Positions 1 through 64,000 of a DNA stretch of 64,000 bases are shown here, one piece after another. The notes beneath the pieces are model-generated. The model ran no database searches, was not told the DNA's origin, and was given only the letters and a program-made list of their open reading frames with translations. Both the position numbers and the translations under genes were made by a program. The DNA is taken from assembly GCF_005937985.2 (NCBI RefSeq), contig NZ_CP042172.1, forward strand, positions 186,001 through 250,000. The letters run 5' to 3'. This DNA comes from Arthrobacter sp. KBS0702. GTDB taxonomy: Bacteria; Actinomycetota; Actinomycetes; Actinomycetales; Micrococcaceae. Within the stretch, counting starts at the first letter, position 1; each line of letters starts with the position of its first letter.

Positions 1-1224
1 CTCCTGGCCGACGGTGTCAGTTCCAGTGGTGCCGGTTCACCCGGTGTCAGTTCCAAGCTGCGCCTTGGGTTCGTCAGCCGCAGCGACTCCACGCTCCGCG
101 GCCACTACCCGCTCGAGCCGGACACGATTGCGGCCACCATCGCAGCAGCCAGCGGCGAGGCGACGGACGGCGTGGTGATCGTGCCCGCGTTCCCCGACGC
201 GGGGCGCGTGACGATCGGCGGCGTGCACTTCATGCGCGGCACCGGCACGAACGAAGGCCGGCTTACCCCCGTGGCGGACACGGAGTTCGCCAGGGACGCG
301 AGCTTCGGCTTCGCGAACTCCGAACTGGCCAAGTATGTCGAAGAGAAGTCCGGGGGCCGCTTCCCTGCGAAGTCGGTGATCGTACTGACCCTCGACGTCA
401 TCCGCGCCGCCGGTCCGGACGGTGACCCCGAGGTTTCGGCCAAGGCGATCGCCGACGCCATCGACGCGGCCACGCACTCCACCCCGATCGTCGCCGACAT
501 TGTCACCGAAAACGATTTCCGTGCCCTCGCCCTGGGCCTCGAGGAAGCCGAGCGCCGCGGCAAGAAGCTGCTCTACCGTGTGGGGCCGCCCTTCGTGCGC
601 GGCCGCATCGGCCAGGACATCCGTCCCGAGCTCAGCGGCGAGGAGGCCTACGCGGGCAACACCCCCTCAGACGCCGGCGGCCTGATCGTCGTCGGTTCGC
701 ACGTGGGCGTGACCACCCGCCAGCTCAAGGCACTCGTCGAGCAGCATGGCGCCGCCCGCATCGTCGAAATCGACGTGGAGAAGCTCCTGGGCGGCTCGTC
801 CGAGGACTACCTGGACGGCATCGTCCGCACCGTCGTGGAGTCCCTGCACAGCGCCGACGTCATCCTGCACACCAGCCGGCTGCTCATCAAAACGGACGAC
901 GCCGCGGAGAGCCTGCGGATTGCCCGCACGGTGTCCGCCGCCGTCGTCGCCGTGGTGAACCGAACCCTCAAGACCTACCCGCCGCGCTTTGTCATCGCCA
1001 AGGGCGGCATCACCTCCTCGGACGTGGCCGCCCTGGGCCTGGAAATCCGCCACGCGATCGTCCGCGGCCCCATGCTGCCGGGCATCGTCAGCCTGTGGGA
1101 GCCGGTGGACGGTCCGGCCAAGGGCATCCCCTACGTCGTCTTCGCCGGAAACGTGGGCGACGACGAATCCCTCGCCCAGGTCACCCGCAAGCTCAGCAAC
1201 ACCTTCTCCCCAGCTGCCCCTTAA
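1..1224 (+). CDS. Four-carbon acid sugar kinase (DUF1537/OtnK-like), 5' end outside the window
   Basis: ATP-dependent kinase of the DUF1537 family, which phosphorylates 3-oxo-tetronate-type intermediates in acid sugar breakdown. The open frame runs from the window edge, so 407 residues are visible and the true start is missing. The N-terminal domain keeps SRSDSTLRGHYP (about residues 26-37), the substrate-site signature; the C-terminal nucleotide domain keeps AKGGITSSD and ends with FAGNVGDDES, both typical of the family. A Gly/Ser-rich stretch encoded by an imperfect 30-bp repeat precedes the first motif. The next gene, a dehydrogenase of the LtnD type, starts 29 nt downstream, followed by a GntP permease and an aldolase, as in threonate/erythronate operons. 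Which sugar acid is used cannot be read from sequence alone. Confidence 0.9.
   Translation, partial: LLADGVSSSGAGSPGVSSKLRLGFVSRSDSTLRGHYPLEPDTIAATIAAASGEATDGVVIVPAFPDAGRVTIGGVHFMRGTGTNEGRLTPVADTEFARDASFGFANSELAKYVEEKSGGRFPAKSVIVLTLDVIRAAGPDGDPEVSAKAIADAIDAATHSTPIVADIVTENDFRALALGLEEAERRGKKLLYRVGPPFVRGRIGQDIRPELSGEEAYAGNTPSDAGGLIVVGSHVGVTTRQLKALVEQHGAARIVEIDVEKLLGGSSEDYLDGIVRTVVESLHSADVILHTSRLLIKTDDAAESLRIARTVSAAVVAVVNRTLKTYPPRFVIAKGGITSSDVAALGLEIRHAIVRGPMLPGIVSLWEPVDGPAKGIPYVVFAGNVGDDESLAQVTRKLSNTFSPAAP
13..54 (+). repeat. Imperfect 30-bp direct repeat inside the kinase gene
   Basis: The 12-mer GGTGTCAGTTCC occurs at 13-24 and again at 43-54, in the same reading frame, so it encodes GVSS twice within a Gly/Ser/Ala linker. 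It looks like a small in-frame duplication in a surface loop ahead of the conserved SRSDST motif. Confidence 0.6.
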
Positions 1225-1253
1225 CCCAACAACACCCTTTCAACGGAGAAACC

Positions 1254-2147
1254 ATGAACTACCAAGTCACCGTCCTCGGTCTGGGCGCCATGGGACTGCC
1301 CATGGCCACCCGCCTGGCCTCCCAGCTGACCGTCCACGGCTTCGACATCGCCGAGCCGCGCCTGCGCCTCGCCGAAGACGCCGGGGTCCGGACCTTCGCC
1401 TCCGCCCGTGCGGCAGCGGAGGGGGCCGACGCGCTGCTCCTGGCGGTGCGCAACGGCGAGCAGCTCGACGACGTCCTCTTCGGCGACAACGGGGTCGCCC
1501 CGGTGCTCAAGCCTGGCGCCGTCGTCATCCTCGGCAGCACCGTCGGCACCGACGCCATCCCCGCCACCGTTGCCCGGCTCGCCGAATACGGCGTCTCCCT
1601 CGTTGACGCGCCCCTCTCGGGCGGACCCCAGCGTGCCGGCGAAGGCGATCTGCTGATCGTCGTCGGTGCCGAGCCGCAGGCGCTGGAAGCGGCCCGGCCC
1701 GTTCTGGAACTGCTCGCCTCCACCCTGACCATCGTGGGGGACAAACCCGGTGACGGCCAGGCGCTCAAGACCGTCAACCAGCTGCTCTGCGGGATCCACA
1801 TCGCCGCCGCGGCCGAGGCGATGGCGCTCGCGGACGCCCTCGGCCTGGACCAGGCCAAGACGCTGGCGGCCCTGGAAGCCGGCGCCGCCGGGTCCTTTAT
1901 GCTTTCGAACCGCGGTCCCCGCATCCTTCAGGCCTACGCGGAAAGCGGCGCTGAAGTCCTCAGCCGCCTTGACATCTTCGTCAAGGACATGGGAATCGTC
2001 GGCAAGGCGACGCGGGCGGCCGGACTCGCCGCGCCGGTGGCCGCCGCCGCCGAACAGCTGTACCTGCTGGGCCAGGCCCAGGGGCTCGCTGCCGCCGATG
2101 ACTCCGCGGTCATCAAGGTTGTCGCCCCCACCAGGCGCACCGCCTAA
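1254..2147 (+). CDS. NAD(P)-dependent L-threonate/3-hydroxyisobutyrate-type dehydrogenase
   Basis: Predicted 297-residue beta-hydroxyacid dehydrogenase that would oxidise a sugar acid such as threonate to its 3-oxo form, supplying the substrate of the upstream kinase. The Rossmann signature GLGAMGLPMA lies at residues 9-18, the substrate motif DAPLSGG at 118-124 and the catalytic-lysine segment GQALKTVNQ around K172; length fits the HIBADH/LtnD family (about 295). The ATG at 1254 is preceded by GGAG at 1245-1248, 5 nt away, and gives the expected N-terminus; the long frame upstream only overlaps the kinase. It sits 29 nt after the kinase stop, so the two are probably co-transcribed. Exact substrate is inferred from context. 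Confidence 0.88.
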   Translation: MNYQVTVLGLGAMGLPMATRLASQLTVHGFDIAEPRLRLAEDAGVRTFASARAAAEGADALLLAVRNGEQLDDVLFGDNGVAPVLKPGAVVILGSTVGTDAIPATVARLAEYGVSLVDAPLSGGPQRAGEGDLLIVVGAEPQALEAARPVLELLASTLTIVGDKPGDGQALKTVNQLLCGIHIAAAAEAMALADALGLDQAKTLAALEAGAAGSFMLSNRGPRILQAYAESGAEVLSRLDIFVKDMGIVGKATRAAGLAAPVAAAAEQLYLLGQAQGLAAADDSAVIKVVAPTRRTA

Positions 2148-2264
2148 TCCACCGATCCGCCCGGACCCCCGGGTTCCCCCAACCCGACGACGCCGGCGGC
2201 GTCCGCCGTCGTCGGCCACAACACCCGCTCACTGGCTAGAGTGACGTCAAAGGAGACACTCCGC

Positions 2265-3731
2265 ATGAATCCCCTGCTCAATTCCCTGATGGTGCGCGCG
2301 GCCGACGCGCCCGTCATCAAGCCGGCCGTGGAGCTGGGAACTCCGCTGCTGCTCACCATCGCGGTCGCCGGCGTCGCCCTGCTGCTGCTGATGATTATCC
2401 GGTTCAAGATCCAGGCCTTCGTGGCCCTGCTGACCGTCAGTGTCCTGGTGGCCGTGGCCGCGCAGATCCCGCTCAAAGACGTCTTCACCGTGGTGGCCAA
2501 CGGCGTGGGAAGCACCATGGGCAAGGTGGCGTTGCTGATCGCCCTCGGCGCGATCCTTGGCCGGATGATCGAGGTCTCCGGCGGCGTGCAGTCGCTGGCC
2601 GACCACTTCACTGCCAGGCTCGGTGCCCGGCGGGTGGCCGTGGCCCTCACCGCCGTCGGCTTCCTCGTCGCGATCCCGGTGTTCTTCGAAGTCGGCATCA
2701 TCGTCCTGGTGCCGATCGTCTACGCCTTCGCCAAGATCGCCAACGTCCATCCGGTGAAGTTCGGCCTGCCCATGGCCGGCATCATGCTGGCCATCCACGT
2801 GGCCGTTCCCCCGCACCCCGGGATCGTTGCCGGCGCCGGCGTGCTCGGGGCCGACATCGGACTGATCGCGCTGATCTCGCTGGTGATCTGTGTGCCGCTC
2901 GGCTTCCTGTCCTACTTTGTGGCATCCATCATGAACCGCAAGGACTACGAGCTCCTGCCCTCCGTCAAGGCCCAGGTGGATGAGTTCGGCTCCGCTTCCC
3001 TGGTGCGGGTCGGCCACGATGGCCCGGGCAGCAAAGCCCTGGCCGCGCCCCGGCCCGGGCTCATCATCTTCCTCATCGCCACCCCGATCGCGCTGATCCT
3101 GCTCGGCACCGTGGGCACCCTCGTGATCGACAAGAACAGCTTCTGGTACGGCGTCGCCTCCTTCGTTGGCACACCCGTGTTCGCCCTCCTCGTGGCCGTT
3201 GCGCTTTGCTTCTTCCTCCTGGCTGTCCGCCGCCAGTGGTCGCTGACGGAAACCGGCGAAATCTTTGAAGGAGCCTTGCCCCCGATCGCTTCCATCCTGA
3301 TGGTGGTCGCAGCCGGCGGCGTCTTTGGCAGCGTCCTGCAGGTGAGCGGAATCGGCAAGGCACTTTCCGAATCCCTCGACACCCTCGGTGTGCCGCTGCT
3401 GCTGCTGGGCTTCATCATCTCCCTGGCCCTCCGCGCCGCCCAGGGCTCGGCCACGGTCGCGATCGTCACCACGGCCGGCCTGCTTTCCTCCGCCCTGGCG
3501 GGCGGCGGCTACACTCCGGCCCAGATTGCCGTGATCGTCATCGCCATCGGCTTTGGCTCCCTCGGCCTCTCCCACGTGACCGACGCCGGCTTCTGGGTGG
3601 TCGTCCGGTACTACGGGCTGAGCGTGGCTGACGGCCTCAAGACCTGGACCGTGCTCACCACAGTGCTGGGTCTGGCAGGTTTCGCCCTGACGTTCGTGGC
3701 CTGGATCCTGGTGGGAGGCCTGAGCGCCTGA
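2265..3731 (+). CDS. GntP-family gluconate/sugar-acid:H+ symporter
   Basis: Integral membrane permease of 488 residues, the usual GntP length, expected to import the acid sugar used by this operon by proton symport. The sequence is almost wholly hydrophobic with about 12 membrane segments; the AVPPHPGIVAGAG loop is a GntP-family hallmark, and the C-terminal half carries RAAQGSATVA and SHVTDAGFW, also conserved. ATG 2265 was chosen over the in-frame GTG at 2241 because AGGAG (2251-2255) sits 9 nt before it. The stop shares one base with the next ATG (TGATG), indicating translational coupling to the aldolase. E. coli ygbN, in a threonate/erythronate-type cluster, is a member of the same family. 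Confidence 0.9.
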   Translation: MNPLLNSLMVRAADAPVIKPAVELGTPLLLTIAVAGVALLLLMIIRFKIQAFVALLTVSVLVAVAAQIPLKDVFTVVANGVGSTMGKVALLIALGAILGRMIEVSGGVQSLADHFTARLGARRVAVALTAVGFLVAIPVFFEVGIIVLVPIVYAFAKIANVHPVKFGLPMAGIMLAIHVAVPPHPGIVAGAGVLGADIGLIALISLVICVPLGFLSYFVASIMNRKDYELLPSVKAQVDEFGSASLVRVGHDGPGSKALAAPRPGLIIFLIATPIALILLGTVGTLVIDKNSFWYGVASFVGTPVFALLVAVALCFFLLAVRRQWSLTETGEIFEGALPPIASILMVVAAGGVFGSVLQVSGIGKALSESLDTLGVPLLLLGFIISLALRAAQGSATVAIVTTAGLLSSALAGGGYTPAQIAVIVIAIGFGSLGLSHVTDAGFWVVVRYYGLSVADGLKTWTVLTTVLGLAGFALTFVAWILVGGLSA

Positions 3732-4609
3732 TGCGTGTCCGTCTCGACTCCTTGGTCAGCGCAGCCCTGAAGCGGGGATCAGCCGTACCGGCCTTCACCT
3801 GCTACGACTTCACGACGGCGCTCGCCGTCGTGGCTGCGGCGGAGGACGCCGGCCTCGGCGCCATCCTGCTGGTCTCGCCGAGCACTGCTGCCACGCCGGC
3901 CGGGCTGCGGCTGATCGCCGCGTTGCGCGGCCTCGCCGACGTCGCCGGCGTTCCGGTGGCCGTCCAGCTGGACCACGCCTCCGATCTCCGGGTGATTGCC
4001 GACGCCGCGGCCGCAGGGGCGGACTCCGTCCTGGTGGATGGGTCGTCGCTGGATTACGAGGACAACATCGCCCTGGTCCGGGCGGCGCGCGCAGCCCTGG
4101 ACGGCGCCGGCTTCGCCGGGGAGATCGTGATCGAGGCCGAGCTCGGCGGACTCGCCGGCGACGAGGACCGCGCCTTCGGAGCCGACGCCGCGGGCAATGC
4201 CCCGGCGCCCGGCACGGCGGGGCTCACCGACTCCGCGCAGGTGGAGGACTTTGTGGCCCGCACCGGCGCCCAGTTGCTGGCCGTCGCGGTGGGCAACGTC
4301 CACGGCAAATACCAGGGCGATCCTGAACTGCGCTGGGACGTGCTGCAGGACATCGCGGTGCGGACCCGCATTCCCCTCGTGCTGCACGGCGCCTCAGGCA
4401 TCCCCGCGGCGGAACTCGTCAAGGCGGCCAGCATGAACGTGGGGAAGGTCAACTTCAACACGGAGCTGCGGACCGGCGTCCTGGAGACCCTCGAAACCCA
4501 CACCGCAGCCCACCGGCGGGACGGCGAGAACCTTCAAGGACTGCTCTCCGAATGGGGCGCCGCGGCCGGGACCTTCGCAGCAACGGCACTGGCCACCCTC
4601 TCACGCTGA
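3731..4609 (+). CDS. Class II fructose-bisphosphate aldolase family protein
   Basis: 292-residue zinc-dependent class II aldolase resembling GatY/KbaY/FbaA. Residues for zinc and catalysis are visible: D81-H82 in QLDHAS, E137 in EAELGG, H191 in GNVHGKY and H219 in VLHGASG; the phosphate-binding KVNFNTELR follows at about 239-247. In this operon it would cleave or release DHAP from the phosphorylated acid-sugar intermediate, replacing the OtnC-type decarboxylase found in many DUF1537 clusters; this role is inferred. The VDGS motif (102-105) replaces the more common FDGS. Translation is coupled to the permease through a 1-base overlap, and a strong hairpin follows the stop codon directly. Confidence 0.88.
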   Translation: MRVRLDSLVSAALKRGSAVPAFTCYDFTTALAVVAAAEDAGLGAILLVSPSTAATPAGLRLIAALRGLADVAGVPVAVQLDHASDLRVIADAAAAGADSVLVDGSSLDYEDNIALVRAARAALDGAGFAGEIVIEAELGGLAGDEDRAFGADAAGNAPAPGTAGLTDSAQVEDFVARTGAQLLAVAVGNVHGKYQGDPELRWDVLQDIAVRTRIPLVLHGASGIPAAELVKAASMNVGKVNFNTELRTGVLETLETHTAAHRRDGENLQGLLSEWGAAAGTFAATALATLSR

Positions 4610-4610
4610 C

Positions 4611-4636
4611 CCGCCGGCGGCTCTGGCCGCCGGCGG
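4611..4636 (+). terminator. Hairpin after the acid-sugar operon
   Basis: Perfect 11-bp GC stem (CCGCCGGCGGC, TCTG loop, then its complement) two bases after the aldolase stop. No U-tract follows, as is common for actinobacterial terminators. Confidence 0.65.
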
Positions 4637-4699
4637 CGCCAGGGCCGACAATGGAGGCAAGACGGAGGGTTTGACGCTCACAAGCTCGAAGGGGGCGCG

Positions 4700-6064
4700 T
4701 TGGCAGATTCCGCACGCGGCCCACGGGCTCCACGGCAGCAGCCGGCGGACGGCGCGGCATTTGCTGTGCCGGAGCGTGACCTGGTCATCGACCTGACCCG
4801 GTTCTTCTGCCTCGCGCTGGTGGTCATCGGGCACACGATGATGGTGAGCCCGGTCCTGCACCCGGACGGCACCGTGAGTTCCGAAAACACCCTCGGCGAC
4901 CAACGCTGGTTCGAGCCCGTGGTCTGGGTCCTGCAGGTGATGCCGCTGTTCTTCGTGGCAGGCGGCATCACCGGCCTGCATTCCTGGCGCCGGCTGCGGG
5001 GACAGGGCGGGAACGCCTTCGAGTTCGTCCAGGGCCGGCTGCTGCGGCTGATCCGGCCGGCCGCGGTCCTGCTGGCCGTGATGTTCACCGGCCTTTGGGC
5101 CGCGCGGCTCAGCGGCGTGGACCCCCAGGTGATCCAGCTGCTGGCCAGCGGCGCGGGCATGCCGCTGTGGTTCCTGGCAGCGTATCTGGCTGCGCAGCTG
5201 AACCTGCCATGGCTGGCCGCGCTCCACGTCCGCGCCCCCTGGCTGACCCTCACCGTCCTCGTCTCGCTCGTCGTGGCCGTGGACTGCCTCCGCGGGGCGC
5301 TGCCCCAGCTGGCCTACGCCAACATGGTGTTCCTGTGGTGCGCCGTGCAGCAGCTGGGCTTTCTCGTCGCCGACGGGAAGCTCCGGGGCCTCGGCCCCTC
5401 CGGGTTGCTCGGCATGATGGCGGCAAGCAACCTGGTGCTCGGCCTGCTGGTGGTGCTGCGCCTGTACTCGGGAAACATGCTCGTCAACCTCAACCCGCCC
5501 AATCTCACCCTGTTCCTCCTGGCGGTCTCCCAGGCCTCGGCGCTCCAGCTGTTCCGGCCCCTGCTGGCCCGGCTGGCGGCACTCGGCGGAGTCCGCAGTC
5601 TCCTGGCTCGTGCGGGCAGGCGTTCCATGACCGTCTACCTGTGGCACCTGCCCCTGCTCGCCGCCATGTCCGGACTGCTGCTGCTCACCGACCTGCCCCA
5701 GCCGGCCGGGGGGACCGCAGCCTGGTGGTGGACCCGGCCGCTGGTGCTGCTGGGCGTCATCGTCCTGCTGCTGCCGGTGCTGGCCCTGTTCGGTCGGCTG
5801 GAGGAACGGCCGACGGCGCCGGGCCACCCGCGTGCCCGGCCGGCCGCCGCCGTGGTGACGGCCGCCGGCGTCGTTTTCATCCCGGTCGCCGACGCGGCCC
5901 TCAACGGGCTCACGGTGGGGCTCCTTGGCGGCGGGGCGGCGTGCTTCGCGCTCGCCGTGCTGTTGCTGGGCCGCGTTCCGGCCCACAACACCGACGGAGG
6001 CGGATCCGGCGGAGCCGGACTGCCATTGCCACGCCCGCCATTAAGTGCCAATGTCGAACCATGA
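4700..6064 (+). CDS. Membrane acyltransferase (Acyltransferase_3 family)
   Basis: 454-residue multipass membrane protein of the acyltransferase-3 type, which transfers acyl groups to surface sugars or lipids; the acceptor is unknown. The N-terminus carries the family pattern: RDLVIDLTRFFCLALVVIGH (family R-x-x-D-x-x-R and a membrane His near residues 26-45), then about ten hydrophobic segments and a YLWHLPLL motif near residue 314. The start is TTG 4700 with AGGGGG 4-5 nt before it. The C-terminal tail is Gly/Pro-rich. Its stop codon overlaps the next ATG (ATGA), so the small GNAT protein is translationally coupled to it. Confidence 0.8.
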   Translation: MADSARGPRAPRQQPADGAAFAVPERDLVIDLTRFFCLALVVIGHTMMVSPVLHPDGTVSSENTLGDQRWFEPVVWVLQVMPLFFVAGGITGLHSWRRLRGQGGNAFEFVQGRLLRLIRPAAVLLAVMFTGLWAARLSGVDPQVIQLLASGAGMPLWFLAAYLAAQLNLPWLAALHVRAPWLTLTVLVSLVVAVDCLRGALPQLAYANMVFLWCAVQQLGFLVADGKLRGLGPSGLLGMMAASNLVLGLLVVLRLYSGNMLVNLNPPNLTLFLLAVSQASALQLFRPLLARLAALGGVRSLLARAGRRSMTVYLWHLPLLAAMSGLLLLTDLPQPAGGTAAWWWTRPLVLLGVIVLLLPVLALFGRLEERPTAPGHPRARPAAAVVTAAGVVFIPVADAALNGLTVGLLGGGAACFALAVLLLGRVPAHNTDGGGSGGAGLPLPRPPLSANVEP

Positions 6065-6405
6065 CGGAGAACTCGGTAGGCACTGAAGACACGTTCGCTC
6101 CGGACGTCTCCACCACCCGCAATGATGCCCTGCACCGCTATGAACTGCATGTCGGCGGCAAGCTCGCGGTCCAGGCGCGCTACATCGACCGGCCCGGGCA
6201 TGTGGACTTCATCCACACCGAAACGGCCGAAGAGTTCGCGGGCCAGGGGCTCGCCGGGGTGCTCGCACACTTCGCCCTGGACGACGTTGTTGCGTCGGGG
6301 AAGCGGATCATTCCGCACTGCCCGTACATCTACCGCTATCTGCGCAAACACGACGCCTACAATCAGTGCATCGACTGGCCGGAACAGGAACCTGCCGGGG
6401 CCTGA
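6061..6405 (+). CDS. Small GNAT family N-acetyltransferase (NATD1/YjdJ type)
   Basis: 114-residue protein of the minimal GNAT class. The core reads HVDFIHTETAEEFAGQGLAG, the acetyl-CoA loop of this family, followed by the conserved PHCPYIYRYLRKH near the C-terminus. Members are short stand-alone N-acetyltransferases of mostly unknown substrate. There is no good ribosome-binding site of its own; the ATG overlaps the preceding stop by four bases (ATGA), so expression is probably coupled to the acyltransferase gene. A much longer frame reading through the acyltransferase gene was rejected as the N-terminus because it is unlike any GNAT. Confidence 0.85.
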   Translation: MTENSVGTEDTFAPDVSTTRNDALHRYELHVGGKLAVQARYIDRPGHVDFIHTETAEEFAGQGLAGVLAHFALDDVVASGKRIIPHCPYIYRYLRKHDAYNQCIDWPEQEPAGA

Positions 6406-6442
6406 CCGCTTGTGGCCCGCGCAACAACCTCGTATGGTTTAG

Positions 6443-6466
6443 CTTGAGTTATGCAGTTGGCTCAAG
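6443..6466. promoter_or_regulatory. CTTGAG...CTCAAG inverted repeat (HAIR-like) before the STAS-like gene
   Basis: CTTGAG at 6443-6448 is mirrored by CTCAAG at 6461-6466, just downstream of a possible -10 TATGGT (6433-6438), so the repeat would overlap the transcription start. The arms match the HspR HAIR element (CTTGAGT-N7-ACTCAAG), but the spacing is 10 between heptamers rather than 7, so HspR binding is doubtful. Confidence 0.35.
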
Positions 6467-6487
6467 GACTTGTCATTTGGAGATCCC

Positions 6488-7279
6488 GTGAACCACAAAC
6501 TGCGTGTGCTTGTCCGTGTTGATGCCGATCCCGGACAGGTGACCCTGGAAGTCACCGGCTGCCTGACCCAGGCAAACTATCCCGACCTGCTGCACATGAT
6601 GCGGCGTGCCAGCCGCCTTGCGGCCGGCTCGGACGTCAGCATCGACCTGCACGGCGCCTCCCACCTCGACCCGGAGATCCTGCTTTACCTCCGGCAGCTC
6701 GCGGCGGCCCAGGACCCGGCGACCGGCCAGGACCCGGCCGCGCCCGGTGCCGGGGTCGCGGCCGCCGCCACCGAGGGCTTTCGCGTCACCCTGCAGGAGC
6801 CGGCCGAACTGCCGATCTGCCTCCTCCACGTCGGCTCGGACGGCGAGGTCCTTGCCGACCTGGACGTCGAGATCACCGGCAGCGTCAACGGCCGGGCCGC
6901 CGCCGACGTCGATGCTCTGGACTGCGCGGAAGCCGAACCTGCCGCCGCCGGACCGGACCTGATCGAGGGTCTCGAACTGTCCGACTACTTCGAGGGCACG
7001 ATGGATCCTGCCGCCACCGTGCAGGCCCTCTCCGACGCAGCGCTGGGACAGCTGGCCGACGCCCTGTACCGCCACCTGGACACCCCCAGCCCCTCCTTCG
7101 GGGCGCACACCTGGTACGAGCTCGCCGCCGACGAGCTGCAGCAGCGCTACCAGGCCTCGGATGACCCCGCTCAGCAGAACGCCCCCGGCCTGTCCGGGTA
7201 CGGTCGGGACCCCGCCCCGGACCCCGCCCCGGACAGCCCGGCCGGCGGCGAACTGGCCGCAGGGCCGGCCTTGGCCTGA
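6488..7279 (+). CDS. Protein of unknown function with an N-terminal STAS-like domain
   Basis: 263 residues, not recognised as a named family. The first 90 residues (LRVLVRVDADPGQVTLEVTG..., then SDVSIDLHGASHLDPEILL) have the strand-helix pattern of STAS/anti-anti-sigma domains, but no clear phosphorylatable Ser signature. A Pro/Ala-rich linker and an acidic C-terminal region follow, ending in a low-complexity tail with PDPAPD repeats. GTG 6488 was chosen because GGAGA (6479-6483) lies 4 nt before it; an in-frame TTG at 6470 has only a badly spaced AAGGA. It has its own promoter region with the inverted repeat described above. Function unknown. Confidence 0.65.
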   Translation: MNHKLRVLVRVDADPGQVTLEVTGCLTQANYPDLLHMMRRASRLAAGSDVSIDLHGASHLDPEILLYLRQLAAAQDPATGQDPAAPGAGVAAAATEGFRVTLQEPAELPICLLHVGSDGEVLADLDVEITGSVNGRAAADVDALDCAEAEPAAAGPDLIEGLELSDYFEGTMDPAATVQALSDAALGQLADALYRHLDTPSPSFGAHTWYELAADELQQRYQASDDPAQQNAPGLSGYGRDPAPDPAPDSPAGGELAAGPALA

Positions 7280-7299
7280 CCCCTCCCACGCGGCGCCGC

Positions 7300-7305
7300 T
7301 AGGCT
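7300..7305 (+). promoter_or_regulatory. -10 box TAGGCT for a leaderless transcript
   Basis: TAGGCT ends exactly 6 nt before ATG 7312, placing the likely transcription start on the start codon. No Shine-Dalgarno sequence is present. Confidence 0.6.
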
Positions 7306-7311
7306 GTGGCT

Positions 7312-8100
7312 ATGAACACACCCGCTCACGGACCGTCCGCCACGGCCTCCACTGCCCTGATCACCGGCGCCACCGCAGGGCTCGGCGCCGAATTCGCCCG
7401 CCAGCTCGCGGAGCAGGGGCACAATGTGGTCTTGGTGGCGCGCGACGTGGAACGCCTGCAGGCCCGCGCCCAGGACCTGGAAAACCGCTATGGCGTCCGG
7501 GCTGAGGTGCTGGCTGCCGACCTGGCGGACGACGGCGGCGTGGCCGCCGTCGTCGAGCGCCTGAGTGATCCGGCGCGGCCGGTGGAGATCCTGGTCAACA
7601 ACGCGGGAATGGGGTTGCTGCGTTCCTTCGCGGACAATGACATCGCCGAGGAAAAGCAGCACCTCAGGCTGCACGTCCAGACGGCGATGGAACTGACCCA
7701 CGCCGCGCTGCAGGGGATGCTGCAAAGGCGCTCGGGCCGGGTCATCAACGTGGCGTCCGTGGCGGCGTTCCTGCCGCGCGAAACCTACTCCGCCGCGAAG
7801 GCCTGGCTGCTGAGCTTCAGCCGCTGGGCGAACCTCGCCTACGCCGGGCGCGGAGTGAAGGTGACGGCCGTCTGCCCCGGCTTCACGCACACCGAATTCC
7901 ACGACCGGATGGGCATGGACAAAACGGTGGCCCCGCGGTGGATGTGGCTGCAGGCTGAACAGGTGGTCCGCGAAGGCCTGGCCGACAACGAAAAGGGCAA
8001 GGCCGTCTCCATCCCGAGCAAGCGCTACAAGATTCTCACCGCGGCGACGCGGGTGCTGCCGGCGCGGCTCGTGGCTGGCCCGCCGCGGCGCGCCAAGTAG
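7312..8100 (+). CDS. SDR family oxidoreductase
   Basis: 262-residue short-chain dehydrogenase of the DltE/YqjQ-like classical group. Visible are the NADP-binding TGATAGLGAEFARQ (about residues 17-30), NNAGMG near 99, the catalytic serine in NVASVAAF and YSAAK for Tyr/Lys, then PGFTHTEF. The C-terminus ends in a basic RRAK. Its substrate cannot be predicted. It has a leaderless-type promoter; GTG 7306 is an alternative start two codons upstream. It converges with the FUSC gene, whose stop lies 13 nt beyond. Confidence 0.88.
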   Translation: MNTPAHGPSATASTALITGATAGLGAEFARQLAEQGHNVVLVARDVERLQARAQDLENRYGVRAEVLAADLADDGGVAAVVERLSDPARPVEILVNNAGMGLLRSFADNDIAEEKQHLRLHVQTAMELTHAALQGMLQRRSGRVINVASVAAFLPRETYSAAKAWLLSFSRWANLAYAGRGVKVTAVCPGFTHTEFHDRMGMDKTVAPRWMWLQAEQVVREGLADNEKGKAVSIPSKRYKILTAATRVLPARLVAGPPRRAK

Positions 8101-8113
8101 GGGCAACGGCCGG

Positions 8114-9181
8114 CTACGCGCCAGCTGTCGCAGCGGACGGGCGGCGGCGCCGGATCAGGCCCACGACGGCGATCCCGATGCAGGCGCCGAGCAGGGTCTC
8201 GACCGCCCGCTCCGCCACCAGGAGACCCGGGTCGGCCGGGAAAGCCAGCTGCGTCATCAGCAGAATGACGGGCGTGAACGACACCATCGCAAGCCCGTAG
8301 TGCCGGGCCATAAAGAGCTCGGTGGTGAACTGCAGGACGATCACCAGGACGGCCAGGACGGCCGTCTCGTGGCCGGGGAATAGCCGCAGCGGCGACCACG
8401 CCCAGGGGAACAGCACCACGGCCACCACCACCAGGCCCAGCAGGGTGCCGACAATCCGGTGCACCCCGCGGTAGACGCTGCTTGGCAGGTCCGCCCCTGC
8501 CAGCGGAACGGCAGCCGCGGCCATCGCCCAGTGCGGGTGTCCGCTGCCGCTCACCACCCCGATGCTGCCGGCCGCAGCGACCGCTGCGAAATACCGTGCC
8601 GCGTGGATCCAGGCGGCACGACGGCGGATCCCGCGCAACGGCGGCACTGCACGCTCCGCGCCGCGTTCCCACACCCGGCCCCGGACCCAGCCGCCAAAGC
8701 CGACCGCGATGGAGAAGGCAGCCGATCCCGCACCGACCAGCAGCGCCAGCGGCCATGGGCCCGGGGTGGGGATGGAGGCGCACGCGCCGAGGGCGAGGAT
8801 CCCGAAGAACGGACCGTTGGGTTTCAACCCCACCTTGTCCGCGAACAAGGACCCCGCGGCGGCCAGGAACGACTCCACGGCGACGAGCGTCCAGGAGTGG
8901 AGCTGGTTGACCGAGAGGAGGACGCCGACGCCCAGCCCGCCGAGCAGGACCAGGGCCGCCTGCAGCTGGTGCTTGAGCCGGAGCTGGTGGGGTTCGGAAC
9001 GGCCGTACATTCCGGTGAGGGCGCCGAACACGGCGTAGATAATCAGGTCGGGCCGTCCGGCCGCGAGCAGCGTCAGCGAAGGCCCGGCCACACTGACGGC
9101 AACGCGCAGCGCCGAGACATGGTCGCGGTTTGCCGGTCCAAGGCGGTGCAGCACGCGGACGTGCCGCAGCAGGGACTGCAT
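8114..9181 (-). CDS. FUSC family membrane protein
   Basis: 355-residue inner-membrane protein resembling fusaric-acid-resistance/YccS-type proteins. It has two hydrophobic blocks, about residues 28-150 and 190-340, each with five to six membrane segments, around a central basic region (RGIRRRAAW). The motif GHPHWAMAAAAVPLAG at the start of the second block is typical of the FUSC_2 domain. The role is probably efflux of aromatic acids or other compounds, but this is family-level inference. ATG 9181 is supported by GGAGG five bases upstream; the frame extends further but without support. It stands alone on the minus strand. Confidence 0.8.
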   Translation of the reverse strand: MQSLLRHVRVLHRLGPANRDHVSALRVAVSVAGPSLTLLAAGRPDLIIYAVFGALTGMYGRSEPHQLRLKHQLQAALVLLGGLGVGVLLSVNQLHSWTLVAVESFLAAAGSLFADKVGLKPNGPFFGILALGACASIPTPGPWPLALLVGAGSAAFSIAVGFGGWVRGRVWERGAERAVPPLRGIRRRAAWIHAARYFAAVAAAGSIGVVSGSGHPHWAMAAAAVPLAGADLPSSVYRGVHRIVGTLLGLVVVAVVLFPWAWSPLRLFPGHETAVLAVLVIVLQFTTELFMARHYGLAMVSFTPVILLMTQLAFPADPGLLVAERAVETLLGACIGIAVVGLIRRRRPSAATAGA

Positions 9182-9389
9182 TCGGGCCTCCAGACGGTGC
9201 GGTTGCGGGTTGCAGATGTGGAAGGGATGCGTGCGGGCATCGGGCGCGGACAGTCGGGACACGGGGAGCTGCGTACCCGCCAAAGGCCCGCCCCGCACGC
9301 TTCCGGAACGGGAAACGCGCGCGACGGGCCTCTACGGGCGGGGCGCTTGGCTACGGGGCCGTCCGGTGGACGCTCCGGGCCGGTCCGGG

Positions 9390-10979
9390 TTAAGCCGGGG
9401 CCGGAACCTTGCCGGCGTCGCCTTCGGTGGCCTCTGCCGCGGTGAGCGGCATGTCCATGTGCTCGAGGTCGATCAACGGGTTCTCGTCCTGCGTCTCAAC
9501 CAGCTCGCGGGCCTCGGCCTGGGTGTCCACGCTGGGCATGGAGCCCGGGAGCGGCATCTGGGCGGATTCCTTGAGGAAGTAGATCGCCACGGCGCCGATC
9601 GCCGAGGTGGCCATCAGGTAGTAGGCCGGCATCATGTCGTTGCCGGTGGCGTTGATCAGGGCCGCGACGATGAACGGCGTGGTGCCGCCGAAGATGGCAA
9701 CCGAGAAGTTGTACGCAATGCCCATGGCGCCGTAGCGGCTGGCCGTCGGGAACTGCGCCGGCAGCGCCGACGCCAAGTTGGCCACGTAGAACGTCACCGG
9801 GAAGGCGATCAGGGCGAGGCCGGCCAACGTGGACCAGATCTCACCGACGCCGATCAGCAGGAATGCCGGGGTGGCCAGGACGACGGTGCTGATGGCACCG
9901 ATCCAGAGCACGGGGCGGCGGCCGATCCGGTCGGAGAGCTTGCCGGTCAGCGGGATGCAGAGGCTCATGATGACCAGCACAGGGATGGTCAACAGCGTGC
10001 CGTGCACCTCGTCGTAGCCCTTGGACTCGGTCAGGTAGGTCGGCATGTACGACGTCAGGGCGTAGCCGGCGGTGTTGGCCGCGGCAACCAGGATCATGGC
10101 GACGATGATGGAGCGCCAGTAGGCCTTCACAATGCCCACCGGTCCCTTGGACGCGGCCGTGTCAGCGGCGGAGGCGTCCTTGGCGAGGTTCTCCTGGGCA
10201 TCCAGGGTGGCCTGGAACTGGGGGGATTCCTCAATCTTGCTCCGGAAGTAAACAGCGATCAGGCCCAGCGGACCGGCCAGCAGGAACGGAATACGCCAGC
10301 CCCACTGCTCCATGGTGTCCTGGCCGAGGGTCAGCTGCAGCACGGACACCAGGGCGGCACCGGCGGCGAAGCCGAGGTAGCTGCCCATATCCAGGAAGCT
10401 GGCGAAGAAGCCGCGCCGTTTGTCCGGGGCGTACTCGCTCACGAAGGTGGTGGCACCGGCGTACTCGCCGCCGGTGGAGAAGCCCTGGATCACCTTGAAC
10501 AGGACCAGCAGGACCGCAGCCCAGATGCCGATCTGGGCGTAGCCGGGCAGGAGGCCGACGGCGAAGGTGCTGGCCGCCATGATCATGAGGGTCGCGGCGA
10601 GAACCTTCTGCCGGCCGACCTTGTCGCCAAGCCAGCCGAACACAACGCCGCCGAGGGGGCGGGCGATGAAGGTGGCGGCGAAGGTGCCGAGCAGGAAGAG
10701 GGTCTGGACGGACTTGTCCGCCTCAGGCAGGAACACCGGTCCCATGGTGGTGATGAGGTAGCCGAACACGCCGACGTCGTACCATTCCATGGTGTTACCC
10801 ACGATGGTGCCGCCGAGTGCTTTCTTAAGCATGGGCTGATCGACCACGTTGACGTCGGACTCGCGGAGTCGACGGCGGCGCAGCCGCGGTTTCTTGGCGC
10901 CCCTGGGTGCGCCTTGGTTAGTTCCGCTGGCGTTCAAAACGCCAGCTGAAGAGTCGGTGGTGCTTCGGTCTTTGGGCAT
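9390..10979 (-). CDS. MFS transporter, metabolite:H+ symporter (ProP/KgtP-like)
   Basis: 529-residue 12-helix MFS permease of the MHS subfamily (osmolyte or dicarboxylate:H+ symporters). Family motifs include GNTMEWYDVGVFGY near the first helix, RPLGGVVFGWLGDKVGRQK in the loop 2-3 region, and QGFSTGGEYAGA in helix 4. A cytoplasmic N-terminus of about 50 residues is rich in Lys/Arg, and the C-terminus is acidic, both seen in ProP-like osmotic transporters. ATG 10979 has AGGAG 8 nt upstream; the in-frame ATG 11003 lies only about 4 nt from the predicted transcription start, so it is a less likely alternative. Substrate (proline/betaine or organic acid) is not decidable. Confidence 0.85.
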   Translation of the reverse strand: MPKDRSTTDSSAGVLNASGTNQGAPRGAKKPRLRRRRLRESDVNVVDQPMLKKALGGTIVGNTMEWYDVGVFGYLITTMGPVFLPEADKSVQTLFLLGTFAATFIARPLGGVVFGWLGDKVGRQKVLAATLMIMAASTFAVGLLPGYAQIGIWAAVLLVLFKVIQGFSTGGEYAGATTFVSEYAPDKRRGFFASFLDMGSYLGFAAGAALVSVLQLTLGQDTMEQWGWRIPFLLAGPLGLIAVYFRSKIEESPQFQATLDAQENLAKDASAADTAASKGPVGIVKAYWRSIIVAMILVAAANTAGYALTSYMPTYLTESKGYDEVHGTLLTIPVLVIMSLCIPLTGKLSDRIGRRPVLWIGAISTVVLATPAFLLIGVGEIWSTLAGLALIAFPVTFYVANLASALPAQFPTASRYGAMGIAYNFSVAIFGGTTPFIVAALINATGNDMMPAYYLMATSAIGAVAIYFLKESAQMPLPGSMPSVDTQAEARELVETQDENPLIDLEHMDMPLTAAEATEGDAGKVPAPA

Positions 10980-11013
10980 TTGGGCAACTCCTGTGGAGGT
11001 CATTTGCTTGCGA

Positions 11014-11019
11014 CTTATA
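11014..11019 (-). promoter_or_regulatory. -10 box TATAAG upstream of the MHS transporter
   Basis: TATAAG on the minus strand would place transcription start near 11007, giving a leader of about 28 nt that contains the AGGAG used by ATG 10979. No convincing -35 is visible. Confidence 0.45.
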
Positions 11020-11135
11020 GCTGCCCCGCTCCGGGCAGGATCTCAATTTTACGCGATTTCCATGGCGTTTCCGATTTCGGTGCCGTATGATCCGCCGTTT
11101 CGACCGCCGCTACGGGCCTTTGCGCGCTGACTCCG

Positions 11136-11154
11136 GGCGCGGTTTATCCGCGCC
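11136..11154 (-). terminator. Possible hairpin downstream of the GNAT gene
   Basis: GGCGCGG and CCGCGCC form a perfect 7-bp stem around TTTAT, about 80 bp past the minus-strand GNAT stop and in the 250-bp gap before the MHS transporter. The gap otherwise holds only the transporter promoter and an AT-rich patch near 11193. Confidence 0.35.
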
Positions 11155-11233
11155 GTTCCTAGGAAGGAGGCGGTTTCGCGGATTGGCTGCCAAATTTTTT
11201 CGCGCCGGGCAGGATTCGGGTGCTTTGGGGCGC

Positions 11234-11752
11234 CTATTTGGCCGCTTTCGGGCTGGCCGCGCCCGGCCGCGCCAGGCGTAGTTCGGGCAGCTCGTACCAC
11301 TCGGGCGGCAGCAGCCTGCGTTCCCCATCGGGCTGGAACCCGTGCTTGGCGTAGAAGGCACGGGCCCGGGGGTTGTCTTCGAGCACCCACAGGTAGGCGG
11401 GGGAGTCGCCGAGGGCCGACGCCAGCAGGGCGGCTCCGAGCCCGCTGCCGTAGGCGTGGTTCAGCGTGTAGAGCGAATACAGCTCCAATTCCCCGGGCCG
11501 GTCCGCGTCCCGCCCCGGGCCGGCGTCCGCGAACCCAACGATGTCCCCGTTTGCATCCACGGCGATCATCCGAGGCTCGGCACCGGCCAGGTGGGGCCGG
11601 CGCCGTTCCGCCCGCTCAAGGATGCTGGCGCGCCGGGCTTCAAAGAACGCCGCGGGCAGCTGGGACGCGTAGCACTGCTCATGGGCGAGGGTGTGCATCC
11701 GGACTAGGGCATCCGCATCGTCGGCAGTCGCGTGGCGAATCGTGTAATCCAT
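11234..11752 (-). CDS. GNAT family N-acetyltransferase
   Basis: 172-residue GCN5-related acetyltransferase. The N-terminus IRHATADDADALVRMH is the usual GNAT opening; the acetyl-CoA loop is in YGSGLGAALLASAL (about residues 102-115) and the C-terminal motif B reads LWVLEDNPRARAFYAKHGF, with DNPRARAFYAK typical of RimI-like enzymes. Substrate unknown. The gene has a TAGGCT box 7 nt before the ATG and no Shine-Dalgarno, so the transcript is probably leaderless. It stands alone between divergent and convergent neighbours. Confidence 0.85.
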   Translation of the reverse strand: MDYTIRHATADDADALVRMHTLAHEQCYASQLPAAFFEARRASILERAERRRPHLAGAEPRMIAVDANGDIVGFADAGPGRDADRPGELELYSLYTLNHAYGSGLGAALLASALGDSPAYLWVLEDNPRARAFYAKHGFQPDGERRLLPPEWYELPELRLARPGAASPKAAK

Positions 11753-11759
11753 GCGCCAC

Positions 11760-11765
11760 AGCCTA
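11760..11765 (-). promoter_or_regulatory. -10 box TAGGCT for a leaderless transcript
   Basis: On the minus strand TAGGCT ends 7 nt before ATG 11752 of the GNAT gene. Confidence 0.55.
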
Positions 11766-11883
11766 ACTTTCGTGCCTTCGCCGCCGTCGAACCCCTGTTC
11801 AAGCGGCGCGGCAACTGCCTATGGTGGACCCGTCGCCAGTGCCATCGCGAGCGTCATTTCGAGCCGAGCCGAGGAGAGCCTCC

Positions 11884-12111
11884 ATGACAGACAAGAACGA
11901 GCCGGAGCAGCCCGGGACGCCCGGCGCGGAAGAACCCCCGGCGGCACCGACACCGGAAAAGGGCCTGAAGTCCCGCCTGACCGATGCCCAGAAGGAAATG
12001 CTCGCGAGCAAATCCCGCGGCGGCGCCGGATTGCCAAGTGTCGGCCGCAGCCATAAGCCCACCCACGCCAGCGGCAAGCAGGGTCCCGCGCAGAAGAAAG
12101 TCCGGTGGTAG
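11884..12111 (+). CDS. Small hydrophilic protein, possibly DUF5302-like
   Basis: 75 residues, rich in Glu/Pro at the N-terminus and in Lys/Arg/Gly at the C-terminus, ending GPAQKKVRW; predicted to be largely disordered apart from a short helix (KSRLTDAQKEMLASK). The arrangement of helix, Gly-rich stretch and basic GP-x-KK-x-RW end resembles the DUF5302 family, but this is only a visual resemblance. ATG 11884 has GAGGAG (11871-11876) 7 nt upstream. It lies 36 nt past the predicted transcription region of the divergent GNAT gene and is followed by a second small protein gene with its own promoter. Confidence 0.7.
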   Translation: MTDKNEPEQPGTPGAEEPPAAPTPEKGLKSRLTDAQKEMLASKSRGGAGLPSVGRSHKPTHASGKQGPAQKKVRW

Positions 12112-12140
12112 CACCTAGAGACATCTCACCGGCGCCGACC

Positions 12141-12146
12141 TACGAT
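12141..12146 (+). promoter_or_regulatory. -10-like TACGAT before the second small protein
   Basis: TACGAT lies 37 nt before ATG 12184, giving a short leader containing AAAGGAAG. The -35 region is weak (CATCTC area). Confidence 0.35.
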
Positions 12147-12183
12147 TGTGGGACGCTTCATTTCATCGCAGAAAGGAAGAGCC

Positions 12184-12441
12184 ATGGCGGATCATCACTC
12201 GAGAGAAGAGATCGAGCCTGAGGTTGCCAGTCACCTCGCGGAGTCCATGGACGAGGTTCCGGGCCCGGAAGCGAAACGCCCGGAGCCGCCCTCGCCGGAA
12301 GACGGCCATGAGTGGCCGGACGGCAGCGGGAAGCACCGCCATCCCAAGGACCGGGACGTGGTCCGCGGACAGCAGGCGCAGCAGGTGGCCGAAGCCGCCA
12401 TCCACCGTCAAAGCCGCCCCGCCATCCCGCACCACGACTAA
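12184..12441 (+). CDS. Small acidic hydrophilic protein of unknown function
   Basis: 85 residues with no hydrophobic segment: an acidic first half (REEIEPEVASHLAESMDEVP), a His/Lys/Asp-rich centre (GKHRHPKDRD) and a Gln/Arg tail ending HHD. It is probably intrinsically disordered. ATG 12184 is preceded by AAAGGAAG about 6 nt away. It converges with ligD, sharing a strong hairpin. I do not recognise the family; similar small charged proteins at 11884 and 51017 suggest a class of stress-type peptides, but no function can be assigned. Confidence 0.65.
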   Translation: MADHHSREEIEPEVASHLAESMDEVPGPEAKRPEPPSPEDGHEWPDGSGKHRHPKDRDVVRGQQAQQVAEAAIHRQSRPAIPHHD

Positions 12442-12446
12442 GCACA

Positions 12447-12474
12447 CTGAGGGCCCGCCACGGCGGGCCCTCAG
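12447..12474. terminator. Bidirectional terminator hairpin between the small gene and ligD
   Basis: CTGAGGGCCCGC and its complement form a perfect 12-bp stem with a CACG loop. It begins 6 nt after the small gene's stop and its right arm contains the ligD stop codon (12471-12473), so it can serve both convergent genes. Confidence 0.75.
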
Positions 12475-14987
12475 CTATGTTCGACGACGACGTCGGCCGG
12501 GGCCTTGTCCAGTCGCCAGCCCCGCCAGACCGGGTGGCGGAGCTTCCCGCTCGCCGTCCATTCGCCGAAGGTCACCTCGCCGACCAGCCTGGCCGACACC
12601 CAGCGGGCGTCGGCGGCGTCTTCCGCCGGAACCTCCGCGAAGGGCGACGTCTTGCGCGGGATGGCGTCCAGTTGCTGGCGCAGTTCCTGGAGCTCGCGGG
12701 TGCTGAAACCGCTGCCCACCCGGCCCACATAGCGCAACTTCGGCCCGTCCGGGATGCCCAGGAGCAGCGAACCGACCGATTCGCTGCGGCCGCCGTTGCC
12801 GGGCCGCCAGCCCCCGACCACCACCTCCTGGGTCTTCTCGAACTTCAGCTTGAGCCAGGACCGGCTCCGCTGCCCGACGTAGCGTCCGCCGGTGCGCTTG
12901 GCCATCACGCCTTCGAGGCCCAGCTCCTCGGCGCTTTCCAGGAGGTGCCCGACGTCGGCGTCGATCACCTCGGACAGCTGGACCGGGCAGGATTCTTCCC
13001 GGTTCTCGGCCCGGAAGCCTGCCGCGGCGAACGCCTCCAGGCGGTTCCGCCGCTCCCGGAGCGGGCGGCGCCGGAGGTCCTCGCCGCCCTCGGTGAGCAG
13101 GTCGAAGAGCATCAGCCGCACCGGGGTGGCGGCCCGCGCTTTCGCAACGTCGGCGGCCTTGCTGAGCTTCATCCGTCCCTGCAACAGCCCGAAGTCGGGC
13201 CGGCCGGACGGACCGACGGCGATGATCTCGCCGTCGGCGGCGAAGTCCTGCGGCGGCCAGCAGCCGCGGTCCGTCAGTTCCGGGTAGCTGGCGGACATGT
13301 CGTTGCCGTTGCGGCTGATCAGCCTGATCCGTTGCGCGTCGCCCAGGACCAGGGCGCGGACGCCGTCCCATTTGAGTTCGAACTGCCAGTCCTTGTCCGC
13401 GAGGTCCGCGGGCGTTCCGGCGCTGGCCAGCATCGGTGCCAGCTGCGCCGGATCCGGGGCGGGAGCGCTGCCGGCGGTGCCGCCGGCCGCTGTTTTTGCC
13501 CCTGCCGGCGGAGCGTCCTTGGGGGAGGGCGTGCGGGCCTGCCCCGGGGCGTCCATGAGGTGGATGAGCCATTGGTCGTTGGCCTGGCCGGTATGGATCA
13601 GCGCGAACCGCCGGGTCCCGCCCAGTCCTCCGTCCGGCTGCCCGGTGAGGGTGGCGATGACTTCCTTCCCGGCAATCCACTTCTCGCACTCGTAGTGCCC
13701 GCGGTCCCAGATGCTGACGGTGCCGGCCCCGTACTGCCCCTTGGGGATGGTGCCCTCGAAGTCCGCGTAGTCCATCGGGTGGTCTTCGGTCTGGACCGCC
13801 AGATGGTTGTTGGCCTTGGTGGTGGGGACCCCTTTAGGCAGCGCCCAGGACACCAGCACGCCGTCGCGCTCGAGGCGGAAGTCGTAGTGCAGCCGACTGG
13901 CGTGGTGCTCCTGGATGACGAAGCTCTCCCGGAGCGGCCCGCCGTCATTGCGGCCGCGGTGCTGTTCCGCCGTGAACGGCTCCGGCGTAGCCGCCGCGTC
14001 CCGCTTGGTCCGGTATTCCTCCAGCCGGGGGTCGGCGCCGCCGCCGTCGAGTTCAGCGGGGACTTCGGCCTCGGCTCCGCCCGGGACGCCGCCGTGCGCG
14101 CCGCCGGAGATGACCGCGAAGGGGTCCTTGCCGGACTTCACGCGCTTCATCACTTCCTCGTAGCCGAGCTGGCGCAGCGAGGGGGAGGCAAGTTCGCGCC
14201 AGGTGCGTGGTGCTGCCACGGTGGGCCGCAGCCTGCCGCGCAGCGAGTAGGGCACGATCGTGGTCTTGGCCGCGTTGTTCTGGCTCCAGTCCACCAGGAC
14301 CTTGCCGGTGCGCAGGGTTTTCTTCATGTCGCTCACGGCCAGCTCCGGATGGTCCGCTTCCAGCGCACGGGCCAGTTCGTGGGCAAATTCCGAGACCTGG
14401 TCCGAGCTCTGCGTTCCGTCCAGAGCGGCGTACAGGTGGATGCCCTTGCTGCCGCTGGTCACGGGGACCGGCTCCAGGCCCACATCGTTGAGGATGCTGC
14501 GGGCCAGTGCGGCGACCTCCGCGCATTCGGCCAGGCCGGCGCCGTCGCCGGGATCCAGGTCCAGCACGAGCCGGTCCGGCGGCAGGGCGTTGCCGTGGGA
14601 ATCCACCCGCCACTGCGGCACGTGGATCTCCAGGGCCGCTATTTGGGCCAGCCAGGTGAGCGTGGCCGGATCGTTGACCAGCGGGTACTGGATGGTGCGC
14701 TCCTTGTGGGTGATGGAGGCGCGCGGCACCCAGCCCGGCGTGGAGTGGTCCAGGTTTTTCTGGAAGAACATTTCGCCGGGCGCCTCGGCCGTTCCCACAC
14801 CGTGGACCCAGCGCTTCCGGGTGGCCGGCCGGTTGGCCGCCGCCGGGATCAGTACCGGTGCCACCGCGGCGTAGTAGGCCAGGACATCGGCCTTGGTGGT
14901 TCCGGTCTCGGGGTACATGACCTTGTCCAGGTTGGTCAGCACCAGTTCCCGGCCGCCGACCCGGACGCGTTCCTTGCTCTCAGCCAA
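12471..14987 (-). CDS. ligD: Multifunctional NHEJ DNA ligase LigD
   Basis: 838-residue ATP-dependent ligase that fills, trims and seals DNA double-strand breaks with Ku. Three domains are seen in mycobacterial order: primase-like polymerase (about 10-290; metal site VLDLDPG with D143/D145 and SGSKGIHLY at 178-186), 3'-phosphoesterase (about 350-475; HHASRLHYDF at 361-370) and ligase (about 515-838; FELKWDGVR with adenylated K539, then GEIIAVG and LKLKFEK). The linker near 480-515 is Ala/Pro-rich. Start is TTG 14987, with GGAGGTG 7 nt upstream. It diverges from ku across only 40 bp, and the stop codon lies in a terminator stem. Confidence 0.95.
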   Translation of the reverse strand: MAESKERVRVGGRELVLTNLDKVMYPETGTTKADVLAYYAAVAPVLIPAAANRPATRKRWVHGVGTAEAPGEMFFQKNLDHSTPGWVPRASITHKERTIQYPLVNDPATLTWLAQIAALEIHVPQWRVDSHGNALPPDRLVLDLDPGDGAGLAECAEVAALARSILNDVGLEPVPVTSGSKGIHLYAALDGTQSSDQVSEFAHELARALEADHPELAVSDMKKTLRTGKVLVDWSQNNAAKTTIVPYSLRGRLRPTVAAPRTWRELASPSLRQLGYEEVMKRVKSGKDPFAVISGGAHGGVPGGAEAEVPAELDGGGADPRLEEYRTKRDAAATPEPFTAEQHRGRNDGGPLRESFVIQEHHASRLHYDFRLERDGVLVSWALPKGVPTTKANNHLAVQTEDHPMDYADFEGTIPKGQYGAGTVSIWDRGHYECEKWIAGKEVIATLTGQPDGGLGGTRRFALIHTGQANDQWLIHLMDAPGQARTPSPKDAPPAGAKTAAGGTAGSAPAPDPAQLAPMLASAGTPADLADKDWQFELKWDGVRALVLGDAQRIRLISRNGNDMSASYPELTDRGCWPPQDFAADGEIIAVGPSGRPDFGLLQGRMKLSKAADVAKARAATPVRLMLFDLLTEGGEDLRRRPLRERRNRLEAFAAAGFRAENREESCPVQLSEVIDADVGHLLESAEELGLEGVMAKRTGGRYVGQRSRSWLKLKFEKTQEVVVGGWRPGNGGRSESVGSLLLGIPDGPKLRYVGRVGSGFSTRELQELRQQLDAIPRKTSPFAEVPAEDAADARWVSARLVGEVTFGEWTASGKLRHPVWRGWRLDKAPADVVVEHS

Positions 14988-15027
14988 AACACTTCACCTC
15001 CGTGCGGCTCTGGTGTTCACTTGAGCC
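14988..15027. promoter_or_regulatory. 40-bp divergent ligD-ku intergenic region
   Basis: This 40-bp gap must hold the ligD ribosome-binding site (GGAGGTG, 14995-15001) and the ku start signals. ku has no Shine-Dalgarno; a poor -10 (TTCACT, 15016-15021) lies 6 nt before its ATG. Promoters for at least one of the genes must therefore reach into the other gene. Confidence 0.45.
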
Positions 15028-16110
15028 ATGAGAGCCATCTGGAAAGGCGCGATCGCATTCGGGCTGGTCAACGTCCCGGTCAAGGTCTACAGCGCGACCG
15101 AGGACCACGACATCAGCCTGCACCAGGTCCACAACGCCGACGGCGGCCGGATCCGCTACCAGCGCCGGTGTGAGGTCTGCAGCGAAATCATCGACTACGA
15201 GGACATCGACAAGGCCTACGAGGAGGACGGCCGCACGGTGATCCTCAGCCGCGAGGAGCTCAAGTCGATCCCGGCGGAGAACAGCCACGAGATCGAGGTG
15301 GTGCAGTTCGTCCCCGCCGAGCAACTCGACCCGATGACGTTCGAGAAGAGCTACTACCTTGAGCCGGACGCCAAGTCGCCCAAGGCCTACGTGCTGCTGC
15401 GCCGGGCCCTGGAGGACACCGACCGGGTCGCCATCGTCCAGTTCGCGCTGCGGGAGAAGACCCGGCTCGGGGCACTGCGGATCCGCGGCGATGTGCTGGT
15501 GTTGCAGGGACTGCTGTGGGCCGACGAGGTGCGCGAGGCGAGCTTCCCGGCGCTGGAGACGAGCGTGCGGATCTCGGCGCAGGAGCGGGAAATGTCCGCG
15601 GCCCTGGTCGATTCGATGGCGGCCGACTTCGACCCGGAGCAGTTCACGGACGACTACCAAATCCAACTGCGGCAGCTGATCGACGCCAAGCTCGAACAGG
15701 GCGAGTCGCTGGACACGGAGGAGACGTTCGGCGTCCCGGCAGCGGAAGCCGGAACCGGTGAGGTGATCGACCTGATGGACGCGCTGAAACGCAGCATCGA
15801 GCGCAAACGGGGCGCGGCCGCCGCCACCGGCGGCGCCGGGGCCGGCGCCGGGAGCAAGGCCAAGGCTGCCTCGGCCAAGACGCCCCGGTCCGCGGCGGCC
15901 CCTGCAGCCCAGAAGCGCACTGCCAGAAGCACGGCCAAGACCACCGCCAAAACCGCGGCCAAGACCACCGCAAAGGCCGCCGCCGGCGGTGCCGGGACGG
16001 GGTCCGCGCCGGCAGCCAAGGCGGCCGGCGCCAAGTCCACCGCAAAGGCCGCCCCGGCGAAGACCCCCGCCAAGGACTCGGCCGCCAAGACGGCGCGCAA
16101 GGGCGCCTGA
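15028..16110 (+). CDS. ku: Non-homologous end-joining protein Ku
   Basis: 360-residue bacterial Ku, which encircles broken DNA ends and recruits LigD. The core (about 1-255) starts MRAIWKGAIAFGLVNVPVKV and contains RRCEVCSEII and the conserved ALREKTRLGALR. It ends with the minimal LigD-interacting region and is followed by a long tail (about 262-360) made almost only of Lys, Ala, Thr, Ser and Gly, with repeated AKTTAK/KAAP-like units, as in histone H1. Basic Ku tails of this kind bind DNA. ATG 15028 gives the canonical N-terminus. It diverges from ligD. Confidence 0.95.
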   Translation: MRAIWKGAIAFGLVNVPVKVYSATEDHDISLHQVHNADGGRIRYQRRCEVCSEIIDYEDIDKAYEEDGRTVILSREELKSIPAENSHEIEVVQFVPAEQLDPMTFEKSYYLEPDAKSPKAYVLLRRALEDTDRVAIVQFALREKTRLGALRIRGDVLVLQGLLWADEVREASFPALETSVRISAQEREMSAALVDSMAADFDPEQFTDDYQIQLRQLIDAKLEQGESLDTEETFGVPAAEAGTGEVIDLMDALKRSIERKRGAAAATGGAGAGAGSKAKAASAKTPRSAAAPAAQKRTARSTAKTTAKTAAKTTAKAAAGGAGTGSAPAAKAAGAKSTAKAAPAKTPAKDSAAKTARKGA

Positions 16111-16150
16111 GCCCGCATCCGGGATCTCCGCCGGCGGTACCGCCATCGGC

Positions 16151-16435
16151 TCAGGAGTTCCGCAGAGCGGAGATCAGTTCGCTCTTCTTCTTGGCCGAAT
16201 AGCCCTTGAGGCCGATCTCCCTGGCCTTGTCCTTGAGCTGGGCAACCGTCCAGTCCTCGTAGTCGCCGGACTTGCCGCCTTTGCGGCCCACGGCGGACCG
16301 GCCCCGCTGGGCCGCGGCGTTGGAAATCCGGGCTGCCTTCTGCTTTGAGGCGCCGTCGTCCAGCAACGCTTCGTAGAGTTCGGGGTCCTTGATGCTGGGG
16401 CTTTCGGAGCCTTGCGCACCCTTCTTCGCGGGCAT
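16151..16435 (-). CDS. DUF7218/Rho_N-domain small basic protein
   Basis: 94 residues: an N-terminal segment ([37 protein letters not shown]) and a C-terminal SAP/Rho_N-like helix-extension-helix ([20 protein letters not shown]), a small nucleic-acid-binding module. This layout is that of the DUF7218 family. The start MPAKKG was chosen over an Arg-rich upstream extension that overlaps the preceding gene. It begins 2 nt after the SRPBCC stop, so the two form an operon. A DNA-associated role fits the neighbourhood of ku and ligD, but that is only suggestive. Confidence 0.75.
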
Positions 16436-16437
16436 GG

Positions 16438-16941
16438 CTACCGCAGCTCCCCGGCAGCAGGGTCGGCGTCGCCGACGTCGTCGACCTCGCCGCGGGCAAC
16501 GGAGGAGCGCCACTCACCGGTTTCGATGCCGCGGGACTCGATGAACTCCTTGAAGCGGCCCAGGTCCGCACTGACCTGGCGGCTGTCAGCCCCGACGGCG
16601 GAACCGGCCTTCTCCACCACGCCCTCGGGCTCCCACTCGAGTTCGACGTTCACGCGGGCGCGCTCGGCGCCGAGCGGTTCAAACGTGACGGTGCCGGCAT
16701 TGCGGGGCTTGTCCGTGCTGACCCAGGCGATCTTGCGGTCCGGTTCCTGCTCGGTGATCTGGGCCAAATATTCGCGCCGCACGCCTGCGATGTCGGTGCG
16801 GAACTGGAGCGAGGTCTCGTCGATCTGCTCCACGGCCTCGACACCCCTCATGAACTTCGGGAACGTCTCGAACTGGGTCCACTGGTTGTACGCGGTGGAC
16901 ACGGGAACGTCGACTTCGATGCTTTCCTGCACGCTTGCCAT
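16438..16941 (-). CDS. SRPBCC family protein (polyketide cyclase/dehydrase-like)
   Basis: 167-residue START/SRPBCC-fold protein. The opening [20 protein letters not shown] and [11 protein letters not shown] are typical of the cyclase/dehydrase group found in actinobacteria, and the middle ([20 protein letters not shown]) matches the conserved core. Such proteins bind hydrophobic ligands; the ligand is unknown. ATG 16941 follows AAGGAG with about 8 nt spacing; a longer frame upstream lacks SRPBCC features. It is the first gene of a two-gene unit with the Rho_N-like protein. Confidence 0.85.
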
Positions 16942-17324
16942 GCGGTGATCTCCTTCGGTCCGGGAACTCGTTCCTGCGGCGATCCTCGGTGGAGGTGCCG
17001 CGGTTCCCAAACTATCCACGCCGCACGGCGAAGACAAGCACTTACTAAGCCCCCTTATGACATCGGCCGTGCGGTTGCCGCCGGCGGGTCGACGGCGGTC
17101 GTCGACGGCGGCCGGGCATGTCCCGTCAGCGGCAGAACCGCGGGACATGCCCCTCGGGTCGGCCCGCCATTGGACATAGTGCCTCTATGTCCATGCGCTG
17201 CGGCTAGGACTGGGCATGTCCCATCGGGGCGTGAGCCGCGAGGGCGGGGCCTTAACGACGTGCGGCCGCCAGTCCGCCGTCCCTTGGCAGGGCAGGCGGG
17301 CCGGCGGCCGTGGTGCTGTCGGTG
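16942..17324. other. 383-bp intergenic region between the SRPBCC gene and HPr
   Basis: No credible gene. It holds the promoter area of the SRPBCC gene (near 16960-17060) and, at 17114-17222, short repeats described separately. GC-rich sequence downstream of the HPr stop (17260-17320) can fold and may terminate the fru operon, but no clean stem was identified. Confidence 0.6.
17114..17222. repeat. GGGCATGTCCC repeat cluster and hairpin
   Basis: Three copies of GGGCATGTCCC/GGGACATGCCC lie at 17114-17124 (+), 17142-17152 (opposite orientation) and 17212-17222 (+). Between them GGACATAG (17172-17179) and CTATGTCC (17185-17192) form a perfect 8-bp stem with a 5-nt loop. The same motif family fills 21757-22030 on the other side of the fru operon. 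Confidence 0.7.
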
Positions 17325-17603
17325 CTATTCGGCGTCGTGGTCCGTTTCGAGGATCTGGACCAGGCGGTCGAGGGCGGCGTCGGCGCCGTCGCCCTCGGCA
17401 CGCAACACCACTACCTCGCCGTGCGAGGCGCCCAGGCTCATCAGGGACAGGATGCTGGCGGCGTCCATGGCCTCGTCCTCCGGTTCGCCGAGCCGGGCGA
17501 TGGTGATTTCGAGATCGAACTCGCCTGCGGCCTCGGCAAAGATGGCGGCCGGGCGGGCATGCAGCCCGACGCGGCTGGCAATGGTGGCGTTACGTTCGGT
17601 CAT
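17325..17603 (-). CDS. ptsH: Phosphocarrier protein HPr
   Basis: 92-residue PTS phosphocarrier that passes phosphate from EI to the EIIA domain of the fructose transporter. The active site GLHARPAA holds H15; the regulatory-serine region AASILSLMSLGA has S50, shifted by about four residues from the usual S46. Length is normal. ATG 17603 has AAGGAG five bases upstream. It is the last gene of the operon, 72 bp after EIIABC. No EI (ptsI) gene is in the window. Confidence 0.93.
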   Translation of the reverse strand: MTERNATIASRVGLHARPAAIFAEAAGEFDLEITIARLGEPEDEAMDAASILSLMSLGASHGEVVVLRAEGDGADAALDRLVQILETDHDAE

Positions 17604-17675
17604 TTCTGCTCCTTGGATTCAGCTTTGGGGATTCAGCTTCGGATAATCGTTTGGGACGGTCTGTGGTGGACCGGC

Positions 17676-19739
17676 TCAGACGGTTACGGGAACCGGCTCA
17701 ACCGTATCAACGGTCTTCTTGACTGCCCAGCGCTTGAGCGCGATCACGGCGAGGGCGGTGACTACCGTGCCAACCGCGATGGACACCACGAACATCAGGA
17801 AGTTGTCGATCGCGAAGAAGACGAAGAGGCCGCCGTGGGGAGCCTTGGATCCGACGCCGGCAGCCATCGAGATGGCGCCGGTGACGGCTCCGCCCAGCAT
17901 GCTGGCCGGGATGACGCGCAGCGGGTCGGCTGCGGCGAAGGGGATGGCGCCTTCGGAGATGAAGGAAGCACCCAGCAGCCAGGCCGCCTTGCCGTTTTCA
18001 CGCTCGGCCAGGCTGAACCGCTGCTTGTCCAGCACCGTCGAGGCGAGGGCCATTGCCAGCGGGGGAACCATGCCGGACGCCATCACTGCGGCCATGATCT
18101 GCCACGGCGCCTGGTTGTCCATGCTCGCGGCGCCGAGGCCGGCGACGGCGAAGGCGTAGGCGACCTTGTTGACCGGTCCGCCGAGGTCGAAGCACATCAT
18201 CAGGCCCAGGATCACGCCGAGGGCGATGGCGCTGGCCCCGGTGAGGCCGGACAGCCAGCCGTTCAGGCCCTTGGTGATGGCGACGATCGGGCCGCCCAGG
18301 ATCAGGAACATCAGCCCCGAGGCAACCAGGGAGGCCAGCAGCGGGATGATGACCACCGGCATCAGGCCGCGCAGCCAGCGCGCCACCTGGAGCCTGCCGA
18401 TCGAGTGGGCGACATAGCCGGCGAGCAGACCGCCGACGATGCCGCCGAGGAAGCCTGCGCCCATGAAGCCTGCCACGGCGCCGGCGACGAAGCCCGGCGC
18501 GATGCCCGGGCGGTCGGCGATGGCGTACGCGATGTAACCGGCCAGGGCCGGGACCAGGAACCCGAGGGAAAGTGCGCCGATCTTGAACAGTACGGCCCCG
18601 AGGTAGGCGCCGAGCGGGCCCCAGGCGTTGTCCGGGAACTCGGTGGGCAGGTTGAAGAGGCTGTTCTGCACCACAATCGTGTCCGCGTACTTGGTGATCA
18701 GGTAGCCGCCCATCAGGAAGCCGAGGGCAATCAGCAGACCGCCGCCCGCCACGAACGGGATCATGTAGCTGACACCGGTGAGCAGGGCCTTCTTCAGCTT
18801 CTGCCCGATGTGCTCACCCTTTTCCTCGGCCTCGTGCTGGGCCTGTTCCTCGGCGCCGAAGTGCGGCACACGCCGGGCGTTGGGGTTGTCGGCCGCGGCG
18901 AGGGCCTCCTGGACCATCTTCTCCGGCTCATCGATGCCGCGCTTGACCGGGGCGTTGATGACCGGCTTGCCGGCGAAGCGCTCCTTGCCGCGGACGTCGA
19001 CGTCGACGGCGAAGATGACGGCATCGGCGGCGGCGATCACCGCCGGGTCCAGGGCCTTCGCGCCGGAGGAACCCTGGGTTTCCACCTGCAGGTCCACGCC
19101 GACTTCCTTGGCAGCGGCCACGAGGGAGTCGGCCGCCATGTAGGTGTGGGCGATGCCGGTGGGGCAGGCGGTCACGGCGACGAGGCGCTTGGCGCGAGGA
19201 GCGCCGGGCTGCGCTTCCGCCGTGGAGCCGGCTGCGGCTGCACCGGCTGCGGCGGCTGCCGGTACGGTGTCTGCGTGGGCTGCGGGCTTGTCCGCGAGGG
19301 CGCCCTCGACCAGCTCCACGATCTCGGCCGGCGTGGCGGCGGCCCGCAGTGCGGCGGTGAAGTCCTTCTTAATCAGCGAGCGGGCTAGTTTGGAGAGCAG
19401 CTTGAGGTGGTCCTGGTCCGCGCCTTCCGGGGCCGCGATAAAGAAGATCAGGTCCGCCGGGCCGTCCTTGGCGCCGAAATCGACCGGCTGGGACAGCCGC
19501 GCCATCGCCAGCGTCGCCTCGGTGACCGCCGTCGAACGGCAGTGCGGGATCGCGATGCCGCCGGGAACGCCGGTGGCGGTCTTGGACTCCCGGGCGAAGG
19601 CGTCCGCGAAGAGGCCTTCGACTTCGGTGGCGCGTCCGTTGGCCGCAACTCTGCCTGCCAGGTGCCGGATCACGTCCTCGGGCGAAGTGCCTAGATTCTG
19701 GTCGAGCTCGACCAGTTCGGTAGTAATGAGCTGGGTCAC
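17676..19739 (-). CDS. fruA: PTS fructose transporter subunit EIIABC
   Basis: 687-residue fused fructose permease that imports fructose as fructose 1-phosphate. EIIA (about 1-150) has the phosphohistidine H66 in GGIAIPHCRS; an Ala-rich linker leads to EIIB (about 183-285) with C192 in AVTACPTGIAHTY; EIIC (about 320-680) is the multi-helix channel, including the FISEGAIPFA motif. The start is GTG 19739, with AAGGA about 6 nt upstream and only 2 nt after the fruK stop; a far longer upstream frame overlapping fruK was rejected. Its position with fruK, a DeoR regulator and HPr makes fructose the expected substrate. Confidence 0.94.
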   Translation of the reverse strand: MTQLITTELVELDQNLGTSPEDVIRHLAGRVAANGRATEVEGLFADAFARESKTATGVPGGIAIPHCRSTAVTEATLAMARLSQPVDFGAKDGPADLIFFIAAPEGADQDHLKLLSKLARSLIKKDFTAALRAAATPAEIVELVEGALADKPAAHADTVPAAAAAGAAAAGSTAEAQPGAPRAKRLVAVTACPTGIAHTYMAADSLVAAAKEVGVDLQVETQGSSGAKALDPAVIAAADAVIFAVDVDVRGKERFAGKPVINAPVKRGIDEPEKMVQEALAAADNPNARRVPHFGAEEQAQHEAEEKGEHIGQKLKKALLTGVSYMIPFVAGGGLLIALGFLMGGYLITKYADTIVVQNSLFNLPTEFPDNAWGPLGAYLGAVLFKIGALSLGFLVPALAGYIAYAIADRPGIAPGFVAGAVAGFMGAGFLGGIVGGLLAGYVAHSIGRLQVARWLRGLMPVVIIPLLASLVASGLMFLILGGPIVAITKGLNGWLSGLTGASAIALGVILGLMMCFDLGGPVNKVAYAFAVAGLGAASMDNQAPWQIMAAVMASGMVPPLAMALASTVLDKQRFSLAERENGKAAWLLGASFISEGAIPFAAADPLRVIPASMLGGAVTGAISMAAGVGSKAPHGGLFVFFAIDNFLMFVVSIAVGTVVTALAVIALKRWAVKKTVDTVEPVPVTV

Positions 19740-19741
19740 TG

Positions 19742-20728
19742 TCAATCCTTCTTCAGGGCCGTGAGGGTTACGGCATCGGGGGTGGTTTGGTGAACTGCCG
19801 GGACGGTGGAGCCCGGCAGGGAGGCAGCGGCAGCCCCGTGGGCCACCGCCTGACGCAGACAATCGGCCGGGGCGGCGCCCTGGCTTGAAGCGAGCAGGTA
19901 GCCGGCCAGCGAGGAATCGCCTGCGCCAACCGTGCTGACCGCCTTGACCGGCGGGTGCGTGGCCAGCCACGCGCCGTTGGCCGTCACAAGCACCGCACCC
20001 TTGGAACCAAGGGTGGCGAGTACCGCACCCACTCCGGAACGCACGACGGCGGCCGCGGCTGCCGCGGCAGCCGCCGGATCCGACTCGAGTTCCTCGGCGG
20101 ACTTGTCCGTGGCGAATCCGGCTGCGGCAGCCAGTTCGGCCAGTTCCTCGGCATTGGGTTTGAGCAGGTCCGGTCGGCCGAGGGCATCCCCGGAGATCGC
20201 GGCGGCGAGCGGTTCGCCGGAAGAGTCGACGGCGATGAGGGGTGCCTCGGTGCCGTCGTGCAGGGAACGCAGCCGACGGGTGACGGTGGCGTAGAAGTCG
20301 GCCGGGACTCCGGGCGGGAGCGAGCCGGCCAGAACGACCCAACTGGCGCCGCGGGCCGAATCCAGCAGCAGCCCGATCAGGGCCTCCTGCTGTTCCGCGT
20401 TCAGGACCGGGCCGGGTTCGTTGATCTTGGTGGTGACGCCGCCGGGTTCGGTGAGGGCCACGTTGCTGCGCAGCGGCTCGCCGATGGGGAGGGCTGCGAA
20501 CGGCACGTCACTGTCGCGCAGCCCGGCGAGCACCGGGTCGGCCGCGGCGCCGGGGAGCACCGCGATGGTCTTCAGCCCTGAGGCCACGAGGGCGCGGGAG
20601 ACGTTGACGCCCTTGCCGCCGGATTCCTGCCGGACGGAAATGGCGCGCTGGACCTCGCCGCGGAGCAGCGGGCCGGGCAGTGCCACGGTGCGGTCCAGGC
20701 TGGGGTTGGCCGTGAGGGTGACGATCAT
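19742..20728 (-). CDS. fruK: 1-phosphofructokinase
   Basis: 328-residue PfkB-family kinase that converts fructose 1-phosphate to fructose 1,6-bisphosphate. The N-terminal signature SGGKGVNVSRAL (about 36-47) and the C-terminal anion-hole motif TVGAGDSSLAGY (about 263-274, catalytic Asp in GAGDS) are intact; LKPNAEE is also conserved. An Ala-rich insert (AAAAAAAAA around residue 220) is a codon-level repeat. ATG overlaps the regulator stop by four bases (ATGA), and EIIABC begins 2 nt after its stop, so all three are translationally linked. Confidence 0.93.
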   Translation of the reverse strand: MIVTLTANPSLDRTVALPGPLLRGEVQRAISVRQESGGKGVNVSRALVASGLKTIAVLPGAAADPVLAGLRDSDVPFAALPIGEPLRSNVALTEPGGVTTKINEPGPVLNAEQQEALIGLLLDSARGASWVVLAGSLPPGVPADFYATVTRRLRSLHDGTEAPLIAVDSSGEPLAAAISGDALGRPDLLKPNAEELAELAAAAGFATDKSAEELESDPAAAAAAAAAVVRSGVGAVLATLGSKGAVLVTANGAWLATHPPVKAVSTVGAGDSSLAGYLLASSQGAAPADCLRQAVAHGAAAASLPGSTVPAVHQTTPDAVTLTALKKD

Positions 20729-21579
20729 GCGACCACCACCTCCACTCCGGCGTCCGCGAGGGCCGCGGCGAGGGCCGGGCTGGGGTTCGTATCGGTGATC
20801 ACGGTGTCCAGATCTTTCAAGGAGGCGAACTGGACCAGCGTTTCCGCGTCCAGTTTGGAGGAATCAGCCAGCACCACAATGCGGCGCGCTGAATGGACGA
20901 AGGCGGCCTTGACGGCTGCTTCTTCAGGATCGGGAGTGCTCAGGCCGAAGGCCGCGGAAATGCCGTTGGTGCCGATAAACGCGATGTCGGGCCGGATCCG
21001 CCGCGCGGCTTCCACGGTGGACTGCCCGACGGCGGCCTGGGTCAGGCCGCGGACCTTCCCGCCGAGCAGGTGCAGGGCAATGCCGGGTTCGCCGGAGAGC
21101 TTCGCGGCGATGGGCAGCGCGTGGGTGATAACGACGAGCTCGGTTTCGCCCGCGGCGCCGGCTGGCCCCGGCGCTCCGCCCGCTGCCGCGGGGCCGGCTC
21201 CCGTCGTGCCGGAGCCCGCTCCGGCCGTCCGGGCGGCGAGCATCTCCGCGAGGGCTTCGGTAGTGGAGCCGGCATCGATCAAGATGCTGCCCGCACGGCC
21301 CAGGGGGATGAGGTCGAGGGCTGCCTTGGCGATCCGGGTCTTCTCGGTCTGCCGCTGCACCGTGCGCTCGAGGATGCTTTCTTCCGTGGTGCTGAAGCGC
21401 TCCGGCGAGACTGCTCCGCCATGGACCCGGCGGACAGTGCCGGCAATCTCAAGGGCGGCCAGGTCGCGGCGGACGGTTTCGGTGGTGATGCTGAAGCGTT
21501 CGGCGAGGTCGGTGACGCTGGCCCGGCCGCTGGCGGCGACGAGCTCCACGATCAGTTGTTGGCGTTCCTCGGCGAACAC
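20725..21579 (-). CDS. DeoR/GlpR family transcriptional regulator of the fructose operon
   Basis: 284-residue DeoR-type regulator, first gene of the fru operon and presumably its sensor of a sugar phosphate. The N-terminal helix-turn-helix reads RQQLIVELVAASGRASVTDL then TTETVRRDLAALE; the C-terminal DeoRC sensor domain contains LIDAGSTTEALAE, IGTNGISAAFGLST and ADSSKLD. GTG 21579 has GGAGG 4 nt upstream; starting further upstream would give an unusual N-terminus. A Gly/Ala/Pro-rich insert of about 30 residues interrupts the sensor domain after LAARTAG. Autoregulation is expected. Confidence 0.9.
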   Translation of the reverse strand: MFAEERQQLIVELVAASGRASVTDLAERFSITTETVRRDLAALEIAGTVRRVHGGAVSPERFSTTEESILERTVQRQTEKTRIAKAALDLIPLGRAGSILIDAGSTTEALAEMLAARTAGAGSGTTGAGPAAAGGAPGPAGAAGETELVVITHALPIAAKLSGEPGIALHLLGGKVRGLTQAAVGQSTVEAARRIRPDIAFIGTNGISAAFGLSTPDPEEAAVKAAFVHSARRIVVLADSSKLDAETLVQFASLKDLDTVITDTNPSPALAAALADAGVEVVVA

Positions 21580-21678
21580 GTGCCCTCCATTGCGACGATA
21601 ACTGCGGGTGCTGCCACTTCGGGTGTTGCGGAGCCCGGTTGTTTCGGTGACCCCCATCACATGAAGTGGAATTGATTG

Positions 21679-21708
21679 ACTTTATCTTTGTTCATGTGGC
21701 TTTGTCAA
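21679..21708 (-). promoter_or_regulatory. fru operon promoter with possible DeoR operator
   Basis: On the minus strand TTGACA (21703-21708) and TAAAGT (21679-21684) are separated by 18 bp, one of the clearest sigma-A-type promoters here. Start would be near 21672, giving a leader of about 90 nt to GTG 21579. On the plus strand CTTTATCTTTG and GCTTTGTCAA form a direct-repeat pattern (CTTTG twice) of the kind bound by DeoR-type regulators. Confidence 0.65.
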
Positions 21709-21756
21709 CGGAAAAACAACACGAACGCAGAAGGGGTTGGGCGGGGCACGGTTGGG

Positions 21757-22030
21757 GACATGCCCGGTTTCGGAGTCCGCCGGCGGGCATGCCCATTGGT
21801 CGGGCCTCGGGGCGGGGGACATGCCCATTCCCGGTGCCGGGGATTGGGCACTTCGGGATTAGGCCCATTCGTGCCGCCCGGGGATGGGCATGCTCAATCT
21901 TGGGGCCTACCAGGGGACATGCCCGGTGGTGGGTCCTCGGAGTGGGGGGCATGCCCATTCCTGGCGCCGGGGAGTGGGCACTTCGGGACTATGTCCATTC
22001 GTGCCGCCCGGGGACGGGCATGCCCGGACG
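21757..22030. repeat. 130-bp imperfect tandem repeats built from GGACATGCCC units
   Basis: In the 450-bp gene-free stretch 21709-22153, two imperfect copies of a 130-bp unit lie at about 21785-21914 and 21915-22030. Each holds GACATGCCC or GGCATGCCC, then CATGCCCATTC, GGGCACTTCGGGA and CCATTCGTGCCGCCCGGGGA. A partial copy begins near 21757. The units resemble the cluster at 17114-17222. No transposase or coding signal is visible. Confidence 0.7.
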
Positions 22031-22067
22031 TTGCGGTGCCCGGCGTCGGGGGTGCGAGTTAAACAGC

Positions 22068-22106
22068 GGACGCCGGGCCCGACCATTACGGTCCGGCCCG
22101 GCGTCC
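22068..22106 (-). terminator. Hairpin downstream of the DUF6458 gene
   Basis: GGACGCCGGGCC (22068-22079) pairs with GGCCCGGCGTCC (22095-22106); inside, GACC and GGTC pair around ATTAC, with a single C-C mismatch between the two stems. It lies 48 bp past the minus-strand stop. Confidence 0.65.
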
Positions 22107-22153
22107 GGGTGGCGTTGCTGCGGCGCATGGCTGCGCCGGGGAATGCGCGCGGA

Positions 22154-22417
22154 TTAGATGCCGGCGTCGCGGCTTTCGTTGCGGGTGATGGTCTCGCCCG
22201 TGTTGGGGTCGACGACGGAGCGGGTTTCGCTGACGCGGCGCGTGCGGCTGCGGCCGGGGGAGGCCAGGATCAGGGACGCGACCAGCCCGATGACTCCGAC
22301 CACCATGAGGATGTAGCCGATCATGGTCTGGTCGACGTTGGGGATCAGGCCGGGTGCGATGGCCCAGGCCAGGATGGCGCCGATGGCGATAAGGAAAATG
22401 GAGGAACCGATTCTCAT
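22154..22417 (-). CDS. DUF6458 family small membrane protein
   Basis: 87 residues with two hydrophobic helices (IFLIAIGAILAWAIA at 7-21 and MIGYILMVVGVIGLVASLIL at 32-51), then a polar tail with RTRRVSETRSVVDPNTGETI. This is the DUF6458 layout common in actinobacteria; the function is unknown. ATG 22417 has AAGGAG six bases upstream. It is monocistronic, with a strong hairpin downstream and a palindromic motif (22453-22467) in the promoter region. Confidence 0.85.
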   Translation of the reverse strand: MRIGSSIFLIAIGAILAWAIAPGLIPNVDQTMIGYILMVVGVIGLVASLILASPGRSRTRRVSETRSVVDPNTGETITRNESRDAGI

Positions 22418-22452
22418 GACTTGCTCCTTGTTGTCCGGTGGGACCGATAGGT

Positions 22453-22467
22453 AATGCTAAGCATGCT
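22453..22467. promoter_or_regulatory. Candidate operator AATGCTAAGCATGCT
   Basis: The element starts 36 nt upstream of the DUF6458 start. AGCATGCT within it is a perfect palindrome. It differs at one position from a 15-mer at 54902-54916 upstream of the acyl-CoA dehydrogenase operon, pointing to a shared regulator. Confidence 0.4.
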
Positions 22468-22691
22468 GTCCAGCGTCACGCTACAGCCCGTTACCTGTCG
22501 TTTCAACGATTGTGGCCACGCCCCGCCGGGAAATTCGGTGTGTCCGGGCTTAATTCCGCGGCGGTTTCGGACGGCGGCGCGGTTTTCGGACAGGCGCGGC
22601 GCGGGTCCGGGGTGCGGCTGTCTGATTCCGCAGCGCAAATCCGGGGCCGCCGCGAAAACCGGCGCGGACCGGGGGGAGGAGTCCGGCTGGC

Positions 22692-22697
22692 TAGGCT
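22692..22697 (+). promoter_or_regulatory. -10 box TAGGCT for a leaderless transcript
   Basis: TAGGCT ends 6 nt before ATG 22704 of the esterase gene. Confidence 0.6.
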
Positions 22698-22703
22698 GTC
22701 CCC

Positions 22704-23321
22704 ATGGAAACTGTCGTCTGGTCGAGGCCGGAGCGGGAGCGGGCCGGGACGCCGCTGCTGGTGATGCTGCACGGCTATGGCACGGACGAGACCCGGATGG
22801 CGAAACTCTTCCCCAGCCTGCCGCCGGAGTTCACCTGCGCCGCCCTCCGCGGGCCGAAGGTGATCGGCGACGACTATGGCTGGTTCCTGCTGGACTACTT
22901 CCTCACCCACGACTTCGCGGACGTCATCACCGCCACCAACTCGGTCTTCGCCTGGATCGACTCGGTCAAGGCCAAGCACAGCAGCATCAGCCTGCTCGGT
23001 TACTCCCAGGGCATGGCCATGGCAAGCACCCTCCTGCGGCTCCGGCCGGAGGCGTTCCGCGCCGTCGTCGGTCTGTCCGGCTTCGTGTTGGACAACGAGC
23101 TGCTGGCCATGAGCGAGTCCTTCACCGCCCGGCCGCCGTTCTTCTGGGGGCGGGACAAGGCGGACCCCGTGATCAACGACGACGCCACCGCGCACACCGA
23201 GGAGTGGCTGAACCGCCATACCCAGCTCACGGCGCGCAGCTACCCGGGGATGGGCCACTCGGTTTCAGCCGCGGAACTCGTGGACGTCGGCGCGTTCCTG
23301 CGCCACTACGTGCTGCGCTGA
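22704..23321 (+). CDS. Phospholipase/carboxylesterase-type alpha/beta hydrolase
   Basis: 205-residue cytosolic serine hydrolase of the carboxylesterase/phospholipase (YpfH-like) family. The oxyanion region LLVMLHGYGTDE opens the fold, the nucleophile is S101 in LLGYSQGMAMA, and the His is in SYPGMGHSVSAAE near residue 187; an Asp in the KADPVI loop is the likely third member of the triad. Natural substrate unknown. The start has a leaderless-type promoter and no Shine-Dalgarno sequence. It is a single gene between unrelated neighbours. Confidence 0.87.
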   Translation: METVVWSRPERERAGTPLLVMLHGYGTDETRMAKLFPSLPPEFTCAALRGPKVIGDDYGWFLLDYFLTHDFADVITATNSVFAWIDSVKAKHSSISLLGYSQGMAMASTLLRLRPEAFRAVVGLSGFVLDNELLAMSESFTARPPFFWGRDKADPVINDDATAHTEEWLNRHTQLTARSYPGMGHSVSAAELVDVGAFLRHYVLR

Positions 23322-23413
23322 GCCGGGGCCCTGAGCCGGGGCCTTGGGGCGGGACCCGGCGCCGTCGGATATTTCTACTCGATGGAAATCCGCCACCACT
23401 TGCGCGCTCAATT

Positions 23414-23450
23414 TATAAGCGTTTACAGTTTACTTTGGCCATTTTGATCG
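23414..23450 (+). promoter_or_regulatory. Promoter/operator region of the lacI-pgmB-GH65 cluster
   Basis: TATAAGCGTTTACA (23414-23427) is a CG-centred imperfect palindrome like LacI-family operators. Its right half, TTTACA (23422-23427), could serve as -35 with a weak -10 (TGATCG, 23445-23450) 17 bp downstream, so the regulator would block its own promoter. Confidence 0.45.
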
Positions 23451-23492
23451 GCCCACTACTGCAGGGGGAAGAAAGGTCCAGGCCCGTGTCGC

Positions 23493-24521
23493 ATGACTAA
23501 GGCTCCGCGTGTGACAATCCAAGACGTCGCCGCCCTTTCCGGGCTCTCCATCTGCACCGTCTCCCGGGCGCTCCGGGACCTCCCCAACGTATCCGAAAAG
23601 GCGCAAGCCAAAGTCACCGATGCGGCTGCCAAGCTCGGCTACAAGGCGTCCTCCGCTGCTGCCCGGCTGGCCGGCGGAACCACCGGCTCCGTGGCCATCA
23701 TTGTCCCCACCGCGACCGCCTGGTACTTCGCCCGGGCCGTCGAGGCCGCCGAGGAAGTACTCGCCGACAGCGGCTACGACACCGTGCTGATCAGCCTGCG
23801 GAACCGGCCCAGCGTGCAACGCAAACTCTTCGGCGACCTCGCCGGGCTGACCCAGCGGGTGGACGGGATGCTGCTGCTGAACGTCGCCCTCGACGGCGCG
23901 GAAGTGGCCGCCGTCGAGGCCTCCGGCATGGCCGTCGCTAGCGTGGGGATGCACGGCGTCCCGTGGGACAACGTGGGCATCGACAATGTGGAGGCCGCGC
24001 GCCAGGCCACCGGCCACCTGCTCGGCCTCGGCCACTGGGACGTGGCGATGCTGGCCGGACGGGAGCCGGAGGGGCGTTCCGTGGTCACCGCGGAGGCGCG
24101 GAGGCGCGGCTTCGAACTGGCCCTGGCAGAGCAGGAGCTGACCGTTGACCCGGACCTGGTGCTCGACGCCGGATCCAGCATCGAGGGCGGTCGCCGGGCC
24201 ATGACGGAGCTTGTCGAGAACCGCCGGATGCCGTCCGCCGTGTTCGCCGGCTGCGACGAAACCGCCTTCGGCGCACTGATGGCATTGCGGGATCTCGGTT
24301 TGGCAGCGCCCAAGAACGTCTCCATCATAGGAATCGACGATCATCAGATGAGCTGGTTCCTCGGGCTGACCACCATCGCCCAGCCCGTGGCGGACCAGGG
24401 CGCATTCGCCGCCAACCTGCTGATCGAGAGGCTCCACCACCCGGGGCTTCCAAATCCCCCCGCCGCCCATCTGCTGGAGACCAAGCTGGTGGAGCGCCGG
24501 AGCACCCGCCGCCGACGCTGA
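23493..24521 (+). CDS. LacI family transcriptional regulator
   Basis: 342-residue LacI/GalR-type repressor. The DNA-binding domain is complete: VTIQDVAALSGLSICTVSRA (helix-turn-helix) and VSEKAQAKVTDAAAKLGYKA (hinge helix), followed by a periplasmic-binding-like sensor domain from about residue 65 with IIGIDDHQMS near residue 280. It lies directly upstream of beta-phosphoglucomutase and GH65 phosphorylase genes in the same direction, so it probably controls them in response to an alpha-glucobiose. The start at 23493 has only a weak upstream purine tract. An Arg-rich C-terminus (STRRRR) is unusual but short. Confidence 0.9.
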   Translation: MTKAPRVTIQDVAALSGLSICTVSRALRDLPNVSEKAQAKVTDAAAKLGYKASSAAARLAGGTTGSVAIIVPTATAWYFARAVEAAEEVLADSGYDTVLISLRNRPSVQRKLFGDLAGLTQRVDGMLLLNVALDGAEVAAVEASGMAVASVGMHGVPWDNVGIDNVEAARQATGHLLGLGHWDVAMLAGREPEGRSVVTAEARRRGFELALAEQELTVDPDLVLDAGSSIEGGRRAMTELVENRRMPSAVFAGCDETAFGALMALRDLGLAAPKNVSIIGIDDHQMSWFLGLTTIAQPVADQGAFAANLLIERLHHPGLPNPPAAHLLETKLVERRSTRRRR

Positions 24522-24622
24522 TGCCGGCCAACGCCCGCGGCAACCGCCCCCCGGTGCGACGTAGCCCGGCCCCTCACTTTTCCGAGACTTTCCATGCCAC
24601 CGTCTGAAAGGACAATCGCATC

Positions 24623-25402
24623 ATGACTGAGATTTCCAACGGCACTGAGACTTCGAGCAGCACCGAGATTTCCAGCAGCCACGGCCGGGCCGACGTCCTC
24701 GACGGCGCCTCCGCGATCCTCTTTGACCTCGACGGCGTCCTGACCCCCACCGCGGTGGTCCACGAACGGGCCTGGCAGGAACTCTTCGACGGGTTCCTGA
24801 AGACCAAACCGGAGGCGCCGGGCTACCGCGAGAGCGACTACTTCGACCACATCGACGGCAAGCCCCGGTTCGACGGCGTCCGTGACTTCCTGGCTTCCCG
24901 CAACATTGTGCTGCCCGAGGGGCCGGCCGACGACGATCCGGCCAATGACACCGTGCACGGCCTCGGCAACCGCAAGAACAAGGTTTTCAACGACATCGTG
25001 GCGGCCGGCGGCGTGACGCCGTACGAGGGTTCGGTCCGTTTCATCGAAGCCGCGCTGGGGCGCGGACTCAAGGTCGCCGTCGTCTCTTCCTCACGCAACG
25101 CCGTCCCGGTGCTCAAGGCCGCCGGGCTCTCGGATTATTTCCCGGTGGTGGTGGACGGCGTCGTCGCGGCTTCCGAAGGCCTGCCGGGCAAGCCGAGCCC
25201 TGCCACGTACGAATACGCCGCACGGCTGCTGGGTCTGCCCAGCGAAGCATGCGTCGTCGTCGAAGATGCCGTCTCCGGTGTCCAGGCTGGAAGCGCGGGG
25301 AGCTTCCACTCGGTCATCGGAGTCGACCGCGGAGCGGGCCGGAAGACCCTGCTCGACGCGGGCGCCACGATCGTGGTCGGCGATCTGGCCGAACTGCTCT
25401 AA
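24623..25402 (+). CDS. pgmB: Beta-phosphoglucomutase family HAD hydrolase
   Basis: 259-residue HAD-superfamily phosphomutase expected to convert beta-glucose 1-phosphate, released by the GH65 phosphorylase next door, to glucose 6-phosphate. Motif I FDLDGVLT (catalytic Asp pair) starts at about 34, motif II is VSSS, the lysine is in LPGKPSP and motif III is VVEDAVSG. The first 20 residues are a Ser/Thr repeat (TEIS..., TETS..., TEIS...) with no counterpart in the family core. Start ATG 24623 follows AAAGGA by 10 nt. Gene pairs of this kind mark maltose, trehalose or kojibiose phosphorolysis. Confidence 0.88.
   Translation: MTEISNGTETSSSTEISSSHGRADVLDGASAILFDLDGVLTPTAVVHERAWQELFDGFLKTKPEAPGYRESDYFDHIDGKPRFDGVRDFLASRNIVLPEGPADDDPANDTVHGLGNRKNKVFNDIVAAGGVTPYEGSVRFIEAALGRGLKVAVVSSSRNAVPVLKAAGLSDYFPVVVDGVVAASEGLPGKPSPATYEYAARLLGLPSEACVVVEDAVSGVQAGSAGSFHSVIGVDRGAGRKTLLDAGATIVVGDLAELL
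24626..24679 (+). repeat. Three 18-bp tandem repeats at the start of pgmB
   Basis: Units ACTGAGATTTCCAACGGC, ACTGAGACTTCGAGCAGC and ACCGAGATTTCCAGCAGC follow one another and encode the hexapeptides TEISNG, TETSSS and TEISSS. Slippage could change the number of repeats without altering the frame. Confidence 0.7.
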
Positions 25403-25452
25403 CCGGCCGCCACCCCTCACCCGCACAACCGCCACCGCTGAAGGACCCCACC

Positions 25453-27783
25453 ATGGCTCTCATCACCTCGGACCGCGCCAGGTTCCCCAATGACCCCTGG
25501 CAACTTGTGGAGACCGTCCACCTGCCGGGCAACGCCGGAACGCTGGAGACACTCTTCAGCCTCGGCAACGGCCACCTCGGGATCCGGGGCGCCCACTGGG
25601 CAGCCGCCGACGCGGAACTCCCGGGCAGCTTCATCAACGGCTTCCACGAGATCTGGGACATCAAGCACGCGGAAAACGCGTACGGCTTCGCCCGCACCGG
25701 CCAGCGCATCCTCTACGTGCCGGATGCCAACAACTTCGTTGTCATCATCGACGGCGAGATGCTCAGCCTGGAGGAATCCACGGTCCTGGACTACCGGCGC
25801 AGCGTGGACTTCGCCACCGGCGTCTACGAATGCCGCATCGTCTGGCAGTGCCGCTCCGGCGCCACCGTGACCACCACGGAACGCCGAGCGGTGGGCTACC
25901 AGTCCCGCGGCTCCCTCGGCATCTCACTGGAGGTCTCGGCGGACCGCGAGATCTCCGCGGACGTCACGTCCGCGGTCGTCAACCGCCAGGACCAGCCGGT
26001 GGAGGACCACTCGGCCCACGACCCGCGGCGCGCCGGCCGCCACGCCGGGCGGGTGCTGCTCCCGGTACGGCTCGACGGCGGCGACGGCTCGCTGCGGCTC
26101 TCCTGGGAGGCCGCCGAATCCAAGCAGCGGCTCGGCATGGCCGTGGACCACTGGACGAACGCCGGCGTGCAGCCGTTCGACACCCAGGTGGACCAGGACG
26201 ACAGCAGCGTCCGCTACGTCCTCGCGGTCAGCCCCGACGCCCCGTTCGTGCTGGAAAAGAGCGTCAGCTACGCGGTGGGGCGGGCCGCGGACGAGGACCT
26301 CGCCGACACCGCTGAGTCCGCCCTGTTGTCTGTGGCCGAGATCTTTGCCCAGAGCGCGGCGCACTACCGCGACTACTGGACCACCAGCGACATCGTCGTC
26401 GGCGGCCAGGAGGAACTGCAGCAGGCCATCCGCTGGAACCTTTTCCAGCTGGCGCAGGCCACGGCGTGCGCCGACGTGGCGGGCATCCCCGCCAAGGGCG
26501 TGTCCGGCTCCGGCTACGACGGGCACTACTTCTGGGACCAGGAGGTGTACCTGCTGCCCTACCTGACCTACACCAACCCGGGTAACGCCCGCCAGGTTCT
26601 GGAGTTCCGCCACGACCTGCTGCCCGAGGCCCGGATCCGCGCCAAGGAGCTCAGCGTCGACGGCGCCCTGTTCCCCTGGCGCACCATCAACGGCCTGGAG
26701 GCCAGCGCCTACTACGCCGCAGGCACTGCGCAGTTCCACATCGCCGCCGCGATCGCCTTCGCCACGAACCGGTACATCTGGGCCAGCGGCGACACGGAGT
26801 TCAAGGAGACCCTCGGCGCCGATCTGCTGATCGAGACGGCACGGATGTGGGCCTCGCTGGGCTTCTTCGGCAAGGACGGGCTGTTCCACATTCACGGGGT
26901 CACCGGCCCGGACGAGTACACCGCCGTCGTCAACGACAACCTCTACACCAACGTCATGGCCCGGTTTAATCTGCGTGCCGCCGCAGCGCTGGACCACCCG
27001 GGGATCGACGACGCCGAGCGGGAGTTCTGGGAGCAGGCCGCGAACCGGATGCAGCTGCCGTACGACGAGGACTTCAAGGTCTACTCGCAGGACAACGACT
27101 TCATGACCCTGGAGCCTTGGGACTGGGACACTCCGCGGTCCAAGTACCCGCTGCTGCTGAACTTCCACCCGCTCGTGATTTACCGGCACCAGGTCCTTAA
27201 GCAGGCCGACACCGTGCTGGCGATGTTCCTGCAGTGGCAGGACTTCACGGCGGAGGAGAAGCGCCGCGCCTTCGATTTCTACGACCCCATCACCACCGGG
27301 GACTCCACCCTCTCCGCGTGTGTGCAGGGCATTATGGCGGCCGAGGTAGGCCACGGGGAGGCTGCGCTGGAGCACTTCATCCACGCCCTCTACATCGACC
27401 TTGACGACACCCACGGCAACACGATCGACGGTGTGCACATCGCCTCCACCGGCGGGGTCTGGAGCTCGCTGGTCAGCGGCTTCGCCGGCCTGAGGGATCA
27501 GGGCGACGTGCCGCACTTCGATCCGCGGCTGCCTGCCGACTGGGACGCCCTGGACTTCCACCTGAAACTGCAGGGCAGGCTGCTGCACGTCGAACTGGAG
27601 GACACCCAGCTCCGGCTGACCGTCCCGGACGGGGCGCCGCTGGAAGTCGACGTTCGCGGGGAGCGGTTCATGGTCGGCAGCGAACCGGTGACCGTGCCGT
27701 TGCACGCCGTGGTGAGCCCGGAGCCAACGGTTTTCCCAGGGCCGGCGACGGCGTCGATCCCGGTGGTGCGCGCCGACAGCTAG
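25453..27783 (+). CDS. Glycoside hydrolase family 65 disaccharide phosphorylase
   Basis: 776-residue inverting phosphorylase of family GH65 (maltose, trehalose or kojibiose phosphorylase), which splits an alpha-glucobiose with phosphate into glucose and beta-glucose 1-phosphate. It has an N-terminal beta-sandwich (about 1-270), an (alpha/alpha)6 barrel with the general acid E488 in VTGPDEYTAVVNDN, the substrate loop GYDGHYFWDQEVYLLP, and a C-terminal beta-sheet. A glycine/serine phosphate loop (ASTGGVWSSLVSG) lies near residue 665. ATG 25453 has AAGGA 7 nt upstream. It follows pgmB by 50 nt. Which disaccharide is used cannot be told from these motifs, and no transporter is nearby. Confidence 0.9.
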   Translation: MALITSDRARFPNDPWQLVETVHLPGNAGTLETLFSLGNGHLGIRGAHWAAADAELPGSFINGFHEIWDIKHAENAYGFARTGQRILYVPDANNFVVIIDGEMLSLEESTVLDYRRSVDFATGVYECRIVWQCRSGATVTTTERRAVGYQSRGSLGISLEVSADREISADVTSAVVNRQDQPVEDHSAHDPRRAGRHAGRVLLPVRLDGGDGSLRLSWEAAESKQRLGMAVDHWTNAGVQPFDTQVDQDDSSVRYVLAVSPDAPFVLEKSVSYAVGRAADEDLADTAESALLSVAEIFAQSAAHYRDYWTTSDIVVGGQEELQQAIRWNLFQLAQATACADVAGIPAKGVSGSGYDGHYFWDQEVYLLPYLTYTNPGNARQVLEFRHDLLPEARIRAKELSVDGALFPWRTINGLEASAYYAAGTAQFHIAAAIAFATNRYIWASGDTEFKETLGADLLIETARMWASLGFFGKDGLFHIHGVTGPDEYTAVVNDNLYTNVMARFNLRAAAALDHPGIDDAEREFWEQAANRMQLPYDEDFKVYSQDNDFMTLEPWDWDTPRSKYPLLLNFHPLVIYRHQVLKQADTVLAMFLQWQDFTAEEKRRAFDFYDPITTGDSTLSACVQGIMAAEVGHGEAALEHFIHALYIDLDDTHGNTIDGVHIASTGGVWSSLVSGFAGLRDQGDVPHFDPRLPADWDALDFHLKLQGRLLHVELEDTQLRLTVPDGAPLEVDVRGERFMVGSEPVTVPLHAVVSPEPTVFPGPATASIPVVRADS

Positions 27784-27996
27784 GGCTATCGGTCAGCCGG
27801 GTCGCCGGCCGTCCGGCGGGGCGCTTGGAATACTACCGGGTGTGCCCCGGTTGGCGCCTAAGGGACCGGTCCTGCTCTTGCGATCAGGCCGGCCCACGCA
27901 ATGGGCGGGAACCGCCGCCGGCGCCCTACCCGGCGCCACCCCGCGGTCTCGCGCCCGAACCGGCTCAACCCAGCCAGAAACGGAGATGGTGGACCA

Positions 27997-29370
27997 ATGA
28001 CTGCCTACAAGACAGTGAACCCCGCGACCGGAGAGACGGAAAAGGAATTTCCGCTTGCTACCAAGGAAGAGGTCGAGACGGCGCTCGCCGCCGCGCAGCA
28101 AGCATTCCTCGAGTGGCGCAAGGCGCCCGTGGGGGAGCGCACCAAGGTCATCGCCCGGGTCGCCGAGCTGTACCGGGAGCGCCAGGATGAACTGGCGCGC
28201 CTGATTGCCAAGGAGATGGGCAAGCCCGTGGTCGAGGCCCGCGGCGAGGTCAAGCTGGTCGCCTCGATTTACGACTACTACGCCACCGAGGGCCCGGAAT
28301 TCCTCAAGGACGAGCCGCTGGAGGTCAAGGGCGGCGGCGACGCTCTCGTGCGCTCCACCCCGATCGGCCCCCTGCTGGGCATCATGCCGTGGAACTACCC
28401 CTACTACCAAGTGGCCCGCTTCGCCGCGCCCAACCTGGTACTGGGCAACACCATCCTGCTCAAGCACGCCGGCAGCTGCCCGCAGTCGGCGCTGGCCATC
28501 GAGGCGATCTTCCACGACGCCGGCCTGCCGAGGGGCGCCTACACCAACCTCTTCCTGGACAACGACCAGGTGGCGGAGATCATCGCGGACTCCCGCGTCC
28601 AGGGCGTCTCCCTGACCGGCAGCGAGCGGGCTGGTGCGGCCGTGGCCGAGGTCGCCGGGCGCAACCTCAAGAAGTACGTCCTGGAACTCGGCGGCAGCGA
28701 CCCCTTCATCGTGCTCGACTCCGATGACCTGGACGCCACCGTCAAGGCCGCCGTCGGGGGCCGGATGGGCAACGCCGGCCAGGCGTGCACCGCGTCCAAG
28801 CGGTTCATCGTCCTGGAAGACCTCTACGAGCCGTTCGTGGAGAAGTTCACCGAGCGGATGGCCAGGATCAAGCCCGGCGATCCGCAGCAGGAGGACACCC
28901 GGTTCGGTCCGCTGTCCTCCCAGAGCGCCGCGGACGGCCTTGTCGAGCAGATCCAGGACGCCGTGGACAAGGGCGCCACTCTGCGCACGGGCGGCCACAA
29001 GGTGGACGGACCCGGCGCCTACGTGGAGCCCACCGTCCTCACCGACGTCACCCCGGAGATGCGCGCCTTCTCCGAGGAGCTGTTCGGGCCCGCCGCCGTC
29101 ATCTACAAGGTAGCCAGCGTGGAGGAAGCGATCGACCTGGCCAACGGCTCGCCCTACGGCCTGGGCGGCTCGGTGTTTAGCGCCGACCCCGCGAAGGCCC
29201 AGGAAGTTGCCGACCAGTTGGACACCGGCATGGTGTTCATCAACTCGGTCGCCCAGACCCAGGCTGACATGCCCTTCGGCGGCGTCAAGCGCTCCGGCGT
29301 CGGGCGTGAGCTGGGCCGGTTCGGGATGGACGAGTTTGTGAACAAGAAGCTGATCCGCACCCCGCGCTAA
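27997..29370 (+). CDS. NAD(P)-dependent succinate-semialdehyde dehydrogenase-type aldehyde dehydrogenase
   Basis: 457-residue aldehyde dehydrogenase of the GabD/Sad group, oxidising an aldehyde (succinate semialdehyde is the usual case) to its acid. Visible are MPWNYPYYQVARF (coenzyme region), VSLTGSERAG, the general base in LELGGSDPF, the catalytic Cys in GNAGQACTASKRF, and the C-terminal MPFGGVKRSGVGRELG. Length is typical. ATG 27997 begins MTAYKTVNPATGE as expected; GGAG lies 11 nt upstream. A 10-bp palindrome GGACCGGTCC (27863-27872) occurs upstream. Single gene with a strong terminator. Confidence 0.88.
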   Translation: MTAYKTVNPATGETEKEFPLATKEEVETALAAAQQAFLEWRKAPVGERTKVIARVAELYRERQDELARLIAKEMGKPVVEARGEVKLVASIYDYYATEGPEFLKDEPLEVKGGGDALVRSTPIGPLLGIMPWNYPYYQVARFAAPNLVLGNTILLKHAGSCPQSALAIEAIFHDAGLPRGAYTNLFLDNDQVAEIIADSRVQGVSLTGSERAGAAVAEVAGRNLKKYVLELGGSDPFIVLDSDDLDATVKAAVGGRMGNAGQACTASKRFIVLEDLYEPFVEKFTERMARIKPGDPQQEDTRFGPLSSQSAADGLVEQIQDAVDKGATLRTGGHKVDGPGAYVEPTVLTDVTPEMRAFSEELFGPAAVIYKVASVEEAIDLANGSPYGLGGSVFSADPAKAQEVADQLDTGMVFINSVAQTQADMPFGGVKRSGVGRELGRFGMDEFVNKKLIRTPR

Positions 29371-29424
29371 GCGGCGGGCCCCAGGCGCGGACCGGCTTTT
29401 AGTCGGAAAACCCAGCGAGGACAC

Positions 29425-29461
29425 GGCCGCGGCCGGAAGCAACGACCTTCCGGCCGCGGCC
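29425..29461 (+). terminator. Terminator hairpin after the aldehyde dehydrogenase
   Basis: GGCCGCGGCCGGAAG (29425-29439) and its exact complement (29447-29461) form a perfect 15-bp stem with a 7-nt loop, 54 bp past the stop. Confidence 0.8.
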
Positions 29462-29474
29462 GCTGCCATCCCGT

Positions 29475-29480
29475 TAGGCT
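29475..29480 (+). promoter_or_regulatory. -10 box TAGGCT for a leaderless transcript
   Basis: TAGGCT ends 6 nt before ATG 29487. Confidence 0.6.
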
Positions 29481-29486
29481 CCTTTC

Positions 29487-30077
29487 ATGGAGAAAACGGC
29501 CACCGCAGCGGTGCGGCGCAGCCTGGCATTTGTGGGAATGAACGTGGGCCTGGCGCTGCACCCCGCGGACGCCGGCGGAACCCAGGTGCCCGGTGAGCCG
29601 GCTAGCTGCTTCGCCACCTTCTGGCAGGCCGACTGGTCCCGCTGGGGTGCGGGCAGCGCCCTGCTGGTTGCCACCCTGCAGGGCTGGCGGAGCTACGGCG
29701 GCAACGAAGTCCTCGCCGAAACCCTGGCCACTGAGCTCACCCGCCATTTCCCCGAGGCGGCCCGGTTCCCGCTGACCGGCGTCGGGCATACCCACGACGA
29801 GTTCACCGTGGAAGTGGACCCGGCGACTGGGTTCCGCGCCACCGGCCATAAGGCGGAACTGGCCGTCAACGGAGTCCTGGACCGGCGGCAGTTCACCGCC
29901 CCTAACTTCCAGCTCGGCGAAGGCAGCGCCGCCCTGAGCAACGTCTACCTGCCCTGCAGCTCCGGCCGGCTCAGTGAATTCGGGGTGGAATGGCCGGGCA
30001 CGCCCGCGGTCTACCCGGGCCCGCTGGGGCCGTCCTCCTCCGCCTTCGTCGCCCTCGCCGAGTCCTGGGTGCTCTAG
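29487..30077 (+). CDS. Protein of unknown function
   Basis: 196 residues, cytosolic-looking, not recognised. It contains an aromatic-rich first half (SCFATFWQADWSRWGAGSALL, GWRSYGGNEVLAETL), a beta-rich middle (GHTHDEFTVEVD, ATGHKAELAVNG) and PCSSGRLSEFGVEWP near the end. It has two Cys and several Trp residues. Coding quality is good (strong third-position GC, clear single frame) and it has a leaderless-type promoter, so it is a real gene. It is separated by 100 bp from the next unknown gene on the same strand. No function is proposed. Confidence 0.75.
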   Translation: MEKTATAAVRRSLAFVGMNVGLALHPADAGGTQVPGEPASCFATFWQADWSRWGAGSALLVATLQGWRSYGGNEVLAETLATELTRHFPEAARFPLTGVGHTHDEFTVEVDPATGFRATGHKAELAVNGVLDRRQFTAPNFQLGEGSAALSNVYLPCSSGRLSEFGVEWPGTPAVYPGPLGPSSSAFVALAESWVL

Positions 30078-30180
30078 CAGCCGCTGATGTGCCGGGGGTG
30101 CCGGAGCGGCCGGACGGCCCGTGGCCTAGTGTTAAGGCTGGAAGAAGTTCAGCACCCTTATGGTTTACGGAGAGGCGACG

Positions 30181-30957
30181 ATGGCCCAGCGCAGCAACCC
30201 GGCAATGAAGATTGCCCAGAAAACCGCCCACAGCGCAATGTTCGACGCCGACGGCAAGCCCAAGGCAGGCGTCCACAACATGCTCCTGCGCGCAGTGGAA
30301 ATCCAGCGCCCGCTGGTGCTGGCCAACCTGCGGCGGCTGCAGCGCAAACACCCGCACGCCTCCGCGGCGCAGCTGGCCGCCATCCTGGAACGCAACTACC
30401 TGGCCGCCGTGACCGGCGGCGGCGCCCTCGTCGGCGGATCGGCCGTCATCCCCGGCGTCGGCACCGTGGCCGCCCTGGGACTCTCCGCCGCCGCGACCGT
30501 CGGATTCCTGGAAGCCACCGCCCTGTACGCAACCTCTCTGGCGGAGCTCCACGGCGTACGCATGGTGGACCCGGAGAAGGCGAGCACCCTCGTTATGGCG
30601 ATCATGCTCGGCGAGGAAGGCACCGCGCTGCTGAGCTCCCTGAGCGGCCAGGCGGCCGGCCAGGGCAGGGGCCCCACCCAGGCCTGGGGGACGCTGTTCG
30701 CGCGCCGCGCGCCGCTGATCGGCTTCGGTTCCGTGCGGCAGCGGATCCAGCGGGCCTTCCTTCGGAACCTGCTCAAGCGCCAGGGCACCGCGCTGCTGGG
30801 CCGGGCGCTGCCGTTCGGCGTCGGCGCCGTGGTGGGCGGCGTCGGCAACCGGATGATGGGGCGTGCCGTGATCGGGAATGCCAAGGAGGCCTTCGGCCCC
30901 ATGCCGCAGACCATTCCCGGCGAGCTGATGGCCGCTGTCCCCGAAACGGAAGGCTGA
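30181..30957 (+). CDS. Unknown protein with a glycine-rich membrane-like hairpin
   Basis: 258 residues. A basic, soluble N-terminus (about 1-75) leads into a hydrophobic Gly/Ala stretch (AAVTGGGALVGGSAVIPGVG and TVAALGLSAAATVGFLEATA, about 77-116) that could form a membrane hairpin, then a soluble middle and a second Gly-rich patch (RALPFGVGAVVGGVGNRMMG, about 205-225). This resembles EcsC/DUF697-like proteins in overall style but without a clear signature. ATG 30181 has GGAGAGG upstream at a good distance. The stop lies 3 nt before pxpA, so the two are probably co-transcribed; a functional link is not evident. Confidence 0.75.
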   Translation: MAQRSNPAMKIAQKTAHSAMFDADGKPKAGVHNMLLRAVEIQRPLVLANLRRLQRKHPHASAAQLAAILERNYLAAVTGGGALVGGSAVIPGVGTVAALGLSAAATVGFLEATALYATSLAELHGVRMVDPEKASTLVMAIMLGEEGTALLSSLSGQAAGQGRGPTQAWGTLFARRAPLIGFGSVRQRIQRAFLRNLLKRQGTALLGRALPFGVGAVVGGVGNRMMGRAVIGNAKEAFGPMPQTIPGELMAAVPETEG

Positions 30958-30960
30958 CCC

Positions 30961-31710
30961 ATGGACCTGAACGCTGATCTCGGGGAGTCCTTCGGATCTT
31001 GGACCATGGGCGACGACGCGGCCATGTTCCGGCTGGTCACGAGCGCCAGCGTGGCCTGCGGACTGCACGCCGGCGACCCGGTCACCATGCTCGACACCTG
31101 CCGCGCCGCCTACGAGCTCGACGTCAGGGTGGGCGCCCACCTGGGCTACCCGGACCTGGCCGGCTTCGGCCTCCGCGCCATGGACATGACTTTCGACGAC
31201 CTGTTCGGGGCCGTCCTCTACCAGCTCGGCGCGCTCGACGGCGTGGCCCATGCGGTGGGTGCCTCGGTGGACTACGTCAAGGTGCACGGCGGCCTCTATG
31301 ACCGCACCATCCACGACGCCGAACAGGCTTCCGCCGTGGTCGCCGCCATCCAGGCCTACGATCCCGGGCTGCCGATCCTGGGCCTTGAGCATTCCGCCCT
31401 GCTCGGGATTGCCCGGGACGCCGGCAACCCCGTGTTCCATGAAGCCTTCGCGGACCGCGCCTACCTCCCGGACGGCACACTCGTGCCGCGGCTGGAGGAG
31501 GAATCGGTGATCGAGGACCCGGAGGAGATCGTCGAACGGGCGCTCCGACTGGCGCTCAAGGGCGAGGTCCTGGCGGTTGACGGCACCGTCGTCACGCTCA
31601 CACCGCATTCCCTCCGCCTGCACGGCGACACCCCCGGCTCGGTGTCGGTAGCCACCGCCGTCCGCGCCGCGCTGGAACAGGCCGGCGTCGAACTGGAGTC
31701 CTTCGCCTAG
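30961..31710 (+). CDS. pxpA: LamB/YcsF family protein, 5-oxoprolinase subunit A (PxpA)
   Basis: 249-residue member of the LamB/YcsF family, which with PxpB and PxpC hydrolyses 5-oxoproline. The N-terminal MDLNADLGESFGSW and the metal-site region VACGLHAGDP and GAHLGYPDL match the family, as does CGLHAGDP's conserved His. The usual VKPHGALYN is VKVHGGLYD here, with Pro replaced by Val and the final Asn by Asp. No pxpB or pxpC homologue lies in the window; the gene follows an unknown membrane-like protein by 3 nt. The role as oxoprolinase is thus family-based only. Confidence 0.82.
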   Translation: MDLNADLGESFGSWTMGDDAAMFRLVTSASVACGLHAGDPVTMLDTCRAAYELDVRVGAHLGYPDLAGFGLRAMDMTFDDLFGAVLYQLGALDGVAHAVGASVDYVKVHGGLYDRTIHDAEQASAVVAAIQAYDPGLPILGLEHSALLGIARDAGNPVFHEAFADRAYLPDGTLVPRLEEESVIEDPEEIVERALRLALKGEVLAVDGTVVTLTPHSLRLHGDTPGSVSVATAVRAALEQAGVELESFA

Positions 31711-31716
31711 CCGGAG

Positions 31717-31838
31717 CGCGAACGGGCACTTGAGGCCCCGGGCCGGGGCGCGGACGGGCACTTGAGGCCCCGGGCCGGGGCGCGGACGGGCACTTGAGGC
31801 CCCGGGCCGGGGCGCGAACGGGCACTTGAGGCCCCGGG
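31717..31838. repeat. Four tandem 32-bp repeats (GGGCACTTGAGGCCCC family)
   Basis: Exact 32-bp periodicity: CACTTGAGG begins at 31727, 31759, 31791 and 31823, each within GCG(A/G)ACGGGCACTTGAGGCC. The block starts right after the pxpA stop and ends about 100 bp before the lipoprotein gene. The reverse complement of the same unit occurs at 41252-41344. Confidence 0.85.
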
Positions 31839-31940
31839 GGCCGGTCGGCCCTGTTGCTGCAACCCGCTGGTCCCTAGCGTTGGTGCCATCGGGGCAGCCC
31901 TCGAACAAGCGGGGGCGGGTTCCGCCGACTGGGGGAGACC

Positions 31941-33011
31941 ATGCGCGTTCACCGGATCCGGGCTTCTCGACAGCGCCTGGCGCTTTGCGCGGCACTGGTG
32001 CTCCTCCTCGGAGCCTGTGCACCGGGGAGCACGACGCCGTCCGCCGGGCCGCCGTCGTCCGGTTCGGGCAACCCGGCCTGCGACCTGATCACACCGCAGA
32101 TTGCCGCCAAGGTCGACCCGGGCTTCGCAGGCACAGGCCACAACCAGGCGGCCAAACCTCCCGGAAGTCCCGCCTACCTGTGCAGCTACACGAGCAAATC
32201 CGCCCAGGGCATGAACGCGCTGTCCGTAGCGCTGACCTCGCCCGCGTCGGCAGCGCAGCTGGCCGAGGCGAAGCAGACCCCGGACTGCTCGCCCGTGGCG
32301 GGCATTGGCGACTTCGGGTGCTTCCAATGGACGGGCTGGTTCCGCGGCGAGGCCGGCGGGGCGTCGGCCAATACCGTCCTCAAGGCGGTCCGCGGCAACG
32401 AGTCACTGGACCTGCGCGTCGTGGCCACCCCGCCCATAGCCTCCGGGATCCCCGTCCCGGATGGCAACGCCACGGCCCGCGCGCTCGCCCAGGCCGCCGT
32501 CGAGGCAGGCTGGGGCAGCGGGAGCGCGCTCAGTGTCCCGTCCGCGCCGCCCGTCGGCCCGCAGGCCACCACCGACAACCCCGTGTGCGCCCTGGTCAGC
32601 GCGGAGGAGGTCAAGCGGGCGTTCGACGCGACAACCCAGGCGCAGGTCCTCCCGGGCGAGGGTAACTGCCGGTACACGTTCGGCGCGTTGGGAACCCCCG
32701 GACCGGACTCGCTGGTCTTCTCCATCGAATTCCACCAGGGCGGGGCTTCCTGGCTGTCCCGGCCGGTGCCGGACGGCCAGAACATCGAAGGTGTCGGGGA
32801 CCGGGCGATCCTTATTGTCCGGACGGAGCCCGGCGGACCGAAGGCCCTCCGGCCGCCCAGCGATGTCCCGGTCACGGTCATGTCCCTTATGGTGGCCCGC
32901 GGCCAAAACATGGCCATCTTCGTGGCAGAAGTCCTTGTCTCGCCGACCGGTGCTACAACCGAGCAGACCAAGGACAAGCTCATCGCCCTCGTCAAGGGGA
33001 TCGACTTCTGA
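31941..33011 (+). CDS. Putative lipoprotein with two Cys-containing repeats (DUF3558-like)
   Basis: 356 residues. The N-terminal basic region and hydrophobic core end in a lipobox LLLGAC (cleavage before Cys26), so it is predicted to be a membrane-anchored surface lipoprotein. After a Ser/Gly/Pro linker there are two similar halves, each beginning NP-x-C-x-L (NPACDLITP, NPVCALVSAEE) and containing another Cys before an aromatic (YLCSY, GNCRYTF), a pattern like DUF3558 proteins. The function is unknown. Upstream TAGCGT (31875-31880) may be the -10. It stands alone between the 32-bp repeats and the nar operon. Confidence 0.8.
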   Translation: MRVHRIRASRQRLALCAALVLLLGACAPGSTTPSAGPPSSGSGNPACDLITPQIAAKVDPGFAGTGHNQAAKPPGSPAYLCSYTSKSAQGMNALSVALTSPASAAQLAEAKQTPDCSPVAGIGDFGCFQWTGWFRGEAGGASANTVLKAVRGNESLDLRVVATPPIASGIPVPDGNATARALAQAAVEAGWGSGSALSVPSAPPVGPQATTDNPVCALVSAEEVKRAFDATTQAQVLPGEGNCRYTFGALGTPGPDSLVFSIEFHQGGASWLSRPVPDGQNIEGVGDRAILIVRTEPGGPKALRPPSDVPVTVMSLMVARGQNMAIFVAEVLVSPTGATTEQTKDKLIALVKGIDF

Positions 33012-33097
33012 CGCCAGGGGCCGCGCCGCCGTCAACGCGCACGAGCCGTGCGACTGCCCAGTGCCGTAGGGCCCTATCGGAGCCGGAACCCGGCACC

Positions 33098-33103
33098 TAG
33101 CTT
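33098..33103 (+). promoter_or_regulatory. -10 box TAGCTT for a leaderless nar transcript
   Basis: TAGCTT ends 6 nt before narG ATG 33110 and no ribosome-binding site is present. No FNR/Crp box is recognised upstream; a TAGGGCC half-site (33067-33073) is the only candidate for a DevR-type element. Confidence 0.5.
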
Positions 33104-33109
33104 GAGGGC

Positions 33110-36100
33110 ATGACTGCCGGAGGCTCCGCGGGGTTGGACGGACCCGCCTCGGACGCAATGTTGAAGCTGGGCCGATTTTTCACGAAATGGGACCAGACCG
33201 ACGACGGCAGGGCGGTGTTCCGGGAAGGCGGCCGCAAGGGCGACATCTTCTACCGGGACCGCTGGAGCCACGACAAGGTGGTCCGGTCCACGCACGGGGT
33301 GAACTGCACCGGATCCTGCTCCTGGAAGGTGTACGTCAAGGACGGCATCATCACCTGGGAGTCGCAGCAGACCGACTACCCCTCGGTGGGCCCTGACAGT
33401 CCCGAATACGAGCCGCGCGGCTGCCCGCGCGGAGCCGCCTTCTCCTGGTACACCTACTCGCCCACCCGGGTCCGCTTTCCCTACGCCCGGGGGGTGCTGG
33501 TGGAGATGTACCGCGAGGCCAAGGCCCGGCTGGGCGACCCGGTGCTCGCCTTCGCCGACGTCGTGGGGGACCCGGAGCGGCGCCGCCGCTACCAGCAGGC
33601 CCGCGGCAAGGGCGGCCTGGTCCGTGTCTCCTGGCAGGAAGCGATCGAGATCGCGGCCGCCGCGCACGTCAACACGATCAAGAACTACGGGCCGGACCGC
33701 TGCGCCGGGTTCTCCCCGATCCCCGCCATGTCGATGGTCTCGCATGCCGTCGGGACCCGGTTCATCCAGCTCATCGGCGGGGTGATGACGTCCTTTTACG
33801 ACTGGTACGCCGACCTGCCGGTGGCCAGCCCGCAGGTTTTCGGCGACCAGACCGACGTCCCGGAATCCGGCGACTGGTGGGACGCGCGCTACCTGATGAT
33901 GTGGGGCTCCAACGTCCCCGTGACCCGGACCCCGGATGCGCACTGGATGGCCGAGGTGCGGTACCGCGGAACCAAGGTGGTCACGGTCAGCCCGGACTAC
34001 GCGGACAACACGAAGTTTGCCGACGAATGGCTGCCCGCCCAGGCCGGCACCGACGCCGCCCTGGCGATGGCGATGGGGCACGTCATGCTCAGGGAGTTCT
34101 TCGTTGAGCGCGAGGTGCCGTTCTTCTCCGATTATGTCCGGCAGTACACCGACCTGCCGTTCCTCGTCCGGCTGGAACGGCGCGACGACGGCACCCTCAC
34201 CCCGTCCAAGTTCCTCACCGCCAAGGACATCTCGGCCGAATCCCTGGCTGAGGACGCGGCGTTCCGGACCGTGCTGTTCGACAAGAAGACCGGACGGCCG
34301 GCAGTCCCTAACGGCTCGATGGGGTTCCGCTATTCCGGCAGCGGCGAGGGCAAATGGAACCTGGACCTCGAGGGCATCGAGCCGGCGCTGTCGCTGCGGG
34401 AGGTCTCCGGTGACAGCGCGGAGATCCTGTTGCCGTGCTTCGAGGACGCCGGCGGCGAAGGGAGTGTGCTCCGGCGCGGCGTTCCCGTCATCGAGGTGGA
34501 GGGCCAGTTGGTCACCACCGTGTTCGACCTGATGCTGGCCCAGTACGGCGTGGGCCGCGAGGGTCTGCCGGGGGACTGGGCGGCCGGCTACGACGACGCC
34601 GCGACGCCCTACACCCCGGCCTGGCAGGAGGAGATCACCTCCGTCCCGGCGCAGGCCTGCATCCGGGTGGCCCGGGAGTTCGCCCGCAACGCCGAGCAGT
34701 CCAAGGGCCGGTCCATGATCATCATGGGCGCCGGCATCTGCCAGTGGTTCCACGGCGACACCACCTACCGGGCCGTGCTGGCCCTGGTCATGCTGACCGG
34801 CTGCATGGGCCGCAACGGCGGCGGCTGGGCGCACTACGTGGGCCAGGAAAAGACCCGGCCCGCCACCGGCTGGGTGTCCCTGGCGAACGCACTGGACTGG
34901 TCACGGCCGCCGCGGACCATGATCGGCACCGGCTACTGGTACATGCACACGGACCAGTGGCGGCAGGACGGGTACTCAGCCGATGCCCTGAAGTCCCCGC
35001 TGTCCACCGGGGCCCTGGACGGCATGCACACCGCCGACGCCATGGCCCAGTCCGCCCGGCTGGGCTGGATGCCGTTCTACCCGCAGTTCGACCGCAACCC
35101 GCTGGATGTCGCGGATGAGGCGGAGGCCGCCGTCGCCGCCGGCACCGCGACGGACACCCCCGGCTACATCGCGGAGGCGCTCAAGAACCGCACCCTGAAC
35201 CCGGCGATCGAGGACGTGGATGCCCCGGAGAACTGGCCGCGGACCCTGGTGCTGTGGCGCTCCAACCTGTTCGGCTCCTCGGCCAAGGGCAACGAGTACT
35301 TCCTTCGGAACCTGCTGGGCACGCACAACAACGTCCTGGGCAAAGACCACGCCGAAGGGCTCAAACCCCGGGACGTGAAGTGGCACGAGCGCGCGCCGGA
35401 AGGGAAACTGGACTTGCTGGTCTCGGCGGACTTCCGGATGACCTCCACTACGCTGCTGTCCGACGTCGTGTTCCCCGCGGCCACCTGGTACGAGAAACAC
35501 GACCTGTCCTCCACCGACATGCACCCGTTCGTGCACGCCTTCACCCCCGCGATCGACCCGCCGTGGGAGACCAAAACGGACTTCGACATGTTCCACCTGC
35601 TGGCCCAGGAGTTCTCCCGGCTCGCGAAGACCCACCTGGGTGTCCGCAAAGACCTGGTCAGCGTGCCGCTGCAGCACGACACCCCCGGCCAGCTCGCCCA
35701 GCCCGGCGGGATCGTGCGGGACTGGCGGGACACGTCCATCCCCGCGGTCCCGGGCCAGAACATGCCCGTCTTTTCCGTCGTGGAGCGGGACTACACGGCC
35801 ATCGCGGACAAACTGGCCGCCGTCGGGCCGCTGGCCGACAAGCTCGGCTTCACGGTCAAGAACGTCACCTACAAACTTGCCGGCGCGCTGGACCGGCTGA
35901 GCCGCTCCAACGGGGTGATGCTCGGCGGCGCCGCGGACGGCAGGCCCGCGATCGACACCGACGCGAAAATGGCCGAGGCGATCCTGGCCTTCTCCGGCAC
36001 CACCAACGGCGCCCTGTCCGTGCAGGGCTTCAAGGACCTGGAGGTCCGCACCGGCCGGAAACTGGCGGACCTGTCCGAGGGCTCCGAGGAAAAGTTCATC

Positions 36101-36820
36101 ACCTTCGCGCAGACCCAGGCCGGCCCGGTCCCGGTGATCACCTCGCCGGAATGGTCCGGTTCCGAAACCGGGGGCCGGCGCTACGCGCCCTTCACCATCA
36201 ACATCGAGCGGCTCAAACCGTTCCACACGCTCACCGGGCGGATGCACTTCTTCCTCGACCACGACTGGATCCGGGACATCGGCGAGGCCATGCCGATCTA
36301 CCGGCCGCCGCTGGACATGCACCGGCTGTTCGGCGAACCCAAGCTGGGCCGGGACGGGTCCATGGAGGTGGTGGTCCGCTACCTGACCCCGCACTCGAAA
36401 TGGTCCATCCACTCCGAATACCAGGACAACCTGCTGATGCTCTCGCTCTCGCGCGGCGGACCCACGGTCTGGATGAGCCCGGCCGACGCTGCCGCCATCG
36501 AGGTCAAGGACAACGACTGGGTGGAATGCCTCAACATCAACGGCGTCCTGGTGGCCCGGGCGATCGTCAGCCACCGGATGCCGGCCGGCGTCGTCTACGT
36601 CCACCACGCGCAGGAACGCACCATCGACGTGCCCAAGTCCGAGGCAACCGGCCGGCGCGGCGGCATCCACAACTCCGTGACCCGGCTCCTGGTCAAACCC
36701 TCGCACCTGATCGGCGGCTACGCCCAGCTGGCCTACGCGTTCAACTACCTTGGCCCCACCGGAAACCAGCGGGACATGGTGGCCACCGTCCGCCGGCGTT
36801 CCCAGGAGGTGCAGTACTGA
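33110..36820 (+). CDS. narG: Respiratory nitrate reductase alpha subunit NarG
   Basis: 1236-residue catalytic subunit that reduces nitrate to nitrite at a Mo-bis-MGD centre on the cytoplasmic side of the membrane. The FS0 cluster ligands are H62, C66, C70 and C105 (HGVNCTGSC and RGCPRG), with exactly the 4-4-35 spacing of E. coli NarG; the Mo ligand is D231 in FYDWYADLP, and EQTDVPES appears as DQTDVPES. Length is typical. Its stop overlaps the narH start. The leaderless-type promoter directly before ATG is described separately. No Tat signal is present, as expected for this subunit. Confidence 0.96.
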   Translation: MTAGGSAGLDGPASDAMLKLGRFFTKWDQTDDGRAVFREGGRKGDIFYRDRWSHDKVVRSTHGVNCTGSCSWKVYVKDGIITWESQQTDYPSVGPDSPEYEPRGCPRGAAFSWYTYSPTRVRFPYARGVLVEMYREAKARLGDPVLAFADVVGDPERRRRYQQARGKGGLVRVSWQEAIEIAAAAHVNTIKNYGPDRCAGFSPIPAMSMVSHAVGTRFIQLIGGVMTSFYDWYADLPVASPQVFGDQTDVPESGDWWDARYLMMWGSNVPVTRTPDAHWMAEVRYRGTKVVTVSPDYADNTKFADEWLPAQAGTDAALAMAMGHVMLREFFVEREVPFFSDYVRQYTDLPFLVRLERRDDGTLTPSKFLTAKDISAESLAEDAAFRTVLFDKKTGRPAVPNGSMGFRYSGSGEGKWNLDLEGIEPALSLREVSGDSAEILLPCFEDAGGEGSVLRRGVPVIEVEGQLVTTVFDLMLAQYGVGREGLPGDWAAGYDDAATPYTPAWQEEITSVPAQACIRVAREFARNAEQSKGRSMIIMGAGICQWFHGDTTYRAVLALVMLTGCMGRNGGGWAHYVGQEKTRPATGWVSLANALDWSRPPRTMIGTGYWYMHTDQWRQDGYSADALKSPLSTGALDGMHTADAMAQSARLGWMPFYPQFDRNPLDVADEAEAAVAAGTATDTPGYIAEALKNRTLNPAIEDVDAPENWPRTLVLWRSNLFGSSAKGNEYFLRNLLGTHNNVLGKDHAEGLKPRDVKWHERAPEGKLDLLVSADFRMTSTTLLSDVVFPAATWYEKHDLSSTDMHPFVHAFTPAIDPPWETKTDFDMFHLLAQEFSRLAKTHLGVRKDLVSVPLQHDTPGQLAQPGGIVRDWRDTSIPAVPGQNMPVFSVVERDYTAIADKLAAVGPLADKLGFTVKNVTYKLAGALDRLSRSNGVMLGGAADGRPAIDTDAKMAEAILAFSGTTNGALSVQGFKDLEVRTGRKLADLSEGSEEKFITFAQTQAGPVPVITSPEWSGSETGGRRYAPFTINIERLKPFHTLTGRMHFFLDHDWIRDIGEAMPIYRPPLDMHRLFGEPKLGRDGSMEVVVRYLTPHSKWSIHSEYQDNLLMLSLSRGGPTVWMSPADAAAIEVKDNDWVECLNINGVLVARAIVSHRMPAGVVYVHHAQERTIDVPKSEATGRRGGIHNSVTRLLVKPSHLIGGYAQLAYAFNYLGPTGNQRDMVATVRRRSQEVQY

Positions 36821-38529
36821 TGCGTGTTATGGCTCAAATGGGCATGGTCATGAACCTGGACAAATGCATTGGCTGCCACACCTGTTCGGTGACTTGCAAA
36901 CAGGCCTGGACCAACCGTGCGGGCACCGAATACGTCTGGTTCAACAACGTCGAAACCCGCCCCGGACAGGGGTACCCGCGCCGCTACGAGGACCAGGAAC
37001 GCTGGCGCGGCGGCTGGGAATTGAACAAACGCGGCAAGCTGGTGCTCAAGGCCGGCGGACGGGTCAAGAAACTCTTCGGGATCTTCGCCAGCCCGGTCCA
37101 GCCCGAACTCAAGGACTACTACGAGCCCTGGACCTACGACTACAAAACCCTCGTGGACGCGCCGCTGGGCGACGATTTCCCGGTGGCCCGGCCCAAGTCC
37201 CTGATCACCGGCGAGGACACCAAGATCACCTGGTCCGCGAACTGGGACGACGACCTGGGCGGTTCCGCGGAGAACGGGCATCTGGACCCGATCGTGGAAA
37301 AGGTCCGGCGCGAATCCGAGGACAAGATCAAGTTCGCCTACGAGCAGACCTTCATGTTCTACCTGCCGCGGATCTGCGAGCACTGCCTGAACCCGTCCTG
37401 CATGGCCTCTTGCCCCTCCGGCGCCATCTACAAGCGCGTGGAGGACGGGATCGTGCTGGTGGACCAGGACAAGTGCCGCGGCTGGCGGCAGTGCGTCACG
37501 GGCTGCCCGTACAAGAAGATCTACTTCAACCACAAGACCGGCAAGGCCGAGAAATGCACCTTCTGCTACCCGCGGGTGGAAGTGGGGCTGCCGACGGTGT
37601 GCTCGGAGACCTGCGTGGGCCGGCTGCGCTACCTGGGGCTGTTTTTGTACGACGCCGACGCCGTCACCGCGGCGGCCGCGGTCACCGACCCGCAGGAACT
37701 CTACGACGCCCAGATGGACGTGCTGCTGGACCCGAACGACCCCGCAGTGCAGGCCGACGCCCGCGCCCAGGGCATCCCGGAGGACTGGATCGACGCGGCC
37801 CGGCGCTCGCCGGTCTACGCCCTGGCCAAGGTCTACAAGGTGGCACTGCCGCTGCACCCCGAATACCGGACCATGCCCATGGTCTGGTACGTCCCGCCGC
37901 TCTCACCCGTGGTGGACCTGCTGCGCGACCAGGGGCACGACGGCGAGGACGCCGGCAACCTCTTCGGTGCCATCGACGCGCTGCGCATCCCGGTGGAATA
38001 CCTCGCGGAACTCTTCACCGCCGGGGACGCGGACCGGGTCACCGCGGTGCTGAAGAAGCTCGCCGCGATGCGCTCCTTCATGCGGGGCATCAGCCTCGGC
38101 AACGACCCGGACGACTCCATCCCGGAAGCCGTGGGCATGGACAGCCAGACGATGTACGAGATGTACCGGCTGATGGCGATCGCGAAGTACGAGGAGCGCT
38201 ACGTGATCCCGAAGGCGCACGTGGAGCAGGCGCACGACCTCGAGGAAATGGGCTGCTCGCTGGACTTTGAGGGCGGACCGGGCATGCAGGATTCCGCCCC
38301 GTTTGGCGAGGCCAGCGGCAGGCCCGTCCCGGTGGCCGTGGAAACCTTCAACGCCCTGCGCGACCGGCAGACCTCCGACGCGGCGCCCGGCGAAACAACG
38401 TTGCGGGGCCGGGTAAACCTGCTGAACTGGGACGGAACCGGGGCGCCCTCCGGGCTCTTCCCCGAAAGGCCGACGGCGACGCCGGATTCCGACGCTGGTC
38501 CAAGCACCCGCGCGGGGGAGCAGCCGTGA
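36820..38529 (+). CDS. narH: Nitrate reductase beta subunit NarH
   Basis: 569-residue iron-sulfur subunit carrying electrons from NarI to NarG. Four clusters are visible: CIGCHTCSVTC (C16-C26), CEHCLNPSCMASC (from C186), CRGWRQCVTGC with W222 in place of a Cys (the [3Fe-4S] cluster, as in E. coli), and CTFC with CSETC further on. ATG 36820 shares the A of the narG stop, with AGGAGGT 10 nt before it. The C-terminal 60 residues are Pro/Thr-rich and lack family conservation. The stop overlaps the narJ GTG (GTGA). Confidence 0.96.
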   Translation: MRVMAQMGMVMNLDKCIGCHTCSVTCKQAWTNRAGTEYVWFNNVETRPGQGYPRRYEDQERWRGGWELNKRGKLVLKAGGRVKKLFGIFASPVQPELKDYYEPWTYDYKTLVDAPLGDDFPVARPKSLITGEDTKITWSANWDDDLGGSAENGHLDPIVEKVRRESEDKIKFAYEQTFMFYLPRICEHCLNPSCMASCPSGAIYKRVEDGIVLVDQDKCRGWRQCVTGCPYKKIYFNHKTGKAEKCTFCYPRVEVGLPTVCSETCVGRLRYLGLFLYDADAVTAAAAVTDPQELYDAQMDVLLDPNDPAVQADARAQGIPEDWIDAARRSPVYALAKVYKVALPLHPEYRTMPMVWYVPPLSPVVDLLRDQGHDGEDAGNLFGAIDALRIPVEYLAELFTAGDADRVTAVLKKLAAMRSFMRGISLGNDPDDSIPEAVGMDSQTMYEMYRLMAIAKYEERYVIPKAHVEQAHDLEEMGCSLDFEGGPGMQDSAPFGEASGRPVPVAVETFNALRDRQTSDAAPGETTLRGRVNLLNWDGTGAPSGLFPERPTATPDSDAGPSTRAGEQP

Positions 38530-39146
38530 GCCGCCGCGAGCAGGTGGTCTACCTCGCCGCCGCCTGGTGCCTGTCCTACCCGGACGAGGAGCTGGCCGGG
38601 AGGGTGCCGCTGATGCGGGCCGCGCTGGCCGAGTTTCCCGGCGCCGTCGCGGATTTCGCCGAGGTCCTGCAACGGCTGGAATCCACCCCGCCGCTGGAGC
38701 TCCAGGCCCACTACGTGCGCGAGTTCGATTTGGGCAAGCGCCACGCCCTGCACCTGTCCTACTGGACCGACGGGGACACCCGGCGCCGTGGCGAAGTGCT
38801 GGGCAACTTCAAGAAAACCTACCGGCAAAGCGACATCCTGGTCGACACCCACGGCGAACTGCCGGACTACCTGCCGATGGTCCTGGAATACGCCGCGCTG
38901 GTGGACTTGGCAGCCGGGCGGGACCTGCTGAGCCGCTTCCGCGCCAGCCTGGAGATGCTCCGCTTTGGGCTGCTCCGGGACGAGCTGCCGCACGCCCGCA
39001 TCCTGCAGGCCATCTGCGCCACGCTGCCCGGCAAGTCGCCGTCGGATGAACAGGCGGTCATGCGGATGGCCGGCTACGGGCCGCCCACCGAAGCGGTGGG
39101 CCTGGACCCCTACGATCCGCGGCTGCTGCCCGTGAAGGGGGCCTGA
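38526..39146 (+). CDS. narJ: Nitrate reductase molybdenum cofactor assembly chaperone NarJ
   Basis: 206-residue TorD-family chaperone that helps insert the Mo cofactor into NarG; not part of the final enzyme. Characteristic features are LSYPDEEL near the N-terminus, the YVREFDLGKRHALHLSYWTD segment (about 65-84) and DTHGELPDYLPMVLE (about 115-130). Start GTG 38526 overlaps the narH stop by four bases, with GGGGGAG 7 nt upstream. The narI start lies 2 nt past its stop. Confidence 0.94.
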   Translation: MSRREQVVYLAAAWCLSYPDEELAGRVPLMRAALAEFPGAVADFAEVLQRLESTPPLELQAHYVREFDLGKRHALHLSYWTDGDTRRRGEVLGNFKKTYRQSDILVDTHGELPDYLPMVLEYAALVDLAAGRDLLSRFRASLEMLRFGLLRDELPHARILQAICATLPGKSPSDEQAVMRMAGYGPPTEAVGLDPYDPRLLPVKGA

Positions 39147-39148
39147 CC

Positions 39149-39979
39149 ATGCCTGCGTCCGAAGCCGAGCCCGGAGCCACCGCCGTAATCTCGGCGCTGG
39201 ACATCGTGCTCTGGGGCGTCACGCCCTACGTGATGGTCGTTGTGCTGGTGGGCGGCCTGGTCTGGCGGTACAAATATGACCAGTTCGGGTGGACCACGCG
39301 GTCCTCCCAGCTCTACGAATCCCGGCTGCTGCGGATCGCCTCGCCGCTGTTCCACTTCGGCCTGCTTGCCGTCATCGCCGGGCACTTTTTCGGCCTGGTC
39401 ATCCCGATGGCGTGGACCCAGGCCGTGGGGATGAGCCAAGAGTTCTACCACTTCAATGCCCTGGCCGTCGGCGGGATCGCCGGGGTGGGGACCCTGGGCG
39501 GGATCATCCTGCTGATCTACCGGCGCCGCACCACCGGGCCGGTGTTCATGGCCACCACCCGGAATGACAAGTCCATGTACGTGGTACTCACCGCGGCCAT
39601 CGTGTTTGGCCTCTGGACCACCCTCGCGAGCGTTTTCGAGGGCGAACACGGGCACAACTACCGCGAGACGGTGGCCCCGTGGTTCCGCTCACTATTCATT
39701 TTCCAGCCGGACATCGCGGCGATGGCGGCGGCGCCCTTTTCCTTCCATCTGCACACCCTGGTGGGCATGGCGCTGTTCGTGATCTGGCCCTTCACCCGGC
39801 TGGTCCACGCCTTCACGGCCCCGTTCCACTACCTCTTCCGTCCCTACATCGTCTACCGCTCGCGGGACCGCGGCCGGGACGGCGCCAAGGCCGGCGCCGC
39901 CGCACGAAATTCCACTACCGCCGCACGCCGCGGCTGGTCCGCCGTCGGAACCCGCGACCGGGACACCCGGAACCGCTGA
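39149..39979 (+). CDS. narI: Nitrate reductase gamma subunit NarI
   Basis: 276-residue membrane cytochrome b that oxidises quinol and passes electrons to NarH. Five helices are expected. The haem ligands H69, H79, H202 and H220 are spaced as in E. coli (10 and 18 residues: LFHFGLLAVIAGH and HTLVGMALF...RLVH). The C-terminus is a basic, Arg/Ala-rich tail of about 40 residues not found in E. coli. It closes the nar structural operon; narK follows 51 bp later with its own ribosome-binding site. Confidence 0.95.
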   Translation: MPASEAEPGATAVISALDIVLWGVTPYVMVVVLVGGLVWRYKYDQFGWTTRSSQLYESRLLRIASPLFHFGLLAVIAGHFFGLVIPMAWTQAVGMSQEFYHFNALAVGGIAGVGTLGGIILLIYRRRTTGPVFMATTRNDKSMYVVLTAAIVFGLWTTLASVFEGEHGHNYRETVAPWFRSLFIFQPDIAAMAAAPFSFHLHTLVGMALFVIWPFTRLVHAFTAPFHYLFRPYIVYRSRDRGRDGAKAGAAARNSTTAARRGWSAVGTRDRDTRNR

Positions 39980-40030
39980 GGTGCCTGCGTTCCTGGTGAC
40001 CCCGCCCCGCTGAATCGAAAGGAAACCACG

Positions 40031-41251
40031 ATGGCCGGAGCTGTCCCGTCCGCAGCCGCCCCGGGCGGCCGGACGCTCAACCTGGTGCTCGCGACCGCCG
40101 CCTCCGTGGCGGGGTTCTGGGCATGGAATTCGGTGGCCACGCTGGGGGCCTTCTACACCCAGAACCTCCAGCTCAACCCCGCCACCACGGGCATCCTCGT
40201 TGCCATGCCGGTGTTCGTCGGCTCGCTGGGCCGGATCGTCGTCGGTGCCCTCACCGACAAGTACGGCGGCCGCGCAATGTTCAGCTTCGTCCTGCTTGCG
40301 GCCATCGTTCCGATCCTGCTGGTGGCACTCGGCGGCACCATCCGATCCTTCGCGCTGGTGCTCGCCGCCGGGCTGGTCCTGGGCGTCGCGGGAACGGTCT
40401 TCGCCGTCGGCATCCCCTTCGTTAGCGCCTGGTACGAACCGTCCCGGCGCGGCTTCGCCACCGGAGTCTTCGGCGCCGGGATGGGAGGCACCGCCTTGGC
40501 CGCGTTTCTGAACCCGCGGCTGGTCGCCTGGATCGGGTACTTCCCCACGCACCTGCTGATTGCCGGGGTCCTGGCCGTTATGGCCGCGCTGGTCTGGTTC
40601 TTGATGAAGGAATCCCCCGGCTGGAGCCGCACCACCGCCCCGGTGCTGCCCAAGCTGCTCGACGCCGCCAAGGCTCCGGTCACCTGGAAGATGTGCTTGC
40701 TCTACGCCGTCGTCTTCGGCGGATTCGTATCCTTCGCCACCTACCTGCCCACCTATCTGCGCGATGTCTACAGTTTTGATCCCAGTGCGGCCGGTGCCCG
40801 GACGGCCGGATTCGCCCTGGCCGCGGTGCTGGCACGGCCGGTGGGCGGCGTCCTCGCGGACCGGTTCGGCCCCAAGCCCGTGGTGGTGGTCTCGCTCGCC
40901 GGCGTCGCCGTGCTGGCATGGGTGGTGAACTTGCAGCCCGACGGCGACGTGCCCGCCGGGCTGACGTTCGTCGCCATGGCGGCGGCCCTGGGCCTCGGCA
41001 CCGGCGGAGTCTTCGCGTGGGTCGGGGTGCTCGCCCCGGCGGGCAAAGTCGGCAGCATCAGCGGGGTGGTCAGCGCCGCCGGCGGCCTGGGCGGCTACTT
41101 CCCGCCGCTGGTCATGGGTGCCACCTACGACGCCGCGACCCACAGCTATTCGATCGGGCTGCTGCTGCTCGTGGTCACCGCGCTCGCGGCGCTGGCGTTC
41201 ACGCTCTTCGTCCTGCACGGCCGGTCCACGGCGAAGGTCGCGCCCGCCTAG
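40031..41251 (+). CDS. narK: Nitrate/nitrite transporter NarK
   Basis: 406-residue 12-helix MFS protein of the nitrate-nitrite porter family. The nitrate-signature glycine-rich segments are seen in AGVAGTVFAVGIPFVSAWY (helix 4-5) and ISGVVSAAGGLGGYFPPLV (helix 11); DKYGGRAMFS is the MFS loop motif. It should import nitrate and/or export nitrite for the adjacent reductase. ATG 40031 has AAAGGAAA upstream. It is probably co-expressed with narGHJI. It converges with the DUF445 gene across three 32-bp repeats. Confidence 0.93.
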   Translation: MAGAVPSAAAPGGRTLNLVLATAASVAGFWAWNSVATLGAFYTQNLQLNPATTGILVAMPVFVGSLGRIVVGALTDKYGGRAMFSFVLLAAIVPILLVALGGTIRSFALVLAAGLVLGVAGTVFAVGIPFVSAWYEPSRRGFATGVFGAGMGGTALAAFLNPRLVAWIGYFPTHLLIAGVLAVMAALVWFLMKESPGWSRTTAPVLPKLLDAAKAPVTWKMCLLYAVVFGGFVSFATYLPTYLRDVYSFDPSAAGARTAGFALAAVLARPVGGVLADRFGPKPVVVVSLAGVAVLAWVVNLQPDGDVPAGLTFVAMAAALGLGTGGVFAWVGVLAPAGKVGSISGVVSAAGGLGGYFPPLVMGATYDAATHSYSIGLLLLVVTALAALAFTLFVLHGRSTAKVAPA

Positions 41252-41344
41252 CGGGCCTCAAGTGTCCGTTCGCGCTGGGTCTGCGGGCCTCAAGTGTCCG
41301 TTGGCGCCGGGTCTGGCGGGCCTGAAGTGTCCGTTCGCGCCGGG
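41252..41344. repeat. Three 32/33-bp repeats (reverse orientation of the 31717 family)
   Basis: GCGGGCCT(C/G)AAGTGTCCGTT(C/G)GCGC begins at about 41251, 41283 and 41316. The core is the reverse complement of the units at 31717-31838, with one T/C difference. The block exactly fills the space between the convergent narK and DUF445 stop codons. Confidence 0.85.
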
Positions 41345-42655
41345 TCAGCCGAAGACCAGGTGAGCCACGGTGAAGATGGCGAGTCCGGCGAGGGCGCCCA
41401 CCACGGTGCCGTTGATCCGGATGAACTGCAGGTCCTTGCCCACCTGGAGTTCGATCTTCTGCGAGGTCTCCTCGGCGTCCCAGCGGGCCACGGTATCGGT
41501 GATCACGCCGGCGATGTCCGCGCGGTAGTTGTTCACGAGGTACCCCGCGGCGTCGCCGATCCACGTGTTCACCTTGCCCGCGAGCTCCGGATCGACCACC
41601 AGGCGGGTGCCGAAGTCGTGCACGGCGGCCTTGAACCTGACGGTCAGCTCGCTGTGCGGGTCGTCGACGGCGGCGAGCAGCGCGGCCTTGACCGTGCCCC
41701 ACGTGCGCGAGGCGAGTTCGCGGACCTCCGGATCGCCCAGCACCTGCGCCTTCACGCCTTCGGCACGGGCGATCATGACCGGATCGTGCTGCAAGTCCTG
41801 GGCCAACTCCTTGAGGTACTTGTCGATTGAGAGCCGGACCTGGTGCTTTGGGTCGGCCTGCACCGCGTGGGTGAACTTCAGGATCTCCACGTACACCTTG
41901 TCGCCCACCAGGCCGTCCACGAAGTTGGGCACCCAGGCCGGGGAGCGGTCCGTGACCAGCCGGTTGACCGTCTCGTGGTTGTCCCGGACCCAGTCCACGG
42001 TGCGGTCCACCAGCAGGTCCACGAGCGCGTGGTGGTGGCCGTCCTCGAACACGCGCTCGGCGAGCCGGCCGACCGGCGGGCCCCACGGCGGGGCCAGCAG
42101 GTGCCGGCGGACCATGCCCTCGATGACGGCCTGGACGTCGTCGTCGTTCAACACGGTGAACGCGCCGCGGATCACGGCCGCGCCCTCCTTGGCCACCCGT
42201 TCGGCGCCACCCGGGCCGGAGAGCCAGGCGCCGACCTTCCGTGCGACGTCCACGCTGGCCAGCTTCTCCTTGACCACCTGTTCGGAGAGGAAGTTGGTCT
42301 CCACGAATTCGCCCAGCGAGGCCCCGATTTGGTCCTTCCGCCGCGGGATGATTGCGGTGTGCGGGATCTTCAGGCCCAGCGGGTACTTGAACAGCGCCGT
42401 GACCGCGAACCAGTCCGCGAGGGCGCCGACCATGCCGCCCTCGGCCGCGGCCCGGACGTACTCGAGCCACGGGTACTGCTTCTGCAGGGCGAAGGCCAGC
42501 ACGAAAATGACCGCCATACCGATCAGCAGCGACACGGCCAGCAGCTTCATCTTCCGCAGCGCGGCGGCCTTTTCGACGTCGGCGGCCGAGAGCCGGTGTC
42601 CGGCGCCGGCCGCTGGGACGGCGGGGCGGGCGGTTCGTTCAGTGTTCACCTGCAT
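41345..42655 (-). CDS. DUF445 family membrane-associated protein
   Basis: 436 residues with an N-terminal hydrophobic helix (LLAVSLLIGMAVIFVLAFAL, about 38-57), the DUF445 hallmark GGMVGALADWFAVTALFKYP, a long helical middle, and a C-terminal hydrophobic helix (NGTVVGALAGLAIFTVAHLV). The family function is unknown; homologues are in many actinobacteria and proteobacteria. It has a TAGGCT box 6 nt before the ATG and diverges from the glycerophosphodiesterase gene, 50 bp away; both genes seem leaderless. Confidence 0.87.
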   Translation of the reverse strand: MQVNTERTARPAVPAAGAGHRLSAADVEKAAALRKMKLLAVSLLIGMAVIFVLAFALQKQYPWLEYVRAAAEGGMVGALADWFAVTALFKYPLGLKIPHTAIIPRRKDQIGASLGEFVETNFLSEQVVKEKLASVDVARKVGAWLSGPGGAERVAKEGAAVIRGAFTVLNDDDVQAVIEGMVRRHLLAPPWGPPVGRLAERVFEDGHHHALVDLLVDRTVDWVRDNHETVNRLVTDRSPAWVPNFVDGLVGDKVYVEILKFTHAVQADPKHQVRLSIDKYLKELAQDLQHDPVMIARAEGVKAQVLGDPEVRELASRTWGTVKAALLAAVDDPHSELTVRFKAAVHDFGTRLVVDPELAGKVNTWIGDAAGYLVNNYRADIAGVITDTVARWDAEETSQKIELQVGKDLQFIRINGTVVGALAGLAIFTVAHLVFG

Positions 42656-42661
42656 GTGCCC

Positions 42662-42667
42662 AGCCTA
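42662..42667 (-). promoter_or_regulatory. -10 box TAGGCT for a leaderless transcript
   Basis: On the minus strand TAGGCT ends 6 nt before ATG 42655 of the DUF445 gene. Confidence 0.6.
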
Positions 42668-42693
42668 GCCGCGCATCCGTCACCGACGTCCGC

Positions 42694-42699
42694 TAACGT
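42694..42699 (+). promoter_or_regulatory. -10 box TAACGT for a leaderless transcript
   Basis: TAACGT ends 6 nt before ATG 42706 of the divergent glycerophosphodiesterase gene. Confidence 0.6.
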
Positions 42700-42705
42700 G
42701 TCAGC

Positions 42706-43593
42706 ATGACTACCGAGGAGCCCGCCGCCGCCCGCCCGCTCGTCTATGCCCACCGGGGCGCCAGCGCAGCCTTCGCCGAGCACACCCGCGCAGCCTACCT
42801 GCAGGCCATCGCCGACGGCGCCGACGGCGTCGAATGCGACGTCCACCTCACCCGCGACCAGCACGCGGTGCTGCTGCACGACGCCAATCTTGACCGCACC
42901 TCGGACGGCACCGGCCCGGTCGCGGACCGCACCCTGGCGGAGCTGCGGCTACTGGACTTTTGCTCCTGGAAGGGGGCACGGATCCCCGAGGAATACGGCG
43001 CCCTGTCCGAACAGTTCCTGACCCTCCCCGAACTGCTGGACATCCTGCGCCTGGCCGGACGCGAGATCGGACTGGCGATCGAGCTCAAGCACCCCAGCCC
43101 GTACCAGCTCAAGCTCGAGGACCGGGTCCTGGCGGTGCTTGAGGCCGAGGGCTGGGACCGGACCACCTCGCTGCTGGACAACATCCGGGTCTCCTTCATG
43201 AGCTTCAGCCCCGACTCGGTGAAGCACCTGCTGCAGTCCGTGCCGGCTTCGGCCATCTGCCAGCTCGTGGACGACGTGCATGTGGAGGAAATCCGGGAGG
43301 AACTGGGACTCGGAGCCCTCACCGGCGGCGCCCTCGCCAACGTCCTGAGGGCCGCCCAAACCGAGGGGGAGCGGATCCTGGACGACGGCGAGGTGGGCCT
43401 GGCCGGGCCCGGCATCAGCTACGTCCGCGGGCACACCCGCACGGTCCGGCGCTGGCTGGATTCGGGCCGCCGCTTCCGGGTCTGGACGGTCGACTCGGCG
43501 GACGACGTCGACCTCTGCCGGGAACTGGGCATCCAGGAGATCACCACCAACCGCCCCGCCGACGTCCGCGCCCAGCTGCTCGCCCCATTCTGA
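42706..43593 (+). CDS. Glycerophosphodiester phosphodiesterase
   Basis: 295-residue TIM-barrel enzyme that hydrolyses glycerophosphodiesters to glycerol 3-phosphate and an alcohol. The catalytic features are AHRGAS (His/Arg near 16-17), the metal-binding VECDVHLTRD and VLLHDANLDRTSDG with the second His; AIELKHP carries another metal ligand. There is no signal peptide, so it acts in the cytosol. The promoter is leaderless-type. It converges with the XRE regulator gene, with 17 bp between the stops. Confidence 0.9.
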   Translation: MTTEEPAAARPLVYAHRGASAAFAEHTRAAYLQAIADGADGVECDVHLTRDQHAVLLHDANLDRTSDGTGPVADRTLAELRLLDFCSWKGARIPEEYGALSEQFLTLPELLDILRLAGREIGLAIELKHPSPYQLKLEDRVLAVLEAEGWDRTTSLLDNIRVSFMSFSPDSVKHLLQSVPASAICQLVDDVHVEEIREELGLGALTGGALANVLRAAQTEGERILDDGEVGLAGPGISYVRGHTRTVRRWLDSGRRFRVWTVDSADDVDLCRELGIQEITTNRPADVRAQLLAPF

Positions 43594-43610
43594 GCGGCGT
43601 TCGGCAACCC

Positions 43611-44486
43611 TTAGGCAGGCGACACAGCTGTGGACCCTGAAACTGCCCAGCTGGCGAGCAACCTCAGCCGTTCGGCGCTTGGTGAGCCGGGTTCGGCGGT
43701 GTAGATCATCAGGACCAGCCCCGGGTCCGCGGTGATGAGGAGCTCTTCGTAAGCAAGCGTGAGCCCGCCGACGACCGGGTGGTTGAACCGCTTCGTGCCG
43801 GAGCCGTGGGTCCGGACGTCATGCGAGCCCCACAGCTGCCGGAAGACGTCGCTGCGCGTGGACAGCTCGCCGACCAGGTCGTGGAGGCCTTTGTCGTTGG
43901 GGTCCCGGCCGGCTTCGGTGCGCATGATCGCTACGCACATCTCTGCGAAGAGCTCCCAGTCAGGGTAGAAGTCGCGGGACGCGGGGTCCAGGAACTGGAA
44001 CCGGGCAAGGTTCGGAGTGCGGCCACCGGTGCCGATGAGAGGCGAGTAGAAGGCCCGCCCCAGCTCGTTAGTCGCCAGGAGGTTTTGGTGCTGGTCGCGC
44101 ACGAAGGCCACCCCGTCAGTAATCGTGCTGAGCACCCAGTGCAGGCTGGGCCTGCTCAAGGCGTTCTTCGAGGGCCGCCGCCGGGGACGTCCGGACAACG
44201 GAATTCCGTCGGCAGCGCGGGCCAGGTTGAAGAGGTGCGTCCGCTCGGTGTCATTCAGCTTGAGGGCACGGGCAATGGCGTCAAGCACGGACGAGGAGGC
44301 CCCGCCGATGGCGCCCCGTTCGAGCTTGGCGTAGTACTCGACGCTGACGTCCGCGAGGAGGGCCACCTCGGTGCGGCGGAGCCCGGCAACGCGCCTGTTC
44401 GGACCGGCCGGTATGCCTGCCTGCTCCGGGGTGATCTTTGCGCGGCGCGACATCAAGAACTCGCGTACCTCGGCTTTGTTGTCCAT
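43611..44486 (-). CDS. Helix-turn-helix regulator with MmyB-like ligand domain
   Basis: 291-residue XRE-type regulator. The N-terminal helix-turn-helix contains RRVAGLRRTEVALLADVSVE and YYAKLERG, and the C-terminal half (about 105-280) is a PAS-like MmyB ligand-binding domain with RDQHQNLLATNELGRAFYSP. It diverges from an MFS-CMD-cupin operon about 150 bp away, and regulators of this class typically repress such neighbouring efflux or redox genes. Promoter TAACCT lies 6 nt before ATG, so the mRNA is probably leaderless. The ligand is unknown. Confidence 0.9.
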   Translation of the reverse strand: MDNKAEVREFLMSRRAKITPEQAGIPAGPNRRVAGLRRTEVALLADVSVEYYAKLERGAIGGASSSVLDAIARALKLNDTERTHLFNLARAADGIPLSGRPRRRPSKNALSRPSLHWVLSTITDGVAFVRDQHQNLLATNELGRAFYSPLIGTGGRTPNLARFQFLDPASRDFYPDWELFAEMCVAIMRTEAGRDPNDKGLHDLVGELSTRSDVFRQLWGSHDVRTHGSGTKRFNHPVVGGLTLAYEELLITADPGLVLMIYTAEPGSPSAERLRLLASWAVSGSTAVSPA

Positions 44487-44492
44487 GCGATG

Positions 44493-44498
44493 AGGTTA
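44493..44498 (-). promoter_or_regulatory. -10 box TAACCT for a leaderless transcript
   Basis: On the minus strand TAACCT ends 6 nt before ATG 44486 of the XRE regulator. Confidence 0.55.
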
Positions 44499-44540
44499 CG
44501 TCCGAAACGCCGTAGGTGGGGTGCCCTGCCGGTACACCCC

Positions 44541-44568
44541 TTGACAGTGACTCCCGCCCGGACAGCAT
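44541..44568 (+). promoter_or_regulatory. Probable promoter of the MFS-CMD-cupin operon
   Basis: A perfect -35 TTGACA (44541-44546) precedes a weak -10 CAGCAT (44563-44568) at 16 bp. The region lies between the divergent regulator and the transporter and is the likely operator site. Confidence 0.5.
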
Positions 44569-44633
44569 CCCCTGTTGACTGGATGAAGATTCCCAGCACA
44601 GAACCCGTCCGCCCCCGGCGGCAAGGAGAGTCA

Positions 44634-45836
44634 ATGAACACCACCACCCTTCCGGCGCCGGCCCGGGCAGTTGTTGAAGAAACGAAGCGGCTGCCGCTCG
44701 CCGCGCTGGGCGCCCTGGCAGTCATCGGTTTCGTTCTCGTGGCGATGGAGACCATGCCCGCAGGCCTCTTGCCCGCTATCGCCGCCGAAATGGGGACCAG
44801 CGAAGGCACCGTCGGGCTGTTCGTCAGCGCCTACGCCCTCGGCACCGTGCTCATCACCATTCCCGCCATCACTCTGACCCGGGGCATGCGCCGCAAGCCG
44901 CTGCTCCTGGGCGGGATCCTCGGCCTTGTCCTGGCCAACACCACCACCGCCCTCTCCAATGACGTGACACTGTCACTGGTATCGCGATTCGTCGCCGGTG
45001 CGTTCTCGGGAGTCATCTGGGGGATGCTGGCCGCCTACGGCCGGAAAATCAGCCAGCCCTCCCGGGCAGGGCTGTCGCTGGCGATCGTTTCGGTGGGGGC
45101 ACCCGTCGGATTCGCTCTCGGCACACCCCTGGGCTCCTGGCTCGGCACGACATTCGACTGGCGGTGGGCGTTCGCCGGGCTCACTGCTGTGGCCGTGATC
45201 GCTGGGGTCTTCATCTCTGTGATCGCGCCCGACGCCGAGGGGCAGCCCGGCCCTTCGAGACTTCCGCTGCTGCGGGTGTTCCGGATCCCCGGCATCGCCG
45301 TGGTCCTGGCCGTCATCTTCACCTGGATGCTGGCCCACAACACCATCTACACCTACATCGCCCCGTACCTGCGGACCACCGGTAGCACCCTCACCGCCGA
45401 CGTCGAACTTTTTACCTTCGGAATTTCCTCGATCGCCGGAATCATCATCACCGGCGCGCTCCTGGACCGCCATCCCCGCCCGTTGCTGCACGGGAGCGTC
45501 GCCCTGTTCATTGCCGCGGCCGTGGTGCTGCTGGTGGGGCACACGCTACTCCCGGCGGTGATCGCGGGGACCGTGCTGTGGGGGGCCACGTTCGGCGGGG
45601 CCGCCGCCCAGCTGCAGGCCGCCCTCACGACCACTGGAGGCGCGGACTCCGACGTTGCCAACTCATTCCTGCCGGTGGCGTTCAACCTTGCCATCTTCGG
45701 CGCCGGCATCCTCGGCGCCGCACTGCTGACGAACTTCGGAGCCCTGGCGCTGGCGGTCGTGATGATCGTCGCCGGCCTGGCCGCGCTCATGCTGACCATC
45801 TACGGGCGCCGCGCCGCCTTCCCGGCCCGCCTCTAG
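44634..45836 (+). CDS. MFS transporter (DHA1/AraJ-like efflux)
   Basis: 400-residue 12-helix MFS drug/sugar efflux-type protein. Motifs include ETMPAGLLPAIAAEMG in helix 1, SRFVAGAFSGVIWGMLAAYG in helix 4 and ALGTPLGSWLG in helix 5, all AraJ/YdhP/Cmx-like. ATG 44634 follows AAGGAGAG closely; the long frame upstream through the regulator was rejected. Its product probably exports a small toxic or signal molecule controlled by the divergent XRE regulator. The following CMD gene starts 55 bp later after a CCGGCGGGCCCGCCGG palindrome (45842-45857). Confidence 0.87.
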   Translation: MNTTTLPAPARAVVEETKRLPLAALGALAVIGFVLVAMETMPAGLLPAIAAEMGTSEGTVGLFVSAYALGTVLITIPAITLTRGMRRKPLLLGGILGLVLANTTTALSNDVTLSLVSRFVAGAFSGVIWGMLAAYGRKISQPSRAGLSLAIVSVGAPVGFALGTPLGSWLGTTFDWRWAFAGLTAVAVIAGVFISVIAPDAEGQPGPSRLPLLRVFRIPGIAVVLAVIFTWMLAHNTIYTYIAPYLRTTGSTLTADVELFTFGISSIAGIIITGALLDRHPRPLLHGSVALFIAAAVVLLVGHTLLPAVIAGTVLWGATFGGAAAQLQAALTTTGGADSDVANSFLPVAFNLAIFGAGILGAALLTNFGALALAVVMIVAGLAALMLTIYGRRAAFPARL

Positions 45837-45891
45837 CAGTACCGGCGGGCCCGCCGGCTCGTCTGGGACACCCACCCAAAGAAGGAGAATC

Positions 45892-46224
45892 ATGACTGAT
45901 CAGCCTAAGCAGCTCGGAGGCGGCCGCAAGATGTTCGGCGACTTAGCCCCGAAGCTTGCAGAGCTCACCGACGACGTGCTCTTCGAGGACGTCTGGAACC
46001 GGTCCGAACTCTCCGCGAGGGACCGCAGCCTCATAACCGTCGCCGTGCTCACCGCCGGGGGAAACACGGAGCAGTTGGGCTTTCACCTGGGCCGCGCCGT
46101 CGAGAACGGCGTGACCCGGGAGGAGCTCGTCGAAGCCATCACCCACGTCACGCTCTACGCCGGCTGGCCCAAGGGCACGTCCGCCATGAGCGTGGCCAAG
46201 CAACTCTTCACCGACAACAACTAA
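45892..46224 (+). CDS. Carboxymuconolactone decarboxylase family protein
   Basis: 110-residue member of the CMD family. It contains the FEDVWNRSELSARDRSLITV segment and HLGRAVENGVTREELVEAI, typical of small CMD proteins; the AhpD-type CxxC is absent, so it is not an alkylhydroperoxidase D with a redox disulfide. ATG 45892 has AAGGAGAA upstream. It lies between an MFS gene and a cupin gene, a common arrangement (MFS/CMD/cupin) near XRE or MerR regulators; its reaction is unknown. Confidence 0.88.
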   Translation: MTDQPKQLGGGRKMFGDLAPKLAELTDDVLFEDVWNRSELSARDRSLITVAVLTAGGNTEQLGFHLGRAVENGVTREELVEAITHVTLYAGWPKGTSAMSVAKQLFTDNN

Positions 46225-46232
46225 GGAAAATC

Positions 46233-46635
46233 ATGAACATCGAACCCACCGCGCCCACCTCGAAGAACCCGGCAGCTCAGTTTGCCGGCGACGTCTGGCT
46301 GGACCCGATCGCCCTGCCCCACGAGCCAGGCCAGACGATGGTCGTCGCGACCGTCCGGTTCGCCCCCGGAGCCCGGACCGCCTGGCACTCCCACGAGCAC
46401 GGCCAGTACCTTCGGGTGACCCAGGGGGTCGCCCGCTTCGGCGGCCGCGACGGCACGATCATCGAAGTTCACGCCGGCCAGACGCTCTACACCCCGCCCG
46501 GCGAGGAGCACTTTCACGCCGCTGCCCCCCGGCTGCTTTATGGAACACATTGCCATGCTCCAGAACGGAGAGGACCCCGCCACCACGACGACATGGGGCG
46601 AGCACATCACCGATGACGAATACAACGGCAAATAA
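46233..46635 (+). pseudogene. Cupin domain protein gene with a frameshift in a C6 run
   Basis: The first frame encodes a cupin (HSHEHGQYLRVTQGVARFGG, PPGEEHFHAAA), with the metal-binding HxH and a later His. It then runs out at TGA 46614-46616 with an unusual His/Arg tail. Removing one base from the C6 run at 46525-46530 gives continued homologous-looking sequence, MEHIAMLQNGEDPATTTTWG and GEHITDDEYNGK, ending at TAA 46633-46635. That second frame is exactly what CMD-linked cupins end with. The lesion could be real or a sequencing error in a homopolymer. The gene lies 8 nt after the CMD gene. Confidence 0.75.
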
Positions 46636-46723
46636 CAGGGCCAGAGCGCTGCCCGACATTTTCGCTCCCGACGGCCAGGAGCTCGCCGCAAACCTCGCGT
46701 AGCGCCGTTGGCCTTGTCTGCGG

Positions 46724-48316
46724 CTACGCGGCCAGATCCCGGCGCCGCCAGCCGAGGTACCCGAGCGCGGCCAGCCCTGCGGCGACGGCCGTGAGTGCGA
46801 CCAGGGCGGGAACCGCGTCGCCGTCCACCGGCAGCAGCGGTGAGTGCCGGAACGGAGAGAGGTCCATCAGCCATCCGGGGGCATTCCAGAGCACGCCGAA
46901 CTCGCCGAGCGCCACAAAGGCCAGAAGTACGCCCCAGACCGCCCCGGCCAGCCGGGGCAACCAGCCGAAGACGGCCAGGGCGACGCTGGCGAGCACCCAC
47001 GCCGCCGGAACCTGCGCGAGCGAAGCGACGGTGGACCGGCCAACCAGCTCCGGGTCCTGCAAGGCGGCGGCGGCGCCGACGCCGATCGACACCCCGGCCA
47101 GCACCATCAGCACGGCAACCCCGGCCAGCGCGAAGGCGTAGTGGCTGCTGGCCCAGCGGGGGCGCGTTGCGGCGGTACCCAGCAGTGCCTCGGTATGCCC
47201 CGCGGACTCCTCGCTCCGCAGATGGTTCACCGCCGCCACACCGTAGGCCGCGGCCAGGAGTCCCATGATGCTGATCTCCGCGGCCAGGAAGGCGTCCCGC
47301 AGCGCGGCGGCGCCGCCGATCAGCTTGATGAGGTCCTGGGCGTTGGGGGAGCTGAGCATTTGCTCGACGTTGCTGACCAGGGACCCGACCACCACGCCGA
47401 AGACGATGAAGGCCACCGCCCAGGCCAGCCACACCCGGTACTGCAGGCGCACCGCCAGGGCCCAAACCCCGGTGAGCGAACCCACCGCCGGACCCGGCCG
47501 CTCGTCCCGCAGCCCGGCACCCAGGTCCCGGCGCGCGCGGAGGGCAAAGGCCGCCGGGATCAGCAGGACACAGAGCGCCACCGGCAGCGCCAGCACCCAC
47601 CAGCGGTCACCGGCAAACGCCCGGATCTGCTGGTTCCAGCCGATCGGCGAGAGCCAGGAGAGCACCGACGGGCCCGGCTCGGCAAGGTCTCCCACCGCCC
47701 GCAGGCCGTAGGTGACGGCGATGACGCCGACGCTCAGTCCGGTGGCGGCGCGGGCGCTCGCCGTCAGCTGCGCCGCGACGCCGGCCACGGCGCTGAACGC
47801 CATCCCGGTGGCGGCCCAGCCCAGGCCGAAGGCCAGCGAACCGGCGGCCGGCAGACCGCCGGCAGCCAGAGCGGCGGCGGACAGCAGCCCCACGCCCAGG
47901 CTCGCCCCGAAGCCGATGCCGAGGGCGGCCGCCAGCGCCGCGTCGCGCCCCAGCCGGCCGCCGCCGAGGAGTTCCAGGCGTCCGCTCTCCTCATCGGCCC
48001 GGGTGTGGCGGATGATGAGGATGACCATCAGGACAGCGAGGATGGCGGTCATAAAAGCGGTGTACTTGATCAGCGAGAGCGCCCCCAGCGACGCGGGATC
48101 GTAGATGCGCCCGAACATCGCCACCATCGAGGCGGTGGCATTCAGCGCGTTGGCGGCCTCGATGCGGCTGCCGACGTCCGGGTAGAGGTCCGCGCCGGCC
48201 AGTGCCGTCGAATAGGCCACGACGGCGAAGCCGAGGATCCAGACCGGCAACAGCCAGCGGTCCCGCCGCAGCCCGAGCCGAATCAGTATTCCGGTGCCGG
48301 CCAGCGTCTCAGGCAT
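46724..48316 (-). CDS. ABC transporter permease (polyketide exporter-like)
   Basis: 530-residue permease with about 12 membrane segments in two similar halves, each starting with a hydrophobic stretch and a DEESGR or SEESAGH motif ([11 protein letters not shown] and [13 protein letters not shown]). This fused two-half layout is typical of the exporter-of-polyketide-antibiotics group (COG3559). ATG 48316 lies within the last codons of the ATPase gene (8-nt overlap). With the ATPase it forms a complete exporter; the substrate is unknown. Confidence 0.87.
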
Positions 48317-49307
48317 TGCCGGCCCCCGGGGCGGCGGCACCCGGACCGCCGGAGCCTGCTGCGGCCGAGCCGACGGCGTCGGAGCCGGCCTCCCTGGCTC
48401 CCGTACCGTTCCCGGAGCCGCCGTTCCCCGATCCATAGTGCCGCAGGAACAGGTCTTCCAGCGTCGGCGGCTGGCTGGTCAGCGAACGCAGCCCCGCGGC
48501 CGTCAGGGCCTGCAGGAAAGGTCCAAGCGCTGTGGGATCCACCTGGGCGCTGATCCGGTGGTTGGCCACCACCACATCGTGCACGCCGGGCAGCAGCTCC
48601 AGCCCGTGCGGCACGGCACCGACGTCGGCCGTAACGGACGTGCGGGTCAGGTGCCGCAACTGCTCAAGGGGCCCGGACTCCACCACCCGGCCGGCCCTGA
48701 TGATGCTGACCCGGTCGGAGAGCGCCTCCGCTTCGCTGAGGATGTGGCTGCTGAGCAGCACCGTGCGGCCCTGCGCCCGGAGTTCACGGACGCAGCCGCG
48801 GAACGCCTCCTCCATCAGCGGATCCAGTCCGCTCGTGGGCTCGTCCAGCAGAAACAGCTCGGCGTCGGTGGCCAAGGCGGCGACCAGCGCCACCTTCTGC
48901 CGGTTTCCTTTGGAGTAGGTCCGGGCCTTTTTGGTGGGATCCAGCTCGAAAAGCTCCAGCAGCTGGTCCCGCCGCGCCCGGTCCTGGCCGCCCTGCAGCC
49001 GGCCGAGGAGCTCGATCACCTCACCGCCGGTCAGGTTGGGCCACAAGGACACGTCGCCGGGAACGTACGCGAGCCGGCGGTGCAGCGTGCCGACATCGCG
49101 CCAGGGATCCAGCCCCAGCACCCGGATGGATCCCGCATTGGCCCGCAGCATGCCCAGCAGCAGCCGCAGGGTGGTGGACTTGCCGGACCCGTTGGGGCCC
49201 AGGAAGCCGTGCACTTCGCCGGCGGCCACCTCGAAGTCCAGGCCATTGAGGGCGGTCACAGCCCCGAAACGCTTCACGACGCCCGTCATCTGCACGACAC
49301 TGCTCAT
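48309..49307 (-). CDS. ABC transporter ATP-binding protein
   Basis: 332-residue ATPase with Walker A GPNGSGKS (about residues 38-45), the Q-loop, the signature [15 protein letters not shown] (C-loop SKGNRQ), Walker [13 protein letters not shown] and the H-loop [15 protein letters not shown]-terminal extension of about 35 Gly/Ser/Ala residues ([12 protein letters not shown]) is low-complexity. Start ATG 49307 follows a TACCTT box by 7 nt without Shine-Dalgarno; the long upstream frame was rejected. It powers the fused permease encoded by the overlapping gene. Confidence 0.92.
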
Positions 49308-49314
49308 AGTCACC

Positions 49315-49320
49315 AAGGTA
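49315..49320 (-). promoter_or_regulatory. -10 box TACCTT for a leaderless transcript
   Basis: On the minus strand TACCTT ends 7 nt before ATG 49307 of the ABC ATPase gene. Confidence 0.5.
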
Positions 49321-49443
49321 CTCCCGGGCGCCTCTCCCGAACCCCCTGCGGAAAGTCCCGTTTTCGGCGCCCGCGGGCGCAAAGCCTGCGCAGGTTACGG
49401 CCTTCGGTTACCGGGCGCTCCGCGGCTGTGGTTGCATGGTTCC

Positions 49444-49896
49444 ATGCCTTTCCGCTGGTCCCCCCGGGCAACCCACACCCTCTCCGCGGCAGCCCTGAGC
49501 GGGCTGTTGCTGGCCAGTGCGGCAAAACACTTCCGTGACCCAGGGTTTTTCGCCCCGGTGGTCCCGGACTACCTCTGCCGGGACGACTCCGGCAGCCGGC
49601 GCAACGGGCCCCTCGCCGTGCTGTCGCGGGAGGAATGGGTGGCCGCGAGCGGGCTGCTGGAGGCCGGCGCCGCCGTCGGGCTCCTGATCCCGCCGACCCG
49701 GCGCGTGGCCGCAGGGTGCGTGGCGGGCCTGTTCACCGCCTTCCTCGCCGGACACCTCGCTGCGCTCCGCACGGCGTACGGACCCGCCGGCACGCCCGTG
49801 CAGCGGCGCGTCCACACCCTGCGGCTGCCGCTGCAGGCCCCGCTCATCGCGTGGGCGTGGAGCCTGTCCAGGCCGGCCCCGAAGCGCCGCAGGTGA
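49444..49896 (+). CDS. DoxX-like small membrane protein
   Basis: 150 residues with four hydrophobic segments: LSAAALSGLLLASAAKHF, WVAASGLLEAGAAVGLLIPP, VAAGCVAGLFTAFLAGHLAAL and LRLPLQAPLIAWAWSLS. The KHFRDPGFFAPVVPDYL motif after the first helix and the conserved Glu of GLLEAG are typical of DoxX-like proteins (MauE/DoxX superfamily). The function is unknown. The stop overlaps the AzlC start (GTGA), so the three genes 49444-50953 form one coupled unit. The frame also extends 5' into the ATPase gene, which was rejected. Confidence 0.78.
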   Translation: MPFRWSPRATHTLSAAALSGLLLASAAKHFRDPGFFAPVVPDYLCRDDSGSRRNGPLAVLSREEWVAASGLLEAGAAVGLLIPPTRRVAAGCVAGLFTAFLAGHLAALRTAYGPAGTPVQRRVHTLRLPLQAPLIAWAWSLSRPAPKRRR

Positions 49897-50645
49897 AGCT
49901 CGCGCAATCCCCGGCCGTCCGCGTCGGACTCTCCATCAGCATCGCCACCGGGCTCTACGGCGTGTCCTTCGGGGCCCTGTCCGTGACGTCCGGGCTCGAT
50001 TTCTGGCAGACCATGGCGCTGAGCCTGCTGCTCTTCAGCGGCGGCTCGCAGTTCGCCTTCATCGGCGTGGTGGCCGGCGGCGGCTCGGGCGTCGCGGCGA
50101 TGAGTGCGGCCACCCTGCTGGGTATGCGTAACGGCATCTACGGCATGCAGCTCAACGCCCTGCTCCGGCCCCGGGGCTGGCGCCGGTTCGCCGCGGCGCA
50201 CGTGACCATCGACGAATCGACCGCCACCAGCACCGGCCAGACCGACCCGGCGGAGCAGCGCCGCGGCTTTTGGACGGCAGGGATCGGCATCTTCGTGCTG
50301 TGGAATCTGTTCACCGCCGTGGGCGCGCTGGCCGGGGTCGCGCTCGGCGACCCGAAGCAGTGGGGGCTCGACGGCGCCGCGGTGGCGGCGTTTCTTGGAC
50401 TGCTGTGGCCGAGGCTCAAGGGCCGTGAACCGGTCGCGATCGCCGTCGTCTGCGCCTTGGCCACCGTCCTGGCCGTGCCGCTGGTGCCGGCCGGGGTGCC
50501 GATCCTGGTCGCCGCGGCCGTAGCCGCGGTGGTGGGCTGGTTCAGCCATGGCCGTAGCGACGAGGGTCTTGAGCCCGACGTGGACCCGTACGCGGAGCAG
50601 CATCACGGCCATGGAAGCGGCCGCGCTCCGGGGGAGGCCTCATGA
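49893..50645 (+). CDS. azlC: AzlC family branched-chain amino acid exporter subunit
   Basis: 250-residue multispan protein of the AzlC/YgaZ family, large subunit of an exporter for branched-chain amino acids or analogues. Typical features are LLLFSGGSQFAFIGVV in helix 2-3, MRNGIYGMQLNALL and IDESTATS. It starts at GTG 49893, overlapping the preceding stop by four bases. A His/Gly-rich C-terminal tail (AEQHHGHGSGRAPG) ends in the overlap with azlD (ATGA). The substrate in this organism is not known. Confidence 0.88.
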   Translation: MKLAQSPAVRVGLSISIATGLYGVSFGALSVTSGLDFWQTMALSLLLFSGGSQFAFIGVVAGGGSGVAAMSAATLLGMRNGIYGMQLNALLRPRGWRRFAAAHVTIDESTATSTGQTDPAEQRRGFWTAGIGIFVLWNLFTAVGALAGVALGDPKQWGLDGAAVAAFLGLLWPRLKGREPVAIAVVCALATVLAVPLVPAGVPILVAAAVAAVVGWFSHGRSDEGLEPDVDPYAEQHHGHGSGRAPGEAS

Positions 50646-50953
50646 CGCTCTGGCTCTGGCTCCTGCTGTCCTGCGTGCTGGCCTACGCCTGGAAACTGGT
50701 GGGGTATCTCGTGCCGGCCAGCGTGCTGCGCAATCCCCGGATGTCCCGGATCGCCGGCACCATGACGATCGGCCTGCTGGCGTCCCTTACCGTCGTGAAC
50801 ACGGTGGCGTCCGGACAATCGCTGGCACTGGACGCCCGGCTCGGTGCCCTCGCCGCGGCCGCCGTCGCACTCGTGTTCCGCGCGCCGTTCCTGGTGGTGG
50901 TCCTGGCCGGCGCCGGTGCCGCGGCCGGGCTGCGGCTGCTCGGCTGGAACTGA
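50642..50953 (+). CDS. azlD: AzlD family branched-chain amino acid exporter subunit
   Basis: 103-residue four-helix partner of AzlC. The family features are LSCVLAYAWKLVGYLVP and the second half RLGALAAAAVALVFRAPFLV. ATG 50642 overlaps the AzlC stop (ATGA), with GGGGGAGG upstream. Together the pair would form the active exporter. Confidence 0.88.
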   Translation: MTLWLWLLLSCVLAYAWKLVGYLVPASVLRNPRMSRIAGTMTIGLLASLTVVNTVASGQSLALDARLGALAAAAVALVFRAPFLVVVLAGAGAAAGLRLLGWN

Positions 50954-51016
50954 CCCGCAGCGCTCAACGGTCTTTAGCCCTTAGCGCGCCCGGGCGGTCG
51001 GTGGGAGCATTGGAAG

Positions 51017-51349
51017 ATGACCGACAGTGATGTTCCGAACCGCGCTGCCCCCGAACCGGCGGACAGGGCCGCCGCGGGCCCGGACACGAGCCCGGACGCG
51101 AATCCGGAGGCCGCCGGCAGGGTGCACCATGCCAAGCCGCACGAGCACTTCGTATCCCCGGGTGCCGAATCCACCCGGGAGCTGCGTGAGATGGCCCGGC
51201 GCCGCCGCGAGGCCGAAGAGAAACTGCAGCAACACCTGCAGGAGGCGGCACAGCACGGGCACGGCACAAAGGAAAAGCCGGCCCAGGAAAAGCCCGCCAC
51301 GCAGGATTCGCCGCCGGGCGCCGATCAGCAAGGTCCGGCCTCGGACTGA
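51017..51349 (+). CDS. Small hydrophilic, coiled-coil-like protein of unknown function
   Basis: 110 residues. An acidic/Ala/Pro-rich start, a charged helix (REMARRRREAEEKLQQHLQE, about 57-76) likely to be coiled-coil, then Gly/Lys/Gln-rich low-complexity sequence. There is no hydrophobic segment. A possible GAGCAT -10 lies 6 nt before ATG 51017 (weaker than the other leaderless boxes) and GGAAG sits too close to help initiation. Not recognised. It has a similar character to the small proteins at 11884 and 12184. Confidence 0.65.
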   Translation: MTDSDVPNRAAPEPADRAAAGPDTSPDANPEAAGRVHHAKPHEHFVSPGAESTRELREMARRRREAEEKLQQHLQEAAQHGHGTKEKPAQEKPATQDSPPGADQQGPASD

Positions 51350-51384
51350 CGTGACCGGCGGCTGGTCGTTCCCAGTCGTCCCGG

Positions 51385-51504
51385 TCAGACGGCGGCGAGG
51401 AACGCCTGCACGCGTTCGAGCAGAAGTGCTGCCGCCTCCGGGTCGTAGGCATCGAGCGAGGGGGCGTCCGCGGGGGCGGCTACGCTGGGGCCGGGTCGGC
51501 AGCC
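51385..51504 (-). pseudogene. Possible remnant of a hydrolase C-terminus
   Basis: Past the quinone oxidoreductase stop, the same minus-strand frame continues for 39 codons to a TGA at 51385-51387 without a start codon of its own. It encodes DPEAAALLLERVQAFLAA near the end, which looks like the C-terminal helix of dienelactone hydrolase-type proteins. It may be the decayed end of a gene whose 5' part has been lost. Too short to be sure. Confidence 0.3.
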
Positions 51505-52431
51505 CTAGTCGCCGTCGACCGTGACAATGATCTTGCCGCGGGTGTGCCCCTCCATGTTGAGCCGGAAGGCATCGGCAGCCTGGGCCAGCGGGTAGGCGCG
51601 CGCCACCTCAACCCTCAGCTTGCGCTCGTCGACCAGGGTGGCGAGCTCCTGCAGCTCGGAGCCAACCGGGTTCACCCACATCCAGGTGCCGCCGTGCTGC
51701 TCCACCTCGCTGTCCGCGATGGAGGCGTGCCGGCCGCCGTCGGCCAGCACGGTCAGGGTGGCTTCGAGGTCGCCGCCCACGAAGTCCGCCACGACGTCGA
51801 CGCCGTCCGGACGTAGGGCCCGCACCCGCTCGGCGAGCCCGTCGCCGTAGCTGACGGGTTCGGCCCCGAGCGACCTGAGGAAGTCGTGGTTCTTTTCGGA
51901 GGCGGTCGCGATCACGCTGGCGCCGAGGGCCGCGGCGATCTGGATTCCCAGCGACCCGACGCCGCCGGCGCCGCCATGGATCAGCACCGTCTCGCCCGCT
52001 TTGACGCCCAAGCGGGTGAGGACCTGGTAGGCGGTCAATCCCGCCAGGGGAAGGCCGGCGGATTCGTTCCAGCCCAGCGACGCGGGCTTGCGGGCCAGGA
52101 GCCGTTCCGGCAGGGCGATGTATTCGGCGAAGCTTCCGCCGTGGACGTAGTCCTTGCGGCCGTAGGAAATGACCTCGTCCCCGGCCTCGAAGTGCGGCGC
52201 GTCGATGCCCACGGACTCGACCACCCCGGCCACATCCCAGCCGGGAATCGCAGGGAACTGCAGATCCATGGCCGCATCGAGGTAGCCGGCCATGATCTTC
52301 CAGTCCACCGGGTTTACCGACGCCGCCTTGACCTTGACCAGGACCATGCCCGGCCCGACCTTCGGCAGGGGTTGCTCCGTCAACTCGAGGACGTCCGGGC
52401 TGCCGTATTCGCTGTAAGTGATTGCCTTCAT
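51505..52431 (-). CDS. NADP-dependent quinone oxidoreductase (zinc-free MDR family)
   Basis: 308-residue medium-chain dehydrogenase/reductase. The N-terminal GroES-like domain (about 1-120) starts MKAITYSEYGSPDVL and includes VNPVDWKIMAG; the Rossmann domain has VLIHGGAGGVGSLGIQIAA (about 142-160) and ends with EGHTRGKIIVTV, both typical of plant-type QOR/NADP-dependent oxidoreductases. No zinc ligands are seen. ATG 52431 begins the standard N-terminus; a GTG three codons upstream is possible. Its substrate is likely a quinone or enone. Confidence 0.9.
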   Translation of the reverse strand: MKAITYSEYGSPDVLELTEQPLPKVGPGMVLVKVKAASVNPVDWKIMAGYLDAAMDLQFPAIPGWDVAGVVESVGIDAPHFEAGDEVISYGRKDYVHGGSFAEYIALPERLLARKPASLGWNESAGLPLAGLTAYQVLTRLGVKAGETVLIHGGAGGVGSLGIQIAAALGASVIATASEKNHDFLRSLGAEPVSYGDGLAERVRALRPDGVDVVADFVGGDLEATLTVLADGGRHASIADSEVEQHGGTWMWVNPVGSELQELATLVDERKLRVEVARAYPLAQAADAFRLNMEGHTRGKIIVTVDGD

Positions 52432-52491
52432 GCAATCCACAACGGCTGCTTCGCGGGCGCTATTCCGCGGAGCGCCCGGGCGTGGGGCACC

Positions 52492-52908
52492 TCACCGGGC
52501 GGCGCCGAGCCCGGCCAGCTTCAGGATGAGCCCCAGCCCCTCGGGGGTGCCGGGCCAGTGCCGCGCCACGGCCTCCTCGCCCGCCCGGGCAACCACGGAG
52601 CGCAGCACCAGCGCGACGATGACGACGTCGTCCGCGTAGCCGATGACGGGCAGGAAATCGGGCACCAGGTCGATCGGCGAGAGCAGGTAGGCCAGCAGCA
52701 GGGCGAGCCGGACGCGGACCCCCACCGCCACCGTGCGGTCGGCCAGCAGCCGGCGGATCAGCCGCAGCAGGTCCGGCAGCAGCCGCAGGGCATCCTTCAT
52801 GGTGACGGTCTCGGGGTGCCGCCGTGCGTAGCCCCAGAGCAGCACCAGCAGCACGGCATACAGCAACAACAGGCCGCCGAGCACGCCGGCAGCGGTTTCC
52901 CAGGTCAT
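52492..52908 (-). CDS. DUF1232 (YkvA-like) membrane protein
   Basis: 138 residues: an N-terminal membrane helix (AAGVLGGLLLLYAVLLVLLWGY), a basic amphipathic stretch, then the DUF1232 hallmark LLAYLLSPIDLVPDFLPVIG and YADDVVIVALVL. The function is unknown. A TAACGT box lies 7 nt before ATG without a ribosome-binding site. It lies 33 bp downstream of the TetR gene on the same strand but seems to have its own promoter. Confidence 0.87.
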   Translation of the reverse strand: MTWETAAGVLGGLLLLYAVLLVLLWGYARRHPETVTMKDALRLLPDLLRLIRRLLADRTVAVGVRVRLALLLAYLLSPIDLVPDFLPVIGYADDVVIVALVLRSVVARAGEEAVARHWPGTPEGLGLILKLAGLGAAR

Positions 52909-52915
52909 AGGACCA

Positions 52916-52921
52916 ACGTTA
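52916..52921 (-). promoter_or_regulatory. -10 box TAACGT for a leaderless transcript
   Basis: On the minus strand TAACGT ends 7 nt before ATG 52908 of the DUF1232 gene. Confidence 0.5.
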
Positions 52922-52940
52922 CGTGGTGCCTAGCCGCTGC

Positions 52941-53591
52941 CTAGCCGCTGCCGAAGCCGACGCCGAAAGCGGTGCCGTACACGGTTCCCGGCAGCAGCGA
53001 CTGGGGCGGCAGCGGGCGCTCGGGCCGCTCGGCGCGGATGGCGTCTTCGAGCAGCGCGACCGGGCGGCGCCAGGCGTCCGAGCCGGCCTCCATGGTGTCC
53101 ACCACACCGATCAGCATGGCCAGCAGCCGGATCATGTCGGTCATCGAGATGTCGCTGCGCAGCGTGCCCTGGCCCTGGCCGCGGCCCAACAGCACGGCCA
53201 CCGACTCGATCAGGTCCCCGGTGATCCCGGTAAGCACACCGCGGCGGCCGGCCACCGCGCCGAGGAGGTTGGCTTCGTCGCTGGCCACCCCCATCAGTGC
53301 GTCGACCACGCGGAACAGGCCTTCCGTTGCGTCTTGGCCGGCCAGGGCCTCTTCGATGACCGGGTTGACCCGCAGTTTCAGCTGCTGGTGCAGGGCTGCG
53401 AGGACCAGCTCCTCTTTGTCGGCGAAGTTCCGGAACAGGGTTGCGGGGCCAACCCCGGCGGTGACCGCGATGGTCTGCAGCGGGACTTCGGGGCCGTGCT
53501 CGCGGAAGCATTGGCGGGCCGCGGCAATGATCTTATTCACGTTGCGCGCGGCGTCCGCGCGCAACGGCCTGCGGTCTACTCCCCGGTTCAT
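52941..53591 (-). CDS. TetR/AcrR family transcriptional regulator
   Basis: 216-residue TetR-type repressor. The helix-turn-helix spans about residues 14-60: RNVNKIIAAARQCFREHGPE then IAVTAGVGPATLFRNFADKEEL. The C-terminal ligand domain (about 80-200) is the SCO4008-type with DALMGVASDEANLLGAVAGR. ATG 53591 has a TACCCT box 6 nt upstream. Its target is unclear: a thiamine-binding protein gene diverges from it and a DUF1232 gene follows it. Confidence 0.88.
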   Translation of the reverse strand: MNRGVDRRPLRADAARNVNKIIAAARQCFREHGPEVPLQTIAVTAGVGPATLFRNFADKEELVLAALHQQLKLRVNPVIEEALAGQDATEGLFRVVDALMGVASDEANLLGAVAGRRGVLTGITGDLIESVAVLLGRGQGQGTLRSDISMTDMIRLLAMLIGVVDTMEAGSDAWRRPVALLEDAIRAERPERPLPPQSLLPGTVYGTAFGVGFGSG

Positions 53592-53597
53592 TTGCTC

Positions 53598-53603
53598 AGG
53601 GTA
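53598..53603 (-). promoter_or_regulatory. -10 box TACCCT for a leaderless transcript
   Basis: On the minus strand TACCCT ends 6 nt before ATG 53591 of the TetR gene. Confidence 0.55.
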
Positions 53604-53712
53604 GCAACGCGGAGGTGGAGGAAACCTGTTACCGGCGGGTACGCCGCTTTGTGACGTGTCAGGCCGCGGATCCGGCCCCGTACGACCCCGCGGGGCATGG
53701 CAGACTGGAGCC

Positions 53713-54039
53713 ATGTTGCTTGCATTTTCTGTCGCACCTTCAGGCCGCCCCGCCGACGCTCCCGCCGGATCCGACGCCGACGACGCCTCGGTCCACCACG
53801 CCGTTGCCGAGGCCGTCCGGATCGTCCGCGAATCCGGCCTGCCGAACCGGACAGACTCCATGTTCACCACGATCGAGGGGGAGTGGGACGAGGTGTTCGA
53901 CGTCGTGAAACGGGCCACCCACGCCGTGGGCCGCTACGGAAGCCGCGTCTCCCTGGTGATCAAGGCCGACATCCGCCCCGGCTACACGGGCGAACTGACC
54001 GGAAAGCTCGACCGGCTGGAGAAGGCCCTGGGCGAGTAG
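53713..54039 (+). CDS. Thiamine-binding protein (MTH1187/YkoF-like)
   Basis: 108-residue protein of the MTH1187 family (DUF77). The characteristic N-terminal LLAFSVAP, the central SMFTTIEGEWDEVFDVVKRA, and VSLVIKADIRPG are typical; members fold as ferredoxin-like dimers, and some bind thiamine. A CAGACT box 6 nt before ATG suggests a leaderless or near-leaderless transcript, although GGAG is also close (2 nt). It diverges from a TetR gene, which might regulate it. Confidence 0.85.
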   Translation: MLLAFSVAPSGRPADAPAGSDADDASVHHAVAEAVRIVRESGLPNRTDSMFTTIEGEWDEVFDVVKRATHAVGRYGSRVSLVIKADIRPGYTGELTGKLDRLEKALGE

Positions 54040-54136
54040 CCCGGGCGGCGGGGAGCTCGGCCTGGGCATCGGCGGTCGCGCCGGCCCTACCGCCCTGGCC
54101 CTACCGCACGGCGGGCCCAACTGGAAGACTGGCCGC

Positions 54137-54829
54137 ATGATCGAGCACCAGCCCACGTCCCGCTGGATCGCCGTCGAGGAGTACCTCTCCGGCGTCGTGG
54201 TCCGGCCCGATCAATCGCTGCGGCACGCGGTGGAAGCCGCCCTTGAGGCGGGGATGCCGCCCATCGAGGTCGCCCCGAACGCCGGCAAACTGCTTAAGCT
54301 GCTGGTCCGGCTCTCCGGCGCCCGCCGGGTCCTGGAGATCGGCACCCTGGCCGGGTTCAGCACCATCTGGATGGCCCAGGGCCTGCCCGACGGTGGCCGG
54401 ATCGTCACCTGCGAATACCTCCCCCGGCACGCCGAGGTGGCCCGCGCGAACCTCGACCGGGCCGGCCTGGGTCACCTCGTGGACGTGCGGGTGGGCGCTG
54501 CCCTGGACACGCTGCGCGAACTGGAAACCGAGGATGCCGGGCCCTTCGACTTCGTGTTCATCGACGCGGACAAGGAAAACAACCCGCAATACCTGGACTG
54601 GGCCATCCGGCTGGGCCGGCCCGGCACCACGGTGGTGATGGACAACGTGGTCTGGGAGGGCGCGGTGCTGGAACCGGCACTGGACCCCGTCAACGCCCCG
54701 GGGATCGTCGCGGCCCTGCAGATGATGGGGGGGGACCCGCGGCTGGACGCCACCGTGATCCAGACGGTCGGGTCGAAGGGCTGGGACGGCTTCGCGCTCG
54801 CCCTCGTGAGAGATAGCGCTGCGAGATAG
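54137..54829 (+). CDS. O-methyltransferase (family 3, SAM-dependent)
   Basis: 230-residue class I methyltransferase of the catechol/caffeoyl-CoA OMT type. The SAM-binding motif is VLEIGTLAGFSTIWMAQGL (about 69-87), and the metal/active-site region is DFVFIDADKENNPQYLDWA (about 141-159); VMDNVVWEG is also conserved. Substrate unknown. AAGACT lies 6 nt before ATG. A run of eight G (54727-54734) sits in the coding sequence near the end (codons for Met-Met-Gly-Gly-Asp). Confidence 0.88.
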   Translation: MIEHQPTSRWIAVEEYLSGVVVRPDQSLRHAVEAALEAGMPPIEVAPNAGKLLKLLVRLSGARRVLEIGTLAGFSTIWMAQGLPDGGRIVTCEYLPRHAEVARANLDRAGLGHLVDVRVGAALDTLRELETEDAGPFDFVFIDADKENNPQYLDWAIRLGRPGTTVVMDNVVWEGAVLEPALDPVNAPGIVAALQMMGGDPRLDATVIQTVGSKGWDGFALALVRDSAAR

Positions 54830-54900
54830 CGCTGTGAGGTGGCCTGTGAGATCGCGCAGTGACGGTGCAGACTGGCACCGCGGCGGCCCGGACCGCTCAA

Positions 54901-54920
54901 ATGCTAAGTATGCTTAGATT
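54901..54920. promoter_or_regulatory. Palindromic operator candidate CTAAGTATGCTTAG
   Basis: CTAAG (54904-54908) and CTTAG (54913-54917) flank TATG, within AATGCTAAGTATGCT, which matches the element at 22453-22467 in 14 of 15 positions. It lies about 80 bp upstream of the acyl-CoA dehydrogenase operon, where transcription should begin. Confidence 0.45.
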
Positions 54921-54998
54921 TACCCGGCGACGGCTTCGACCGACAGCCATTGAAACGACCAGCACCAGGCGCACTTCGCAAAGGACACAGGCCACCGA

Positions 54999-56075
54999 AT
55001 GAACGCGACCCAGGAGACCCGCCCTCCCCGCGCCGTGCGGATCAGCTCCACCCCGGATGAACTTGCCGGGCTCGGGCCGCTGCTGGAAACCGCCGCTGCC
55101 GGCGTAGGGGACGTCCCGGCCCTGCTGGCCCTTGCCAAAGATCTGGGGGAGACGGCCCCCAAGCCCGGTTCCGGCCGGACCGCTCTCCTCTGGGAGATCC
55201 TCGCCTCGGTCACCGCCGTCGACGTCGCCGCCGGCCGGATCCTGGAACCGCACCTCGACGCCGCCGCCATCCTCGCCCAGGCAGCGGGGGCCGGGGGCAC
55301 GGTCCCGTTCGACGGGACGTGGGGAGTCTTCGCCGCCGAGGCGCCGGGGCTGAAGCTGGACGCCAAGGAGGCAGGCGGCGCCGTCGTCCTCCAGGGATCC
55401 AAGCCATGGTGTTCGATCGCCCCGCAGCTCGACCATGCCGTGCTGACAGCGCACCTTGACGGCGGCGGCCGCGCCGCCTTCGCCGTCGACCTGCACGCCG
55501 CCGGGGTCAGCTTCGCGGACCCGCACTGGACCAGCCGGGGCCTGCGCGAAATCCCCAGCGGCACCGTGCACTTCGACGCCGTCCCGGCCGTGCCGCTCGG
55601 CGGCACCGGCTGGTACTACCAGCGTCCCGGCTTCGCCTGGGGCGGCATGGGGGTCGCTGCCTGCTGGCTCGGCGGCGCCGTCGCCGTGGCCCGCAGCTAC
55701 GCGGACGCGCTCAGGACGGCGGCCGACGGCGGCCGCGAACCGGACCAGCTGGCCCTCGCGCACCTCGGCGAAATCGACCGCACGCTCTCCGGCCTCCTGC
55801 ACTACCTCGCCATGACCGCAGCCCGGATCGACGCCGGGGAACTCTCCGGACCCGGCGCATGGAGCGAGGCGCTGCGCGTCCGCGGCAGCGTGGCCGCCGC
55901 CGTCGACCGCATCCAGGCGCTGGTGGGCCAAAACCTCGGGCCCGGCCCGCTGGCTTTCGACGAACCCTACGCCAAACGCATAGCCGACCTCTCGCTCTAC
56001 GTCCGCCAGCACCACGCCATGCGCGACGACGCCCAACTCGGCGCCCTGACCTTCAAGGGGGACCACCCATGGTGA
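54999..56075 (+). CDS. Acyl-CoA dehydrogenase homologue
   Basis: 358 residues of the acyl-CoA dehydrogenase fold but shorter than most (about 380). It has the mid-domain signature KLDAKEAGGAVVLQGSKPWC and SFADPHWTSRGLREIPSGTV, where FAD-binding strands lie, and a C-terminal helical bundle. The usual catalytic Glu motif of short-chain enzymes is not clearly seen, so activity on acyl-CoA is not certain. An AAGGA lies about 13 nt before ATG 54999. The stop overlaps the next gene by 7 nt. It is the first gene of a coupled operon with a PIG-L/methyltransferase fusion and a glycosyltransferase. Confidence 0.78.
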   Translation: MNATQETRPPRAVRISSTPDELAGLGPLLETAAAGVGDVPALLALAKDLGETAPKPGSGRTALLWEILASVTAVDVAAGRILEPHLDAAAILAQAAGAGGTVPFDGTWGVFAAEAPGLKLDAKEAGGAVVLQGSKPWCSIAPQLDHAVLTAHLDGGGRAAFAVDLHAAGVSFADPHWTSRGLREIPSGTVHFDAVPAVPLGGTGWYYQRPGFAWGGMGVAACWLGGAVAVARSYADALRTAADGGREPDQLALAHLGEIDRTLSGLLHYLAMTAARIDAGELSGPGAWSEALRVRGSVAAAVDRIQALVGQNLGPGPLAFDEPYAKRIADLSLYVRQHHAMRDDAQLGALTFKGDHPW

Positions 56076-57448
56076 GCTTCACGCACAACGACGCCGGGAC
56101 GCCCGAGGCCGACTGGGCACGCAGCGGCGTGGCAACCCTGCCGGAACTGCCGCTGGACGCCGCGGAACTCGCCGCCACGGCGTTCATCGTCCTGGCCGCC
56201 CACCCCGACGACGAATCCCTGGGCGCCGGCGGACTGATGGCCCGGCTGCACGGGTTTGGCGCCGAGGTGCGGGTACTGCTGTGCACGGCCGGGGAGGCCT
56301 CGCACCCCGAGTCGCCCAGCACCACGCCCGAACGGCTGTCCGCCCTGCGGCTGCGGGAGTTCGACAGTGCGCTGGGCCGGCTCGTCCCGGACGCCGAGTG
56401 GCGGTACCTCGGGCTGCCGGACGGAAAGCTTTCCGGGCGACGGGAGCAGGTCCTGGCCGCCATCCGCGAGGCTGCGGCCGCGACCGGCCGGCCGGCGGAC
56501 CGGATCGTCCTCGTGGCGCCATACCGGCACGACGGCCACACCGACCACGACGCGCTGGGCGCAGCGGCGGCCGAGGCAGCCGCCTCAGCCGGGTACGGGC
56601 TGCTGGAGTACCCGGTCTGGTACTGGCTCTGGGCCGGCCCCGGGGACCCGGCCTGGCAGCCGTGGCTGCGGCTCCCGCTGACCCCGGCCGAGGAGCAGGC
56701 CAAGGCGCAGGCAATGGCGGCGCACACCTCGCAGGTCCGGGCACTGTCGGACCAACCGGGGGACGAAGTGCTGCTCCCGCCCGCGTTCCTGGAACACTTC
56801 TCCCGGCACTGGGAAACCTTCGCCTGGCGGGCGCCCGCTCCGGCCGCGGGCAACCGCCCGGGCTATGCCGCGGCCGACGCCGAGGGGCTCTTCGACGCCG
56901 TCCACGCCCGGGACGAGGACCCCTGGGACTACACCACCAGCTGGTATGAGCACCGCAAGCGCGCGCTCACGCTCGCGGCGCTGCCCGCCCGGAGTTTCAC
57001 CGCCGGGCTTGAGATCGGCTGCTCGATCGGCACCCTCAGCGTCGAACTCGCTGAACGGTGCCGGAGCTTCCTGGCCGTCGACGCGAGCAGCGCCGCCCTG
57101 GCGCACGCCGCCCGGCGGCTCGCGCACCTGCCCGACGCGCGGACCAGCCACCTCACTGTTCCGCAGGACTGGCCGGAGGGGGCCTTTGACCTGATCGTGG
57201 TGTCCGAGGTGGGCTACTACCTCTCGCCCGAGGAACTGGCCGCGCTGTTCGACCGGGTCGAAGATGCCCTGCTGCCCGGCGGCGTCCTGGCGCTTTGTCA
57301 CTGGCGGCACCCGATCGACGGCTGGGAACTCGACGGCGACACCGTCCACGCCGCGGCCCGCCGGCAGCTTCGCTGGGCCGACGCCGGCCTCTACCGGGAG
57401 CGCGACTTCGTGCTGGAAATCCTCCGCGCCCCGGAGCCGCTCCCGTGA
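56069..57448 (+). CDS. PIG-L deacetylase fused to a NodS-like SAM methyltransferase
   Basis: 459-residue bifunctional protein. Residues about 1-240 are a PIG-L-type zinc deacetylase (LAAHPDDESLGAGGLMARLH, with AHPDDE the metal and catalytic motif; HTDHDALG with the later His). Residues about 275-459 are a class I methyltransferase of the NodS type: WDYTTSWYEHRKRALTLAAL, then LEIGCSIGTLSVELAERC (SAM site) and VVSEVGYYLSPEEL. PIG-L enzymes remove acetyl from N-acetylglucosamine-like sugars; NodS methylates the resulting amine in Nod factors. Order deacetylation-methylation on one chain is therefore coherent, but the substrate is unknown. ATG 56069 overlaps the preceding gene by 7 nt. Confidence 0.85.
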   Translation: MVSFTHNDAGTPEADWARSGVATLPELPLDAAELAATAFIVLAAHPDDESLGAGGLMARLHGFGAEVRVLLCTAGEASHPESPSTTPERLSALRLREFDSALGRLVPDAEWRYLGLPDGKLSGRREQVLAAIREAAAATGRPADRIVLVAPYRHDGHTDHDALGAAAAEAAASAGYGLLEYPVWYWLWAGPGDPAWQPWLRLPLTPAEEQAKAQAMAAHTSQVRALSDQPGDEVLLPPAFLEHFSRHWETFAWRAPAPAAGNRPGYAAADAEGLFDAVHARDEDPWDYTTSWYEHRKRALTLAALPARSFTAGLEIGCSIGTLSVELAERCRSFLAVDASSAALAHAARRLAHLPDARTSHLTVPQDWPEGAFDLIVVSEVGYYLSPEELAALFDRVEDALLPGGVLALCHWRHPIDGWELDGDTVHAAARRQLRWADAGLYRERDFVLEILRAPEPLP

Positions 57449-58248
57449 GCGGTCCGTCCGCGGCGGCCAGGACCCCGTCGCGGCGGCCCGGCATCGACGC
57501 CGTCGCCGTGGTCATGCCTGCCCACAACGAGGACCAGCACATCGGGCGGGCGCTGCGGGCGGTGCAGCGCGCTGCCGACGAGCTGCAGCGCCAGCGGCCC
57601 GAGATCGCCGTTTGCGTCACGGTGGTTCTGGACAGCTGCACCGACAGCACCGCCGCGATCACCGCCGGATACGTCGACGCCGACCCGCGCTTCAGTGCAC
57701 TCGAGGTCCGGCTGCGCAGCGCCGGCGCGAGCCGGGCGGCGGGTGTCCGCAGCGCCGTGCTTGGCGGCCGTCGGGCCCCGGGTCAGCGTTCCGGGCCGGC
57801 GCCGTGGCCGGGCCGGACCTGGCTGGCCAACACCGATGCCGATTCCCAGGTTCCGGAGAACTGGCTGGTCCGGCAGCTCGAGTTCGCCGAGGCGGGCGCC
57901 GACGCGGTGCTGGGCTCGGTGGAACCGGACCCCGTGGGCATGGATCCGGAACTGCTGCGCCGCTGGCTGGAGCGCCACCCGTTCGAGGAGAACCACCCGC
58001 ACATCTACGGCGCCAACTTCGGCGTCCGGGCCTCCGCCTACCTGGCCGCCGGCGGCTTCTCCAAACAGGAATCGCATGAGGACCGCACGCTCGTCCAGGG
58101 CCTGCGCAGCCTCGCCTTCACCGTCCTCGCCACGGACAGCATGCGGGTGCTGACCTCCGGGCGGACCCAGTCGCGGGCGCCCCAGGGCTTCGGTGCGTAC
58201 CTGCGTTCGCTCGGCCGGCAGCGGCCGCCTGCCGCCACCGGCAACTGA
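57445..58248 (+). CDS. Family 2 glycosyltransferase
   Basis: 267-residue GT-A fold glycosyltransferase. The N-terminal VVMPAHNEDQHIGRAL (about 22-37), the donor motif WLANTDADSQVPENWL (about 128-143, with DAD as the metal-binding DxD), and NFGVRASAYLAAGGFSKQ are as in family GT2. There is no membrane segment. GTG 57445 overlaps the upstream stop by four bases. It is the last gene of the operon; the acceptor and donor sugars are unknown. It would build or extend the glycan that the PIG-L/NodS protein modifies. Confidence 0.87.
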   Translation: MSGPSAAARTPSRRPGIDAVAVVMPAHNEDQHIGRALRAVQRAADELQRQRPEIAVCVTVVLDSCTDSTAAITAGYVDADPRFSALEVRLRSAGASRAAGVRSAVLGGRRAPGQRSGPAPWPGRTWLANTDADSQVPENWLVRQLEFAEAGADAVLGSVEPDPVGMDPELLRRWLERHPFEENHPHIYGANFGVRASAYLAAGGFSKQESHEDRTLVQGLRSLAFTVLATDSMRVLTSGRTQSRAPQGFGAYLRSLGRQRPPAATGN

Positions 58249-58298
58249 GGCAGGGCCCGGCAATCGAACCGGTGGGGCGTAACCGCCGGCGGCCCCCG

Positions 58299-58314
58299 GT
58301 GACCTTTGGCCCTA
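58299..58314. promoter_or_regulatory. DevR/DosR-like box GTGACCTTTGGCCCTA
   Basis: The 16-mer matches the form GGGACCTTNGGCCCTA that I recall for DevR/DosR-type boxes in actinobacteria at every position but the second. It lies about 100 bp upstream of a P-type ATPase gene and in the same cluster as PEP synthase and another P-type ATPase, all typical members of DevR-controlled islands. I cannot verify the consensus here, so this is a candidate only. Confidence 0.45.
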
Positions 58315-58403
58315 ACCAGCGGCGCTGCGCCGGAGCATCCTCGGAGGCATGACGCACCTGGGCAGTGCCGGGGTTAGGTGCTGCGCATGACGGGCGGCGG
58401 AGG

Positions 58404-61019
58404 GTGAACCCCGCCGCGGCCGGGCCGCTGCCAGGAATTTCCGGACTGAGCTCGGCGGAGGCTGCCCTGCGTCTGGAGCGCGCCGGGCCGAACCGGCTGC
58501 CCGAGGTCCGGGCCGTGCCGGGATGGCGGCGGCTGCTGGCAGAGCTGAGCCACTTTTTTGCCATCATGCTCTGGGTGGCGGCCGTCCTCGCCTTCGTCGC
58601 CGGGATGCCGCAGTTGGGCGTCGCCATCGTCGTGGTTATCGTCGTTAACGGGGTCTTCGCCTACATCCAGCAGGAGCGCGCCCAGCACGCCGCCGCCAAA
58701 CTGCGCGAGCTGCTGCCCGCCATGGTCTCGGTCCGGCGGGACAACCGCATCGTCACGGTGCACGCCACCGAGCTGGTGCCCGGCGACGCCGTCGTGCTGG
58801 TTGCCGGAGACCGGGTGCCGGCGGACCTCCGGCTGGCGCTGGCCGCTGGCTGCACGGTGGACGAATCGATGCTCACCGGGGAGAGCGAAGCGGTGACGAA
58901 GGCCGCCGGCGACACCGTGTTCGGTGGAACCTTCCTGGTCATCGGCACGGCCGAAGGCGTGGTGGCCAGCACCGGGGGACAGACCAGGCTCGCCGAGATC
59001 GCGTCGCTGACCGGCAAGGTCGAGGCGCCGCCGAGCCCGCTGGCACTGGAACTGCAGCGGATTGTCCGGATTGTCGCCGGCGTGGCACTGGGCATCGGCG
59101 CCCTGTTCTTCATCCTCTCGCTGCTCGTAGGCATCTCCTGGCGCGATGCGTTCCTCTTCGCGATCGGCGTGGCAGTGGCGCTTGTGCCCGAGGGCCTGCT
59201 CCCCACCGTCACGCTCTCGCTCGCCATCGGCGCGCAGCGGATGGCTGCGCGCAACGCCCTGGTGCCCAACCTGCAGGCGGTCGAGACGCTCGGCTCCACC
59301 ACGTTCATCTGCACCGACAAGACGGGAACCCTCACGCAGAACCGGATGAACGCCGTCGAGGTCTGGACGCCGTCGGGGCTGCTGGGCATCACCGGTACGG
59401 GCTACGGGCCGGAAGCCCAGGTCTCCGGGGAAGGCGGCGCGGACGCCGGGGCGGCGGCTTTCCAGGCGGGGCAGCGGCTCAGCGCCGCCGCCCGTGCCGC
59501 CTCGGTGGGCCGGGCGGTGCCCCGCGACGGGCAGTGGATCGCCGAGGGCGACCCGATGGAAGCCGCCATCGACGCGCTCGCCACCCGGCTTGCCGGCCCC
59601 GGCGGCAGGGCGGAGAATCCGACGCCGTCGCACCGCTTTGCCTTCGATCCCCGCCGGCTGCGGGAGTCCGCCATCGTCGGCCCCACGCTCTTCGTCAAGG
59701 GTGCCCCGGAGTCCGTGATCCCCTTATGCGAGGACGGCGCCGACCGCGCCCTGCAGATGGTGGACCAGATGGCTTCGCGCGGGCTCAGGGTCCTTGCGGT
59801 CGCGCAGCGGAGCCTGCCGGGCCTGCCGGGCGCCCGCGTCAAGCCCGAGGACGTGGAGACCGGGTTGACGCTGCTGGGGCTGATCGGCCTGCACGATCCG
59901 CCCCGCGCGGAGGTGCGGCTCTCGCTGCAGGCGGCCCGCGAGGCCGGCATCAAGGTCGGCATGGTCACCGGCGACCATGCCTTCACGGCCGCCGCCATTG
60001 CCCGCGAAACCGGCCTGATCGGCTCCCCGGAGCTGGTGCTGGAGGGCCATACGCTGCCGGAAGACGATGAGGTCCTGGCCGCGCTGCTGGACCGCGACGG
60101 CGTCGTGGTCAGCCGGGTGACGCCGGAGCAAAAGCTCCGGGTGGCCCGGCTGCTGCAGCACCGCGGCCACGTGCTGGCCATGACCGGCGACGGCGTCAAC
60201 GACGGCCCTGCCCTGCAGCAGGCGGACATCGGCGTCGCCATGGGCCGCAGCGGCACGGACGTGGCCCGCGAGGCGGCGGACCTGGTGCTGCTCGACGACG
60301 ACTTCGCGACGATCATCGCGGCCGTGGAGCAAGGCCGCGCCACCTACGCGAACATCCGCCGCTTCCTGACCTACCACCTCACGGACAACGTCGCAGAGCT
60401 GACGCCGTTCGTGTTCTGGGCCCTGTCCGGCGGGCGGTTCCCGCTGGCGCTGAGCGTGCTTCAGATCCTGGCTCTGGACATCGGCACCGACCTGCTGCCG
60501 GCCCTGGCCCTCGGCAGCGAGGCACCCAGCAAGGGGGCACTGAAGCGGCCGCCGGAACGCCGGCACCTGATGGACCGCGCCCTGATGTTCCGGGTGTTCG
60601 GGCTGCTGGGCCCGGTGGAGGCCCTGATGGAAATGATCGCCTACACCGCCGTGCTCTTCGGCGCCGGGTGGAGCCCCGGGGCGGAACTGCCGCCGTCGGA
60701 TGTGCTGATGGCCGCCTCGGGCGCCGCATTCACCACCGTGGTCCTGGGCCAGCTCGCCAACGCCTTCGCCTGCCGCAGCGCCACCGCCCCGCCCTGGCGG
60801 CTGGGCTGGCTCACCAACCGCCTGCTGCTCTGGGCCGTGCTGGCTGAGCTGGGCCTGCTGGCGGTCTTCCTGTTCCTCGGCCCACTCGCGGCGCTGCTGG
60901 GCCATGCCCCGCCGACTCCCGGGGGGCTGGCCGTGGCCCTCGCCGCGATTCCCGCCGTCCTGCTCGCCGATTCGCTCTACAAGGCGGCCAGGCACCGCGG
61001 GCTGGCCCGCGCCGCCTAG
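58404..61019 (+). CDS. Cation-transporting P-type ATPase, type IIC-like
   Basis: About 871 residues, 10 membrane segments. Motifs in order: MLTGESEAV, PEGLLPTVTLSLA (helix 4), D305 in CTDKTGTLTQNRM (phosphorylated Asp), VKGAPE, GMVTGDHAFTA, and MTGDGVNDGPAL. Helix 5 has DNVAELTPFVFW and helix 6 LALDIGTDLLPALALG, which resemble the Na+/K+- and H+/K+-ATPases (type IIC) more than Ca2+ pumps. The start is uncertain: GTG 58404 and GTG 58365 are both possible, and neither has a well-spaced Shine-Dalgarno. Ion specificity is unknown. It is followed 126 bp later by PEP synthase. Confidence 0.88.
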   Translation: MNPAAAGPLPGISGLSSAEAALRLERAGPNRLPEVRAVPGWRRLLAELSHFFAIMLWVAAVLAFVAGMPQLGVAIVVVIVVNGVFAYIQQERAQHAAAKLRELLPAMVSVRRDNRIVTVHATELVPGDAVVLVAGDRVPADLRLALAAGCTVDESMLTGESEAVTKAAGDTVFGGTFLVIGTAEGVVASTGGQTRLAEIASLTGKVEAPPSPLALELQRIVRIVAGVALGIGALFFILSLLVGISWRDAFLFAIGVAVALVPEGLLPTVTLSLAIGAQRMAARNALVPNLQAVETLGSTTFICTDKTGTLTQNRMNAVEVWTPSGLLGITGTGYGPEAQVSGEGGADAGAAAFQAGQRLSAAARAASVGRAVPRDGQWIAEGDPMEAAIDALATRLAGPGGRAENPTPSHRFAFDPRRLRESAIVGPTLFVKGAPESVIPLCEDGADRALQMVDQMASRGLRVLAVAQRSLPGLPGARVKPEDVETGLTLLGLIGLHDPPRAEVRLSLQAAREAGIKVGMVTGDHAFTAAAIARETGLIGSPELVLEGHTLPEDDEVLAALLDRDGVVVSRVTPEQKLRVARLLQHRGHVLAMTGDGVNDGPALQQADIGVAMGRSGTDVAREAADLVLLDDDFATIIAAVEQGRATYANIRRFLTYHLTDNVAELTPFVFWALSGGRFPLALSVLQILALDIGTDLLPALALGSEAPSKGALKRPPERRHLMDRALMFRVFGLLGPVEALMEMIAYTAVLFGAGWSPGAELPPSDVLMAASGAAFTTVVLGQLANAFACRSATAPPWRLGWLTNRLLLWAVLAELGLLAVFLFLGPLAALLGHAPPTPGGLAVALAAIPAVLLADSLYKAARHRGLARAA

Positions 61020-61145
61020 CCGTGCGCGCCCTGGCCAGGCGCCGCCTCGCACCGGCACCGCCTAAGAGGTCCAAAGCCTCTGACCCCGCGCGGCGCCGGG
61101 CAGCAGGATCGGACCATTGGCGGACGAACACCGAGGAGCGCCGGC

Positions 61146-63569
61146 ATGCCCGAACATGTGCTGTGGTTTGAAGAGATCGGCATGGGCGACGTTCCCCAGG
61201 TCGGCGGCAAGAACGCCTCCCTGGGCGAACTCATCCAGTCCCTCAAGGCCCGGGGCGTGCGGGTCCCCGACGGCTTCGCCACCACCGCCGCGGCTTACCG
61301 GACGTTCATCGCGGCGAACGGGATGGAACCGGCGATGCGCTCGCGGATCCTGGCCTACCGTTCCGGCGACGCCACGCTGCGCGAAACCGGGGAGGCCATC
61401 CGGGAACTCTTCCTGGCCAGCGATTTCCCGGAGGACATCGCCGAGTCCATCCGCTCGCATTACCGGGACCTGGGCATGCGCGCCGGGCGGGAGCGGCTCT
61501 CCGTCGCCGTCCGCAGCAGCGCCACGGCCGAGGACCTGCCCGACGCCAGCTTCGCCGGCCAGCAGGAAACCTTCCTCAACGTCGCCGGCGACCGGGAACT
61601 CATGGACGCCTGCCGTCGCTGCTACGCCTCGCTGTTCACCGACCGGGCCATCAGCTACCGGGAGGTCAAGGGCTTCGACCACCTCGACGTCGCGCTCTCG
61701 ATCGGCGTGCAGCGGATGGTCCGCTCCGACGTCGGCGCCTCCGGGGTGATGTTCTCCATCGACACGGATTCCGGTTTCCCGCGGGCGGCCGTGATCAGCG
61801 CCGCCTGGGGCCTCGGCGAGACCGTGGTCCAGGGCAGCATCAACCCGGACAAATACCTGGTGTTCAAACCGCTCCTGGGCGACGCCGCAGCGGCCGAGGA
61901 ACCGGCGGAGGGGCCCACGGAGGGCATCAGCCCGATCATCGAAAAGACCCTCGGCTCCAAGGCACAGAAGATGGTCTACAGCCGCGGCGGCCACGCCCGC
62001 ACCCGGACGGTGGACACCTCCGACGCCGAACGCCGCGCCTTCGTGCTGGCCGACGCCGAGATCCTGACCCTGGCGCGCTGGGCCGTGACCGTCGAGGAGC
62101 ACTACGGCCGGCCGATGGACATGGAATGGGCCCGGGACGGCGAGACCGGCGAGCTCTTTATGGTCCAGGCCCGGCCCGAGACCGTGCAGTCACTCAAGAC
62201 CGGCTCCCGCTTCACCCTGCACCACCTGCTCGAAACAGGGGCTGTCCTGGCGACCGGGGCGGCGATCGGTGACTCGATCGCGCAGGGGACGGCCTGCGTG
62301 ATCCGGAGCGCCGCGGACATCGAGAGGTTCCGCGACGGCGCCATCCTCGTCACGGAAATGACCGACCCGGACTGGGTTCCCATCATGAAGCGCGCGGCCG
62401 GGATCGTCACGGACCATGGCGGTCCCACTAGCCACGCGGCGATCGTGAGCCGGGAACTAGGGGTCCCCGCCGTCGTCGGGACCGGCAACGCCACCGGGGT
62501 GCTGGCCGAGGGACTGGCCGTGACGTTGTCCTGTGCCGAAGGCGACCAGGGCCGCGTGTACGCCGGCACGCTCGCGTTCGAAACCGAGGAAGTGGACCTG
62601 GGCGAACTGCCGGCGACGCACACCAAGGTCATGGTCAACATCGCCAGCCCCGCGGCAGCCTTCCAGTGGTGGCGGCTGCCCGCGGACGGCGTCGGGCTGG
62701 CCCGGATGGAGTTCATCATCAGCGCCCTGATCCGGGTCCATCCGATGGCGCTGGTCCATCCGGAACGGGTCACGGATCCGCAGGAGGCCGCGCAGATCAG
62801 GGAACTGACCCGCGGCTACGCCGACCCCCGGGACTACTTTGTGGACGAGCTGGCGCTGGGCATCGCGAAGATCGCCGCGCCCTACCACCCGAACCCGGTG
62901 ATTGTGCGGCTCAGCGACTTCAAGACCAACGAGTACGCGCACCTGGTGGGTGGTTCAGCCTTCGAGGAGGCCGAGGAAAACCCCATGCTCGGTTTCCGCG
63001 GCGCCTCGCGCTACTACGACGAACGGTACCGGGACGGCTTCGCGCTCGAATGCCGGGCCCTGAAGCGGGTCCGGGAACGGATCGGCTTCGGCAACATCAT
63101 CGTGATGGTCCCGTTCTGCCGCACCCCGCAGGAAGCGGACAAGGTGCTGGCCGTGATGGCGGAGAACGGCCTGGTCCGCGGCGAGCACGGCCTGCAGGTC
63201 TACATGATGTGCGAAATCCCCTCCAATGTGGTCCTGGCCGAAAAGTTCGCCACCCGCTTCGACGGTTTCTCGATCGGCTCGAACGACCTCACCCAGCTGG
63301 TCCTGGGCGTGGACCGCGACTCTGCGCAACTGGCGGCGCTGTTCGACGAGCGCGACGAGGCCGTCATGGCGATGATCAGCGAGGCGATCCGCCAAGCGCA
63401 CGCGGCCGGGATAAAGATCGGCATCTGCGGCCAGGGGCCCAGCAACCACCCGGAGTTCGCGGCGTTCCTGGTCGGCGAGGGCATCGATTCCATCTCGCTG
63501 AACCCGGACAGCTACCTCAGGACCGTCCCGCGGATCGCGGAAGCCGAGAAGCTGGCGGCTTCCCGGTAG
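61146..63569 (+). CDS. ppsA: Phosphoenolpyruvate synthase
   Basis: 807-residue enzyme making PEP from pyruvate and ATP (AMP and phosphate released), for gluconeogenesis or energy balance. The ATP-grasp N-terminus has VAVRSSATAEDLPDASFAGQ; the phosphohistidine is H430 in GGPTSHAAIVSRE; the C-terminal PEP domain has IGSNDLTQLVLGVDRD and catalytic C761 in IGICGQGPSN. Length and motifs fit PpsA. ATG 61146 follows GAGGAG by 8 nt. Upstream, AGAGGTCCAAAGCCTCT forms an inverted repeat but is a weak match to DevR boxes. It converges with, and overlaps by 53 bp, the P-type ATPase gene that follows. Confidence 0.95.
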   Translation: MPEHVLWFEEIGMGDVPQVGGKNASLGELIQSLKARGVRVPDGFATTAAAYRTFIAANGMEPAMRSRILAYRSGDATLRETGEAIRELFLASDFPEDIAESIRSHYRDLGMRAGRERLSVAVRSSATAEDLPDASFAGQQETFLNVAGDRELMDACRRCYASLFTDRAISYREVKGFDHLDVALSIGVQRMVRSDVGASGVMFSIDTDSGFPRAAVISAAWGLGETVVQGSINPDKYLVFKPLLGDAAAAEEPAEGPTEGISPIIEKTLGSKAQKMVYSRGGHARTRTVDTSDAERRAFVLADAEILTLARWAVTVEEHYGRPMDMEWARDGETGELFMVQARPETVQSLKTGSRFTLHHLLETGAVLATGAAIGDSIAQGTACVIRSAADIERFRDGAILVTEMTDPDWVPIMKRAAGIVTDHGGPTSHAAIVSRELGVPAVVGTGNATGVLAEGLAVTLSCAEGDQGRVYAGTLAFETEEVDLGELPATHTKVMVNIASPAAAFQWWRLPADGVGLARMEFIISALIRVHPMALVHPERVTDPQEAAQIRELTRGYADPRDYFVDELALGIAKIAAPYHPNPVIVRLSDFKTNEYAHLVGGSAFEEAEENPMLGFRGASRYYDERYRDGFALECRALKRVRERIGFGNIIVMVPFCRTPQEADKVLAVMAENGLVRGEHGLQVYMMCEIPSNVVLAEKFATRFDGFSIGSNDLTQLVLGVDRDSAQLAALFDERDEAVMAMISEAIRQAHAAGIKIGICGQGPSNHPEFAAFLVGEGIDSISLNPDSYLRTVPRIAEAEKLAASR

Positions 63570-64000
63570 CGCCGCCGGCGTCCTTCTGCCCCCGGGTCCT
63601 CGTACCGGGCGCGTTGGTCCCCGCGGCCTTGGTCCCCCCCTGTTTGCCGGCACTCAGCGCGCGCAGAGCATTGAGGATGGTGGCCAGGTCCACGAGCTCC
63701 TGGGACAGGGCGCCGGCGATGGCCGGGACGAAGCCGGCCGCCGCGGCGATCATCAGGGCCACGCTCAGCGCAATGCCGATCCAGATGCTCTGCAGCGCCA
63801 CCTTGATCGTCCGCTGGCCGATCCGCACCGCCGAGGCCACCTTGGACAGGTCATCGAGGATGATCACGACGTCGGCCGATTCGCCGGCCGCCGTCGAGCC
63901 GCGCGCACCCATGGCGATGCCGACGTCGGCGACGGCGAGGACAGGTGCGTCGTTGACGCCGTCGCCCACCATCATCACTGGCCGGACGGGGAGGGACCGG
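63517..64000 (-). CDS. Heavy-metal P-type ATPase, C-terminal part
   Basis: Only the end of the protein is visible; the frame runs off the window. It starts in the P-domain hinge (RPVMMVGDGVNDAPVLAVAD), then VGIAMGARGSTAAGESADVVI and two hydrophobic helices (IGIALSVALMIAAAAGFVPA and a second), finishing with ATILNALRAL, which is typical of P1B heavy-metal ATPases. A basic Gly/Lys-rich tail of about 40 residues follows. The last 53 bp lie within the 3' end of ppsA on the other strand. Metal specificity cannot be judged because the CPC-type motif lies outside. Confidence 0.9.
   Translation of the reverse strand, partial: RSLPVRPVMMVGDGVNDAPVLAVADVGIAMGARGSTAAGESADVVIILDDLSKVASAVRIGQRTIKVALQSIWIGIALSVALMIAAAAGFVPAIAGALSQELVDLATILNALRALSAGKQGGTKAAGTNAPGTRTRGQKDAGGATGKPPASRLPRSAGRS

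What the first reader, a model, noticed from the sequence alone, without database searches (positions are those of the whole stretch)
54999..58248. Operon of acyl-CoA dehydrogenase homologue, fused PIG-L/NodS protein and GT2 glycosyltransferase
Three genes are coupled by 7- and 4-base overlaps and lie behind a palindromic operator. One chain carries both a PIG-L-type deacetylase (AHPDDE) and a NodS-like methyltransferase, followed by a GT2 enzyme. By function this matches the deacetylate-then-N-methylate logic of Nod factor biosynthesis, but with an acyl-CoA dehydrogenase homologue instead of NodA/NodC, and in an actinobacterium. The product, perhaps an amino-sugar glycolipid or N-methylated glycan, is unknown to me. 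This is the best candidate for an undescribed pathway in the window.
Basis: partly seen in the sequence, partly recalled or inferred. Interest (0 to 1): 0.75.

Follow-up and report, generated by a model that had tools for sequence, protein, structure and literature searches.

The report
Stress-linked N-methyl amino-sugar operon
A small set of enzyme genes found together across very different bacteria, often beside stress-protection genes, probably makes an unknown sugar molecule by the same two steps (strip an acetyl group, add a methyl group) that root-nodule bacteria use in their plant signals.

Summary
In detail: three overlapping genes (54999-58248) encode an acyl-CoA-dehydrogenase-fold (ACAD-like) flavoprotein, a PIG-L deacetylase/NodS-like methyltransferase fusion and a soluble GT2 enzyme, behind a palindrome conserved in close relatives. 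The genes are colinear in 75 of 80 actinobacterial loci; the four functions recur, unfused and in varied order, in several proteobacteria. PIG-L metal residues are invariant in 25 of 25 fusions. New here: of 19 phylum-sample genomes with the ACAD-like gene, 11 have a NodB-type (CE4) deacetylase beside the module and no PIG-L there, 7 have PIG-L, 1 neither, none both. This swap argues for deacetylation of an N-acyl sugar, then probably N-methylation. The ACAD-like protein lacks the dehydrogenase catalytic glutamate. Neighbours include catalase, trehalose and Dps genes; in published A. baumannii RNA-seq an operon with the same four products fell 31-62-fold with otsA, otsB and catalase. Ten searches of the open library found no paper assigning a function. 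Substrate, product and chemistry are inferred, not shown.

The parts
54903..54918 (+). conserved palindromic element GCTAAGTATGCTTAGA upstream of the operon; in relatives with dps it lies in front of dps
54999..56075 (+). ACAD-fold flavoprotein-like gene (358 aa); motif DLSLYVRQHH where dehydrogenases have (Y/F)EG(T/S)
56004..56009 (+). Arg336-Gln337 of the ACAD-like protein; the Gln is present in 65 of 65 module rows at the EGT site
   Evidence: also 94, 97
56069..57448 (+). fusion gene: PIG-L deacetylase + NodS-like SAM methyltransferase (459 aa)
56189..56578 (+). PIG-L (PF02585) domain, residues 41-170
56201..56215 (+). HPDDE metal/catalytic motif (residues 45-49), invariant in 25 of 25
56537..56548 (+). 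HTDH motif (residues 157-160): His157, Asp159 and His160 invariant in 25 of 25
56915..57421 (+). NodS-like methyltransferase domain, residues 283-451; nearest solved structure 4isc (Pseudomonas syringae)
57445..58248 (+). soluble GT2 glycosyltransferase (267 aa, GTG start)
57835..57843 (+). DxD (Asp131-Ala-Asp133) of the GT2, invariant in the 4 aligned

Best explanation
The operon is one branch of a widespread four-function biosynthetic module that makes a small, soluble, N-methylated amino-sugar glycoside used in stress or stationary-phase protection. Proposed order: the GT2 transfers an N-acetylhexosamine (probably GlcNAc from UDP-GlcNAc) to an unknown acceptor; the PIG-L domain (or, in other bacteria, a NodB-type CE4 enzyme) removes the acetyl group; the NodS-like domain, fused here to the deacetylase, methylates the freed amine; the ACAD-fold flavoprotein carries out a redox step on the product, more likely oxygenation or oxidation than acyl-CoA desaturation. 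Shown here: co-localisation, conserved motifs, deacetylase exchange, absence of the dehydrogenase Glu, lack of membrane stretches, stress-gene context. Inferred: donor, acceptor, order of steps, N- rather than O-methylation, the redox chemistry and the physiological role.
For: Colinear in 75 of 80 actinobacterial loci; of the 5 misses, 2 end at the contig edge. In the 36 more distant loci ACAD-like, fusion and GT2 genes recur in 36, 34 and 32, the next commonest neighbour family in 7. In 198 genomes of the phylum, all 19 with a methyltransferase match at E <= 1e-37 have the ACAD-like gene within 822 bases; 2 further genomes have the ACAD-like gene at that strength without it (cut-off set after seeing the tables, next matches 2e-23 and 3e-20). 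Gene order varies between lineages. NodB-type deacetylase in place of PIG-L in 11 genomes; for the Rubrobacter one the best NCBIfam model is NodB TIGR04243, and for its methyltransferase NodS NF041650, both under the equivalog cut-offs. PIG-L metal residues invariant. Glu absent. Catalase or trehalose genes in the stretch in 7 of 10 plasmid records against 0 of 10 control stretches of the same records (Fisher p 0.003; category chosen after reading the module stretches). Dps-like gene directly upstream in 13 loci (one of them checked, Ferritin family). A. baumannii RNA-seq: operon with the same four products down 31-62-fold with otsA, otsB and catalase (PMC5660220, section 8 read in full).
Against: No substrate, product or phenotype is known. 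NodS-like methyltransferases resemble many O- and C-methyltransferases, and scores are far under the NodS equivalog cut-off (56.4 against 300 bits). Some clusters lack a part: L107 and G002 keep only the ACAD-like gene, L137 lacks PIG-L and GT2, G132 lacks the methyltransferase and GT2, G175 has no deacetylase found nearby, Roseomonas has no GT2 annotated nearby, the Methylobacterium plasmid has only the ACAD-like gene. Two weaker methyltransferase matches of the phylum sample (G147, G211) have no adjacent ACAD-like gene. A close relative (G018) has two in-frame stops in the PIG-L part. Sphingomonas, Roseomonas and Pandoraea stretches have no catalase or trehalose gene; the Roseomonas control stretch holds two ergothioneine genes, another stress metabolite. 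Stress genes may cluster on plasmids anyway. Ten of the 11 NodB-type genomes are one family (f28), so the exchange may be one or two events.
Confidence: 0.6

Rival explanations
1. The ACAD-like protein is a true acyl-CoA (or acyl-ACP) dehydrogenase and the operon makes an amino-sugar glycolipid.
Against: At the EGT site of dehydrogenases the module reads RQH or similar: 2 of 65 module rows have Glu in that column, against 11 of 13 ACAD-family proteins of the same genome (misread four of the 13, which lie on the minus strand). No Glu at the second possible base position either (Gly in 54, Asp in 11 of 65; the place of that second position is recalled). PF00441 does not hit the window protein. 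None of the window's four scanned proteins is an acyltransferase or ACP.
Confidence: 0.12
2. The ACAD-like protein is a group D flavin monooxygenase that N-oxygenates the (N-methyl)amino sugar, like the nitrososynthases KijD3, ORF36 and DnmZ.
For: KijD3, nitrososynthase and DszC/TdsC are among the best sequence and fold matches; the Rubrobacter version's only NCBIfam hits are DszC and SfnB, far under cut-off; NodB-type clusters carry a ferredoxin-NAD reductase-like gene in 10 of 11, and Embleya has one downstream. Of the own-genome ACAD-family proteins, the type-2-like L177 also lacks the Glu.
Against: Dehydrogenases match the fold equally well (rows tied) and 2dvl, named acyl-CoA dehydrogenase, is the top sequence match. 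The reductase-like gene could serve another protein; it was not seen by tblastn in the 8 other phylum-sample clusters.
Confidence: 0.3
3. The methyltransferase acts on oxygen or carbon, not on the freed amine, so the Nod-factor parallel is only in names.
For: Scores to NodS are moderate; the domain also matches general methyltransferase families.
Against: NodS structures rank directly after 4isc in the fold search; NodS is the best NCBIfam model in both cluster types; fusion to the deacetylase in 76 of 80 loci suggests hand-over of its product.
Confidence: 0.25
4. The genes are part of a cell-envelope polysaccharide or signal (LCO-like) export pathway.
For: GT2 models for exopolysaccharide enzymes match weakly (EpsD); some clusters have extra glycosyltransferases (Novosphingobium) and the Rubrobacter one a large hydrophobic protein after the GT2.
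Against: The examined GT2s (window, Rubrobacter, Acinetobacter), the window's other two proteins and the Rubrobacter NodB-like protein have no membrane stretch. In the 36 distant loci no further gene recurs in more than 7; those families were not all identified, and one of them looks like an ABC-transporter ATPase (from reading), so a transporter is not excluded.
Confidence: 0.1

Closest known systems
Nod factor (lipo-chitooligosaccharide) pathway, NodB-NodS part, of rhizobia
   Same: de-N-acetylation of a GlcNAc unit followed by N-methylation (recalled for Nod factors); NodS-family methyltransferase; in Rubrobacter-type clusters also a NodB-family CE4 deacetylase
   Different: no NodA-type hit among the four scanned window proteins, GT2 is short and soluble (NodC is a membrane enzyme: recalled), PIG-L in most lineages seen, extra ACAD-fold flavoprotein, stress-gene context; scores far under the Nod equivalog cut-offs
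PIG-L/LmbE deacetylases of thiol cofactors (MshB, BshB) and LnmX
   Same: PIG-L fold with intact HPDDE and HxDH; small-molecule sugar deacetylation (recalled for MshB/BshB)
   Different: under all equivalog cut-offs; fused to a methyltransferase
Nitrososynthases / group D flavin monooxygenases (KijD3, DnmZ, DszC)
   Same: ACAD fold; lack of the dehydrogenase Glu (recalled for this group); amino-sugar substrate in KijD3 (title of 4kcf)
   Different: about 20% identity; fold search cannot separate them from dehydrogenases
A. baumannii ACICU_02432-02435 operon
   Same: same four products in the same order (PMC5660220 Table 2; a like gene string beside blsA in PMC6240043, one passage read); a 3.97-Mb A. 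baumannii record filed as a plasmid carries the four genes colinear
   Different: unfused in that record; no function assigned in the parts of the two papers I read; the ACICU sequences themselves were not compared
4isc, Pseudomonas syringae putative methyltransferase
   Same: closest solved structure to the methyltransferase domain, 43% identity
   Different: single domain; its entry title names no function beyond methyltransferase

Membership tests
PIG-L / LmbE deacetylase (PF02585) | Pfam gathering score | tested here: met
   84.6 bits against 28.2
PIG-L / LmbE deacetylase (PF02585) | metal and catalytic residues HPDDE and HxDH | tested here: met
   invariant in 25 of 25 aligned fusions; motif roles recalled
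NodS (PF05401 / NF041650) | Pfam gathering score | tested here: met
   45.9 bits against 24
NodS (PF05401 / NF041650) | NCBIfam equivalog cut-off | tested here: not met
   56.4 against 300 bits: related, not a NodS
NodS (PF05401 / NF041650) | N-methylation of a chitooligosaccharide amine | not testable with these tools
   needs an assay
Nod factor biosynthesis (NodABC) | NodC: processive membrane GT2 | tested here: not met
   267-aa GT2 without a membrane stretch; NodC's membrane nature recalled
Nod factor biosynthesis (NodABC) | NodA N-acyltransferase | tested here: inconclusive
   none of the four scanned window proteins hits it; the genome was not searched for it
Nod factor biosynthesis (NodABC) | NodB chitooligosaccharide deacetylase | tested here: not met
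   in this window the deacetylase is PIG-L; in the Rubrobacter cluster TIGR04243 is the best model but 113.4 against 240 bits
Acyl-CoA dehydrogenase | ACAD fold | tested here: met
Acyl-CoA dehydrogenase | catalytic Glu (EGT motif) or the alternative base | tested here: not met
   Glu in 2 of 65 module rows against 11 of 13 ACAD-family proteins of the genome; no Glu at the second position in 65
Group D flavin monooxygenase | sequence or fold nearer to this group than to dehydrogenases | tested here: inconclusive
   tied
GT2 glycosyltransferase (PF00535) | gathering score and DxD | tested here: met
   41.3 against 23.3 bits; TDAD invariant in 4 of 4
TIGR04283 arsenosugar glycosyltransferase | equivalog cut-off | tested here: not met
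   23.7 against 182 bits
MshB / Mca / BshB1 / BshB2 | equivalog cut-offs | tested here: not met
   all far under cut-off

The most novel reading that the evidence does not exclude
Many bacteria make an unrecognised N-methylated, N-oxygenated (hydroxylamine or nitrone) amino-sugar glycoside as a stress protectant alongside catalase, Dps and trehalose. The deacetylation step was recruited independently from the PIG-L and the NodB (CE4) families. The NodB/NodS decoration of rhizobial Nod factors is a symbiotic offshoot of this older, non-symbiotic chemistry.
Probability: 0.1. Interest if true: 0.92.

Novelty: new variant of a known kind. Interest (0 to 1): 0.66.

Why it matters
A conserved gene set present in soil actinobacteria, Acinetobacter, other proteobacteria and Rubrobacteria has no assigned product that I could find. 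The exchange of two unrelated deacetylase families narrows the missing substrate to an N-acyl sugar and makes the pathway directly testable. If the product is a stress metabolite, it would explain an operon that responds strongly in published A. baumannii data and would give the NodB/NodS chemistry a role outside symbiosis.

Tried and rejected
Chance neighbourhood: rejected by 75 of 80 colinear loci and varied order elsewhere. O-methyltransferase gene upstream (54137-54829) as a fifth member: rejected; it and other upstream genes recur only in the closer group as local synteny (35 of 81 loci counting the window, 0 of the 36 distant ones). Palindrome as a genome-wide regulon motif: not supported in this genome and 38 others. 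Fold comparison to separate dehydrogenase from monooxygenase: no separation. Lost metal site in PIG-L: rejected. Search for a replacement deacetylase in L188, L137 and L196: none in the nine ORFs scanned, so these stay exceptions. Literature: ten searches of the held library led to no paper that assigns a function. Only three papers were opened: PMC5660220 (section 8 and passages), PMC6240043 (one passage) and PMC10653896 (passages, not clearly about this module); the others listed were seen as listings only. Most subscription papers are not held, so this is weak evidence of absence. Rfam and PADLOC were not searched. A correction made while checking: I read four of the 13 own-genome ACAD hits in the wrong strand; one search repeats the alignment with all 13 read correctly and the result became clearer (11 of 13 with Glu).
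Full report
WHAT IS THERE. The window is bases 186001-250000 of a single 3.65-Mb contig; close protein matches carry Arthrobacter names. Three + strand genes overlap by 7 and 4 bases: an ACAD-fold protein gene, a PIG-L/NodS-like fusion and a GT2 gene. A palindrome, GCTAAGTATGCTTAGA (54903-54918), ends 80 bases before the first gene.

CONSERVATION. In 39 genomes (own genome plus relatives) the ACAD-like protein is found in 25: 21 of the 25 of the own genus, counting the own genome, and 4 of 14 others (one of them weak, E 1e-4). In 75 of these 80, ACAD, PIG-L, methyltransferase and GT2 are colinear within 5 kb, and PIG-L and methyltransferase share one frame in 76. Exceptions: L072 and L132 (contig ends), L107 (ACAD-like gene alone), L118 (GT2 in front, the two domains in separate frames), L137 (no PIG-L or GT2 found). 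These 80 were chosen by similarity to the ACAD-like protein and 44 (L064-L107) are close relatives, so they are not independent. In the 36 more distant loci the three genes recur in 36, 34 and 32; the next commonest neighbour family recurs in 7. A less biased test is the even sample of 198 genomes of the phylum: 19 have a methyltransferase match with E at or below 1e-37, 21 have an ACAD-like match of that strength, all 19 are within the 21, and in all 19 the two genes lie no more than 822 bases apart. The two without it are G002 and G132. I set that cut-off after seeing the tables; the next matches are at 2e-23 and 3e-20. At the search's own limit (1e-12) there are 21 and 46 genomes, and the two extra methyltransferase genomes (G147, G211) have no adjacent ACAD-like match.

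OUTSIDE ACTINOBACTERIA. tblastn with the Acinetobacter ACAD-like protein against 72,556 plasmid records matched 46 records. Of 16 stretches looked at in detail (L004-L008, L144-L153, L208), 14 hold all four functions by annotation or tblastn: Acinetobacter (two), Kitasatospora, Streptomyces, Embleya, Cupriavidus (PIG-L on the other strand, about 3 kb away), Comamonas, Legionella lytica, Sulfitobacter, Novosphingobium, Rubrobacter (with a NodB-type enzyme), Sphingomonas, Paracoccus and Pandoraea. Roseomonas has no GT2 annotated nearby and Methylobacterium has the ACAD-like gene only. PIG-L and methyltransferase are separate genes in these records, so the fusion looks like a derived actinobacterial form.

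ORDER AND EXCHANGE. Gene order differs: ACAD-PIGL-MT-GT2 (window), GT2-PIGL-ACAD-MT (L186), GT2-MT-PIGL-ACAD (L190), ACAD-MT-PIGL-GT2 (L184), GT2-ACAD-PIGL-MT (L194), PIGL-MT-GT2-ACAD (Legionella). A set that stays together through such shuffling is probably held together by function. Nineteen phylum-sample genomes were searched for deacetylases (18 of the 19 above, without the own genome, plus G132). In 11 no PIG-L is near the module; instead a CE4 polysaccharide deacetylase (PF01522) stands directly upstream of ACAD-MT. Seven have PIG-L adjacent, G175 has neither, none has both. The CE4-type clusters read NodB-like, ACAD-like, NodS-like, ferredoxin-NAD reductase-like, GT2 in 9 of 11; the other two are cut by contig ends (in L179 and L193 some of these matches are split between frames). 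For the Rubrobacter indicoceani plasmid (the same sequence as G112) the best NCBIfam models are NodB (TIGR04243, 113.4 of 240 bits) and NodS (NF041650, 74.6 of 300 bits). Its NodB-like protein has no membrane or signal-like stretch. Two unrelated deacetylase families filling one slot is the strongest argument that the slot is de-N-acetylation of an N-acyl sugar. Ten of the eleven belong to one family in the tool's numbering (f28), so this may be one or two evolutionary events, not eleven.

CONTEXT. In 10 annotated plasmid records (Acinetobacter, Cupriavidus, Sulfitobacter, Novosphingobium, Paracoccus, Comamonas, Legionella, Sphingomonas, Roseomonas, Pandoraea) a catalase or trehalose-synthesis gene lies in the stretch around the module in 7, against 0 of 10 control stretches of like length elsewhere on the same plasmids (Fisher p 0.003). 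The category was chosen after reading the module stretches, and one control stretch holds ergothioneine genes, so this is suggestive only. In Comamonas the module lies between otsA and otsB. In 13 actinobacterial loci a dps-like gene lies 14-190 bases upstream on the same strand, and in all 13 the palindrome (10 with at most 1 mismatch, 3 with 3) lies in front of dps, that is, in front of the first gene (one dps-like protein checked, PF00210). YihY/BrkB-like genes lie downstream in 24 loci (one checked). In A. baumannii, ACICU_02432-02435 (glycosyltransferase, SAM-dependent methyltransferase, LmbE, acyl-CoA dehydrogenase-related), marked as one operon, fell 31- to 62-fold in two colistin-dependent mutants, together with otsA, otsB, catalase and many hypothetical genes (PMC5660220, section 8 read). 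I did not compare the ACICU sequences themselves; another A. baumannii record carries the four genes colinear. The mutants have outer-membrane lipid defects (passages), so this shows co-regulation, not role. PMC6240043 (one passage read) mentions a like gene string beside blsA without a function.

MECHANISM. The most economical reading: GT2 builds an N-acetylhexosaminyl glycoside, the deacetylase frees the amine, the NodS-like domain methylates it (the fusion may hand it over), and the flavoprotein oxidises or oxygenates the product. The reductase-like gene in CE4-type clusters would fit an electron supply. Steps could also run on the nucleotide sugar before transfer. Nothing here fixes the sugar, the acceptor or the methylated atom.

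COMPARISON AND NOVELTY. It works like the NodB-NodS part of Nod factor synthesis but is not a member: cut-offs for NodS and NodB are not met, the GT2 is not NodC-like in being soluble, and an extra flavoprotein is present. The protein names already exist in databases and the operon appears in published tables, so the genes are known; the module as a conserved pathway, the deacetylase exchange, the missing glutamate and the palindrome footprint were not found described in the ten paper searches made. I rate it a new variant of a known kind.

Noticed in passing
L041 (G018), PIG-L part of the fusion: A close relative has two in-frame stop codons in the PIG-L part of the fusion while the ACAD-like and GT2 frames are open, so the pathway seems to be decaying there.
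   Followed up: partly
L061 (G002) and L107: Two Arthrobacter-clade genomes keep only the ACAD-like gene of the module in the stretch held.
   Followed up: partly
L179-L193, CE4-type clusters: A ferredoxin-NAD reductase-like gene lies between the NodS-like and GT2 genes in CE4-type clusters, and a similar one lies downstream of the Embleya module (L008 8546-9781).
   Followed up: partly
G166 contig C22, 36227-37509: A second NodS-like methyltransferase next to a second NodB-like deacetylase, on another contig than that genome's main module.
   Followed up: no
L150 9557-11194: Large hydrophobic protein without a Pfam hit directly after the Rubrobacter GT2, not matched by tblastn in the related clusters.
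   Followed up: no
window 58365-61019: Cation-transporting P-type ATPase-like ORF (name from reading the sequence) directly downstream of the operon; its family recurs in 8 loci counting the window.
   Followed up: no
window 61146-63569: Phosphoenolpyruvate synthase-like ORF; assignment from reading the sequence only.
   Followed up: no
window 52941-53564 (- strand): TetR-type regulator-like ORF (name from reading the sequence) kept upstream of the operon in 35 loci counting the window; a candidate binder of the palindrome, but this genome has no second exact copy of it.
   Followed up: partly
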